A stretch of DNA of 48,304 nt from Spirochaetota bacterium. Its GTDB lineage: Bacteria; Spirochaetota; UBA4802; JAFGDQ01. How positions within the stretch are numbered: position 1 is the stretch's first letter; each line of letters starts with the position of its first letter. Position numbers and translations under genes: made by a program. The stretch spans positions 1-48,304 of the forward strand of contig JAXHTS010000013.1 in NCBI GenBank assembly GCA_034190085.1, given 5' to 3'. Below the pieces are notes generated by a model. It did not search any database. It was not told the DNA's origin and saw nothing but the letters and a program-made list of their open reading frames with translations. Below, piece by piece: positions 1 to 48,304 of this stretch.

Positions 1-74
1 CTATAATAGACAGAGAATTCATTCTTTTCTTGACTATAAAAGTCCGGAAGAATATGAGTCATCTGATTCAATAA

Positions 75-425
75 TTAAATATGTTGCTTAACTATGTGTC
101 CGTAATTGCGGGGCAAGCACAGTGCGTTAGTCCCGCAAGTCAAGCAGGAGGAGCTTGAGTATACTGGGCTGTCAGGATCTATATCGACTGAGGAACTTCC
201 CTCATCATCATCATCTTCATCAATCTGTTCGCCACTCCCATCATCATCCTGGACAACTTCAGGATTGGTAAACATACCCAAGATATTCTTCCCTCCATCG
301 TCACTGCATCTGCAGTTAGCAAGGAGGAATAGAGACGCTATGAGAAGCATAAATATTAACTTATTACTCGTTAGAGCCAATACTATTAGATATAAATTTA
401 TTGCAATACTACATATTTTAATCAT
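75..425 (-). CDS. Small acidic lipoprotein
   Basis: Function unknown; about 116 residues. The N-terminus is hydrophobic and ends in a plausible lipobox (LLANC), so it should be exported and lipidated. The mature part begins with a second Cys and then holds a run of Asp/Glu followed by a Ser-rich stretch, i.e. a low-complexity acidic linker, and ends in a short segment with three Cys. I chose the ATG at 425 because a GGGAAGGGA ribosome site sits just before it; an in-frame GTG lies 12 nt further upstream and a later Met just before the lipobox could also be used. It lies about 65 nt downstream of the cysM-like gene on the same strand and may be co-transcribed. The lipoprotein call is fair; no family was recognised. 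Confidence 0.6.
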   Translation of the reverse strand: MIKICSIAINLYLIVLALTSNKLIFMLLIASLFLLANCRCSDDGGKNILGMFTNPEVVQDDDGSGEQIDEDDDDEGSSSVDIDPDSPVYSSSSCLTCGTNALCLPRNYGHIVKQHI

Positions 426-502
426 TTCCCTTCCCACCTTTATTTCATTATTGTTACTCAGGATGTGTCAAGATGATTGTTTTAACGACTTATTCCTTGA
501 TT

Positions 503-1399
503 CTAATGCTTGAACAGATTTGTGCTAAGGTATTTTTCTCCTCTATCGGGAAATATGACCACGATTATTCCTGATTCGATCTTTTTCGCTACCTCTATTG
601 CAGCCAGCAGCGCCGCTCCGCTGCTCATCCCGACAAATATCCCTTCGTTCCTCACTATTTGCCTGGACATCTCAAAGGCGTCTTCTGTTTCAACCATGAT
701 AGTTTCATCGATTTGAGAAGGATCATAAATCGAAGGGACAATCGCCTCGGCCATGTTTTTCAATCCTTGAATGTAGTGACCCTTTACCGGCTGAGCGCAG
801 ACAATCTTAATGTTGGGATTGTTCTCCCTGAGCGCTTGCCCCACACCCATGAGCGTCCCTGAGGTGCCTATTGAAGAGACAAAGTAGTCCATTCTCCCAT
901 TTGTCTGCTTCCATATTTCTTCTGAGGTGGTTTTGTAATGGGCCATTTTATTGTATTCATTTGAAAACTGATCAGGCATAAAATATTTCTCCGGATAGTC
1001 CCTCACCAGACTCCTTGCCTTTACAATCGCGCCATCTGTTCCAAGATCAGCCTCTGTAAGAGTTACTGTTGCGCTAAAGGCCTGAATCATATCCCTTCTC
1101 TCCTGAGACACTGCCTCGCTCATAACTATCTCAACGTCATAACCCTTTACCACTCCAATCATGGCTAAAGATATTCCAGTATTTCCGGACGTCGGCTCGA
1201 TGATGGTCTTCCCCTTGGTCAACGTGCCTTCAAATTCAGCCTGCTCGATCATCTTCAATGCTATTCTATCTTTTATACTCCCGGTTGGATTATTCCCCTC
1301 GATCTTTGCATATATAGAAACCTTTATGTTGGGATTTAATCTATTGATCTTGATCAGTGGAGTATTGCCAATATCCTGTAATATATTCTCGTATATCAT
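503..1399 (-). CDS. cysM: Cysteine synthase, CysM-like (O-acetylserine sulfhydrylase B)
   Basis: PLP-dependent enzyme of cysteine biosynthesis: converts O-acetylserine plus sulfide (CysM also thiosulfate) to cysteine in the cytoplasm. The 298-residue length fits the family. Visible motifs are IGNTPL at the N-terminus, GNNPTGSIKDR with the PLP-binding Lys, the phosphate/substrate loop PTSGNTGISLAM, and the C-terminal FPDRGEKYLST. The GNNPTGS(I/V)KDR and DRG(D/E)(K/R)YLST forms are nearer E. coli CysM than CysK, hence the symbol, but separating the two by eye is not certain. The ATG is preceded by AAGGA at a normal distance. No other sulfur genes are nearby, and no T-box or S-box was seen upstream. 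Confidence 0.9.
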   Translation of the reverse strand: MIYENILQDIGNTPLIKINRLNPNIKVSIYAKIEGNNPTGSIKDRIALKMIEQAEFEGTLTKGKTIIEPTSGNTGISLAMIGVVKGYDVEIVMSEAVSQERRDMIQAFSATVTLTEADLGTDGAIVKARSLVRDYPEKYFMPDQFSNEYNKMAHYKTTSEEIWKQTNGRMDYFVSSIGTSGTLMGVGQALRENNPNIKIVCAQPVKGHYIQGLKNMAEAIVPSIYDPSQIDETIMVETEDAFEMSRQIVRNEGIFVGMSSGAALLAAIEVAKKIESGIIVVIFPDRGEKYLSTNLFKH

Positions 1400-1864
1400 C
1401 GTTATTCCTTCAAAAAAGCTATTAGATCAGCAAAATAATATAATTGATCGAAAATAGGTTAAATTGAATTATCTAAAGGTCAATACAAAAATATCAAATA
1501 ATATGAAATTTACTTATCCTTTTAAAGGACGGCTTATCAATGCAACTGTCGAGGATTAAGGAGCTTAACCCAGACAATATTTATGAATTTGCAACCTAAC
1601 TGGGGGAACCTGAAAATCAATATTAGGGTGAACAAAGGGAATGAATTATCAAATTATTCAACTTGACCCGAAATCAGTTTCTACATAATTACTATTATCA
1701 TATATAATGCTATCCTCCATGGTTAGATGTTGACAATAAATCTGTGCTTGATAGATTGGTTCATTATTGAACTAAGATTCATTTTTGATAAATGAATCTT
1801 AAAAGGGATATAACATATTCATCATTATTTAATAACAAATAAGTAAAATTATGAGGATATTATC
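1400..1864. other. Intergenic region, 465 bp
   Basis: AT-rich region between two divergent genes. No intact gene seen. Around 1539-1600 on the plus strand a short reading frame beginning MQLSRIKELNPDNIYEFAT ends in a stop but reads like protein, so it may be a relic. A GAGG ribosome site just before 1865 serves the pentapeptide gene. Confidence 0.4.
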
Positions 1865-2998
1865 ATGAAACGCCAAACATATATAATAACAAACATCATA
1901 TTAGCAGTATTATTTATTAGCAATAACATATTATCCTACGATAAAATTGATTATATGCGCGCTGTCAAACGAGACAGGAATCTCAATGGTGCGAACCTCA
2001 AGGGGGTGGATTTGATTGGGGCAGATCTATATTATGCTGATCTGCGTAAGGCAGATTTACGCGAGGCAATCCTTTATAGCGCGAATCTAAGAGGTGCTGA
2101 CCTCCGAGGAGCGGACCTCACAAGGGCTGACCTTTATAAAGCGGATCTCTATAAAACAAAATTTTCGGGCGCAAAACTCCTAGAAGCCAATCTTTGTAAA
2201 GCGATTCTCTATAATTCAAACCTTAAGGATGTAAATTTTGCTGGAGCCAACTTCAATGGCACAGATCTATATAACGCAGATCTTCGGGGAGCGAACCTTA
2301 GTAACACAGATTTTAGCGAGGCAATACTTATTGGCGCTGACCTAACAGGCGCAGACCTGACCAATGCTGACTTTTACAAAGCAAACCTAATTGGCGCAAA
2401 ATTGAGTAATACTAAGCTAAATAAAGCCAATTTTAGTAATGCAAACCTGACTGTGGCCAAGCTTAGCGGTGTAGACCTAACTGGCGCTAAAATCTCTAAT
2501 TCTGATTCCTCTAATGCTAACCTCTCAAATTCCGATTTAAGCAGGGCTGATTTAGTAAACTCACGCTTTAATAATGCTAAGCTCATTAAATCCGCCCTGA
2601 TTGGCGCTGATCTTAATAATGCTATTCTCATTGGGGTGAATCTCAGCAATACAAATTTAACCAATGCAATACTTACAAATACGAATCTTCTTACGGCAAA
2701 TCTATATAAATCAAACATGAGTGAGGCAAATCTTCAAGGGGCGAATCTGAAAAATGCAAATCTTAGGATGGTCGATTTTACAGGCGCAAATCTGAACAAG
2801 GTAGACCTTCAAGGCGCGGATCTTACGGGAGCAACGCTTATTGGCGCTAATCTCGATGACGCGGACCTTGCCGGAGCTGATCTCAGAAGGGCTAAAATAA
2901 GCGCAGAATTAAAAAATAAAATCAATCAACACCAGGTAATCAATTATGATAGCATTAGCTGGGAGGATGTATATATTGAAAAAGAAAAAAGCAAGTAA
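1865..2998 (+). CDS. Exported pentapeptide-repeat protein
   Basis: 377 residues. Residues 1-25 form a signal peptide (Lys/Arg start, then a hydrophobic core ending near NNILS). From about residue 38 to 348 the protein is an almost unbroken run of A(D/N)LXX pentapeptides, over 55 units, which folds as a right-handed quadrilateral beta-helix. The C-terminal 25 residues are charged. Cytosolic relatives include DNA-gyrase-protecting MfpA/Qnr proteins, but a signal peptide makes that role unlikely; a structural or surface role is an inference. The gene is monocistronic, with a GAGGATATT ribosome site upstream. Some repeats have drifted (Ser in place of the central Leu-flanking Ala), mostly in the middle third. 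Specific function unknown. Confidence 0.85.
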   Translation: MKRQTYIITNIILAVLFISNNILSYDKIDYMRAVKRDRNLNGANLKGVDLIGADLYYADLRKADLREAILYSANLRGADLRGADLTRADLYKADLYKTKFSGAKLLEANLCKAILYNSNLKDVNFAGANFNGTDLYNADLRGANLSNTDFSEAILIGADLTGADLTNADFYKANLIGAKLSNTKLNKANFSNANLTVAKLSGVDLTGAKISNSDSSNANLSNSDLSRADLVNSRFNNAKLIKSALIGADLNNAILIGVNLSNTNLTNAILTNTNLLTANLYKSNMSEANLQGANLKNANLRMVDFTGANLNKVDLQGADLTGATLIGANLDDADLAGADLRRAKISAELKNKINQHQVINYDSISWEDVYIEKEKSK

Positions 2999-3194
2999 CA
3001 ACCAGCCTTTAATTTAAGGAATTATATTATATTTAATCAATTATAATTTATAATATTAAGAAAGTAATTCTAATTGTGAATACGTAACCCTGAAATCCCA
3101 GGGGTTGTTTCCCTCTCGTCCCACACTATTCCAACAACTTGATTATATTCTTCATCATTAGCAAACTTTATGTGATAAACAAAATAAAGTATAA

Positions 3195-3269
3195 TGCTCG
3201 CACAGCAAGGCTAATTCGATCCCTATAGGATTTCGCATGACTATGCCATTTGAGCTACACCAATGAGCA
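3195..3269 (-). pseudogene. tRNA-like relic (very tentative)
   Basis: The minus strand reads GGTGTAGCTCAAATGGCATAG, resembling a tRNA D-arm, then GGGATCGAATTAGCC, resembling a T-arm; ends 75 nt apart can pair over five bases (TGCTC/GAGCA). The D stem, T stem and acceptor do not pair properly and no anticodon arm is evident. A second fragment at 3101-3125 on the plus strand looks like a T-arm plus acceptor end. These may be remnants of tRNA or of an attachment site; chance is not excluded. The rest of the 2999-3290 gap shows nothing. Confidence 0.2.
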
Positions 3270-3290
3270 GGGAAGAATAATTATCTATAT

Positions 3291-4124
3291 TCACAAAACA
3301 ATTTCCAATCCGGCATTAACCGCAAAGCATTCTAGGTTTGAGGTATTGGTTATCTTTCTGCATGTTTTTACCATGTCATCAACAGCAGCATCAGTTCTAT
3401 CCTGATTAATATGAAACAAGCCAAAGCGTTTAACGTTGGCATCCAACGCTAATTGCAGGGCATCATTGAAAACGCTATGCCCCCATCCTTTAGTTGTTGT
3501 GTATTCATCCATAGTGTATTCGGCATCATGTATTAAAACATCTGCATTAAGAGAAAAATTCAGGTAATCCTGATAAGCAAGGCCCCCTGGATGTTTATAG
3601 GTCAACTCGTTATCTGTAAGAAAGACAAAACACTTGCCATCTTCTTCAAACTTATATCCCAAACCCTGATTTGGATGATTTAAAAAGATTGGTGTTACTA
3701 AGATACTATCTATAATGAAACTCCCATCACAAATACCATTAAATTCAATGTTAGATTTTGCTTCTTCGAATTTTACAGGAAAGTATGGTGGAGACATTGT
3801 CTTTGAGAGCATCTCACTAATCGACTTCTGGGCAAAAGGACAACCATATATTTTTATATCTGTTTTACTTATGTAGATGGGTTTGAAAAATGGAAATCCT
3901 AATAGATGATCCCAGTGTGCATGGGTGAATATCATGAAATAATTATAACGATCTTCATTGATTAGTTTATTCCCTAATTTTCTAATGCCGGTTCCTGCAT
4001 CAATAATAATTATTTTATCATTTTTTGTTCTTATTTCAATACAGGTTGTATCCCCTCCATACCTTAAATACTCACTTCCTGTAACAGGTATTGAGCCCCT
4101 GGAACCCCAACATTTAATAATCAT
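3291..4124 (-). CDS. MBL-fold metal-dependent hydrolase
   Basis: 277 residues. Begins MIIKCWGSRGSIP with a GGDTTC segment, the N-terminal form of a widespread metallo-beta-lactamase-fold phosphodiesterase-type group (PhnP/cAMP-phosphodiesterase-like, COG1235 style). The metal-binding signature THAHWDH is at about residues 88-94. Further ligands are suggested by the conserved HPNQG, the Asp in LIHDAEY, and GWGHS. A di-zinc or di-iron hydrolase acting on a phosphoester or cyclic nucleotide is the family expectation; the substrate cannot be read from sequence. Stand-alone, with GAGGAAAC as ribosome site. Cytoplasmic, no signal peptide. Confidence 0.8.
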   Translation of the reverse strand: MIIKCWGSRGSIPVTGSEYLRYGGDTTCIEIRTKNDKIIIIDAGTGIRKLGNKLINEDRYNYFMIFTHAHWDHLLGFPFFKPIYISKTDIKIYGCPFAQKSISEMLSKTMSPPYFPVKFEEAKSNIEFNGICDGSFIIDSILVTPIFLNHPNQGLGYKFEEDGKCFVFLTDNELTYKHPGGLAYQDYLNFSLNADVLIHDAEYTMDEYTTTKGWGHSVFNDALQLALDANVKRFGLFHINQDRTDAAVDDMVKTCRKITNTSNLECFAVNAGLEIVL

Positions 4125-4241
4125 TGTTTCCTCGCATTCCTATTTTGATCTTTAGGATTTACTAAAATATTGAATATGTCAAGGATATTGTCTCTATATT
4201 TAGAGACACCAATGGAAGATGAACAATGGAGATACTGTCTA

Positions 4242-4682
4242 TCACTTTTTAGGAATGTTAGGTTTTCTTTTTGTCATAACAAGATTCAGGATATCATTTT
4301 TTAATGAATCATCAGCGACTTGTATCCACAACCATTTGCCATCATGGTATTGCTTTGTATTATGAAAGATATCAATAATTGCTTTACTGTATGTATTAAT
4401 ATCCCGCATAAATTTATCTACTTCGTTTTTCCCAAAAACAATAAGTACAGTAAATGAATTCTTCTCTGGAAATAATGCGCTTAGCGTTTTACCGCTTTTG
4501 CGATATTTAATTTGCCATCCATACTTATTGCCTCCAAATCGGATTTCCGGAAGAAATGAATAATTTGTATCAATATAATTAGTAATCTCTTTCCATACCT
4601 TCCCAGCCCCTTCTCCAATATGATCCAGCATCTCCTCTTGTGATGGCTGATAATCCTTATTCAACATCCGTTCATGATCCAT
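4242..4682 (-). CDS. DUF3788 family protein
   Basis: 146 residues, soluble, no signal peptide. Pattern of the DUF3788 family: an N-terminal helix, a GGNKYGWQIKYRK segment with aromatic residues, a LSALFPEK..FTVLIVFGKNE stretch, and a C-terminal GKWLWIQVADDSLKNDIL motif. The molecular function of the family is unknown to me; members are small stand-alone proteins often noted in Firmicutes and spirochaetes. The ATG has GGAGG nine bases upstream. Transcribed in the same direction as the MBL hydrolase, about 117 bp upstream of it, so they might form a transcription unit. Confidence 0.75.
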   Translation of the reverse strand: MDHERMLNKDYQPSQEEMLDHIGEGAGKVWKEITNYIDTNYSFLPEIRFGGNKYGWQIKYRKSGKTLSALFPEKNSFTVLIVFGKNEVDKFMRDINTYSKAIIDIFHNTKQYHDGKWLWIQVADDSLKNDILNLVMTKRKPNIPKK

Positions 4683-4949
4683 ATTGCTTATCCTCCAATT
4701 GCTGTTTGTTTGGTAAGCAAATATAGTAATATTTTATTAAGTAGTGGCAAAATGAGAACTTTTCAAGAAAAAAATGTAATACATTTTAAATAATGCTGAG
4801 AAGGGAATGTTTTATACTTGCATAGTATAGCGATCATATAATTTTTATATTGTAATAGAGGTTGATTTTAATTCATGGAAGTTATTATTATCTCTTCATT
4901 AGCATATATTTATAAAGTATGATTTTGTTATTATCTGGAGGTTTATACT

Positions 4950-5720
4950 ATGAAGATAAAAGGTAAAACAGCAGTTATTACAGGCGCTGCAAGCGGATTA
5001 GGCGCTGCTACAGCAAGGCGGCTTCACAGTTTAGGGGCAAATGTACTGATTGCGGATATGAATGAAGCGAAGGGAGGGGAGGTCTCTTCTGAATTGGGAT
5101 CAAATGCTGTATTCTCCAAAATGAATGTGACTGACACAAAGGAAATTCAGGCTGGGATTGAACTTGCTATGAATAAGTTTAAATCAATAGACATTCTGGT
5201 CAATTGTGCAGGCACAGGGTTTGCCATGAGAACAGTAGGCAAGGAAGGCCCTCATGATCTGGAAATATTCAAAACAGTTATAAATGTTAATCTAATTGGT
5301 ACATTCGATGCCATTCGCCAGGCAGCCTTTCAGATGCAGAATAATGAGCCTGATATAGAGGGAGGAGAAAGAGGGGTGATCGTTAATACTGCATCAGTAG
5401 CGGCATTTGATGGACAGATCGGGCAGGTCTCCTATACCGCATCAAAGGCTGGCATTGTTGGTATGACCCTTCCAATCGCTAGAGATCTCTCTATCATTGG
5501 AGTGAGGATATGCACCATCGCTCCTGGCATTTTTGACACACCACTAATGCAGGCTTTTACTGAGGAGGGCAAGGCTTCCCTCCTTCATCAAACACAATTC
5601 CCAAAGAGATTTGGAAAACCGGATGAATTTGCCATGCTGGCACAGCAAATTATTGAAAATCCTGTATTAAACGGAGAAACGATTCGCTTAGATGGAGGCA
5701 TTAGGATGGGGCCAAAGTGA
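4950..5720 (+). CDS. SDR dehydrogenase, 3-hydroxyacyl-CoA dehydrogenase type-2-like
   Basis: Short-chain dehydrogenase of 256 residues, NAD-dependent and cytoplasmic. Cofactor motif TGAASGLG is at residues 11-18 and NCAG at 85-88; the catalytic set is N114, S149, Y162, K166 in SYTASKAG. The acidic residue at the end of beta-2 (IADMN) favours NAD over NADP. The IAPGIFDTPLM segment and the FPKRFGKPDEFA near the C-terminus resemble the HSD17B10/HADH2 group that oxidises short-chain 3-hydroxyacyl-CoA, for example in isoleucine or fatty-acid breakdown. No beta-oxidation genes are adjacent, so the substrate is an inference. GGAGG lies eight bases before the ATG. Confidence 0.85.
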   Translation: MKIKGKTAVITGAASGLGAATARRLHSLGANVLIADMNEAKGGEVSSELGSNAVFSKMNVTDTKEIQAGIELAMNKFKSIDILVNCAGTGFAMRTVGKEGPHDLEIFKTVINVNLIGTFDAIRQAAFQMQNNEPDIEGGERGVIVNTASVAAFDGQIGQVSYTASKAGIVGMTLPIARDLSIIGVRICTIAPGIFDTPLMQAFTEEGKASLLHQTQFPKRFGKPDEFAMLAQQIIENPVLNGETIRLDGGIRMGPK

Positions 5721-5956
5721 AAGACTTGCTTTACTCCAGGATCTCGTGAACATATGATTAGAAGAATTGAATTGTGCTATGTGTGAACGCCTTCGCCATT
5801 GCCTTTCATATGCTTCGGCTCCGTATTCTTTAATGATTACAACACAATCCTTAACAAGGCCTCACTCATTTAAACGAATACATGCGACTAAAATAAGTAC
5901 ATTCACTGCTGGATTGTAGGGACGGACGTTTACTAAGCGCAAAGGAGTTGCTATAA

Positions 5957-7876
5957 CTATTCCATAATATTAATAGTATAAGTATCTGATATGGATTGAG
6001 CATCAGGCTGACAGCTATCATAGATGATAATTTCCATATTAAATGATCCACTTTCAGTAGGAGTGCCACTGAGCTCGCCTGTATAATAATCGAGGGTTAA
6101 TCCATTAGGGAAGCCGTTTATCTCCTGAAAATGAATTGGCACTTCCCCACCGGATACTGTTATTGTATGTGAGTATGGTACGCCTACAGTTCCATCAGGC
6201 GGATCGCCGCTGGTGATAGACATTGGAGCGCAGCCAGACTCAGAACCTACATTAACTAATTGAACCATTCGATTTGCCACGCCATCGTCATCAAAAACTC
6301 GCAGGAGAACAGAGTATGATCCCACCTCATTGTAGGTATGGGACACGCTTTGCCCGGTTGCATCTATTATTCCATCATTCTCGAAATCCCATTTATATGT
6401 AGTAATATCCCCATCCCAGTCCTCTCCGGTTGCGGAAAAGGTAACTGGCTGATTAACCTGAGGAGATGATGATACAGTAAAAGAGGTTGTTGGAGGAATC
6501 CAGTCATAGGATTTTATTACACCTTCATCCGACCACACTGCCACGGCTATTCCAGGTCCGCCTGTTGGGCTCCCGCCCATTGCGATCCATGGTCTTAATT
6601 CCTGATGAATAGGATTAGCGCTGAGATATATCTGCCTTGCTCCTAACCATCCATCATTTACATCATAGCGATTGCATTGTATGGCCAAACCATTGGCCGA
6701 CCATATAGCAATAAAATTTCCCTCTCTATCAGACGCAATACGAGGATAGGGTTCATTCCCGACATCTCCTCCCAGCCATTGTGTCCCCTCCCAACCGCTA
6801 ACAGCGTCATAACGTTTGGCATAAATATTTCCATCCTCCTCTGCCCATAGCAACATGCCATTCCCGTTTGCATCCATTGCAACCTGAGTATTCGATATGG
6901 CTGGCTCTTCAGTTTCAACCTCTACCTGACCAATCCAATCGATTCTATCCTCACTGTCAATATATGCCTGATTGTAATAGATTTTATTGTTGGATTTAAA
7001 CGTCACAATGGCACTGAACTCATCTTCATAGCAGACTGAAATCTCCGGCGCGGCCTCATCATCAACATCGTTTCCTATTCTCCTTACACTTGACCAATCT
7101 TGATAATCATAAAAAATCAAAAAACTCGAATAAATATTGCTTTCTTCTTTCCATACAATTACTGTGCTGTTATAGTGTCTTTTGGGATACATGGCTATTT
7201 GAGGATTCGATGCATTTGAATAATTGCCGCTGTCTATATCAAAATTGTCAGCATAGGGTAGATACCATCCGTTATTCAAAGAATATCTGAAAGACCAAAC
7301 TCCAATAAATGAAGCTCTCGTATCGGTCCAAACAATTACTGCTTTGCCATCGTCATCCATTTTAATCCCTGCTGATTCTGCTAAAATACCCCCGGATTCG
7401 CTATCCTCCATTATTCCACGCCAACCATTAGTATAATCGTATTGTGCCATTAAGTATTCATCATTACTCTTCCATATAAGCAATGCTTCTCTATAAGAGT
7501 TCATCGTTATATGAGGATCAGTGTTATTGATATAATTGGTTTCTATCTCCCCAGGCCCTGACCAGCTTGGATCAGGTCCAGGATAATAGAAATTCGTAAC
7601 AATCTTTCCATCCTGCTCCCATACAGCAATAGCCTCGCCTGTTGCCTCTGCGCCGAATGGCATTGCGATCCTGGGATGACTGGCAAATTCCCCATCAGCA
7701 GGCCCGAAAAATAATGGATCGCTATCATCATCACTTTTGCAACCCAATGTTGATAAATATAATACAAATAACGTTATCATGATCATAGGTTTTAGCAATC
7801 CAATCAGCATTGAATTAATTATGATAATATTAATTCTAAAGATTTTTGTTGTATTTCGAAATTTAAAAATATCCAT
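5957..7876 (-). CDS. Lipoprotein with propeller-like repeats, PKD and Ig-like domains
   Basis: 639 residues. A long N-terminal hydrophobic region ends in a lipobox-like LSTLGC (Cys at about 46), then Ser/Asp residues, so a surface or periplasmic lipoprotein is likely. Residues about 60-450 are blade-like repeats built around the phrase (A/V)(A/V)VW, with PRIAM and PQIAM leads, typical of beta-propellers. At about 465-545 there is a PKD domain (WDGDITTYKWDFENDG, then SHTYNEVGSYSV). At about 555-639 is a putative Ig domain of the He_PIG type (VGVPYSHTITVSGG, then GLTLDYYTGELSGTPTESG). Such proteins bind glycans or proteins outside the cell; no catalytic motif was seen. AGGAG six bases ahead supports the first ATG. 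Confidence 0.8.
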   Translation of the reverse strand: MDIFKFRNTTKIFRINIIIINSMLIGLLKPMIMITLFVLYLSTLGCKSDDDSDPLFFGPADGEFASHPRIAMPFGAEATGEAIAVWEQDGKIVTNFYYPGPDPSWSGPGEIETNYINNTDPHITMNSYREALLIWKSNDEYLMAQYDYTNGWRGIMEDSESGGILAESAGIKMDDDGKAVIVWTDTRASFIGVWSFRYSLNNGWYLPYADNFDIDSGNYSNASNPQIAMYPKRHYNSTVIVWKEESNIYSSFLIFYDYQDWSSVRRIGNDVDDEAAPEISVCYEDEFSAIVTFKSNNKIYYNQAYIDSEDRIDWIGQVEVETEEPAISNTQVAMDANGNGMLLWAEEDGNIYAKRYDAVSGWEGTQWLGGDVGNEPYPRIASDREGNFIAIWSANGLAIQCNRYDVNDGWLGARQIYLSANPIHQELRPWIAMGGSPTGGPGIAVAVWSDEGVIKSYDWIPPTTSFTVSSSPQVNQPVTFSATGEDWDGDITTYKWDFENDGIIDATGQSVSHTYNEVGSYSVLLRVFDDDGVANRMVQLVNVGSESGCAPMSITSGDPPDGTVGVPYSHTITVSGGEVPIHFQEINGFPNGLTLDYYTGELSGTPTESGSFNMEIIIYDSCQPDAQSISDTYTINIME

Positions 7877-8411
7877 GTAATACTCCTATTTACAGTTTAA
7901 TGATATTTTTGTTTTCTATAAGCTGCTATAATCACCAATACAGAATGTATTCAATTAAATGACTTAATTTCAGGAATGAGATTGCAGGTATATTCAAATG
8001 ACTGAAATATTCTTCATTCTTCATTTCCAAATATAATACTGAGTTAGCATTATACTTGACTATTCTAAAGATAGAAAAAACTTTTCGTAAAGTCAAATTA
8101 GAGTGGGCAGTTTAATTTTTTAATAAATAATACTAAAAGGATTGGGCACTGTTTTTTAGCAGCCTGCATCTCTTCATCAGATGCTCATTAGATGTAGATT
8201 AAAAACATTTACACACTTGCCAAAAAAACATGGGGCTATAGCGATGAAGTCAGATAAGACTATAGGGAACTAATAATTAAAGTTTTCAGAAACCAGGGTC
8301 AGGAATATTCATAATATTGGATTTACATTATTATATTTAAGATGTTACTTGCGGGAACGAAGCGACATTAAAATACAAGAATAATATTCTCTATTACAAC
8401 TACAACCTAAA
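7877..8411. other. Intergenic region, 535 bp
   Basis: AT-rich, no gene seen in either strand. A weak hairpin (GCATCT/AGATGC, 8168-8186) is present. Probably holds the promoter of the lipoprotein gene on its left side. Confidence 0.4.
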
Positions 8412-9540
8412 TCATAAAAATTGCGATTTATTTTTTGAAGACCTTCCACATTTATATATCAGTCCTCCCATGATAGCAGTAAATGGAGCAACTGTTACAG
8501 GCCCAAAGCTCCCAACCTGTGTATTGAGAAGCTCTGCTGAAACAAAATTGATATTAAAGATATTCATCAAGGATCGACCTTGGCTCTGAAAGAGCATTAG
8601 CATTGTCATATAACTGCTGGAATAGGCCAGTAAAAGGGTTGTTGTCATGGTTCCTTTAACAGCCCTTCCCACAGTGATTCCAGATAAGATATGATCACGT
8701 AATGAGATTCTCGGATTTTTTTTGAAAATCTCATCCATAGAAGCAGATATATTCATTGCTAAGTCCATTACTACTCCAGAGGATGCAATAAATATCCGTG
8801 TAGGCTAAGGTTAAAAAAAACCAGAATAGAGGAGCATCTCAGCAACCGGTCTGCCAGCACCATGTATTTGAAAGCCCTTATGGAAAAACTGCGCGGGGAA
8901 ACAGGTGATAAGCAGTCCAAGAAAAGCCCCAGAAAACGCGACTAAACCCTTTTTGTTTAATCCTCCTACTAAAAAGCATATTGAACCTGTGATTAATGTC
9001 ATTATCATTAATGCAATAATGATTGGATCTTCTCCCTTAAGGAAACGTGGAAACATTACCTTCCAAAGCATAAGTGCTGTAAAAAGAAACGATAAAAGGG
9101 CTTTAAATCCTGTCCATCCTCCAATAAGATTAAGAAGTAAAGAGACCGAAATAGCTAAAGTAACCTCTATCCTTATACGATATCTTCCACGGGCAAAAGC
9201 TGAGTGAATTATATCATTCTGTGCGGTGAATTCCAGCAGGATAATATCGCCTTTAGTATAAAATTCATCAAACTCTACTTTCCCTTGGAGTCTGTTTGTT
9301 GCTTTTGTCTTTTGTCCCTTGTTATGACCGCCTAAAATCTTTACTGATAACTCTTGGTTCCCTGTTCTTATTATGAGATGTTGATGCACATCTGAATTAT
9401 CAACTGATATTACCTTAGCTCGCTCTCGATGATATTTTATTATCAAAACCTGTTGGTGTAAAAAAAAGGATTATACATAATATTGCGAATATAATAGAAA
9501 AGATTAAGTCTTTATTTATCAGATCAATTTTTAGATTCAT
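8412..9540 (-). pseudogene. YibE/F-family membrane protein, multiply frameshifted
   Basis: Three pieces in different frames add up to one YibE/F-type protein of about 375 residues. Piece 1 starts at the ATG at 9540 (ribosome site AAGGGAG) with MNLKIDLINKD, one membrane helix and PTGFDN, then hits a stop. Piece 2 (up to 9446, down to 8811) carries RAKVISVDNSD, a beta-rich domain and four or five membrane helices ending EMLLYSGFF at a run of eight T. Piece 3 (8768-8412, with in-frame upstream residues IFIASSGVV) carries MDLAMNISASMDEI, TMTTTLLLAYSSSYM and GSFGPVTVAPFTAI, the conserved C-terminus. At least two, probably three, frame changes are needed, so decay is more likely than one sequencing error. 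Intact relatives are multi-pass inner-membrane proteins of uncertain function. Confidence 0.8.
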
Positions 9541-9560
9541 ATTTTTACTCCCTTAGCATG

Positions 9561-9590
9561 AAAAAAGTGGAAGATATCATTATCTTCCAC
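9561..9590 (-). terminator. Rho-independent terminator
   Basis: Perfect 10-bp inverted repeat GTGGAAGATA / TATCTTCCAC with a four-base loop at 9567-9590, followed in the minus direction by six T (9561-9566). It lies just past the remnant of the alkaline phosphatase gene and before the YibE/F pseudogene, so it once ended the phosphatase transcript. Confidence 0.8.
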
Positions 9591-9673
9591 ATAAATTCAT
9601 TAAAATAAGTTGTGAATTGTGATACTATTATTTTGAATACAGTTTGTTATAAATCATTAGCATATTTTAATTT

Positions 9674-10101
9674 TCAATAAATTCCCATTGATTTTGCAAT
9701 CTTTTTCGTAACATCAGTATTGTCGTAAAATCCTTTAAACATCCATGCCCCCTTACCTTTTGCCATAACTGGAACAGGAACACCAGTATGATAGTATGAA
9801 GTAAATGCTATTCCTGCTTTTCTGTTAAGCACATGTGTGCATGTAACAGTAAGTGGTTTGTAGTTGCCATATAACAGGAATTCTTCCGGATAATCAGAAT
9901 AATTTATGGAAATTCTATCACGTTGAAAATCATTGGCATCTTCTAAGAGGTCCTTTCATAATCTGTTAGATCATCGAATTCCATTCCAAAGCTATCAAGA
10001 ATCATATTTTCAAGCGCTCCCCCATCAATATCAGGGGATGGGGAATCAGCCAAATAATCATATAGTGTTTTATTAAATTGTTTCTTCGAAATAGAAAAGA
10101 A
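9674..10101 (-). pseudogene. Alkaline phosphatase, C-terminal remnant
   Basis: Reading from 10101 the frame gives KKQFNKTLYDYLADSPSPD...MILDSFGMEFDDLTDYERTS and a stop at 9943-9945. A second frame takes over near there and runs EDANDFQRDRISINYSDYPEEFLL ... to MGIY and a stop at 9674. The end portion AFTSYYHTGVPVPVMAKGKGAWMFKG matches the C-terminal part of PhoA-type alkaline phosphatases, including the His of HTG that binds zinc. The N-terminal two thirds with the catalytic Ser are missing, and one frameshift is present. A terminator follows. Non-functional remnant. Confidence 0.75.
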
Positions 10102-10107
10102 TTATTG

Positions 10108-10245
10108 ATGGTTTTAGAAAAACAGGAGATACCTCTGAATATTAACATAAGTGAAAATGATATACGAGTATTCGAAGAAAAACGTAAGAGAAACATTACA
10201 CGAAATAAATTAGGCAGACAATGTAGAGATACATTTATGTCTTGA
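10108..10245 (+). pseudogene. Orphan coding fragment
   Basis: A 45-codon plus-strand frame (MVLEKQEIPLNINISEND..., ending GRQCRDTFMS) has protein-like composition with a charged, helix-prone C-terminal half and opens at the edge of the phosphatase remnant. No ribosome site is visible and no family was recognised. It may be the tail of a gene whose front was lost when the phosphatase was truncated. Confidence 0.2.
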
Positions 10246-10470
10246 AAGAAAACCTGTAGAAAATTGGATATATCTTGTTAGATAGATTTTCTGGTTTCGA
10301 TAAAATATTTTCATTATCAATAATTATTCACGAACAAATTCCTGGTAGCACATAATATCGATGATTATAGTTGCATACTGAAGGGCAAAAAGGGGAACGG
10401 TAATTAATTTTATTTTACCTACCACTTCTTGAGAAGTTATAATGATAGCTGAAAAAATACAAAATACTGC

Positions 10471-10513
10471 TTGACAAACGTTTTTAAATAGTAATTATTC
10501 TTACATAAGAATA
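10471..10513 (+). promoter_or_regulatory. perR promoter with PerR/Fur-type operator
   Basis: A perfect TTGACA at 10471-10476 is followed at 15-17 bp by an AT-rich -10 (TAATTA/ATTATT, 10492-10499). Overlapping the -10 and likely start is an exact palindrome, TATTCTTACATAAGAATA at 10496-10513 (8+2+8). Position and AT-rich form fit an autoregulatory site for the Fur-family protein that starts at 10532. The core differs from the Bacillus Per box, so assignment to this regulator is inference. Confidence 0.65.
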
Positions 10514-10531
10514 GGCTGCAATTGCTTCCTG

Positions 10532-10990
10532 ATGAAAAAGAAAATAGCTGACATCCTTGATAAAATCGAGACCTTTAAGAAAATCTCTAAATATCTGGGT
10601 CTAAAAATTACTCATCAGCGTTTAGAGATATTCAAGATATTGGTTTCAATGGAATATCATCCCTCAGCAGAAGAGGTCTATGAGGCTATAAGAGAGAAGA
10701 TACCGAGTATATCCTTTGACACAGTATACCGTACACTTGCTCTTTTTGAAAGTCATGGAGTGATTGCAAAGGTTCAATATCTGGATGATAGAACTCGCTA
10801 TGACTCTAATATGGAACCACATTATCATCTGGTATGTAAGAAATGCAGAAATATCCAGGATTTTTACTGGCCTGATCTAGACCAGTTGAAACCACCTGAA
10901 AAAACAAAAGGGTGGGGAGAAATTGATAATAAATATTTAGAATTACGAGGTATATGCCGGAAATGCCTGGCAAGCAGGAATAATAAATAA
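10532..10990 (+). CDS. perR: Fur-family peroxide/metal regulator, PerR-like
   Basis: 152-residue winged-helix repressor. The DNA-binding half carries KITHQRLEIFKILVSM and the recognition helix FDTVYRTLALFESHGVI. The metal half has HYHLVCKKC and, near the end, CRKC, i.e. the four-Cys structural zinc site. In place of the Glu seen in Fur (RFE) there is Asp in TRYDSN, which matches the PerR regulatory Fe/Mn ligand Asp85; with HYH this favours peroxide sensing by His oxidation. The next gene is katG, the classic PerR target, and a palindrome sits on its own promoter, both agreeing with PerR. The ribosome site is weak. Fur or Zur cannot be fully excluded. Confidence 0.85.
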   Translation: MKKKIADILDKIETFKKISKYLGLKITHQRLEIFKILVSMEYHPSAEEVYEAIREKIPSISFDTVYRTLALFESHGVIAKVQYLDDRTRYDSNMEPHYHLVCKKCRNIQDFYWPDLDQLKPPEKTKGWGEIDNKYLELRGICRKCLASRNNK

Positions 10991-11163
10991 AAACAGACAA
11001 ACTATCAAAATTTTTCAATGCATATTTATCAGAAAATATTAGGTACATTGCAGTGTATTCAAATAAATATCAATAGGATGGTAAATATGCAAAATATTAA
11101 AGATCAAAGATTCAGTACTTTCTATTGAATGTTTTAGCTATACAAGAACAAAACGAAGACTAA

Positions 11164-13371
<2,208 letters not shown>

Positions 13372-13699
13372 TATTAACAAAAAGCTCTTTTGAGGGTTTC
13401 TAAAAGGTCTGAGAAAAAGGTTAGCTATCAACCGGTTTCGGCGGACAGCATGCCTGTACTGCTGGAGCGATGGGTTGAGCCTATCGAGAAAGTTCAATAT
13501 TTAACTATTAATAATTGATACGTTATTGTTTTATTGTAGACTTCGTTTATTAGCTTAAGGAGGAGTGTAGATCTAAGAAACGCCTAGACCAGAAACATTA
13601 CACAGACAGATAAATCTTTTCTATATCGGGTTATTTGACAGGCTCGTTATCGTATCTGAAATTTATTTGGTTAAATGTTAATTTAAAGGAGGGATAAAG
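13372..13699. other. Intergenic region, 328 bp
   Basis: Between katG and the VOC gene. The first 120 bp (to about 13490) share the GC-richer character of katG, then composition falls back to AT-rich; the katG import may therefore end near 13490. No gene, hairpin terminator or repeat was recognised. AAAGGAGGG at 13685-13693 is the ribosome site of the next gene. Confidence 0.4.
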
Positions 13700-14083
13700 A
13701 TGAGTAACCTTTCCCCTACACTGGCAGTGAGAGACATGAAAGAAACGATTGAATTTTATAAAGACACCTTAGGATTCAAGATAGGAATGACATTCCCCAA
13801 TTCAGACAACCCGGAATATGCTGATCTTTCCAAGGACGGTATGATTCTGATGTTCATACCAGCTCAAAATGTTGGCATTAGCAGTGATGAAAAATTGGGC
13901 ATCGGGATTAACCTTTACCTGCAGATCGAAGGTGATATAGATCAATATTACACCGAATTAAAGGATAAAGGTGTTCAAATCTCCGTTGAGATAAAGGATG
14001 AATCCTTTGGCATAAGGGACTTTACAATCAATGACCCTAACGGCTATCAGTTAACTTTTAATCAACCAACTAACACCACTTAA
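13700..14083 (+). CDS. VOC-superfamily (glyoxalase/bleomycin-resistance fold) protein
   Basis: 127 residues, one vicinal-oxygen-chelate unit. It shows the typical start (SPTLAVRDMKETIEFYKDTLGFKIG) and the closing FGIRDFTINDPNGYQLTF, with the Glu/Gln metal-ligand position near the end held by Gln. Members are small metal-dependent lyases, dioxygenases or drug-binding proteins; without a partner gene the substrate cannot be told. It has a strong AAAGGAGGG site. Cytoplasmic. Confidence 0.8.
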   Translation: MSNLSPTLAVRDMKETIEFYKDTLGFKIGMTFPNSDNPEYADLSKDGMILMFIPAQNVGISSDEKLGIGINLYLQIEGDIDQYYTELKDKGVQISVEIKDESFGIRDFTINDPNGYQLTFNQPTNTT

Positions 14084-14198
14084 CGGCTAAAGCGATATTA
14101 CTCCGCTCTCCTGTTTTATTTAACGACCGTATCCTGCATCATGCAACGGTGTACAGTAGGTGATCCTGATAAGGCTCTTTCTGTATAATAATCATAGC

Positions 14199-14570
14199 TC
14201 ATCTGAAGATATCCTTAATCCATTGAATCTCTTCACCTGTAATAGAGATTAAATCAAACCTGAAAATGTTCTCTTCTGTGTAGAGTGATGGATGGGTGGC
14301 TAAGTATTGCATGGCTGTCTTTCGAAGGGTTTCCATCTTTTTTTCTCCTATTGAATAGAGACCACCGCCATACAGGGGTATATTTCTGTATTTTACTTCA
14401 ATGAATGCAATTAGATTCTGCTTTTTAACAATTATGTCAATCTCACCAATCCTTTGATATCTATAATTTCTCTGAAGGATTTGGAAGCCATGATTTTCCA
14501 AAAAGTGACAGGCCATCTCTTCACCCTGATCACCCGTTTCTTTTTTCTTCTTATTGTGGTTTCTCCACAT
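14199..14570 (-). CDS. yraN: YraN/UPF0102 nuclease-fold protein
   Basis: 123 residues, the family's usual length. The pattern is KETGDQGEEMACHFLENHGFQIL, then RYQRIGEIDIIV and FIEVKYR, the E...GEID...EVK restriction-endonuclease-like core of UPF0102. Biochemical role is not settled; related Holliday-junction-resolvase-fold proteins bind DNA. Last gene of the minus-strand translation operon, starting 9 bp after the HD-GYP gene, as often seen near rnhB in bacteria. Confidence 0.9.
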   Translation of the reverse strand: MWRNHNKKKKETGDQGEEMACHFLENHGFQILQRNYRYQRIGEIDIIVKKQNLIAFIEVKYRNIPLYGGGLYSIGEKKMETLRKTAMQYLATHPSLYTEENIFRFDLISITGEEIQWIKDIFR

Positions 14571-14579
14571 TTCACAATA

Positions 14580-15761
14580 TCAAAGAACATCAAGGATGTT
14601 TACAGCGCTCTCGGTTTCATCCAATGCCTTGACTATATATAGAGATGTCTCTTCCAGAAGATCAATTATTAAATTCTCAGTAATCCTCTTTTGCTTCCTA
14701 TCAAAGATTAGTTTGATCAAAGGGCGAAGCGGTTTCTGTGATACTGAACCTATAACTAGACCGATGCTTCCGTCGTTCAGCTTAACAATTGAGCCAATCG
14801 GATATACGGACATGCTGGAGAGAAATATTCTAAGTATAACGGGATCAAACTGATTGATTCCGCTTGATAGCATATGCTTCATCGCATGGTAGAATAAACG
14901 CTTCTTTCGATAACTTCTGTTTACTATCTGTGCCTCATAACTATCAGCAATTCTCGAAATTCTGGCATACTCATCAATCATGTTTCCCTTAAATCCCCTT
15001 GGATAACCTTTCCCATCATATTGTTCATGATGCTGCAGGGATACAATCGCGACCTTTTCCCTTACACCCCCAAGCTGTCTAAGAGCCCTGAATCCAAGAA
15101 GGGGATGAGTCTTAACCAAATTAAATTCTTGTTCTGTGAGATTAGACTGCTTATGAGTTATATACACAGGCATCTTAGCCATACCAGCGTCTATCAGAAG
15201 TGTCCCAAGACCAAGCTCTCTTAATTTGTGAGGAGAGTATTTCATTGTTATCCCGATCAATAACGCATAAAAGGTAACATTAACCGAATGATACATAAGA
15301 TAGTTCTTCCCCTCATCAAGACCATAAAGAAATAGAAATATATTGTTATTCTCCCTAATTAAATTAATAATATGCCCAAGACAAACCTCTAGCTCATCAG
15401 TAGTAAACTCTTCATCATTCTTAATAGCCTTATATATATCTCCCACAGCCTTACATGCCTCTTTGTGAACCTCAATTAGAGTTTTTCTCTTCTTCAGTAA
15501 ATTATTGTAATTACTTAGGATCTTCTTAGTATCATTTGTAGCGGATACCGCGCTTCTCAGAGTAGCATGTTTTATCTCAGCTTCTGTTGATATTATCTTG
15601 CCCGCGGTCTCTATCTCTACTATTCCCCATTTCATTAGTTTCTTAATATCGCCTTCACTTATTGTGACGTTAGCTCCAACGAACATACTATTACTATCAA
15701 TATAAACAGGTTTATCAAACCGCATCCCTGGCTTCAACTCTTCAACCATAAATTTCCTCAT
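14580..15761 (-). CDS. HD-GYP-type protein with altered HD motif
   Basis: 393 residues. An N-terminal DUF3391-like part (residues 1-60) leads into a helical HD-GYP domain. HD-GYP enzymes break down cyclic di-GMP. Preserved here are H158, H219, H244-H245-E246, DGKGYP (249-254) and ARISRIADSYEA. The defining HD pair reads I190-D191 (LLIDAGMAKMP instead of LLHDIGK), so one metal ligand and the following Gly-Lys are lost. It may be a binding protein or have reduced activity. Located between the FlhB-like domain (10 bp) and yraN, with GAGG before the ATG; a link to motility control is plausible in this company. Confidence 0.8.
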   Translation of the reverse strand: MRKFMVEELKPGMRFDKPVYIDSNSMFVGANVTISEGDIKKLMKWGIVEIETAGKIISTEAEIKHATLRSAVSATNDTKKILSNYNNLLKKRKTLIEVHKEACKAVGDIYKAIKNDEEFTTDELEVCLGHIINLIRENNNIFLFLYGLDEGKNYLMYHSVNVTFYALLIGITMKYSPHKLRELGLGTLLIDAGMAKMPVYITHKQSNLTEQEFNLVKTHPLLGFRALRQLGGVREKVAIVSLQHHEQYDGKGYPRGFKGNMIDEYARISRIADSYEAQIVNRSYRKKRLFYHAMKHMLSSGINQFDPVILRIFLSSMSVYPIGSIVKLNDGSIGLVIGSVSQKPLRPLIKLIFDRKQKRITENLIIDLLEETSLYIVKALDETESAVNILDVL

Positions 15762-15771
15762 ATACTTGTCC

Positions 15772-16053
15772 TCAATCCATGCTAATATTTATCTTATCCC
15801 TGAATTCTTCATTTATTTTGTAACAATATGCTAGTACCTCAGCAACTGCACGATAAAGATTTTCAGAGATATCGCTCCCTACATTCAATAAGGCCAGAGC
15901 ATCTGCCAGATCAGGGTCTTTGTATATTGTAATATTATATTCTTCTGCTAGACTCAATAATCTATCGACCAATCGCCCCTGTGCTACAGCAAGGACCTTT
16001 GGCACTTCCCTTCCCGAATAACCAATGGCTATACCCTTTTGTTTGCCTTTCAT
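15772..16053 (-). CDS. FlhB-like C-terminal domain protein (YlqH type)
   Basis: 93 residues corresponding only to the cytoplasmic C-terminal domain of FlhB/YscU export proteins: IAIGYSGREVPKVLAVAQG, RLLSLAEEYNI, DPDLADALALLNVGSDI and YRAVAEVLAYCYK. The four membrane helices and the NPTH self-cleavage site of true FlhB are absent. Stand-alone versions (B. subtilis YlqH, FhlX in proteobacteria) can partly replace the FlhB C-terminal domain in flagellar export switching. It sits downstream of a FliK-like gene, the same order as B. subtilis rnhB-ylqG-ylqH. Confidence 0.85.
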   Translation of the reverse strand: MKGKQKGIAIGYSGREVPKVLAVAQGRLVDRLLSLAEEYNITIYKDPDLADALALLNVGSDISENLYRAVAEVLAYCYKINEEFRDKINISMD

Positions 16054-16401
16054 CTCTATACCTAGCCCCCTTAGGGAGTATCCCTATACAACTGAGAGCG
16101 CTGGTTAAATCTGACAGAGACTAACTTTTTTTCTCTTTTTATCAGGCTAGAACCTAAATCCAATATTTTCCCCATATCAATAGAGATGGTTACTCTGCCT
16201 GCTACTCATTACCTGAGTCAATGGGGAATAGCAAAAAGCAAAACCATCAAATACAATATCTACGTAAGGCCTTGCCATAAAGTAGCTTTTTCAGCCCCTC
16301 CCTCCTGCATTAACATCATGTCCCAATCAGTAATTGTATAGTATACACAATAAATATAATACAATAAAATGGCAGTTACACTAAGGAAGAAATATTCCAG
16401 T
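16054..16401. other. Intergenic region, 348 bp, possible internal promoter
   Basis: An unusual gap inside an otherwise tight operon. On the minus strand an extended -10 (TGTG-TATACT, near 16337-16346) could start a separate transcript for the FlhB-like gene. A 33-codon minus-strand frame at 16177-16278 (MARPYVDIVFDGFAF...) has no good ribosome site and is not called. Confidence 0.3.
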
Positions 16402-17484
16402 TTATATTCTTATATCCATAAGACTATTTGAGATTCCAAGAGAATTAATTTCAATTATTTTTTCTACTGCTTTCTGGCTGTTATGTAAATAGATATGTAC
16501 ATCTCTATTTAATGAATTCTTCACTGTAGAATGAAAAGAATCAATCCTTTTTCTAAATTCATCAATAGTGCTATCTTTTTCACAGAATATAGCTATGCTC
16601 AAATCAGATTTATTCTCTTTTATCAAAATATCCATAACTCCAAGATAGGAGAAGTCAATAGAGAAGATAATAGCATTGTTATTAAAGATATACAGAATTG
16701 AAGTAAATTTGCTTCCATCATAATAGGGGATATCTCCGGAATGCACATCCTCTATTTTATTGCTGTTACTAAAGAGGATATCAATTAAAGCCTTAATCAA
16801 TTCTCTTTTATCTTCCCTATTTGAAAATTCAGATATCCTCTCAATTATGTCGTCTATCCTTTCCCTTATTATATTTTCATCCTTCAATATTTTTTTTAAC
16901 TCAGATAAATGATTATTCCCAAATCCTAAAATCTGTAATAATGAAAAGAGTTGGTCAACCTTAATGCCCCTTCCACTACAAAGCAGTAGAGATAGAAGTA
17001 TGAGGTTCTCCTCCTTGATTTTTAATTTTAGTAGCGTATTGAAGAGAATGGCACTCCCCATTGACTGATGAGTTGTATCTCCAATAATCTTCATAAGAAG
17101 ATTATTCAAGTCAAATACCTTTGATAGTCCTTCTTTTATTGATCTCGCAAGTTCAAAGACCCCCATCTTATGTATATCTTTTTTATCAAAAATGGAATAC
17201 TCTAATATTTTCTCAATATTTGAATTATTTGCACTATCAATAAGCTTAAAAAAAAATACATCACTACTCTTTTTTTCAAGAATGAGATTTATTCTGCTGC
17301 TTTCAGGAATTCCTTTTAAAAATTCTGCTTTAATCCTCCTTCCAGCGATCTCTAATACTGCCAGTTGGTTATTTATCTTCTCAACGACACGGGCAGTTAC
17401 CTTACTTCCCATTCTAAGGTCCTTGATAACATTAGATGAGGATATTCTACTTGTAACTTTAATAATGTTACTCTTCTCTATCAT
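16402..17484 (-). CDS. FliK-like / YlqG-type protein
   Basis: 360 residues, mostly helical, no signal peptide. The N-terminal 70 residues form a small beta domain (GSKVTARVVEKINNQLAVLEIAG). The C-terminal 110 residues (YIFNNNAIIFSIDFSYLGVMDILI...LSIAIFCEK...FRKRIDSF) resemble the FliK hook-length-control C-terminal fold, which contacts FlhB. Position between rnhB and an FlhB-like domain mirrors B. subtilis ylqG. Sequence similarity to FliK is weak by eye, so this rests on context plus fold pattern. It starts 8 bp after rnhB. Confidence 0.6.
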   Translation of the reverse strand: MIEKSNIIKVTSRISSSNVIKDLRMGSKVTARVVEKINNQLAVLEIAGRRIKAEFLKGIPESSRINLILEKKSSDVFFFKLIDSANNSNIEKILEYSIFDKKDIHKMGVFELARSIKEGLSKVFDLNNLLMKIIGDTTHQSMGSAILFNTLLKLKIKEENLILLSLLLCSGRGIKVDQLFSLLQILGFGNNHLSELKKILKDENIIRERIDDIIERISEFSNREDKRELIKALIDILFSNSNKIEDVHSGDIPYYDGSKFTSILYIFNNNAIIFSIDFSYLGVMDILIKENKSDLSIAIFCEKDSTIDEFRKRIDSFHSTVKNSLNRDVHIYLHNSQKAVEKIIEINSLGISNSLMDIRI

Positions 17485-17492
17485 CGATCGCC

Positions 17493-18149
17493 CTATAATA
17501 ATGGAATCTCACTCACTGGCTTATAACTCCTTCTATGGATTGGGGAAGGGCCAATGCTTTGTATTGCTCGTCTATGCTCTTTGGTACCATAGCCCTTATT
17601 CTTTTTGAAACCATAACCAGGGTAAATTGGATCAAATTCAACCATTAAATTATCTCTCCTAACCTTTGCGACTACTGAGGCTGAAGCAATTGAAATGGAT
17701 TTAGTGTCGCCCTTGATTATAGCAATAACCGGTATTTTCAAATCAAAGGAAAAATTTCCATCAAGTAGAATTATATCAGGCGGGTATGGCATACTATGAA
17801 GCAATCTTTGTATTCCATATTCTGTTGCCCTATTGATATTTATGTTATCAATAATTTGGTGGGATACTATTTCAACGCAAGCGAACTCAGAGTATTCTTC
17901 AATAATTGACAATACCCGATTCCTTTCACAAGGGGTTAATCTCTTGGAATCGTTGACTCTATTTATAATTTGAGTATCAGGATTCATGATAAATGAATCC
18001 CTATATATAACAAGACCGACAACCAAAGGTCCAGCCAATGCCCCTCTTCCCGCTTCATCTATACCAGCGATTGTTTTATATCCCTTATCTAACAGGGCTC
18101 TCTCAATATTAAAAGAAGGGTTATCTTCGCTAATCCTTTGTTGTAGCAA
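17493..18149 (-). CDS. rnhB: Ribonuclease HII
   Basis: 218 residues. Cuts RNA in RNA-DNA hybrids, including single ribonucleotides in DNA. Motifs: IAGIDEAGRGALAGPL with catalytic D31 and E32, LLDGNFSF with the third acid, KGDTKSISIASASVVAKVRRD, and a C-terminal GYGFKKNKGYGTKEH. The start is a TTG 5 bp after the rplS stop, with AGGGGA close before it; this makes a rather long N-terminus, and no better start was seen between it and residue 25. Placed directly after rplS as in many bacteria. Confidence 0.93.
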   Translation of the reverse strand: MLQQRISEDNPSFNIERALLDKGYKTIAGIDEAGRGALAGPLVVGLVIYRDSFIMNPDTQIINRVNDSKRLTPCERNRVLSIIEEYSEFACVEIVSHQIIDNININRATEYGIQRLLHSMPYPPDIILLDGNFSFDLKIPVIAIIKGDTKSISIASASVVAKVRRDNLMVEFDPIYPGYGFKKNKGYGTKEHRRAIQSIGPSPIHRRSYKPVSEIPLL

Positions 18150-18154
18150 ATCCC

Positions 18155-18583
18155 CTATACGCTTGAATCCTTCGTCATACTCTCTTCTACTGGTGTTGAG
18201 TTAACCTCTCTTGGGACACTTTGAGTAGATGATTTTGTAATTCTTGCCTCTTTAAGTTTTGCTGATTTCCCTCTCCTGCCCCTGAGATAATATAGTTTAG
18301 CTCTCCTAACAACACCCTTCCTTGTTACTTCAATCTTTTCGATCCTTGGAGAATAGAATGGAAATATTCTCTCAACCCCGACATCATAGGATATCCTTCT
18401 AACTGTAAAAGTCTTCCTAATGCCTTTATTATCAATGGCAATCACTACACCCTCGTAGGCTTGTATTCTTTCTCTATTGCCTTCAACAATTTTATAATGA
18501 ACCTTAACTGTATCTCCTATATTGAAGTTTAACTCTCTCTTTACAGGTATGATCTCTTTTTCAATCTGTTCTATTAAATTCAT
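18155..18583 (-). CDS. rplS: 50S ribosomal protein L19
   Basis: 142 residues. The canonical L19 core ([65 protein letters not shown]) is followed by a Ser/Thr-rich tail of about 25 residues beyond the usual length of 115-120. Part of the large subunit near the 30S interface. The ATG lies 2 bp after the trmD stop, so translation is probably coupled. Confidence 0.97.
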
Positions 18584-18585
18584 TT

Positions 18586-19278
18586 TTATTCACCCATTCT
18601 TAAATATCTATCATACAAGTCAGGCCTAACCCTTCTGGTTTTTTCAATACTCTTTTCAAGACGCCATTTGCGTATCCTTTCATGATCTCCACTTACAAGG
18701 ATTTCGGGCACTCTCTGCCCTTCAAATTCTCTAGGTCTTGTATATTGAGGATATTCTAGCAAAGATCTTTGAAAGCTCTCTTCCTTAAGTGAATCAGGGT
18801 TTGACATAAAACCAGGAATAAGCCGTGAAATGGCATCCAATATTACCAGTGCAGCATATTCTCCGCCTGATAGTATATAATCTCCAATCGAAAGCTCATA
18901 ATCTACAAACTTGTCAATAATCCTTTGATCAACTCCCTCATAGTGTCCACAAATAATACAGAGATTATCCTTTTCTGTTAGTTCCTTGATTAGGTTTTGA
19001 TCAAGTGACACTCCCGATGGGGTTGTTAATATTACCTCAGTCTTCTCTATAGTATTTGATTTAATTGCCCTGAATAAGGGGCCTGGCATTAACACCATCC
19101 CACTCCCACCGCCATAAGGATAATCATCACAACGATGGAATCTATTCTCAGCGTAAGCCCTTAAATCTATTACTTCAACCTCAATAATCTTCGACTCAAT
19201 AGCCTTTCCCAATAGACTTGAGCTTAAGGGACTTCTAAAAAAATCAGGAAAAAGTGTAATAATCTTAATTGACTTCAA
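18586..19278 (-). CDS. trmD: tRNA (guanine-37-N1)-methyltransferase
   Basis: SPOUT-class enzyme that methylates G37 of tRNAs to prevent +1 frameshifts. The trefoil-knot motifs [24 protein letters not shown] and [13 protein letters not shown] are present, with [17 protein letters not shown] upstream. I take the TTG at 19278, which begins [13 protein letters not shown] and follows the rimM stop by 16 bp; an in-frame ATG at 19314 would overlap rimM and add 12 residues not typical of TrmD. About 230 residues, in the conserved rimM-trmD-rplS order. Confidence 0.95.
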
Positions 19279-19294
19279 TGAAATCTCATATATC

Positions 19295-19828
19295 TCAAAT
19301 CTCAAACAATCCATCGATTGGATTGATATCTATTCTTCCCTCAAAAATTCTTTCAGTATCAATCATGGACTCAACAAAGGGTATTAACAACTCTTTATTA
19401 TCATTATTCTTTATCACAAGGACATCACCCTCTCCTGCCCTAATAATATCCACTACTTCAGCATAATGATTCCCTTTCCAGAAGACAGTGCATCCAATAA
19501 TATCATAATAGTAATATAGCTCAGGGGCTAAATTCCCTCTTGTTCCTTCAGCCTCTTTCTTATCTATATATATTTCACAACCCTTAAGATTAAGGGCAGC
19601 GTCTCTATCAATAATTCCATCTAATTCCAATAGGGAGCTTTTTGTTTGAATTCCAACTAATCCAAGACTTTTATATGCCCTATATTCTCCATGAATATCT
19701 AAATAAATAATACTCTTCTCTTCAAATCGTTCCCGCAGATCAGAGATCACTATAATCCTAAGACGACCATGAAGTCCATGAGCGCCAATGATTTTACCTA
19801 CTCTTAAGTACTCTTTACCTTTACTCAA
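19295..19828 (-). CDS. rimM: 16S rRNA processing protein RimM
   Basis: 177 residues. Assembly factor for the 30S head that binds ribosomal protein S19. N-terminal beta-barrel ([18 protein letters not shown]) and C-terminal PRC-barrel ([14 protein letters not shown], then [22 protein letters not shown]). The TTG start overlaps the khpA stop by 4 nt, indicating translational coupling. Confidence 0.95.
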
Positions 19829-20061
19829 TCAATTATTTCTAATACCACCCTTTTACCTGATTTTGTGGCAGAAGCATTAAGAATTGTTCTAATGGCCTTA
19901 GCTATGCGACCATGCTTACCGATGACTTTTCCTATATCATCCTTCGCAACCTTTAGTTCTAGTATTGTAGATTTTTCTCCTTCAACCTCTTTTACCATTA
20001 CCTCTTCGGGATGATCCACAAGAGATTTCACTAAGTATTCCACCAGTTCTTTAAAATCCAT
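19825..20061 (-). CDS. khpA: KH-domain RNA-binding protein KhpA (YlqC)
   Basis: 78 residues from the ATG at 20061, which has GGAGG six bases upstream; a GTG four codons earlier overlaps that ribosome site and is less likely. A single KH domain with the RNA-contacting loop [14 protein letters not shown]. In Gram-positives KhpA pairs with KhpB and influences cell elongation and translation. Positioned between rpsP and rimM, as is common in many phyla. Confidence 0.93.
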
Positions 20062-20078
20062 TTTCGCCTCCACAGAAA

Positions 20079-20342
20079 TTATTTTACATGTTTAAACTTT
20101 TCCCAAATTCCTGACCTTTTCAAAAGTCTTTCCGTTGTCTCTGTTGGCACAGCCCCCTTTTGGAGCCAATTTATAACGTTCTCTTCCTTAACATCAAACT
20201 GATCTCCCTTTGAGATAGGATGATATTTACCAAGATATTCTATTACTTCTCCTCCTCTCTTCTTTCTACTATCAACAGCCACTATACGATAAAATGGCTT
20301 TTTCTTAGTACCAACTCTTTGTAACCGTATTTTAACCGACAA
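20079..20342 (-). CDS. rpsP: 30S ribosomal protein S16
   Basis: 87 residues. The S16 signature [27 protein letters not shown] is split across the start, with EYLGKYHPI and a C-terminal [18 protein letters not shown]. Assembly protein of the small subunit. The start is TTG at 20340-20342, backed by a strong AAGGAGG eight bases upstream. First gene of the minus-strand operon that runs to yraN. Confidence 0.96.
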
Positions 20343-20373
20343 TTACTATACCTCCTTATAGAATAGAAGATGA

Positions 20374-20550
20374 TTATTAATAATTCATATTTTTGTCAAT
20401 ACAAAATATGATTTGAGATTAAAATTATGCACTCCTACAGGCAACTCAATTTATGAGACTAATGATTCAACTTATCCACTAACGATAGATAAAAATACTG
20501 ATCAATGGATTAAAGTAAGGATAATGTCTATAACTGGTAGGGAAATATAG
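20374..20550 (+). pseudogene. Orphan coding fragment upstream of rpsP
   Basis: Within the 20343-20689 gap, the plus strand has an open stretch of 58 codons without an ATG start: VNTKYDLRLKLCTPTG, SIYETNDSTYPLTIDK, WIKVRIMSITGREI, stop. Alternating polar and hydrophobic residues suggest a beta-rich surface or lipoprotein C-terminus. No family recognised. Likely the tail of a lost gene. Confidence 0.3.
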
Positions 20551-20689
20551 CCTTTTTAGAAAAGCTTTGTGTTAAATAATACTCTAAATTGTCTGATAAG
20601 TCAATAAGCAAATTGTAGTTCAGTACTGAATGTGGATTCACACAAATGTTATTGAATATCTCATCCTTCAATAATTATTGAAAGCATCT

Positions 20690-21721
20690 CTATTCAAAAT
20701 TTTGCACCCTTATTCCAATAACCTCTATAATTTTTTTGTCGGATACTATGCTTATCCTAGCATTACCCCTCCGTTTAAACACAAAACTCATCGTTTCCCC
20801 ACCATCCATTTGTCTGTAAAATCTAACCCTCTTTGAGCTGTCATCCTCAATATAGGCTTCATATATAGCCCTTTCCCTATTTGTAGGTACAGTGTAATCG
20901 ATTTTTTCATAGGATATATAAGGATGCTCTTTGAGGGGATAATAATATATCTTCAGCTTAGCCTTATCGCCTTTAGATATTGGCGTGCCCTTCTTTGGCT
21001 CTTGGGATATTATAAGCCCGCTCATTTTTTTCGAACTAGTTATCTTTATCTCTTCATAAATTGAAAGCCCCTTTGAAAGCAATAGGTTAAAACATAAATC
21101 AATTGATTGTCCAATTAAATTAGGCATCTTCATGTCAATATCCGACTTCCCGGCTGATACAAGAAGATTGATCTTTCTATCAGGTGTGACCTCTTCACCG
21201 GCTATTGGATTTTGATCAATTACAATATTATTAGCACTCTTATCCGATTGAATATATGATATGACACCTATTCCAAGCGAGATGGATCTATTATAAACGT
21301 GAAGATTTTTCATCTTATTCATAGCAAATGGGAGCTGTAATCCGATTAGATTGGGGACGTCAACAAGGAGATTGCTTCTACTGACAATAAGTTTAAGTTT
21401 AGTACCCTCTGAAACAATACTTCCGCATTCAGGATGTTGATTAAGGATTACACCATTATCTATATCAAATACATCATAGAAACTTATCTCAGGCGATAGC
21501 CCGCTTCTCTCAAGACTGTTATAAACATCAATAAAGCGTTTGCCAACCACATATGGTATTTTTACCTCCTTTTCTGACTCTGTAAGGAATATTAAGATGA
21601 TCGTTGAAATAAATAGATATAGAGAAATCCCAATAAGCAATAACAAGGCTGTTGGACCTACAACCTTTGATAAGATATTTTTCAGAGCTTCGCTATTCCA
21701 ATATCCCTCTTTTCCTTTCAA
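20690..21721 (-). CDS. Membrane-anchored PASTA-domain protein
   Basis: About 343 residues. A cytoplasmic N-terminus of some 18 residues and one membrane helix (GPTALLLLIGISLYLFI) lead to three PASTA domains: KIPYVVGKRFIDV..., VDVPNLIGLQLPFA... and MKMPNLIGQSIDL..., then a C-terminal beta-rich tail. PASTA domains bind peptidoglycan stem peptides or lipid II. Usually they sit on PknB kinases or PBPs; here there is no kinase or transpeptidase. The start chosen is a TTG preceded by GAGGGG; an in-frame TTG at 21805 adds 28 residues without a ribosome site. A cell-wall sensing or scaffolding role is an inference. Confidence 0.85.
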   Translation of the reverse strand: MKGKEGYWNSEALKNILSKVVGPTALLLLIGISLYLFISTIILIFLTESEKEVKIPYVVGKRFIDVYNSLERSGLSPEISFYDVFDIDNGVILNQHPECGSIVSEGTKLKLIVSRSNLLVDVPNLIGLQLPFAMNKMKNLHVYNRSISLGIGVISYIQSDKSANNIVIDQNPIAGEEVTPDRKINLLVSAGKSDIDMKMPNLIGQSIDLCFNLLLSKGLSIYEEIKITSSKKMSGLIISQEPKKGTPISKGDKAKLKIYYYPLKEHPYISYEKIDYTVPTNRERAIYEAYIEDDSSKRVRFYRQMDGGETMSFVFKRRGNARISIVSDKKIIEVIGIRVQNFE

Positions 21722-21945
21722 TTTACTCGTCCCCTCTTTATAAAATTTCACATCAATTATAATTAAGTTGTCGCCCCTTTTATACTTGCCTACACTTCTA
21801 TCCAAGAGTAAATAATGGTAGAAGAATCTCCATCTATCCCACTAGCTATTCTATTATAGAAAGTATTATTCATGAAGATATGTTGAAGATATTCATAGAC
21901 TATAAGGCTGGAATTACTGTTATAGCGGTACTAGTAATAATGGCA

Positions 21946-22224
21946 TTACCCTTTAATTCGCTTTAACTCAATCTTAACTAGGTTCATTTTATCCATACAC
22001 TCCATGTTAATTATGTCAGGATCACCCCATTCAGGTGGGAATCCACCTCCAAACTGGAGCATAATTATATATGGAAAAATATCATGATATAAAAATCCAC
22101 ACAAACCTCCGCTGCTATGACCGCTTAGCTCAATTTGATCACCTACCTTATGACCAGCGCTACAGTGCCCCTTCACTTCCATTATTGTACCAATGATCCG
22201 ATATCCTAACCTCTCTTCACCCAT
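21946..22224 (-). CDS. TIGR04076 family protein
   Basis: 92 residues. Typical pattern: YRIIGTIMEVKGHCSAGHKVGD, then GGLCGFLYHDIFPYI, LQFGGGFPPEWGDPD, and a Cys plus Asn before ELKRI. The conserved Cys residues (GHC, LCG, EC) suggest metal or cofactor binding, but the family has no established function. It has a strong GAGGAGG site and is stand-alone. Confidence 0.8.
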   Translation of the reverse strand: MGEERLGYRIIGTIMEVKGHCSAGHKVGDQIELSGHSSGGLCGFLYHDIFPYIIMLQFGGGFPPEWGDPDIINMECMDKMNLVKIELKRIKG

Positions 22225-22654
22225 TTTATCCTCCTCTTAAATAAAGAATAGGCAATGGACATAAATGACCTTTTTCTCAAGGCTACAAGCTTATTTGATA
22301 TACATCAAATATGATAAATTATATCAGTCAAGTACTATTATCAATTATATCATCTATACGAAATCCTTTTTCATGCTTTCCTGCTCCAGTTATGAATAAT
22401 TTACGATGCAGAGGAGTTAATGTCATTAACTCACATAATTATCGAGTAAAATCAATCCCTTTCATATCTTTGTAGGCCCAGGGATATACATTTATTTATT
22501 TATATTGACTCCTGCCATCCCTTATTCCTATCATCTTATTATACGAATAATAGGATGACTGATTATAATTCTTGTGCAAAGAAAAACACATTAGAAGAAC
22601 AAATATTTTATCTTAAAGTTTTGCTTTAATCCCCTTAATTGCTGACCAAAGACT
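22225..22654. other. Intergenic region, 430 bp
   Basis: Divergent spacer between the TIGR04076 gene and the DUF938 gene. AT-rich; short imperfect inverted repeats around 22515-22560 only. No gene or known RNA was seen. Confidence 0.4.
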
Positions 22655-23248
22655 ATGAACAAACCCTTTTCACAATCTTGCGAAAACAATAAGACACCCA
22701 TTCTGAATGTACTCTCCAGATATCTCACTCAACCCGCAACTCTTCTGGAAGTGGGTAGCGGAACAGGTCAGCATGGCGTTCATATGGCCAACCACTTACC
22801 TCACATCACCTGGCAAACCAGCGACATCGATGAAAACCTTGCAGGCATCGATCTTTGGCGCAGGGAATTCCAGCTTGACAACTTACTTAAGCCGATATAC
22901 TTCAATGTGTTGGAGCCAGAATCTGCACCCAGCATGCACGATCACCTCTTTTCAGCAAATACTCTACATATCATGAGTTGGCAAGCTGTGGAATCCTTCT
23001 TTAAAATTATCCCATCTCTGATGAGAAAGGGCGGATTGGCATTTTTCTATGGACCTTTCAAGTATCATGGAGAATACACTAGCCCTAACAATGCTGACTT
23101 TGACCTGTGGTTGAAGGAATGTGCAACCCATCAAGGCATTCGCGACTTCGAAGCGATCGAGGCGTTGGCTTATAATGCAGGTTTAATATTATTGGAGGAT
23201 GTCAGCATGCCTGTCAACAACCAGACCCTGGTCTGGAAGCGGGGTTAA
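22655..23248 (+). CDS. DUF938 family SAM-dependent methyltransferase
   Basis: 197 residues. SAM-binding motif LLEVGSGTGQHGVHMA at about residues 30-45, then WQTSDIDEN, FSANTLHIMSW, GGLAFFYGPFKYHGEYTS, and the closing NNQTLVWKR, all typical of DUF938. Substrate unknown; nearest understood relatives are small-molecule class I methyltransferases. Codon use is somewhat GC-richer than surrounding genes, hinting at transfer. No ribosome site stands out. Confidence 0.85.
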   Translation: MNKPFSQSCENNKTPILNVLSRYLTQPATLLEVGSGTGQHGVHMANHLPHITWQTSDIDENLAGIDLWRREFQLDNLLKPIYFNVLEPESAPSMHDHLFSANTLHIMSWQAVESFFKIIPSLMRKGGLAFFYGPFKYHGEYTSPNNADFDLWLKECATHQGIRDFEAIEALAYNAGLILLEDVSMPVNNQTLVWKRG

Positions 23249-23337
23249 CTCAAGTAATGTAGTGAATTATATAAACTTAAGTTTATGCTTTATTTTCGCT
23301 GAATACAGAGAGGTATTATTATACAAGCTATGATCCT

Positions 23338-25260
23338 TTATATAATAATTCTCACAATGGGGATCTTCTTTCCCTTGCCCTTTACATAAATTGGTGGAAT
23401 CTCTTGAAACCTATATTTCTTCTTTGCATGCAAAAATAATTCTTTGGAAACAAGAATCTCGCTGGGTTTAGCCAAAGAACACAACCTCGCTGAAAGGTTT
23501 ACTGCATCCCCAACGCAAGCATAGTCCATCCTGAAACTTGATCCTATGTTCCCAACAACCACATCACCACCATGTACGCCTATTCCTACTTCAAAAATTG
23601 GCAGATTCTTCTTTGTCCTTTCCATATTTGCCCTTTTTATTGATCTCATAATCTCAATTGCGGTTTCTATTGCAGTATCTGCCCTCTTCTCTCCACCAAA
23701 GTGGGCCATTACCTCGTCTCCAGTATAATCATCAATATCTCCCTTCTTGGATGTTATGATCTTTGCCTGTAATTCAAGATAAAAATTTAGCACCTCAATC
23801 ACTGTCTCAGGATCATTTTTTTCAGAAAAAGATGTAAATCCTCGAACATCTGAAAAAATAAAGGCTAAATTCATTCTTTTAGTTGTACCAATAGCCACAT
23901 CCCCCTTCTTCCTTCCGATCATACTTCTGGTGGATCTTGAGACAAATTTCTCAAGGTGATATTTCATCTTGAGTTCATCAAGCATATTATTGAATATATC
24001 ACCAAGCCTACCAATCTCGTCATTGCTATCAATCTCAATCTTTGTCCCCAAATTCCCAGCGCTTACGATTAATGCCCATTTTTCTAACTTTTTCAAATTC
24101 TGTATCATATAATTTAACACAATGAGAAATGCTATACCACAGAGTATGATCATTACCAGGGCAATATTCATTACCTGGCTAATATTCTGACCTAACTCCT
24201 TCTTAATCATATCCACATTAAATATTATTGCCAGTGCGCCAAGACGCCTTACATTCTCAACTTGAGAGGATAGATAATTCAAACGTTTGATTATTAAATC
24301 ATTGATCTCCTTTGCCCTCGCTGGCATATCATTTAAATAGGCATCAATCTTTTTCTTCTTTTGAAGGAATAGCCATTTGTCGCGCCATAACCACTTCTCT
24401 CCTTTCTTAATACGCTTATCCCTGTATGTCATAATATTGCTGAATAGCTTTAAGAATAGAAAGTCTATATCCGATGCCTTAACGATAATAGAGGGAAACC
24501 CATCCTGTTTTTTGAGCTTTTGATTATTAAACTCATCTCCAAGGGTTTTCCTATATTTCCTCCATAACGAACGATAAATCTGATTTCTTGCCTTTTTGTC
24601 CGAGTTGTGATATTTATTATAATATTTTTTGAAATCCTTCAGCAGGTTAACCACATTGCCCCTGTGTAGAAAAATTGGATAGGTGATAGCACGATATCTT
24701 TTGTTGATCACTTCCTTTGTCTTTTTATTCTTCTTTTTCTCAGTATAATCATAAAAATACAATTTCTCCTCTTTCTGCTTCAAACACCTCTTTATATAGG
24801 ATTGAGTAGATTTCTGTTTGCGCATTGACTTTTGGGTACTGAATTGAATTATTCCCCTTTCATCAGTCAGAATAATGCTTACAATATCATCGTTATAGGT
24901 CTTGAAATTCGATGATTCCCTTACAATGGTCTCATACTTGATACGCAATTCCTCCTTTGTTGTCATAATGTTCTTATCAAGATAAAACTCAGCAGGGCCG
25001 CTTAATATTCGAGTAAGCGTTGACGCCTTCCTATACTTTTCATCCTCCAATAGCCTTCTCTGGTTCATATACATTATCAGGGTAAAAATACTAATTATAA
25101 CAATCATCACAAGAGATAATAAGCCTAAAAATCTTATTCTTATTCCAAAATATACTTTTCTTATATTTGCCTGGTTTTTATAATCTCTATCAAGCGGTAA
25201 AAGCCCTTTAAGAAAAAGGGCAATCCTAGGATACAGCGTATATAAATATTTTCTAATCAA
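23338..25260 (-). CDS. HAMP-linked class III nucleotidyl cyclase
   Basis: 640 residues. Membrane helices at about 43-65 and 364-384 flank a large, very basic extracytoplasmic sensor; HAMP at 385-437; a class III cyclase domain at 462-640. Metal-binding Asp at 471 (FSDVRGFTSFSE) and 515 (GDEVMAHFG), and the transition-state Asn588 and Arg592 (VNLSARL), are present, so catalysis is expected. The adenine-reading Lys of the usual IDK(F/Y)xGD motif is replaced by Asp511 (IDDYTGD), so the product (cAMP, cGMP or other) is uncertain. TTG start with AAGG eight bases before. Such receptors are numerous in spirochaetes. Confidence 0.9.
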   Translation of the reverse strand: MIRKYLYTLYPRIALFLKGLLPLDRDYKNQANIRKVYFGIRIRFLGLLSLVMIVIISIFTLIMYMNQRRLLEDEKYRKASTLTRILSGPAEFYLDKNIMTTKEELRIKYETIVRESSNFKTYNDDIVSIILTDERGIIQFSTQKSMRKQKSTQSYIKRCLKQKEEKLYFYDYTEKKKNKKTKEVINKRYRAITYPIFLHRGNVVNLLKDFKKYYNKYHNSDKKARNQIYRSLWRKYRKTLGDEFNNQKLKKQDGFPSIIVKASDIDFLFLKLFSNIMTYRDKRIKKGEKWLWRDKWLFLQKKKKIDAYLNDMPARAKEINDLIIKRLNYLSSQVENVRRLGALAIIFNVDMIKKELGQNISQVMNIALVMIILCGIAFLIVLNYMIQNLKKLEKWALIVSAGNLGTKIEIDSNDEIGRLGDIFNNMLDELKMKYHLEKFVSRSTRSMIGRKKGDVAIGTTKRMNLAFIFSDVRGFTSFSEKNDPETVIEVLNFYLELQAKIITSKKGDIDDYTGDEVMAHFGGEKRADTAIETAIEIMRSIKRANMERTKKNLPIFEVGIGVHGGDVVVGNIGSSFRMDYACVGDAVNLSARLCSLAKPSEILVSKELFLHAKKKYRFQEIPPIYVKGKGKKIPIVRIII

Positions 25261-25583
25261 GATGATTACCTTTTTTGTTATTAAATCCTAAAAAAATAAA
25301 TTCACATAACTCAGTAAAGAGGAATTCATCCCTGACCAATCTGAAGGGTAGGGATAATGAAATAGGCTAATCTACCATCATTCTATCTAATTTGAATCTA
25401 ATGGATCACTAATGAGAGCGCAGATAAAACTATATTGGAATCTCAGACGCTTTAGGCTTGAAATTCCCAATACTATATTTATCGAATTGTATTCACTAAA
25501 TAATATGATTATACATTTCGATAGATTAATTATAGCATGTAAAGCAAAATATCTATAATTTAATTTCCAAAGACAACATATTT
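25261..25583. other. Intergenic region, 323 bp
   Basis: Divergent spacer between the cyclase gene and the SbcD-like gene; AT-rich, must hold promoters for both. No hairpin, repeat or gene recognised. Confidence 0.35.
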
Positions 25584-26672
25584 GTGATTAAAATACTATT
25601 GACATCAGACATACACCTTGGACATAGAAATGATGATTTCTATGTATCAGAAGACGCTAGAATGAAAACCTTTAAAAGGATAACATCCCTTGCAAAGGAG
25701 CATGACCTATTATTAATTGGGGGAGATCTCTTTGATTATCCAAATATTGGTAAAGAACTTATTGATTTTGTTGCTGAAGAATTTCAAAATATCAGGGATA
25801 ATGACGTAGAAATCGTATACACCCTTGGAGAAAATGAACTCTATGAAGATGGCTCTATTCCGAATTTTCTATTAAATCTGAATACAAATCATCTATTTTC
25901 AAGGATTGAGCACTCTCCCTATTGTTTCTCAAAGAAAAATCAACAGGTATTCATTTATGGATCACCATCTAGAAAAATTGATTTCTCTCAAATAAGAAGG
26001 AAGGCAGAAGGTGGATTTCATATAGGATTATTCCATGTAAATTTCGTCCTCAATGATGAATGTATAGATTCAAATATTTCCACACTACATAGGAGGGATA
26101 TAAAATCTCTAGACCTCGATTTTTATGCCCTTGGGCACTATCATCACTTCAAGGTGTTCAAATCCATGGGCAGAATCATTGCAGCATATCCAGGTAGTCC
26201 GGAAGCTACCTCCTTCGGTGAGAAGGGGGATCGATCTGTTCTCTCAATTATTGTTGATGATAATGAAATATCCCAGATAAAGATGTTTACTGTAAATTCT
26301 ACGATAGTTAATGAGACATTCATCGATTGCTGCAAGCCAGATGCTCACAACACCTTATGTGAGGTCTTAGAGAATAATAAATCTTTTCAGACAATTATAA
26401 AAATTATCCTGTTTGGGAAGAGAGATTTCAATATAGATTCTCAGATAATTGAGGGATATGAGAGGGAATACCTCAAAATCCTTGTTGAGGATAATTCATA
26501 TCCTTCAATTGACCTTTTAATAAAAGAATTCGAAAATGAAAATTCATTAAGGGGAGAATTCTTTTCAATTTTAAAAGAGAGAATAGCCCAAAAAGAGATG
26601 CCTCCTGATATAGACCTAATGAATCTGTCTGAAATATTACATCATACTCTAAGGGAGGAGACCCTTGTTTAG
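25584..26672 (+). CDS. SbcD/Mre11/YhaO-like metallophosphoesterase
   Basis: 362 residues. Phosphoesterase motifs: D9-x-H11 (SDIHLGH), GGD48 (IGGDLFD), H151 (GLFHVNF) and GHYHH (184-188), then a capping region. The third motif, normally GNHD, reads GENE (82-85), so the catalytic His and the Asn ligand are replaced; nuclease activity may be altered or lost. It precedes by 11 bp a large SMC-like ATPase, the SbcD-SbcC or YhaO-YhaN arrangement, and the two proteins probably form a complex working on DNA ends. GTG start, ribosome site weak. Confidence 0.8.
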   Translation: MIKILLTSDIHLGHRNDDFYVSEDARMKTFKRITSLAKEHDLLLIGGDLFDYPNIGKELIDFVAEEFQNIRDNDVEIVYTLGENELYEDGSIPNFLLNLNTNHLFSRIEHSPYCFSKKNQQVFIYGSPSRKIDFSQIRRKAEGGFHIGLFHVNFVLNDECIDSNISTLHRRDIKSLDLDFYALGHYHHFKVFKSMGRIIAAYPGSPEATSFGEKGDRSVLSIIVDDNEISQIKMFTVNSTIVNETFIDCCKPDAHNTLCEVLENNKSFQTIIKIILFGKRDFNIDSQIIEGYEREYLKILVEDNSYPSIDLLIKEFENENSLRGEFFSILKERIAQKEMPPDIDLMNLSEILHHTLREETLV

Positions 26673-26683
26673 GAGGAAGTGCT

Positions 26684-28849
26684 GTGCAAATAATCGAGTG
26701 CATAGCCTCAAAACCCGGACTTTTTGATAATACTATAATCGAATTGGACAATAGGGTTAATATTATCTATGGGGGAAATGACTCAGGGAAGAGCCTTTTA
26801 GCCAGAGCCATTATTGATACATTGTGGGGAATCTTCCCCAACTTATCATTATTGAATGGTGACGCTTGGGATAACCTATATTTAGATATCCTATTTTCCA
26901 ATACTGATAGCCAATACAGGTTTATTAGAGATAGTAATAGAACATTTGAGATATTAGCAAAAGAGGGCTCTGTAGAAAAAAAAATTTATGAAAATACAAA
27001 CAACAATAAGGAAATAGTCTCAGATGGGGACATCTATAAAAAGCTTCATTCCTTCAATAATGGTGTGAAAATAATAGATTTTTTCAATAGTATTGATATA
27101 ACAACATTCTTGAATATCGCCTTCTTGCCATCTCCTCTTGAATCACATCGACATGAGACATCCTATTACACTAACCTTAAAAAAATATTAATTGAGGACA
27201 GCACTGATTCAAATTTATTTTATAGAAATATAAAAAATGCCTTCGGACAGGAGGAGACATTCAACTTTAATAATCCTATTCTAAATGAAATCCTAAAAAC
27301 TGAAGGTATTATTAAAGATTGTGATAAGAAGATACAGATAATTGACATTCAGAATTCAAAGATAGATAAGCTATACAGGGAAAAAACACAAATTGAGGAA
27401 AAGATTGGTGGTTTAGAGAAGAAACTTGCAGAACTCAGAAATAGAAAGAGCACCCTTCTTGTTATACTGGAGAATGTTATTAGACTTCAGAGTATTGAGA
27501 AAAATATTACAGAAATAGCAGAAGAAATCCTATATGAGCATGATAAGACCAAAAGCGTCTTGCGAATGGTTGAGGAGATTGAGATCATGTTTCCTCAGTT
27601 TAAAGATTTTAATGAAATTAGCAGGAATAATATACAAAAAATTGAGGAAGCATACAACGATATACGAAGCGTTAATGAGGTTATAGATGATTTTATTTTC
27701 CAAAAAAAAGAAAAGAGGAATTGGATGACCAATAGACTCATAATAATTAACCTCTTTTCTATTATTGTAGCATTTGTCACTCTCAACATTGATGCCGTAA
27801 TTATACCCAGTGGTGACAAAATAACCATACTAGTCCTATTATTGATTCTCTCCCTAAGCCTATCATTCTTATCCGTTTTACCTTATGTATTTTCATACAG
27901 ATCCAAAGAACTTAAACAATTGATTACTAAAAAAAATTGTATGGGGAAAAGATTAAAATGCCTGCTAAATCAGAACAATATAGATTTAAATGATAATAGA
28001 TTAGAATCGATATATGAACTTCTTGTCCAGTACTTTGAAGAATATGGCGAATATTCAATCAAACATTTTGAACTTAGTAATGCCAAGGAATCCCTGAAGG
28101 ATAAAGAATACCTCAACAGAATTGAATGCAGATTAAATCGTCTTATTAAAGAAGAGGAAGCGTTAATAGAAGAGATAAATAAGGATATAATCTCGATGAA
28201 GGATGTTGGAAACCTAGAATTAAATCCAGACATAATTCAGGGTATGATATCCAATATAAATTTAAATATAAAAACAATAAAAGATAACATCAAATTAAAT
28301 GAAACAATTATTATTAATATAAATAAGGATATTAAAGACAATAAAAACTTGTTTCAAAAAAGAGAACAACTGATTGAAGAGAAAGAGGAAGCAGAGAAAA
28401 GACTAAAGGATTTGAATACTGAAAAGAATTCTATTTTCTATATCATGGAACTCTTAACAGAGGCAGTTAATCAAAGGGAAAAGAAGCAACTTGATAAATT
28501 GGTTCTATCCTCACTAGATAAATTCCAAATACTCACAGATAATCACTACGATCATCTTATAGATTACAACCATATCAGTAATCTAATTACGAGGAATGAA
28601 CATATTGAAAACACGAGTCCTGCAATTATTCATATATTATTACTCTCAATTATGCTCTCAATAACAGATTTTTTGGTTGATTATAAACTTGACCTCCCAT
28701 TAATTATTGATGAGCCATTCCTATTCATGGATGATATACGGATTAACAGGTTGAAACAATTGCTTGATGATATTTCACATAAGAGACAGATAATAATTTT
28801 TACCTATAATCCAAATCTAAAGGCTTTAGGAAGTTGTGTTGAATTATAG
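26684..28849 (+). CDS. SbcC/YhaN-like ATPase with internal membrane hairpin
   Basis: 721 residues. Walker A at 30-37 (GGNDSGKS), long coiled coils, and a C-terminal Walker B LIIDEPFLFMD (about 672) followed by the D-loop/switch region ending in FTYN. At the apex, where Rad50/SbcC has a CxxC zinc hook, there are two strongly hydrophobic stretches at roughly 350-372 and 382-406, predicted to be a membrane hairpin, as in B. subtilis YhaN. This would tether the ATPase heads to the membrane on coiled-coil arms. GTG start after AGGAGG; 11 bp behind the phosphoesterase gene and 2 bp before the TPR gene, so one operon. Confidence 0.8.
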   Translation: MQIIECIASKPGLFDNTIIELDNRVNIIYGGNDSGKSLLARAIIDTLWGIFPNLSLLNGDAWDNLYLDILFSNTDSQYRFIRDSNRTFEILAKEGSVEKKIYENTNNNKEIVSDGDIYKKLHSFNNGVKIIDFFNSIDITTFLNIAFLPSPLESHRHETSYYTNLKKILIEDSTDSNLFYRNIKNAFGQEETFNFNNPILNEILKTEGIIKDCDKKIQIIDIQNSKIDKLYREKTQIEEKIGGLEKKLAELRNRKSTLLVILENVIRLQSIEKNITEIAEEILYEHDKTKSVLRMVEEIEIMFPQFKDFNEISRNNIQKIEEAYNDIRSVNEVIDDFIFQKKEKRNWMTNRLIIINLFSIIVAFVTLNIDAVIIPSGDKITILVLLLILSLSLSFLSVLPYVFSYRSKELKQLITKKNCMGKRLKCLLNQNNIDLNDNRLESIYELLVQYFEEYGEYSIKHFELSNAKESLKDKEYLNRIECRLNRLIKEEEALIEEINKDIISMKDVGNLELNPDIIQGMISNINLNIKTIKDNIKLNETIIININKDIKDNKNLFQKREQLIEEKEEAEKRLKDLNTEKNSIFYIMELLTEAVNQREKKQLDKLVLSSLDKFQILTDNHYDHLIDYNHISNLITRNEHIENTSPAIIHILLLSIMLSITDFLVDYKLDLPLIIDEPFLFMDDIRINRLKQLLDDISHKRQIIIFTYNPNLKALGSCVEL

Positions 28850-28851
28850 CT

Positions 28852-29832
28852 ATGGAACAAAATGGACAACTCAATTTTTCAGATGATCCCTTACTTGCTG
28901 GAAGTAATGAATCTTTCCAGTTCTTAGAAGAGGGGAAATTCTTAGAAGCAGTGACCAAGCTTGATGAACTTATGAGCATAAATCCAAATTATCCAGGATT
29001 AGGGGAGGGATACCGAACAGCAAGATTTTGGAACAACAGGGAAAAAGAGATCAACAACCTGGATCAGGGCAAACAAACAGCGGACTTCCTAATGATTCAG
29101 TGGATGGAATTTGAGAATTATGCGGAAGAGAATCATATGAAGTATTCTATGGCATACCATTCAGCAATGAAGTATATCTTTTTTACCGCCTCTGAGCATT
29201 ACAAGATAGCCTTTAGGAGCCAGGATAGTTCTACAGATAATTTCGATCTCTTGCTCAATTTAGGCATCTGTTTTTTAATATTAGAAGAATATAATTCTGC
29301 AATAGAAACCCTTGAGTACGCCCGCAGTATTCATAAAAATAGCGCAAGATTACTGAGCATGCTTGGCGAAGCCTATTATCATACTGGAGAGATGTCTAAA
29401 GGGCTTCTATATCTGAAAGAGGCATTTTTGATAAATCCCTCTGAAATTGACATTAGCGCCCTGAAATCCAAACCTATTCTCGAACTAATAAAGATCGTGC
29501 ACAGTAGCAAACCGGATTGTAATGATCCCAGGGAATGGATGCCGATATTTGGTTTTGTAAAAGAATTATTCAATGCTAGACGCCAGTTAAACAGAGACCA
29601 AGTTGAAGTGCTAAAGCGCGATATACGCAGCCTGGAAAAAAGCTTTCAAACCCTGAGTAAAGAGAGAATATACAACTCCAACATTATCCCCAGACTCGCA
29701 AATAAATATCTTTGGATGCTTGAATATTTCAGATATCAAGAGTATGATTCAACCAATATCAAAGAAATAAAGGAAAGGCTTATTCAGATTGATGGAGAAA
29801 TATTTGAAATATATTTCATGGATACGCAGTAG
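28852..29832 (+). CDS. TPR-repeat protein
   Basis: 326 residues, soluble. At least three TPR-like helix pairs: FQFLEEGKFLEAVTKLDEL (about 22-45), LLLNLGICFLILEEYNSAIETLEYA (130-155) and LSMLGEAYYHTGEMSKGLLYLKEAF (165-190), then a helical C-terminus. TPRs are protein-binding scaffolds. The start codon is 2 bp past the ATPase stop, so the protein probably assists the phosphoesterase/ATPase pair; that functional link is inference. No catalytic residues seen. Confidence 0.75.
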   Translation: MEQNGQLNFSDDPLLAGSNESFQFLEEGKFLEAVTKLDELMSINPNYPGLGEGYRTARFWNNREKEINNLDQGKQTADFLMIQWMEFENYAEENHMKYSMAYHSAMKYIFFTASEHYKIAFRSQDSSTDNFDLLLNLGICFLILEEYNSAIETLEYARSIHKNSARLLSMLGEAYYHTGEMSKGLLYLKEAFLINPSEIDISALKSKPILELIKIVHSSKPDCNDPREWMPIFGFVKELFNARRQLNRDQVEVLKRDIRSLEKSFQTLSKERIYNSNIIPRLANKYLWMLEYFRYQEYDSTNIKEIKERLIQIDGEIFEIYFMDTQ

Positions 29833-29894
29833 TTGAATAAATAATCGGAATCCCCTCAATTTGTTACTAAAATGATTGAATGGCAATCATACCC

Positions 29895-29927
29895 TTAGGA
29901 ATGAGTTGTTAAAGCAATAATTCCTAA
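29895..29927. terminator. Possible bidirectional hairpin between convergent genes
   Basis: Inverted repeat TTAGGAAT / ATTCCTAA with a 17-base loop in the 112-bp space between the convergent TPR and histidine-kinase genes. No T-run follows, so it is a weak terminator candidate. Confidence 0.3.
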
Positions 29928-29944
29928 CTACAAGCGCACTCATG

Positions 29945-31987
29945 CTATTGGGAGATTGGCAACATTATGCTAAACTCCGCTCCACCGGTTTCTTTATTCC
30001 TTATCGTAATACGCCCATTATGATCACGTATTATTTTATTTACTATTGCAAGACCAAGCCCAATGCCCGTAACCTTTGTAGTGAAAAAGGGTTCGAAAAT
30101 ATTATCAATATTTTCACTGCCTATACCATGACCCGTATCTCCAATAGTTATCGTAACATGACCATCATCAACATCTGTGATAATCTCAATCTTGTCCTTA
30201 GGGCCAGTTGCCTCAATTGAATTCTGTAGCAGATTCAAGATCACTTGCTTAATCTGATTAAAATCTACACGAAGGAGTGGAATTTGTTTGTTTAACCTCA
30301 ATGAAACCTCTATCCCCTTCTCCTTTAATTGATTCCATAATAGTTCCATCGTTTCATTTATCGCATCATTTACATTATTGTATTCTATTACAAAGGACGA
30401 GATCTTGGTAAAGTCCATAATATTAGAAAGGATATCCTCAAGCCTCTTTGACTCCTTTATTATTATATCAGCCGCCCTAAGCACCTCTACATCATTCTCA
30501 GCAAGCTTTTCTATTCGCCTAGCATATCCTCCCATCGTAACCAATGGATTTCTGATCTCATGAGCTAAATGAGTAGCAACACGTCCAACCGCTGCCAATC
30601 TCTCTGATTCAACCATGGATTTCTGTCTCCTTCTCATTGCCTCCATTTGCATTTCTAAGGAAAAGATAATGCGGTTGTTTTCGATATATAGCGCCACCTG
30701 AAGACTAAATGTAGAGAGTAGCTGAATATGATCATCTATAATGGGAATAGGAGTATCTAAATTATCAGCAATGATTAAACCTATTGCCCTATTATCAACA
30801 ATAAGCGGTACCACAACAAATTCATCCACATTCATAAATTCTCTAACCTCATTGTCAACCCTATCATCACCATTGGAATCTTGAATGTGAATTATCTCTT
30901 GATTCTTTAATGATCTCACGAAGATATTATTACTATCCATATCAAATATAATGGATTCTGTCATATCTGGCATTCTCATACTTTTCACTATTGAAATAGT
31001 ATGACCGTTATCAGGATTAGTGAAAGCAGCATAACCTCCGGAGCCAGATAAAATATTTTGTATCTTAAGGGTTGAATCTGAACCTACAATCATTTCCCAT
31101 CTTAGTGATTTTTCCCTCTCATCCAGGAGAAAGAGCATCGCTCTTGCAAATCCAAGTCCATTTTTGGAGGTTATGCTTGAAAGTATAGTATATAGATTAG
31201 TATTATTCTTTTCATCTCTATAAGTCAGATCTGATAAACCTTCCAATACATTAATCTGATAATCCTTTTTGCATCTTGTTGTTATATCATCTATTATAAG
31301 AGAAATATGCTCCCATCCATGGGTTGCTATCTTTGATAATTTCATATCAGCTATAATGGATATTTTCTTTTTGGAGAAGAGATGTATTTTCTCTAATAGA
31401 ATTGAATTATTGAATGACTTCACTTGAGTGATCGCTTCATTAATCTTATTTGTAACAAAAATGAATATTTCGTTTATGTTTCTACCAATTATTTCCTCCA
31501 AATCTACTTGAAACTTTTTACAGAAGCTATCATTGGCAAAGATGATTTCTCTCTTTTCATTAAGAATAACTAGATATGAATCAACTAAAAGGATTATGTC
31601 ATTGTAAAACTCATAAAATTTTTCAATCTCAAACTTCTGGATTGTCAACACTTCATTAACATGCCTTCCAATAATTATAAGCTCATTAAATATTTTTGCC
31701 AATTCATCATTTTCATTTACATGTTCCTGTGAGACAATATACTTTCCCCTTTTCAGCTCATCTATTACTCCGATTATATTTTTTATTCTTCTAACAAATA
31801 AATATTTATAACCTATCTTTAATGTAATTGATTGTAGTAAGAGAAAGGATCCAATCCCCATAAGAGAATAACGTAAAATCTCAGATGAAAGATATTCCTT
31901 ATAAATGTAAGCAAATATCATACCTAATAAAATGAAAACATCTGGCAGATACAGGATGAAGATTCTTACAAAAGAGTATTTACTCAA
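29945..31987 (-). CDS. PAS-GAF sensor histidine kinase
   Basis: About 680 residues. Two membrane helices (about 8-30 and 38-60), a linker, a PAS domain (about 125-235, LVILNEKREIIFANDSFCKKF), a GAF domain (about 265-450), HisKA with the phosphorylated His in ATHLAHEIRNPLV (about residue 475), then HATPase_c with N-box LNLLQNSIEA, G1 GDTGHGIG, F-box FEPFFTTK and G2 GIGLGLAI. No receiver or regulator gene is adjacent, so it is an orphan kinase. A TTG at 31987 is preceded by AAGGAGG and is preferred to the ATG six codons earlier, whose codons contain that site. Confidence 0.88.
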   Translation of the reverse strand: MSKYSFVRIFILYLPDVFILLGMIFAYIYKEYLSSEILRYSLMGIGSFLLLQSITLKIGYKYLFVRRIKNIIGVIDELKRGKYIVSQEHVNENDELAKIFNELIIIGRHVNEVLTIQKFEIEKFYEFYNDIILLVDSYLVILNEKREIIFANDSFCKKFQVDLEEIIGRNINEIFIFVTNKINEAITQVKSFNNSILLEKIHLFSKKKISIIADMKLSKIATHGWEHISLIIDDITTRCKKDYQINVLEGLSDLTYRDEKNNTNLYTILSSITSKNGLGFARAMLFLLDEREKSLRWEMIVGSDSTLKIQNILSGSGGYAAFTNPDNGHTISIVKSMRMPDMTESIIFDMDSNNIFVRSLKNQEIIHIQDSNGDDRVDNEVREFMNVDEFVVVPLIVDNRAIGLIIADNLDTPIPIIDDHIQLLSTFSLQVALYIENNRIIFSLEMQMEAMRRRQKSMVESERLAAVGRVATHLAHEIRNPLVTMGGYARRIEKLAENDVEVLRAADIIIKESKRLEDILSNIMDFTKISSFVIEYNNVNDAINETMELLWNQLKEKGIEVSLRLNKQIPLLRVDFNQIKQVILNLLQNSIEATGPKDKIEIITDVDDGHVTITIGDTGHGIGSENIDNIFEPFFTTKVTGIGLGLAIVNKIIRDHNGRITIRNKETGGAEFSIMLPISQ

Positions 31988-33389
31988 ATATCCTCCTTGC
32001 TCCATTTGATTTTTATTGAGGAAGAAAGAGCAGTTATTCTTATCATTAATATAGATGATTCAAAGTAGTGTTTAATATAATAAGGGACTTTCATTTTTTG
32101 AGAAACAGTTGTAATTCCAAGATAAAAAGATAAGGATTTCTATAAATAATGGCAAAATACTGAGAATTAGGAATTACAGCTATAACACATTAAAATGTTT
32201 TATTACAAAAGATGCAACAACAAATTTCACCCCATGTTTTTGAAACATCATACAACATGAAATGAAAGATCATATATAAAGAAAATATACCCTACGAAAC
32301 TAATTCAGCTATTTGTCATATTGTATATTGAACCATGTTAAATCGTTAAGAGATGGAATTGATATGTTTAACTATCAAGAGGGGTGATGAGGTTCAAAAA
32401 GAATATTCTTCAAAGGATTATTATGTCAAGGAAATTGGATAATGATAATATTTTCTTGTAAAGAAAATAATTCAATACATAGGAGAATATTCAGAAAAGT
32501 ATTGCGAGTATGTTCGCACTTTAACGATATATGATTCATGTTCATGTGAAAATTTTAATGTAATAACCAAAAATTTTAAATTTACAGTGAAGGAGATGGA
32601 AGATATTTAGTAAACTGAAGGTATCCCTGCCGGATTGTCAATAAAAACTCTTTGAGGATAAATATATCGTATAAATCTAACATTAATGCATATGAGGAAA
32701 ATAAAAAGAAATTCTTGACAGAATATTTATGTGTATGTGTATTTGACTATATTAAATTTTGCAGATTTTTGAATTTTATAAATAGGGTTTATTAGTTTCT
32801 ATGTATATATATTGGGAAATAATAACCTCATTTCAACTTGAAAATCCCTGAATATCTGAATTGATTTAAGAATTCAGGAATTTTTCAAACAATAATGCCC
32901 AAAGAGTGACAAGCACTTATATTAAACGGGAGGGACATGAATTATACTGATCTAACGAAATGTACTATCCCCAAGTACATGTCACCTTAAAATGCGAGTA
33001 AATATATTATCAAGAAGGAACCATATATTTCGCAGGTTTTGATAAAAAAGTGGAACTAATCGTTGAAATTAGCGGTTTTGCCAGTTATCTGCTTGTAGTT
33101 GAATAATTTGAGGGAGAATAGGTTAGGTGTGACGTGCAGAATGCGGCAATCATGTTCTTCAAATCGTTTAGGGGCTTTCCGATAGTGAGTGGATCAATTA
33201 ACTTGATTTATAAGCTATAAGGAGATATAAAAATAGTAAATATAGGAATTATTGGTAATTTGATTGTGTATAGCAACAAATATACAATCGTCTTAAGGGG
33301 TAGGTCAATTCAGATATGATTGCTATGCCGAAATGGAGGTCTAGGCGTCAATGTGAGCCAAGAAAGCTAATGATGGAGGAGCTTCAAAC
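31988..33389. other. Long intergenic region, 1.4 kb
   Basis: No gene of normal size on either strand, and very AT-rich. Contents worth recording: a TTGACA (32715) with an AT-rich -10; a long hairpin at 32841-32885 (see separate entry); a 17-codon frame at about 32939 behind GGGAGGG; and a short piece reading TATCAAGAGGGGTGATGAGG near 32375 that resembles only the first stem of a SAM-I riboswitch. From 32995 to 33230 the sequence looks like broken coding DNA. Confidence 0.4.
32841..32885 (+). terminator. Hairpin followed by T-run
   Basis: AAAATCCCTGAAT pairs with ATTCAGGAATTTT over 13 bp with one mismatch, an 18-base loop, and T-rich end. It could end a small transcript started at the TTGACA near 32715, or act as an attenuator upstream of the MetF-like gene. 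Confidence 0.45.
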
Positions 33390-34322
33390 ATGAAAGCTGA
33401 AAGTAATTTAGAAAAAATATTTAAGAAAGGTGAATTTGCTCTTACTGGAGAGCTTGGACCTCCGAAGGGAAATAATCTTGAGGTTGTCAAAAAGAAGGCA
33501 GAGATGCTAAAAGGCAATGTTGATGCTGTGAATATAACCGACAATCAGACTGCAGTTGTTAGAATGTCCAGCATCGCTACAGGGGCTCAGGTACTTCAGA
33601 TGGGACTTGAACCTGTGATACAAATGGTCTGTAGAGATAGAAATCGTATTGCCATGCAGAGCGATATATTCGGCGCGACCTCTTTTGGCATTAAGAATAT
33701 GCTCTGCCTCAGTGGCGATCATCAGAGCTTTGGTAATCAGATGTATTCAAAAAATGTCTTTGATATTGATTCAATACAAATGATAAGCATGGTTAAAAGG
33801 ATGCGTGATGATAAAAAATTGCTCGATATTGATGATGAGGAGATTGACGGTGATGTGAAGGTGTTCATCGGCGCTGCCGCAAATCCCTTTGCAGAGCCCT
33901 TCGAGTTTAGACCCTATCGTTTGAAGAAAAAGGTCGAGGCAGGGGTTGATTTTATCCAGACCCAGTGTTTATATGATATGAAGATATTTAAGGAGTGGCT
34001 GAAGGTTGTTATGGATATGGGGCTTCATGAGAAGTGTTATATATTAGCTGGAGTAACTCCTCTAAAATCCGGAGGTATGACCAGGTATATGGCGAATAAC
34101 GTTCCAGGCATCATTATACCTGATGAATATATTGAAAGGATGGTAAACGCCTCAAAGGATAAGAAAGGCGCAGAAGAAGGCATTAAAATATGTTGTGAAC
34201 AGATACAGGAATTACGAGAAATGGAAGGGGTTCATGGCATACACCTTATGGCTATTGAGTGGGAGCATAGAGTAGCTGAAATTGTAGAGCGTGCAAATTT
34301 GCTACCACGTCCGGTAGTATAA
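33390..34322 (+). CDS. metF: Methylenetetrahydrofolate reductase (MetF-like)
   Basis: 310 residues. FAD-dependent TIM-barrel reducing 5,10-methylene-THF to 5-methyl-THF, feeding methionine synthesis or one-carbon pathways. Family features: GEFALTGELGPPKG at the N-terminus (catalytic Glu), NITDNQTAVVRMSS, MVCRDRNR, CLSGDH, GAAANPFAEP, KVEAGVDFIQTQCLYD, and GITPLKS-like GVTPLKSGGM. The NPFAEP and Q-rich segments resemble MetF proteins of acetogens and other anaerobes rather than E. coli. No metV, metH or Wood-Ljungdahl genes nearby. GGAGG precedes the ATG. Confidence 0.9.
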   Translation: MKAESNLEKIFKKGEFALTGELGPPKGNNLEVVKKKAEMLKGNVDAVNITDNQTAVVRMSSIATGAQVLQMGLEPVIQMVCRDRNRIAMQSDIFGATSFGIKNMLCLSGDHQSFGNQMYSKNVFDIDSIQMISMVKRMRDDKKLLDIDDEEIDGDVKVFIGAAANPFAEPFEFRPYRLKKKVEAGVDFIQTQCLYDMKIFKEWLKVVMDMGLHEKCYILAGVTPLKSGGMTRYMANNVPGIIIPDEYIERMVNASKDKKGAEEGIKICCEQIQELREMEGVHGIHLMAIEWEHRVAEIVERANLLPRPVV

Positions 34323-34361
34323 AGCCGATGTAATAATCTTTGCCTGTATGATAATGCTGCA

Positions 34362-34386
34362 TACTACCGCCATTTGGGCGGTAGTA
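34362..34386 (+). terminator. Strong hairpin after metF
   Basis: Perfect 10-bp inverted repeat TACTACCGCC / GGCGGTAGTA with a five-base loop, 40 bp past the metF stop. No T-run follows, so it is more likely an mRNA 3'-end stabiliser or transcription barrier than a standard terminator. The rest of the 34323-34841 gap is AT-rich with no gene seen. Confidence 0.5.
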
Positions 34387-34844
34387 AAATATAATAAAGC
34401 CGTCGCATTATTGTTGATTACCTGTCAGTGTATCTTTCCCACCATAATCCATACCCCCTAAGTATAATCTATTTGTTAGATGATTTTTTATGAACCTACA
34501 ATTATATCCACTTCATGAAACATAAATTCTTGATGATTCCATGGTATACAGCGATAGATGAAATTGCGGTATTTCCCTCCTAATTATCGATACCCCATAG
34601 CTGGAGATAATAATCTTGAAAAATGCTTGATTCATTTCTACTATACAGTAAAAAATTGATCTATTGTCATTGATATATTCTAAAATAAAAGCATTTATAT
34701 CTCTTGAGAGTGTAAGATAGGTTTTTATAATTCCTCTTGTTCACTCTTTTAGGATTGCGCGTTTTGTTTGAGCTTTTACTTTTTGGACCTTGAGAAGGGG
34801 AGTTCAATATAGATGGCGCTAGTAGTGTTAGGATATCGAGGTTG

Positions 34845-35699
34845 ATGAAGGTTCAAGAGTTAAGAGTTGAGGAATACAGGATTAAGGAGAGGCCTTATTA
34901 CCTGCCTATAAGGGACGAGGTAGAGGTGTTTTTGGCTGCCTTTCGTTCAAAGACGCCTGTGCTGCTTAAGGGCCCAACCGGTACTGGAAAGACCAGGTTT
35001 ATAGAGTATATGGCGTACACGCTGAGTGGTAAGCATGGATTTTCAGATCAAGGGGATGAAGGGGTGCTCTCACTTATTACTGTAGCCTGCCATGAAGATT
35101 TGACTGCATCAGATCTTGTCGGGAAGTATTTATTAAAGGGTGATGAAACAGTGTGGCTTGACGGCCCGCTCACGAGGGCAGTTAGGAACGGCGCTATATG
35201 TTATCTTGATGAAATAGTAGAGGCAAGAAAGGATACTACAGTCATCATACATCCCCTTGCGGATCATAGGAGAATTCTTCCGATTGACAAGAAGGGTATG
35301 GTTCTCGAGGCTCATGAAAATTTTTTTCTGGTGATCTCCTATAATCCTGGCTATCAGAGTGTGATCAAAGACCTGAAGCAGAGCACCAGACAGCGCTTTG
35401 TATCCATTGATTTTGACTATCCTTCCCGTGAGCAGGAGGCAAAGATCATCCAGCATGAGAGTTCCGTAAGCGAAGAGATATCCTATGAACTCGCTAAGGT
35501 AGGGGAAAAGACGAGAAATCTGAAGGGTCATGCCTTGAGCGAGGGAGCCAGTACACGCCTTCTGGTTTATGCTGGCAGATTGATCAGGGAGGGGATAAAC
35601 ACAAAGAGGGCATGTGAGATTGCCATTACCGCTTCACTCTCTGATGAAGTTGAGGTTCAGAGGTCTATCTCAGAGATTATTTCCACGATCTTCCCCTAG
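34845..35699 (+). CDS. MoxR-type AAA+ ATPase, NorQ/CbbQ family
   Basis: 284 residues from the ATG at 34845 (GAGG just before; a TTG one codon earlier is possible). Walker [10 protein letters not shown] at about residues 45-53, Walker B ICYLDEI near 125, sensor-1 [11 protein letters not shown], and the arginine-finger region STRQRFV, ending in a CbbQ-type C-terminal domain. NorQ/CbbQ proteins work with a VWA partner to remodel and activate metalloenzymes (NO reductase, Rubisco). The VWA partner follows 70 bp later. No client enzyme is encoded nearby. Confidence 0.88.
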
Positions 35700-35769
35700 A
35701 AATGAATCTTTTAGAAATAATAACGTGAGCTGATAAAACCCAATAGGGTATTTAAATAATAACCAGATA

Positions 35770-38700
35770 ATGATTGATAGCGCACATATGATTGACTTTC
35801 TTACTGAAGAGAAACCACTTGCTGAAATTGAGTGGCCTAAGGGCATGTCCCGAGATTTGGTTATAGGTCTTGCTGAGCGCCTTTGGGAGGTCTCTCCTGA
35901 AAGCTCTATCGCCTTTCTCAATGATTTTCCATTAATTCTTCCACATTTAATAAGGGAAGAATTTACAGAATGGGATTTTCTTGGTAGAATGCCTTTCTCT
36001 GGCCCTTTTAATATTTCCGTTTCAGATACCGATTTGAATTCATCCTCCTCAGTGTCCTTATCGCGTATATCCTTTCATTACCTATATGATTGGGTCGAGT
36101 TGGGATTAGAAATGGCAAAGCGCTTTCCAAATGCATCTGCTCAATATTTTCAATCCCTATCAGCTTTTCTTGAAAATGGCGAACCCTTTTATGTGCGCAA
36201 ATGGATTAAGATGGCCATGAAGATCCTTGTGATTGACAAAGCATATGAGGTGGCGGTAATCTCCCTTCTCAAATCGAGTCCGGTTATGCTGCAACTCATA
36301 CCCTTTAAGGAACATACTGATTGGATTGCTGTTGGTCAGAAATTATTAAAGCGCTCGGTTAGACTTGCATCAAATTATTTCTTATTAACACCAAATCAAT
36401 TGGGCTTCTTGTATAGAACAGAGCGAAAAAAATTTTTCAAGCTTATCTCTCTTTTGGTGGATGAATCTCCTGAAAATGCCGTGGAGTTTTACCAGAAATT
36501 CCCGGATGTTCTTCTCAACATTAGCCCGACAGTTCGGGGTATATTCATTGATATGATCAGAGATATTTCATCCGGACATCCTGAAATAATTATTGATACA
36601 TGTGATGAAATTGTATCCCGAATCAGCGCGCTCTCCAATCCGAGTCAGGATAGTGTTATGAGGCATGTGGTGGCAATAGCTAGTATATCACTGGATGCTG
36701 CTAGAGGGTTTTTCCAAAATGTGAGTTATCTAGTTATGATGCCTGAGACCTTTCTCCTTAAATGGGTTGAGAAGGGGCTTTCTCTTCTTCATCATGATGA
36801 GAAAAGCGGTATTGATTATTTTTCTCTTGCCTCAGATGAGGCCAATGATGAGATTTTAAGATGGAATAATGCTGTGCTTCTAGATGATTATAGAAATGTG
36901 TTATCCCTATATGCTCAGGCTCTTGTCGGAAAGAGACTTAAACTTCAAAGCACAGAAGACCTTAATAATCATGAAAACTCTCCGGCAAGGTTCTATCCAA
37001 CAAGCGACGGCAATTCTATCTATTTGCCGCCATTTGCTGTGGGCGAGCATAGCCAAGATGCGAATTTTCGACAATACAAGGTAGCAGTGGCTCATCAAGC
37101 TGGGTACATAGAATTTGGAACCTTTGAATCTGGCCTTTCTGTTATTATGGCCATATTTGAATCACTTCCTCAGAAGGACCTCGCCTTAGATATCTTTATA
37201 ATTATTGAAGACGGTCGTATCGATTGGAGGCTAAAGGAGGAATACGCTGGGTTAAGGAAAGAATTGAATATAGTCATTCCGGATGCCATAGATAAAAGGA
37301 CTTGTCTGAAGGAACTTCCCCTTCAAGAGGCGCTTGTGGAGGTATTGTTGAGGCTTAGTGTTGGACATTTTAATGAACAAGCGTTGTCAGCCGTGATTTC
37401 TGGACATGTGGATTTTTTAATCAATGCCTTTGACGGTTTTTATGAGAGGGCTCAAGGTGTTTGGGATAGCCTTCAGAAGGCTATGGAAATATATCATTAT
37501 TTGAGTGCATTGTCAAATACGAAAATCTATCGGATGATGGAGATTGAGGATGACATAGCTTGCAAATTTAGCAATCCATACTCACCATCCATTCCCATCC
37601 CTTTTCGTGGAAGACTGTATCCCGACATTATTCCTGATCCTATCCAATTGGACATTCAATCAATTGAGTGTATTGATGACAACTGGGGATCTCCTATGCC
37701 CCTGGATGAACTCAAAGGGCTTTGTGATAATATTAGGGATCTCTTGCTTCAGAAGAATATGAATGGTGAGGATAAAAGCTCACAGGGCCTTTTCATCACA
37801 GACATTGACGGATTAAATGGGATGGATGGGGCAGAGGGACAGAATAATGAAGAATATGAAGAGGAGTATTGCTCTTTTGTCACTAAGGTATCCCGATCGA
37901 CTGAACAGGAGGGCCCCTTCTATTATGATGAGTGGGATTATCTTCAAAGAGATTATAGAAAAAAGTGGTGTTGTATTAGGGAGGGTGTGGTCGACTCATC
38001 TGAATCCGGAATAATAGAATCAATTTATAATAACTACAGCGAGCTTATCAAGAGGGTCAGAAGGCAGTTCCAGCGGATCCGTCCAGAGGCCATAGAGACT
38101 GTAAGGAGGGTGGAATGGGGAGATGAAATAGACCTTCCTGCAATGATTCAGTGGATTATGGATCGTAAGGCCAATGTAAGCCCCTCGGATAAGATCTTTT
38201 GCCGCAGAGAGAGAAAGGCAAGAAGGATAGCAACGCTTCTCCTTGTTGATATGAGCGCCTCCACTGACGAGTTGGTTCCAACTAATCAGGTATCGAATTC
38301 CATGTCACAAGATTCCATGTTGAGTCAATGTTCCGGGGGCGCACATGATGCGCAAAAGGGGAAGAGGATTATTGATATCGAGATTGAGAGCCTGGTTGTT
38401 ATGATGGAGGCTTTGGATGCTCTGGATGATGAGTATGCAATCTTTGGATTTTCAGGATATGGCAGGCAAAAGGTAGATTTTTACCGCATCAAGGATTTTT
38501 CTGAATCCTATTCCGATTCAGTTCGGCGACGCGTAAGCGGCATCAAACCCAGACAGAGCACGCGTATGGGGGCAGCTATCAGGCATGCAATCGAGAAAAT
38601 GAGGTTAATTGAGTCGGACCAGCGACTCCTGATCCTCTTGAGTGATGGTTTCCCTCAAGACCATGATTATGGTGAGGATAGGCGTTCTAGAGAATATGCC

Positions 38701-38889
38701 CTAAATGATACCATGATGGCTCTGCTTGAGGCAAAGAAAGATGGCATTTTGCCCTTTTGCATTACAGTGGATCAGAGCGGTAATGATTATCTTAGAAAGA
38801 TGTGCAATCCCAACAACTACCTCGTTATCAAGGATATATATACATTGCCTGAGGTGATGCCTAAGGTAGTAGAATCGCTGATTGCCTAA
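35770..38889 (+). CDS. NorD/CbbO-like VWA-domain protein
   Basis: 1039 residues, much longer than typical NorD (about 600-800). The N-terminal 400 residues are helical repeats with a recurring W(V/I)xxGxxL...A..YF pattern (about 105, 175, 330). A middle region (420-760) includes the NorD-type section with acidic linkers. The VWA domain lies at about 815-1039 with a MIDAS motif DMSAST (about 826) and LLSDGFPQD (about 957). The partner of the NorQ-like ATPase just upstream; together they form a chaperone-type machine that remodels another protein. The client is not identified. Confidence 0.85.
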   Translation: MIDSAHMIDFLTEEKPLAEIEWPKGMSRDLVIGLAERLWEVSPESSIAFLNDFPLILPHLIREEFTEWDFLGRMPFSGPFNISVSDTDLNSSSSVSLSRISFHYLYDWVELGLEMAKRFPNASAQYFQSLSAFLENGEPFYVRKWIKMAMKILVIDKAYEVAVISLLKSSPVMLQLIPFKEHTDWIAVGQKLLKRSVRLASNYFLLTPNQLGFLYRTERKKFFKLISLLVDESPENAVEFYQKFPDVLLNISPTVRGIFIDMIRDISSGHPEIIIDTCDEIVSRISALSNPSQDSVMRHVVAIASISLDAARGFFQNVSYLVMMPETFLLKWVEKGLSLLHHDEKSGIDYFSLASDEANDEILRWNNAVLLDDYRNVLSLYAQALVGKRLKLQSTEDLNNHENSPARFYPTSDGNSIYLPPFAVGEHSQDANFRQYKVAVAHQAGYIEFGTFESGLSVIMAIFESLPQKDLALDIFIIIEDGRIDWRLKEEYAGLRKELNIVIPDAIDKRTCLKELPLQEALVEVLLRLSVGHFNEQALSAVISGHVDFLINAFDGFYERAQGVWDSLQKAMEIYHYLSALSNTKIYRMMEIEDDIACKFSNPYSPSIPIPFRGRLYPDIIPDPIQLDIQSIECIDDNWGSPMPLDELKGLCDNIRDLLLQKNMNGEDKSSQGLFITDIDGLNGMDGAEGQNNEEYEEEYCSFVTKVSRSTEQEGPFYYDEWDYLQRDYRKKWCCIREGVVDSSESGIIESIYNNYSELIKRVRRQFQRIRPEAIETVRRVEWGDEIDLPAMIQWIMDRKANVSPSDKIFCRRERKARRIATLLLVDMSASTDELVPTNQVSNSMSQDSMLSQCSGGAHDAQKGKRIIDIEIESLVVMMEALDALDDEYAIFGFSGYGRQKVDFYRIKDFSESYSDSVRRRVSGIKPRQSTRMGAAIRHAIEKMRLIESDQRLLILLSDGFPQDHDYGEDRRSREYALNDTMMALLEAKKDGILPFCITVDQSGNDYLRKMCNPNNYLVIKDIYTLPEVMPKVVESLIA

Positions 38890-38918
38890 TTTTTATCGGT
38901 CTTAAATTTGAAAATACT

Positions 38919-39584
38919 ATGACCATGAAGATTACTTCACACATATGCCAGGTCGGGGGTTCAGAGGAATCCCATGTCTCTGATGCGTCTGTATTTTTGA
39001 TTGTTGACGGCAGTGAAGCTGTGCTTGTGGATGCCGGAACCGGAAGGGGGCACAATGAGATTATTGGTAATATTGATAGGGTGGGCGTTAAATTAGGGGA
39101 TATTAAGTATCTTTTTTTGACGCATTGTCATTATGATCACACAGGTGGTGCTAATGCCCTTCGGATAGCAACGGATTGTAAGGTGATAGCTCATGAGTTG
39201 GATTCTGCATTCATTGAGAATGGAAATTCTGAGGTAACCGCCGCTTCTTGGTATGGCGCCACGATGGAACCCACACCCGTAGATATTAAGGTTCAGCATT
39301 CTCCTGCGGATTTTCGGGTTGGCAGCATTGAGCTAAAATTCTATCATACGCCTGGGCACTCCCCTGGATCTGCTGTATTGACCGCCTTTTCTGATGGCAG
39401 GTTAGTTCTCTTCGGGCAGGATGTGCATGGCCCTTTGAATGATGTGATACTCTCAAATAGGGGGGATTATCTGCAATCCCTGGAATTCATGCTATCACTT
39501 GAAGCTGACATCATTTGTGAAGGGCATTTTGGAGTCTATTTTGGGAAGGAGAATGTTAGACGATACATAGAATCTTTTCTATAA
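38919..39584 (+). CDS. MBL-fold hydrolase next to the NorQ-NorD pair
   Basis: 221 residues. Glyoxalase-II-type signature THCHYDHTGGAN at about 67-78, HTPGHSPGSAVL near 145, FGQDVHGP around 168 and CEGHFGVYFG near 205 give the full set of two-metal ligands. It starts 29 bp after the norD-like stop, so it probably belongs to the same operon. The substrate is unknown; it might be a thioester or cyclic-phosphate hydrolase, or the client of the chaperone, but that is a guess. Confidence 0.8.
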   Translation: MTMKITSHICQVGGSEESHVSDASVFLIVDGSEAVLVDAGTGRGHNEIIGNIDRVGVKLGDIKYLFLTHCHYDHTGGANALRIATDCKVIAHELDSAFIENGNSEVTAASWYGATMEPTPVDIKVQHSPADFRVGSIELKFYHTPGHSPGSAVLTAFSDGRLVLFGQDVHGPLNDVILSNRGDYLQSLEFMLSLEADIICEGHFGVYFGKENVRRYIESFL

Positions 39585-39700
39585 TCTTATAGTATAGTTG
39601 TATGCAATGCCATGCTCGAAAATATCCTCACTTTTCGTGATTTTGGGAAAAAGCGACAATATATATAAATATTTGTTAAGATATTTGCAGAGAGCTTATA

Positions 39701-39936
39701 ATGGAGCAATTTGAGATAATGGAGTTTGTGCCTGAAACCAATGAAGTGGATATGAAAAAATTATTGTCAGCATTTCTAACAATTTGGAATGATCCTCAGA
39801 ATCTAAAATATCTAAGTTTTACCCTTAACCATTTGAGGAGGAGACGGTACTGTCTTGGTTTTTGCCATCACGAATGGAATACTCAAAACGAGCGGATGGA
39901 ATAGATTTAGTTTTTCTAAGAAAAGAATTTATCTAG
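39701..39936 (+). pseudogene. Frameshifted small gene, acetyltransferase-like
   Basis: Starts at an ATG with a coherent N-terminus (MEQFEIMEFVPETNEVD, WNDPQNLKYLSFTLN). From about 39825 the sensible reading moves to the +1 frame (PFEEETVLSWFLPSRMEY...) and stops at 39934-39936. The start recalls GNAT acetyltransferases, but the acetyl-CoA motif is absent, so the gene is both shifted and truncated. Family assignment is tentative. Confidence 0.4.
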
Positions 39937-39974
39937 TCTTGATGAAGATGTCCTGGGAGAGATTCAAGAGCATT

Positions 39975-40085
39975 ATGAAAATGAGATATTCCTTTCATCC
40001 TTCAGCTAAGAAATAACTGAGCAATGCTGTAAAGTGTTATGAAGGATGTTTTTGGGATATAGACTAAGAATTCGAGGATATTCAT
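39975..40085 (+). pseudogene. ParE/RelE-type toxin relic with nonsense codons
   Basis: The frame MKMRYSFHPSAKK-stop-LSNAVKCYEG...-stop-EFEDIH matches the N-terminal third of RelE/ParE-fold toxins (FHPxAxxELxxAVxYYE...GLGxEF). Two TAA codons stand where the family usually has Glu or Leu. No antitoxin gene is intact. The relic runs into the ubiA-like start. Confidence 0.5.
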
Positions 40086-40986
40086 GGGTAGTAAATATGC
40101 AAAATTAATATTAGGACCAATGAGAATACCATTTCTCATATTAAATCCTGTTTGTGTTATTCTGGGCGCTGCTACAGCCTCATGGTCGGGATACGAGTTA
40201 AATTATTATTACCTTGCCTTAGCCCTTGTTGGAGCCATCTCAATACACATCAGTGTTAATGCGCTTAATGAATACTATGATTTTACCAGTGGTTTAGATT
40301 TAAACACAAAGCCTACACCCTTCAGCGGAGGTAGCGGCACCCTTCCACAAAATCCTGACAAGCCACATTTCGCTTTAATAACGGGCCTCATTTCCCTGGG
40401 CGTTACAATTCTTATAGGTATATATTTCCTCTTAGTATGGGGATTGTGGCTTCTGCCCTTAGGCTTATTCGGTATAATAATCGTAATTGCTTATACGAAT
40501 TGGGTTACTAAGAATCCAGTGCTATGCTTGATCGCTCCTGGAATGGGTTTCGGCATACTGATGGTAATGGGAACTGACTTTGTGCTCACCGGTACATACT
40601 CCTGGACATCATTCTTGGCTTCATTAGTGCCGTTTTTCCTGGTGAGTGATCTTTTGCTTCTAAATCAATTTCCGGATGTTGAGGCTGATCAAGCAGTAGG
40701 TAGAAGGCATTTCCCCATTGTAATCGGGAGACATGCCAGTGTATGGATCTATGGGATATTCCTTGCCGGCGCATTCTCTTCAGTCATAGTAGGGTATTTA
40801 TGTGGGTTCTTCCCTGCTGAGGCCTTTATTGCTCTTGCTGCTGTTTTTATAGCTGTTCCAACTGTGATGGGTGTTGCCAGAAATGCTGATGACATACCTA
40901 AGCTTATCCCATATATGGGAAGAAATGTTATCATAAATATTTTAACCCCCTTATTGCTGGCGGTTGGTCTATTTATTGGACAATGA
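40084..40986 (+). CDS. UbiA-family prenyltransferase (MenA-like)
   Basis: 300 residues, eight or nine membrane helices. First Asp-rich motif NALNEYYDFTSGLD (about 60-73) followed by PFSGGSGTLPQNP, and the second LNQFPDVEADQAVGRRHFPIVIG (about 195-217 split), which bind the prenyl diphosphate through Mg2+. These forms are nearest MenA-type 1,4-dihydroxy-2-naphthoate prenyltransferases of menaquinone synthesis, but other aromatic acceptors are possible. No other quinone genes are nearby. GAGG lies before the ATG. Confidence 0.85.
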   Translation: MGSKYAKLILGPMRIPFLILNPVCVILGAATASWSGYELNYYYLALALVGAISIHISVNALNEYYDFTSGLDLNTKPTPFSGGSGTLPQNPDKPHFALITGLISLGVTILIGIYFLLVWGLWLLPLGLFGIIIVIAYTNWVTKNPVLCLIAPGMGFGILMVMGTDFVLTGTYSWTSFLASLVPFFLVSDLLLLNQFPDVEADQAVGRRHFPIVIGRHASVWIYGIFLAGAFSSVIVGYLCGFFPAEAFIALAAVFIAVPTVMGVARNADDIPKLIPYMGRNVIINILTPLLLAVGLFIGQ

Positions 40987-41027
40987 AGTATAGTGATAAT
41001 GAAGTGTGGCTAGGGAGTAATTTAATT

Positions 41028-43445
41028 TTAGAGCATTCTAATAATGTTGCCTATTCTCAACTGGAACAGCCTTGCGTAAAAGGATAGCTTTGTCCCAACA
41101 CCTGTTACAAAGGTGAGGATAATTGTGACCAGAGAGATGGGGATGGTTATCCAGACATTGTGGTCGGATACCCTCTTGGATATGCCTTCCATATAGGCAA
41201 CTAATGGCGGATTTTGAATAGGAAGAGAAACCGAAAACTTTTTTATAATAGGTTTCGTCCAATACAATACCCTTTTGCCATTTTTTTTCCGATAATACCT
41301 GCATCTAGCGCCTATGATGTATTCTCCGCTCTTTAAATCCTCGATGTTAATTGTTTTATCCCTACTATTTACCCTGTCTAAAGGCATTGGGCTTTTATTG
41401 GTAACAAAGGTGGAATATCCAATAATATTCTTTTGGCTGATATTATTAGTCTTTATGCGCGCCATAAAGGCAGAGCTGGTGTGGGGTTTCCCAATATCAA
41501 AGGGAAATTCTATTTCAACTGATGGGGGCGGCTTCTTTTTCTTTGGGGAAACAGTAATCCTTGTCTGAGTTTCGATTTCATCAACAAAACCCTGGGCAAT
41601 TTTTCCATAGAAGTCGTAGTCCAGCTCCTCGGCCTTCCCAGCAATGATCTCATATGTGGCGACTCTGCTTAGAAAATTAGTCTTGTCCACTGATCTAATA
41701 TTGAAAAAATATCTTCCTTCCTCTAAATCGTTAAAATTCATCTCAAAATCTATTGTGAAGATATCCGGTTTCTTGATGGATCCCTTTGAGATGCTATAAA
41801 GGAAGCCCTTCAAACGAGGTGTTTCATCCATAGTCCATCGAAGAATGGGAGATCTGGAATCTACAGCTTTCCCTTCAGGATGTGTAGGTGATTCCACAAG
41901 CGGCATGGGTAGGGGGTTTCTGCTAACCTGAATTTTGTAGTGTATCGTCCTGCTGTAATTGCCGGCTCCGTCAATAGCCCTAATGTGATAATAAGTTACG
42001 CCATTATCCAGATCGGGTATTTTTATGCTGTTGATATTGCCGTCAATATTTTGAATGTTAGGATTAAAATCCTCTTGATCGTTAACTAATGTGGCATAAC
42101 CAACAATGCCCGATTCATCCATCGGGTGTTTCCATTCAATTTGAGCGCGTGATAATCTTGACCATGTATCTGTGGGATGAGTTCTGGAATAGACTACCGG
42201 TGGGTCCACATGAATATCGGAATACTTGGTCATTATCCTTTTGTCTCCCTCCCATGAAACGACAACTCTTCTACCCATTGCAATTGCGACTGGTTTTCTT
42301 GCAGAAATATTGTTCTTTGAGAGCATGGCTATGGGTGAGAGCTTGTTCTCTGAAATTAGAAATTTTCTTGCGAAAATTCTAGGTTTTTTCTTTCCGGTAT
42401 CATGCCATGCCGTTACTATTTCATTGTTATTTGAATTCACAATTACCGGTGAATAGCAGTCAGCGTTTGTTTTTGAGATGGTAATCGCTGTTTTTTCCCA
42501 TAAATTGCCCCTATCAAACCCCCTTAAGAGCTTTATTGACCAGTTTTTGTTTTCATTATTCTGGTATGCAACATATAGAATATCATCAGACAGTACCATT
42601 GAAGGAGAGGCGTCATTGGCCTTATTCTCGGTAATTCTCTTGCTGGAACTGAAGCTTTTGCCATAGTCCTTTGAACTGATGAAGAATATGTCATCAGATA
42701 GTATTCCCAGCTTTTCCTCCTTCCCCTGCCAGGCAATAAATATATATTTCCCTGAGAGAAGAATAGCCGGGAAGAATGCCCCCCTCAATCTTTCAGAGAT
42801 GCTGATTAGTGGTTGAGGAGGTTTAAAGCTCATCTCATCAGCGCTGGTAATATGAAATAGATTGAAGGCTTTATCCTTGAGACCATTATAAAAGATATGC
42901 AATACACCCCTGTCATCATAAAAAGCCAATGGGAGTAACTCCACCTCTGATGGCAAAAAAAGGCGTTTCGGGGGCTGCCATGAGGCTCCCATATTGGTTG
43001 ACACTGTGTAAAATATCCTGCTGTTTGGATCATTGCTGACTAAACTCTGCCACACCACAGCAATATGTCCATTGCTAGAGATGGCAACATGAGGCCTCTG
43101 CTCAATGATAGAGGTTATGTTAGCGATTTTGATCGGTTGAAGAAATTTTTTGCCGCCATTAAATGATATTGAGGCGTATATCCCCGCCATTCCCTTCTCT
43201 TTGCCCTCATACACTGCCGCAATCATGTTGCCCTTATAGGCAATCTGTACATTTTTTGCCTTGATCCTCATGGGTGTGAGGGCAAAATTCTTCTCCCAAC
43301 CAATAGGAGAAGTGGATACTTCATTGTTTTGAAGGATAAGGATCAATGCAAGGGCTGACATACCAAAGCCAATGAAAGGCCACATCAACCTTCTGAAGGG
43401 AGGAAATTTGGAATATAAATTGAAAATATGTGTCATAATTTTCAT
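41028..43445 (-). CDS. Membrane-anchored sialidase-like propeller protein
   Basis: 805 residues, no recognised enzyme active site. One membrane helix near the N-terminus (about 18-38) and another near the C-terminus (about 770-790). Residues 50-430 contain Asp-box-like turns (SFNGGKKF, STNMGASW, SKDYGKSF) and blade repeats with HVAISSNGHIAVVWQS, typical of BNR/sialidase propellers. Residues 430-640 form two or three fibronectin-III-like units (ARAQIEWKHP..., TYYHIRAIDGAGNYS, YFFNIRSVDKTN). A Pro/Lys segment KKKKPPP follows. It resembles the lipoprotein at 5957-7876 in theme only. Surface binding protein is an inference; no clear ribosome site. Confidence 0.75.
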   Translation of the reverse strand: MKIMTHIFNLYSKFPPFRRLMWPFIGFGMSALALILILQNNEVSTSPIGWEKNFALTPMRIKAKNVQIAYKGNMIAAVYEGKEKGMAGIYASISFNGGKKFLQPIKIANITSIIEQRPHVAISSNGHIAVVWQSLVSNDPNSRIFYTVSTNMGASWQPPKRLFLPSEVELLPLAFYDDRGVLHIFYNGLKDKAFNLFHITSADEMSFKPPQPLISISERLRGAFFPAILLSGKYIFIAWQGKEEKLGILSDDIFFISSKDYGKSFSSSKRITENKANDASPSMVLSDDILYVAYQNNENKNWSIKLLRGFDRGNLWEKTAITISKTNADCYSPVIVNSNNNEIVTAWHDTGKKKPRIFARKFLISENKLSPIAMLSKNNISARKPVAIAMGRRVVVSWEGDKRIMTKYSDIHVDPPVVYSRTHPTDTWSRLSRAQIEWKHPMDESGIVGYATLVNDQEDFNPNIQNIDGNINSIKIPDLDNGVTYYHIRAIDGAGNYSRTIHYKIQVSRNPLPMPLVESPTHPEGKAVDSRSPILRWTMDETPRLKGFLYSISKGSIKKPDIFTIDFEMNFNDLEEGRYFFNIRSVDKTNFLSRVATYEIIAGKAEELDYDFYGKIAQGFVDEIETQTRITVSPKKKKPPPSVEIEFPFDIGKPHTSSAFMARIKTNNISQKNIIGYSTFVTNKSPMPLDRVNSRDKTINIEDLKSGEYIIGARCRYYRKKNGKRVLYWTKPIIKKFSVSLPIQNPPLVAYMEGISKRVSDHNVWITIPISLVTIILTFVTGVGTKLSFYARLFQLRIGNIIRML

Positions 43446-43554
43446 TATACATTAAAATAATATTTTTAATTCAATATAGCAACAAAAAAATGCATCTGTC
43501 CTCTATAAAAGAAAAGAATGCTCATAGGTGGGGTGTAAAGACAGTTGCATTCAA

Positions 43555-43650
43555 TGTCACTCCTGCGAATGCAGGAGTCTCTATAGAATGGAATCATGAT
43601 GAGATTCCTTCATCCGTATAGCCTGCACCCATGCATACAGGTGATTGATA
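43555..43650. repeat. Palindromic intergenic repeat, copy 1
   Basis: Begins TGTCACTCCTGCGAATGCAG with a hairpin CTCCTGC-GAAT-GCAGGAG, and ends AGCCTGCACCCATGCATACA then GGTGATTGATA. The second half matches copy 2 almost base for base. Its terminal repeats have decayed, so this is the older copy. Confidence 0.7.
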
Positions 43651-43989
43651 GTGGAGGTGCTGTTGATCACAACATGTGTGGAAAAGCCCTTACAATTACT
43701 GATTGAGTGGTTTCTAAAATCATAGAAATTGCGCCTTTGTCCCCCCTTTAACCTAAAACCTGCAATAATCCACTTTGTCCATATTTTGCATATAAAAGAA
43801 TTTCGAATGGGCGCAGAGCTATTTTTTTAATGACTTCGGAGCGTTTTCAGATCTGCAATGGTACAATCCCACTTTATCTATTTACTCCAATAACAGCTTG
43901 ACTTGTTCTTCCATATGATAATACTTTTATGTCTATATGAGCTATAACGGGTAGTGTATGAATATATCGAATAATTAAATTATAACATA

Positions 43990-44087
43990 TGTCATTCCGG
44001 CCGGAGTGCCGGAATCTTCTGGTTTTTCAGAAGGTTATAGATTCCTGCATTCGCAGAGCCTGCACCTGTGCATACAGGGGGATGACA
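43990..44087. repeat. Palindromic intergenic repeat, copy 2
   Basis: 98 bp with inverted ends TGTCATTCC ... GGGGATGACA. The 5' part is a hairpin ATTCCGGC / GCCGGAAT; the 3' part reads GATTCCTGCATTCGCAGAGC then CTGCACCTGTGCATACAG. The layout is that of the GTCATTCC-type miniature elements scattered in many bacterial genomes, probably mobilised in trans. It lies 133 bp before the NACHT gene. Confidence 0.75.
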
Positions 44088-44220
44088 TCAGAAATGATAT
44101 TTCGATAAATTAAGACACCACCCTTATCGTCTCTCAACAAGTCTAATATGCCATTTCCGGAAAGCAGTGCGAATTTCTCCCCTGCCTGCCAATGAGTAAA
44201 TATAGTAAGGATTAGATGCT

Positions 44221-47200
44221 ATGGGAAAAACTCAAATATTTCAGATTTTGCATATCTCTGACCTGCATGTAAATACTAAAGAGAATTTCGACAGGTCTGT
44301 TGTGCTTGATCCTTTGATTGAGCGTGTGAAAGAAGATAGAGAAAACGGCTTTAAACCGGAGATTGTCGTTGTTACTGGTGATATCGCTTATCATGGAATC
44401 AAAGATGAATATGACCATGCAAAAGCATTTTTCTATGATCTACGTGAAAACCTCAAGCTTCCCAAAGAAAGTGTCTTCATTGTGCCGGGCAATCATGATG
44501 TGAATAGAGAGAAATACTTAAAGAGTAGCGGTGTCCCCACATACAACGATATGAGAGATTTGAATGAGGAGCTTGAAAAGGAATATAAAAGGAATAAACT
44601 TTTCGAAGGTTTAAATGAATATTTTACTTTTATCGAAAAGAATTACCCGCATCTGAAAAGCAAGCATGGAAGGCTTATCCCCTTTGTTTATTCTTACAAA
44701 GCCCTCTGTAGAAAGAAGATAGGGCTTGTGGGATTAAACTCCGCATGGATGTGCAGAAAATCGCCTGATGAATCATCTATTAAAGAGAAAATAGCAATTG
44801 GGGAATACCAGACAAAGAAGGCTATAGAGGAGCTTAAGGAACAAGGTAATGTAAATCTTCAAATAAATCTTTTTCATCACCCGCTGGAATGGCTATGGCT
44901 TGAAGATAGAAGTAAATGCAAAACCTATCTTAATAACTCTATTATACTCACTGGTCATCTTCACGATGCTGGGGGCGGGTATTTTCAAGAATATGGTAGT
45001 AGCCTTTGTCAGTTTCAGGTTGGCGGAGCATATCTTGGCAGCGATTCAAAGAAACCTGCAAGGTTTCAGTATATATCATTTGACTGGTCGGAAAATGAAA
45101 TAAGGCTGGATTTTAGAAAATACCACGAAGGCAAATGGGTATTGGATGGTGAAACTGGAGATGATGGCCATAAGGAATTTTCACTAAACATTGCCTCTGA
45201 CAGTAAAACCAGAAAGAAGAAAGAGGAACAGATAAAGCAGGCTAATGAACAGGACAGCATATTCGGGAAGTATGTCAAATATGCTTCAAACGAACATAGA
45301 CATCTGCCCATGCAGGGATTTGAAACCAATCTCAGAGTGCCCATTGAGATTGAGCGCGTGTATGTAAACATGCGCGCGCATATACATGCTTACGATCTCG
45401 AAAACAGATCGCGTAAGGAAGTGGCAGCAGGAAAGGAACAACTGCCCTCGCTTGACATCAAGAAAGCTTTTGAGATTGCTGAAACACGAAAAATAAAGGA
45501 CATGGTAATACTGGGCGACCCTGGTTCTGGCAAGACCACGCTCTTAAAATATATCCTCATAATGCTAATTGACGGCAAGGGTATGGAAAGAATAGGCCTG
45601 GATTCGAACATCATCCCGTTTTTCGCCCCTCTTAGGGAATTAAAAGATCCTGATAATGAAGACTTATTGGATTTTATTAAAAGGATATGCTGTTTCTACA
45701 ATTGCGAAATTTCAGGTGAAGATTTTAAAAAGCTTCTTAATAACAATAGGGGCATCATACTTTTAGATGGTCTTGACGAAGTTGCTGATGAGGATGCGCG
45801 CATCAAAACCTGCAGATGGATTGATGATGCCAGAAAAAAGTATGTGCATACGCGATTTGTAATCACTTCAAGACTTGCTGGATATATGGGAAAAAGCAGG
45901 CTGGAAGGCCAGCCTGTGCTCGAGCTTTCTATTCAGAATTTTACTCCGGATGAAATAAAGTCATTCCTGATTAGATGGTTCGAGTCTGTTGAAGCTGCCA
46001 TGCTTCCAGATGCTGAAGATGCGTGGATGAAGAAGGGTCGCGAGCAGGCATTACAGCTTGTTGAAGAAATAGAAAAATCTGAATCAATAAAGAAGCTTGC
46101 TGTAAATCCACTGCTCCTTCAGATTATTGCCCTTGTGCGAAGGGACAGGGGAACTGTGCTTCCACAGCGGAGGGTGGAGTTGTACCAGGAATGCGTAAAT
46201 GTGCTTCTTGAGAAATGGGACATGGCCAAGGGTCTTGATATTCTGCTCTCAGCTAGCCAGGCAAGGCGGATATTACAGCCTGTGGCTTTGTGGCTTCACG
46301 AAAAAGAAAAAGAGCGGCATGCGCCGCTTAAAGAAATAATTGATTTGATTAAAGAGCCTCTTGAAATAATAGGCAAATCGGGAATCGATCCCCAAAAGCT
46401 TCTTTACAATATCCGTGACAGGGCCGGCATTTTTACTGGCTACAGCGAATCCGAATACGGCTTCAGCCACCTAAGTTTTCAGGAATTCATTGCCGCTGAG
46501 CATATACGAAATACCCGCCAGCTTAACATTCTAACAGACAATTACAACAATAGGTGGTGGAGGGAGGTTACACTTCTCTGCCTGGGGCTTGATAATCCAT
46601 CGATTATTGAAGATTTCATGAAAATTATCATACAAACAGAAGCTTTTAAGTCAGATATTACACTTATTACTGACGCTATTGATGATTCAATAATTAAACC
46701 AGCTAAGCCCTTTATTGAAGCTGTAAATAATCATGACCTGTCTGATGATGTTAAAAGGAATGCTATTCGAATATTGAAGCACGTCAGCAGCACAGGCGCT
46801 CGGGTTGATATACCTACATATGAAGATGCTGAAATTGAACAAAGGCAAATGTTTATCATAAATGATATTGATAACTCGAAGATGGCGCTCATCCCCGAAG
46901 GCGACTTCCTTTACGGAAGTCGTGAAGATGACAAGGTAGCAGGAAGCAGTGAAAAACCACAGCGAGTTATCAATCTGCCATCTTTCTATATGGATGTTTT
47001 TCCGGTCACGAATAAGCAGTTTTGCTCATTCCTGAATAGTACAAATCCAGGAGAGAAGAACTTGAATAAATGGATTAATTTAGAAGGGAGCTTTAGGAAA
47101 GAAAAATGCAGGATAAGAAAAGAAAGAAATAAATATATTGTTGAGAAGGGGTATGAGGAACATCCTGTTATTTATGTAAGCTGGTATGGAGCAAATGCTT

Positions 47201-47577
47201 ATGCAAAATGGGCAGGGAAGAGGCTGCCTACTGAACAGGAGTGGGAAAAGGCGTCCCGTGGAACAGATGGTAGAATTTATCCTTGGGGGGGGGAATTTAA
47301 TCGAAAATTATGCAACACAGATGAAAGTGGAAGAGGAGGCACATCACCAGTGGATGAATACCCGGATGGCAAAAGCCCTTATGGGTGTTACGACATGGCA
47401 GGTAATGTTTGGGAGTGGACAGCTAGCTTGTATGACGAGTATAGGGATGCATATGTCTTGCGCGGCGGCTCGTGGGGCATTGATCGGGACTACTGTCGCT
47501 GTGCAGCTCGCTTCAACAGCGTCCCGCTCGATAGGTACGACGATGTTGGATTTCGTTGCGCCAGGGCTCAATTGTAA
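44221..47577 (+). CDS. Phosphoesterase-NACHT-FGE fusion, DGR target protein
   Basis: 1118 residues, three modules. (1) Calcineurin-like phosphoesterase, about 5-320: D14-x-H16, GD54, GNHD (90-93), FHH (218-220), GHLH (245-248), all metal ligands intact. (2) NACHT STAND-type NTPase, about 370-780: Walker A GDPGSGKT (432-439), Walker B IILLDGLDE (512-520), VITSR sensor, NPLLLQIIALV and YGFSHLSFQEFIAAEHI. (3) FGE-sulfatase/C-type-lectin fold, 887-1118: ALIPEGDFLYGS, FPVTNKQFCSFLN, EHPVIYVSWYGANAYAKWAGK, RLPTEQEWEKASRG, MAGNVWEWT. The far C-terminus is a DGR variable repeat. Likely a cytoplasmic sensor: lectin-fold recognises, NACHT oligomerises, phosphoesterase acts as effector. Defence role is inference. 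A nine-G tract lies in codons 1022-1024. Confidence 0.92.
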   Translation: MGKTQIFQILHISDLHVNTKENFDRSVVLDPLIERVKEDRENGFKPEIVVVTGDIAYHGIKDEYDHAKAFFYDLRENLKLPKESVFIVPGNHDVNREKYLKSSGVPTYNDMRDLNEELEKEYKRNKLFEGLNEYFTFIEKNYPHLKSKHGRLIPFVYSYKALCRKKIGLVGLNSAWMCRKSPDESSIKEKIAIGEYQTKKAIEELKEQGNVNLQINLFHHPLEWLWLEDRSKCKTYLNNSIILTGHLHDAGGGYFQEYGSSLCQFQVGGAYLGSDSKKPARFQYISFDWSENEIRLDFRKYHEGKWVLDGETGDDGHKEFSLNIASDSKTRKKKEEQIKQANEQDSIFGKYVKYASNEHRHLPMQGFETNLRVPIEIERVYVNMRAHIHAYDLENRSRKEVAAGKEQLPSLDIKKAFEIAETRKIKDMVILGDPGSGKTTLLKYILIMLIDGKGMERIGLDSNIIPFFAPLRELKDPDNEDLLDFIKRICCFYNCEISGEDFKKLLNNNRGIILLDGLDEVADEDARIKTCRWIDDARKKYVHTRFVITSRLAGYMGKSRLEGQPVLELSIQNFTPDEIKSFLIRWFESVEAAMLPDAEDAWMKKGREQALQLVEEIEKSESIKKLAVNPLLLQIIALVRRDRGTVLPQRRVELYQECVNVLLEKWDMAKGLDILLSASQARRILQPVALWLHEKEKERHAPLKEIIDLIKEPLEIIGKSGIDPQKLLYNIRDRAGIFTGYSESEYGFSHLSFQEFIAAEHIRNTRQLNILTDNYNNRWWREVTLLCLGLDNPSIIEDFMKIIIQTEAFKSDITLITDAIDDSIIKPAKPFIEAVNNHDLSDDVKRNAIRILKHVSSTGARVDIPTYEDAEIEQRQMFIINDIDNSKMALIPEGDFLYGSREDDKVAGSSEKPQRVINLPSFYMDVFPVTNKQFCSFLNSTNPGEKNLNKWINLEGSFRKEKCRIRKERNKYIVEKGYEEHPVIYVSWYGANAYAKWAGKRLPTEQEWEKASRGTDGRIYPWGGEFNRKLCNTDESGRGGTSPVDEYPDGKSPYGCYDMAGNVWEWTASLYDEYRDAYVLRGGSWGIDRDYCRCAARFNSVPLDRYDDVGFRCARAQL
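47461..47574 (+). other. DGR variable repeat (VR)
   Basis: After RGGSW the codons follow the pattern x3-R-x2-CRCAAR-x4-P-x2-R-x3-VGFR. The 14 x codons (47476-47544: GGC ATT GAT, GAC TAC, TTC AAC AGC GTC, CTC GAT, TAC GAC GAT) all end in C or T, as expected if the template has AAC or AAT at each site and adenines were replaced during reverse transcription. One AAC remains unchanged. The framework between them matches the canonical VR of FGE/C-lectin DGR targets. The 3' end (GTTGGATTTCGTTGCGCCAG) would be the homing initiation site. Confidence 0.85.
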
Positions 47578-47606
47578 CACTTTGTACTTTTACTCTTTTA
47601 CCCTTT

Positions 47607-47621
47607 ACCGCCGAAGGCGGT
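47607..47621 (+). promoter_or_regulatory. GC hairpin downstream of VR
   Basis: ACCGCC-GAA-GGCGGT, a perfect 6-bp stem with a GAA loop, 30 nt beyond the target stop codon in AT-rich surroundings. Known DGRs carry a DNA hairpin or cruciform at this place that promotes retrohoming at the VR end. It might instead, or also, act as an attenuator between target and avd. Confidence 0.65.
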
Positions 47622-47658
47622 TCGAAAAATTTTTGAAAATCACAATTTCGCGTAAAAT

Positions 47659-47958
47659 ATGGCAAAAGAGATTAAAGAAATCAACGCGCTTACAAAAGTT
47701 TACGATCTATTACTATGGATAATCCCTGTTCTTGAGAGTTTTCCCAGAAACCAGCGTTTTCTACTCGGTAACAGAATTGAGGAGTCGCTGCTCGATATTA
47801 TGGATTTGATTATTCAGGCAGTTTACACCAAGGAGAAAATGTCATATCTGAAGGAAGCTAACTTAATGATTGAAAAATTAAGATATCTCATACGACTTTC
47901 TAAAGATTTTAAATACCTGAGCATTAAAAAATATGAGTATATATTTCTCGAAGTATAA
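47659..47958 (+). CDS. avd: DGR accessory protein Avd
   Basis: 99 residues, four-helix-bundle pattern of the Avd / 23S-rRNA-IVP-like family: LTKVYDLLLWIIPVLESFPRNQRF split by the FPR motif, LGNRIEESLLDIMDLIIQAVYT, LKEANLMIEKLRYLIRLSKD, and a closing KKYEYI. Avd is a basic pentameric barrel that binds the DGR reverse transcriptase and template RNA and is needed for adenine mutagenesis. Rather short against the Bordetella protein but usual for bacterial DGRs. It lies 81 bp after the target gene, the order target-avd-(TR)-RT. No clear ribosome site. Confidence 0.88.
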   Translation: MAKEIKEINALTKVYDLLLWIIPVLESFPRNQRFLLGNRIEESLLDIMDLIIQAVYTKEKMSYLKEANLMIEKLRYLIRLSKDFKYLSIKKYEYIFLEV

Positions 47959-48049
47959 ATTGAGAAGAATGCAGCCAAAAACTATGAGAAAAGTCAATAA
48001 TCAGATGCTGAGTGGGTAAGACAGTGGCTTTCTCCACCACCTCCCCGTT

Positions 48050-48108
48050 GTCGCAATAGGGTCAATTCCCTATATTTACCAGCGTGCATTTTTCTCGCAC
48101 TGGGCGAC
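48050..48108 (+). ncRNA. Predicted three-way-junction RNA structure after avd
   Basis: Outer stem GTCGC (48050-48054) with GCGAC (48104-48108) encloses two hairpins: ATAGGG/CCCTAT (48056-48073) and CCA(GC)GTGC/GCACTGG (48079-48103). A further short hairpin CCCCT/AGGGG follows near 48147-48162. The 47959-48304 stretch has no reading frame of note and lies where DGRs carry the template-RNA leader, so this may be part of the DGR RNA. Identity unproven. Confidence 0.4.
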
Positions 48109-48304
48109 CCCTAAGGCAATTTGTCATTATGCCCGTTTAGCATTGCCCCTGAATAGCAAGGGGAAACCCTTTGATATTCATTTTTTGATACAAATGAGTA
48201 AAGTGAGACAAGTCCTTTTTTTTGAAAGAATCTGTTAGGGATTCTCAAGTTGTCTTTGACCGAAATACGCTTTTTCTTCATGCACCGAAGTCTCCGACGA
48301 ATCA

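Follow-up and report, generated by a model that had tools for sequence, protein, structure and literature searches.

The analysed DNA, referred to below as the window, is a stretch of 48,304 nucleotides from a Spirochaetota genome in which three co-directional ORFs encode a phosphoesterase, an ATPase and a TPR protein (Table 1). The phosphoesterase and ATPase ORFs are separated by 11 bases and the ATPase and TPR ORFs by 2 bases, and an AGGAGG sequence lies upstream of the GTG start of the ATPase ORF. Scans for promoters and terminators gave values similar to those of shuffled sequence. The product of a cyclase gene flanking the trio contains a HAMP domain, and no effector was seen alongside it.

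Table 1. Coordinates of the trio genes and of the motifs discussed in the text
Feature	Coordinates	Strand	Remarks
Phosphoesterase ORF (Mre11/SbcD-fold subunit)	25584..26672	+	362 aa; GTG start
Degenerate motif III, GENE (residues 82-85)	25827..25838	+	GNH(D/E/S/C) in relatives; 42 trio phosphoesterases aligned with 40 others
ATPase ORF (AAA_27/Rad50-type, coiled coil and predicted membrane hairpin)	26684..28849	+	721 aa; GTG start
Walker A, GGNDSGKS (residues 30-37)	26771..26794	+	retained
Predicted membrane hairpin (residues 353-396)	27740..27871	+	mid-chain; hydropathy and charge bias
ABC signature site, reading TSPAIIHIL	28613..28639	+	LSxG followed by five residues in intact relatives; alignment
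Walker B, LPLIIDEP (residues 671-678)	28694..28717	+	retained
TPR protein ORF	28852..29832	+	326 aa; TPR Pfam matches

A conserved trio and the gene partners of its TPR protein

The phosphoesterase used as a lone query against genome contigs found no relative, and a search of the contigs with the TPR alignment found 37 loci, 36 of them in MAGs labelled as spirochaetes and one in an 'uncultured bacterium'. The three genes were collinear in all 36 loci fetched from other genomes, which belong to one uncultured Spirochaetota order, and the gaps between them were near zero throughout. The original prediction had placed the three ORFs at these positions and had coupled the TPR protein to the other two as a third member, and it was borne out in both respects. 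It had not mentioned the loss of the ABC signature, the retention of the metal-1 ligands, the intact second pair with its own hairpin in this genome, or the spread of the TPR protein through the phylum and its pairing there with a giant GreA. The trio forms a single clade: in separate trees, a branch with an SH-aLRT value of 99 sets apart the trio phosphoesterases and likewise the trio ATPases. These trees were obtained by quick searches, without bootstraps and with trait columns retained, and support no particular sister group for the trio. A weak match (L181, 3.2e-4) that is counted among the 40 other phosphoesterases considered below was excluded from the phosphoesterase tree. The genome from which L182 comes, G154, yielded no trio. 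The alignments A1, A2 and A3 contain 31, 31 and 30 rows, after exclusion of L035, where the contig ends and only half of the TPR protein is present, of the near-duplicates L052, L058, L060, L061 and L063 and, in A3, of L040, which has masked bases. The ATPase of L064, which gave no BLAST match, was assigned by its position.

The TPR protein is the best conserved subunit, with a mean column identity of 62%, the values for the remaining subunits being 42% and 36%, and a phylum search showed that its orthologues are widespread across the Spirochaetota. Outside the order, the orthologue lies upstream of a giant GreA (~900 aa) in 19 of the 20 loci examined; inside the order, the TPR protein adjoins the giant GreA in none of 10 GreA loci, the giant GreA being located elsewhere. 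Both sets of loci were picked by hand from longer lists and are thus non-random. The spirochaete TPR-giant GreA pair and the trio therefore have an orthologous TPR protein in common and differ in its partner, which is GreA in the former and the phosphoesterase-ATPase pair in the latter. A comparison that excluded L035 found an N-terminal GQLTFxDDP motif common to the trio and the nearer outside members, and 23 conserved residues overall. Two neighbour clusters, c7 and c14, had been taken for giant GreA because of their length and were rejected, as they are a valyl-tRNA synthetase and an OmpA/FlgD-Ig protein.

The active site of the phosphoesterase

The window phosphoesterase scores over the curated cut-off of the Pfam family Metallophos (2.4e-8), and its AlphaFold2 model (pLDDT 91.3) has the Mre11 fold with a capping domain. 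Among the structure matches listed, 39 Mre11/SbcD entries reached Z scores of 21.5 to 25.7, and the best other phosphoesterase 18.9. With the SbcD profile TIGR00619 it obtained 50.9 bits, under the 77.65-bit cut-off of this strict model, which 8 of 14 control genomes pass.

Motif III had been read as GENE in place of GNHD, and this reading held, since phmmer pairs it with the GNHD of a solved bacterial Mre11 and no second GNH occurs anywhere in the window phosphoesterase. Checked for conservation, the substitution proved to be clade-wide. GNHD was found at the aligned position in 0 of 42 trio homologues, so that the sequence comparison named as a possible refutation of the original reading did not overturn it; the metal-2 Asn of GNHD is absent from all 42 and present in all 40 other phosphoesterases from the phylum, and the catalytic His is retained in 2/42 as against 40/40. 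These 40 include 23 further loci from genomes of the order, second copies in trio genomes among them, and 20 of the 23 are a non-random choice made by hand from longer lists. The idea that GENE marks a one-off mutated copy was consequently dropped. Taken together, the collinearity of the 36 loci and the loss of the Asn in 42/42 phosphoesterases exceed chance.

In the window phosphoesterase, the Asn is replaced by Glu and the His by Asn, so that the full set of seven metal ligands plus the motif-III His is not present. The former Asn position is most often occupied by Glu (20/42), the remaining 22 members being spread over ten further residue types, and twelve types are found at the former His position. 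The fourth position of motif III is acidic in all 42 members (E in 38, D in 4). The metal-1 ligands D9, H11, D48 and H187, whose roles were assigned after passages of PMC5016852, are all retained in the 38 members outside family f5, which has lost most of this set as well, so that no single site chemistry suits the whole clade. When the 362 columns are ranked by conservation, the metal-1 ligands and the fourth motif-III position fall between 1 and 33, the former Asn at 143 and the former His at 214. The first His of GHxH is retained in only 20/42.

Judged from these residues, the trio phosphoesterase is likely no longer a nuclease. This need not follow, since passages of two papers describe an LpxH in which Arg substitutes for the catalytic His, and structures of Dbr1 with one metal, Mn (PMC5016852, PMC4176325). 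The protein might accordingly still be an active phosphoesterase, with a remodelled one-metal or an altered two-metal site that the acidic residue of motif III or another side chain would support, and its substrate at the membrane would be a small phosphoester or nucleic acid. The constancy of the metal-1 ligands outside f5 and of the acidic residue in motif III is in keeping with this, as is the frequency of Glu at the Asn position, where it could in principle replace Asn as a metal ligand. However, the variety of residues at the Asn and His positions and the frequent absence of the GHxH His speak against an active site, and Dbr1, in the passages concerned, retains the very Asn and His that the trio has lost (PMC4176325). 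We consider an active enzyme possible but rather unlikely, while noting that a role that is purely structural fits poorly with the strong conservation of the metal-1 ligands. For yeast Mre11, part of one report describes that the phosphodiesterase-motif mutations D56N and H125N abolish endonuclease activity in vitro and leave complex formation intact (PMC2625443).

The ATPase and its predicted membrane hairpin

The ATPase passes the Pfam AAA_27 cut-off (2.9e-5; 24.2 bits, cut-off 22), and its family profile matches solved Rad50 chains with a best value of 5.4e-15. Structure prediction, proposed at the outset as a check, was run on single subunits; it gave the Mre11 fold described above and, for the ATPase (pLDDT 81.1, pTM 0.53), a model matched by Foldseek to Rad50, SMC and LmuB chains. 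The claim that a zinc hook is missing proved correct, as the window ATPase contains no CxxC, and none was found in the middle 40% of the chain among 56 ATPases scanned.

The predicted hairpin is made up of one hydrophobic stretch at residues 353-369 and another at 380-396, flanked by predicted coiled-coil arms, and its hydrophobic character and charge bias speak for insertion into the membrane. A third hydrophobic stretch (residues 647-665) belongs to the ATPase head, where it corresponds to the helix following the signature position. Both hairpin stretches score at least 1.7 in 39 of 41 trio ATPases, being weaker in L053 and L152, in a scan restricted to the middle 38-62% of each chain, by which the mid-chain position is partly imposed. 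A hairpin is also present in 12 of 15 aligned non-trio ATPases, including that of an intact pair in the same genome; the predicted hairpin therefore stood as a feature of the ATPase, whereas the view that it is distinctive did not, and it was dropped as the novelty of the system.

A feature that does separate the trio ATPases is the ABC signature, LSxG being found by alignment in 0/41 of them and in 14/14 intact relatives. Ten ATPase rows were left out of this count, L154 and L163 as partial sequences and L173 to L180 as carriers of CPxC-type hooks, so that hook-bearing Rad50s are absent from the 14; L161 is truncated at the signature site. Walker A has been lost in 7/41 trio ATPases, which form one clade explained by a single change on the tree and still sit in complete trio operons. 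Most of the trio ATPases still have both Walker motifs, and 24/41 keep the H-loop His, so that ATP may yet be hydrolysed by another route.

The window genome also contains a second pair (G000:C30, L148) of 356 and 780 aa, with GNHD, LSGGAYDQ, intact Walker motifs and its own hairpin. It thus has the same two-gene design as the trio, but its motifs are intact where those of the trio are degenerate. The trio TPR profile matched none of the genes beside this pair. Upstream of it lies a protein that we read as TPR-like and that is not the orthologue of the trio TPR protein; a TPR neighbour alone is therefore not unique to the trio. The second pair varies by family, being hairpin-bearing in some and carrying a CPxC zinc-hook-type motif in others.

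The trio resembles Mre11-Rad50/SbcCD in the capped Mre11 fold (Z scores reaching 25.7), the Rad50-like heads, the coiled coil and the phosphoesterase-ATPase operon, and differs from it in lacking GNH, LSxG and the CxxC hook and in having a predicted membrane hairpin and a third gene for a TPR protein. It also resembles YhaO-YhaN of B. subtilis, in a comparison of gene design, in that an AAA_27 ATPase adjoins a phosphoesterase; intact AAA_27 relatives in spirochaetes have the membrane hairpin in common with the trio but retain GNH and LSxG. YhaO is also known as SbcF, and YhaN is reportedly SbcE, going by a title of Krishnamurthy from 2010. SbcEF has been implicated in break repair and is described, in part of one paper, as poorly characterised (PMC6452273).

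Possible roles of the trio

The retained architecture and the lost catalytic residues suggest a role as a scaffold or switch over one in DNA cutting. We favour, with a probability of roughly 55%, a membrane-anchored pseudo-Mre11-Rad50 complex that would serve the TPR protein as a scaffold or switch. The ATPase heads would be cytoplasmic and the coiled coil would end in the hairpin in the inner membrane, the phosphoesterase being bound to the heads in the manner of Mre11-Rad50. As metal site 2 and the His are lost and metal site 1 is mostly kept, the phosphoesterase would probably be a one-metal structural or ligand-binding module and not a nuclease. The ATPase would bind ATP in most members and, since it has no LSxG to engage ATP across the head dimer, would probably act as a slow switch or a static clamp. 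A phosphoesterase fold is believed to serve as a scaffold in VPS29 of retromer, although this is an analogy only, VPS29 being eukaryotic and part of a different complex.

Such an assembly would hold the TPR protein at the membrane. Because this protein adjoins the giant GreA elsewhere, the cargo may be connected to transcription elongation, a link that comes solely from the gene neighbourhood in other orders. That in this order a catalytically silenced Mre11-Rad50 relative tethers the TPR protein, which elsewhere in the phylum would cooperate with a giant GreA, and as an SMC-type scaffold joins the transcription apparatus or nucleoid to the inner membrane, is a tentative extension and, in our estimate, slightly less likely still than an active phosphoesterase.

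The trio might instead regulate or antagonise the intact YhaON/SbcCD-type pair of the same cell, either by forming mixed complexes with it or by competing for DNA ends. The intact hairpin-bearing pair in the window genome would provide a target, and all 23 further phosphoesterase loci of the order, this pair included, retain the Asn and His of GNH. However, the second pair differs in kind between families while the trio is constant, and the TPR protein is left unexplained, which makes this role improbable. A role in anti-phage defence, as a system of Lamassu or SMC-like type, is far less probable. The trio does give a weak match to the LmuB profile (3.5e-7) besides the Foldseek matches of the ATPase, a defence-like protein encoded at 44221-47577, 14 kb away, matches the PADLOC candidate PDC-S60 (3.1e-42), and the catalytic domain of the flanking cyclase gives matches to Pycsar cyclase models; but neither LmuA nor LmuC was matched in a PADLOC scan of the trio and ten other window proteins, the operon is constant in 36/36 loci, and the TPR orthologue is widespread in the phylum and occurs beside the giant GreA. 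Identity with Lamassu itself was rejected, the proteins scanned having given no more than the weak LmuB match. The idea that the trio genes are decaying, functionless remnants, to which the loss of several active-site motifs, more pronounced in two subclades, might point, is the least credible of all and already disfavoured by the open frames, the collinear operon, the strong conservation of non-catalytic residues and the 62% identity of the TPR protein across aligned members.

Among the literature matches listed, in a search whose coverage excluded most subscription papers, no title dealt with a degenerate Mre11-Rad50 pair accompanied by a TPR protein, or with a spirochaete giant GreA-TPR pair. 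As a pseudo-Mre11-Rad50 complex, the trio would give a common experimental basis to two poorly understood items, the YhaN-type ATPases with a membrane hairpin and the spirochaete pairing of a TPR protein with giant GreA. Mre11-Rad50 machines have nuclease-dependent and nuclease-independent roles that are difficult to separate. Most of this order keeps the architecture while the catalytic His, the ABC signature and metal site 2 have disappeared, and many of these genomes also encode intact relatives; the clade thus seems to be a natural separation of these roles, in which the nuclease-free role becomes directly testable.

Distribution and gene order of the trio

The search set comprised 392 genomes of the phylum, 46 of them from the uncultured Spirochaetota order of the window. 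A phosphoesterase match was found in 42 of these 46 genomes, and a TPR orthologue (E < 1e-60) likewise in 42. Genome G213 lacks the phosphoesterase but has the TPR protein and a partial ATPase, which lie at a contig end. G204 lacks the TPR protein and likewise has its phosphoesterase at the end of a contig. Neither of the two proteins was found in G097, G154 and G158 (88-94% complete). The trio is collinear in all 36 loci fetched from other genomes of the order, with a median 13-base overlap at the first junction and a median 3-base gap at the second, in agreement with the original prediction of a TPR protein coupled to the pair as a third member. Among five further phosphoesterase loci of the order, four have the trio gene order and one is cut by a contig edge. 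Mean column identity is highest for the TPR protein (62%, versus 42% and 36% for the other two members). In the phosphoesterase tree and in the ATPase tree alike, the trio sequences form one side of a branch with an SH-aLRT of 99.

Features of the trio and its surroundings in the window
Feature	Position	Strand	Length (aa)	Context	Domains
Class III cyclase	23338-25260	-		flanks trio	HAMP
Phosphoesterase	25584-26672	+	362	adjoins ATPase gene, same direction	Metallophos (Pfam)
ATPase	26684-28849	+	721	between phosphoesterase and TPR genes, same direction	AAA_27 (Pfam)
TPR protein	28852-29832	+	326	adjoins ATPase gene, same direction	TPR families (Pfam)
Histidine kinase	29945-32005	-		flanks trio	PAS-GAF
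Large Metallophos protein	44221-47577	+	1118		Metallophos, NACHT/STAND NTPase, C-terminal FGE-sulfatase

A convergent kinase also lies 3' of the trio in two members of the window's family (L031 and L044), and kinases of the same cluster occur near the trio at other positions in L057, L058, L059, L061 and L063. The N-terminal 300 residues of the large Metallophos protein match the PADLOC candidate defence protein PDC-S60 (3.1e-42).

The window genome (86 contigs, 4.27 Mb, 96% completeness) also carries an intact second pair on contig C30. Its phosphoesterase (356 aa) has intact GNHD, GDLFD and GHFH motifs, and its ATPase (780 aa) has Walker A, LSGGAYDQ and Walker B motifs together with a predicted hairpin. 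By our reading, a TPR-like protein of 418 aa and a repeat protein of 620 aa are encoded upstream on the same strand (L148, G000:C30:99000-106500). None of the 23 further phosphoesterase loci fetched from genomes of the order has lost the Asn or the His of GNH; among the ATPase partners identified for them are both hairpin types and CPxC types. GNHS or GNHC replaces GNHD in L173-L180, L182 and L183, where the adjoining ATPases have the CPxC motif. SbcD exceeded its curated cut-off in 10 of the 46 genomes of the order; the model is strict, and among 14 control genomes no more than 8 passed.

Metal site of the phosphoesterase

The AlphaFold2 model of the window phosphoesterase (pLDDT 91.3) gave Z scores of 21.5-25.7 for the 39 Mre11/SbcD structures listed, against 18.9 for the best other phosphoesterase, so that in the predicted structure membership of the Mre11/SbcD fold is clear. 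Its SbcD match is below threshold (50.9 bits versus 77.65, NCBIfam). The superfamily scheme, as laid out in an excerpt of PMC5016852, has seven metal ligands: metal 1 is held by the motif-I Asp and His, the bridging motif-II Asp and the last His, whereas metal 2 shares the bridging Asp and is otherwise bound by the Asn, by the His of motif IV and by the His two positions ahead of the last one. In one alignment, the motif-III Asn was present in 0/42 trio versus 40/40 other phosphoesterases, the motif-III His in 2/42 versus 40/40, the motif-IV His in 32/42 versus 39/40, and the first His of GHxH in 20/42 versus 40/40. An altered nuclease motif, as predicted for the window, is found throughout the trio phosphoesterases, no trio homologue aligned having GNHD. 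The metal-1 ligands are largely kept: D9 in 42/42 versus 39/40, H11 in 38/42 versus 38/40, D48 in 38/42 versus 40/40 and H187 in 40/42 versus 39/40. All four are present in the 38 trio members outside family f5, including seven whose ATPases lack Walker A, and both H11 and D48 are gone in the four f5 members (L065, L066, L150 and L151). In all four f5 genomes SbcD is above the curated cut-off. The fourth motif-III position is Glu or Asp in 42/42 trio members and D, S, C or E in the others. With the metal-1 ligands kept and this position always acidic, the site looks remodelled rather than randomly eroded.

The H-to-N change in motif III of the window resembles the yeast mre11-H125N mutation, H125 being the GNHD histidine. 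According to excerpts of the respective papers, the mre11-H125N complex forms but in vitro endonuclease activity is absent (PMC2625443), and the H84Q mutant of E. coli SbcCD is described as nuclease-deficient (PMC6265447). However, LpxH has an Arg at the catalytic-His position and Dbr1 structures hold one metal (excerpts of PMC5016852 and PMC4176325). The remodelled site may instead hydrolyse some other substrate, a less probable alternative that draws on how well the metal-1 ligands and one acidic residue are kept. In view of LpxH and Dbr1, loss of nuclease activity in the trio phosphoesterase is no more than likely.

Motifs and predicted membrane hairpin of the ATPase

Walker A and Walker B are both present in the window ATPase, and no CxxC hook was found in it, in agreement with the zinc hook having been predicted to be missing. 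The ABC signature LSxG occurs in 0/41 trio ATPases versus 14/14 comparable relatives, Rad50s with a CPxC hook being left out of the latter. The H-loop His is kept in 24 of the 41; the window protein has Tyr in its place, and the two other members of its family, L031 and L044, have Arg. Walker A is gone in seven trio ATPases (L053, L054, L056, L059, L060, L062 and L064), which maps as one change on the ATPase tree. Paired mid-chain hydrophobic stretches are found in 41/41, weaker in two, and Lys and Arg account for 317 of 1230 flank residues versus 68 of 539 loop residues, the share being higher in the flanks in 41/41. Hydrophobicity and flank charge together fit cytoplasmic heads and a short periplasmic loop.

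Partners of the TPR protein and proposed role of the trio

The TPR-protein query had matches in 351 of the 392 genomes, some of them generic TPR matches; none was found in family f49 among the genomes listed. Named relatives are Spirochaetota MAGs such as RBG_13_51_14, HGW-Spirochaetae-5, UBA5550 and UBA2205. Outside the order, the best among the matches listed have 24-34% identity, mostly near full-length. Two features support orthology: an N-terminal GQLTFxDDP motif that the order has in common with the nearer members outside it, and 23 residues that are conserved inside and outside the order alike.

Of the 20 loci fetched outside the order (L075-L094), 19 have the TPR orthologue upstream of a ~900-aa protein on the same strand, although one of the 19 partners is only 743 aa, its family-profile match ending short of the GreA end. 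The gaps are within -89 to +240 bases in 18 of the 19 and 935 in the remaining one. A representative partner has both GreA domains at its C-terminus. This giant GreA of other orders has a ~750-aa N-terminal extension, with the TPR gene directly upstream (e.g. L088:3252-6936); the TPR-adjacent protein of L075 (G012) seems to lack the GreA end. Giant GreA was found in 10/10 genomes of the order searched, adjoining two FlaA-like genes in 9/10 by our reading of the sequence, and the TPR gene was beside it in 0/10 loci. The partner thus differs by order: in the order of the window, the TPR gene accompanies the degenerate phosphoesterase-ATPase pair instead of giant GreA.

Defining features of active SbcCD, and of Lamassu in a scan of the trio and ten other window proteins, were looked for and not found, and the trio should therefore be filed as neither. 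A link to transcription, from the gene neighbourhood in other orders, is only a lead. Seven genomes keep the operon although Walker A and the nuclease motif are both gone, which is the clearest indication that its retained role, in those genomes at least, needs no catalysis. The trio looks like a structural Mre11-Rad50 relative, and the simplest account is a pseudo-enzyme pair at the membrane which, as a scaffold or slow ATP switch, would serve the TPR protein as its main client.
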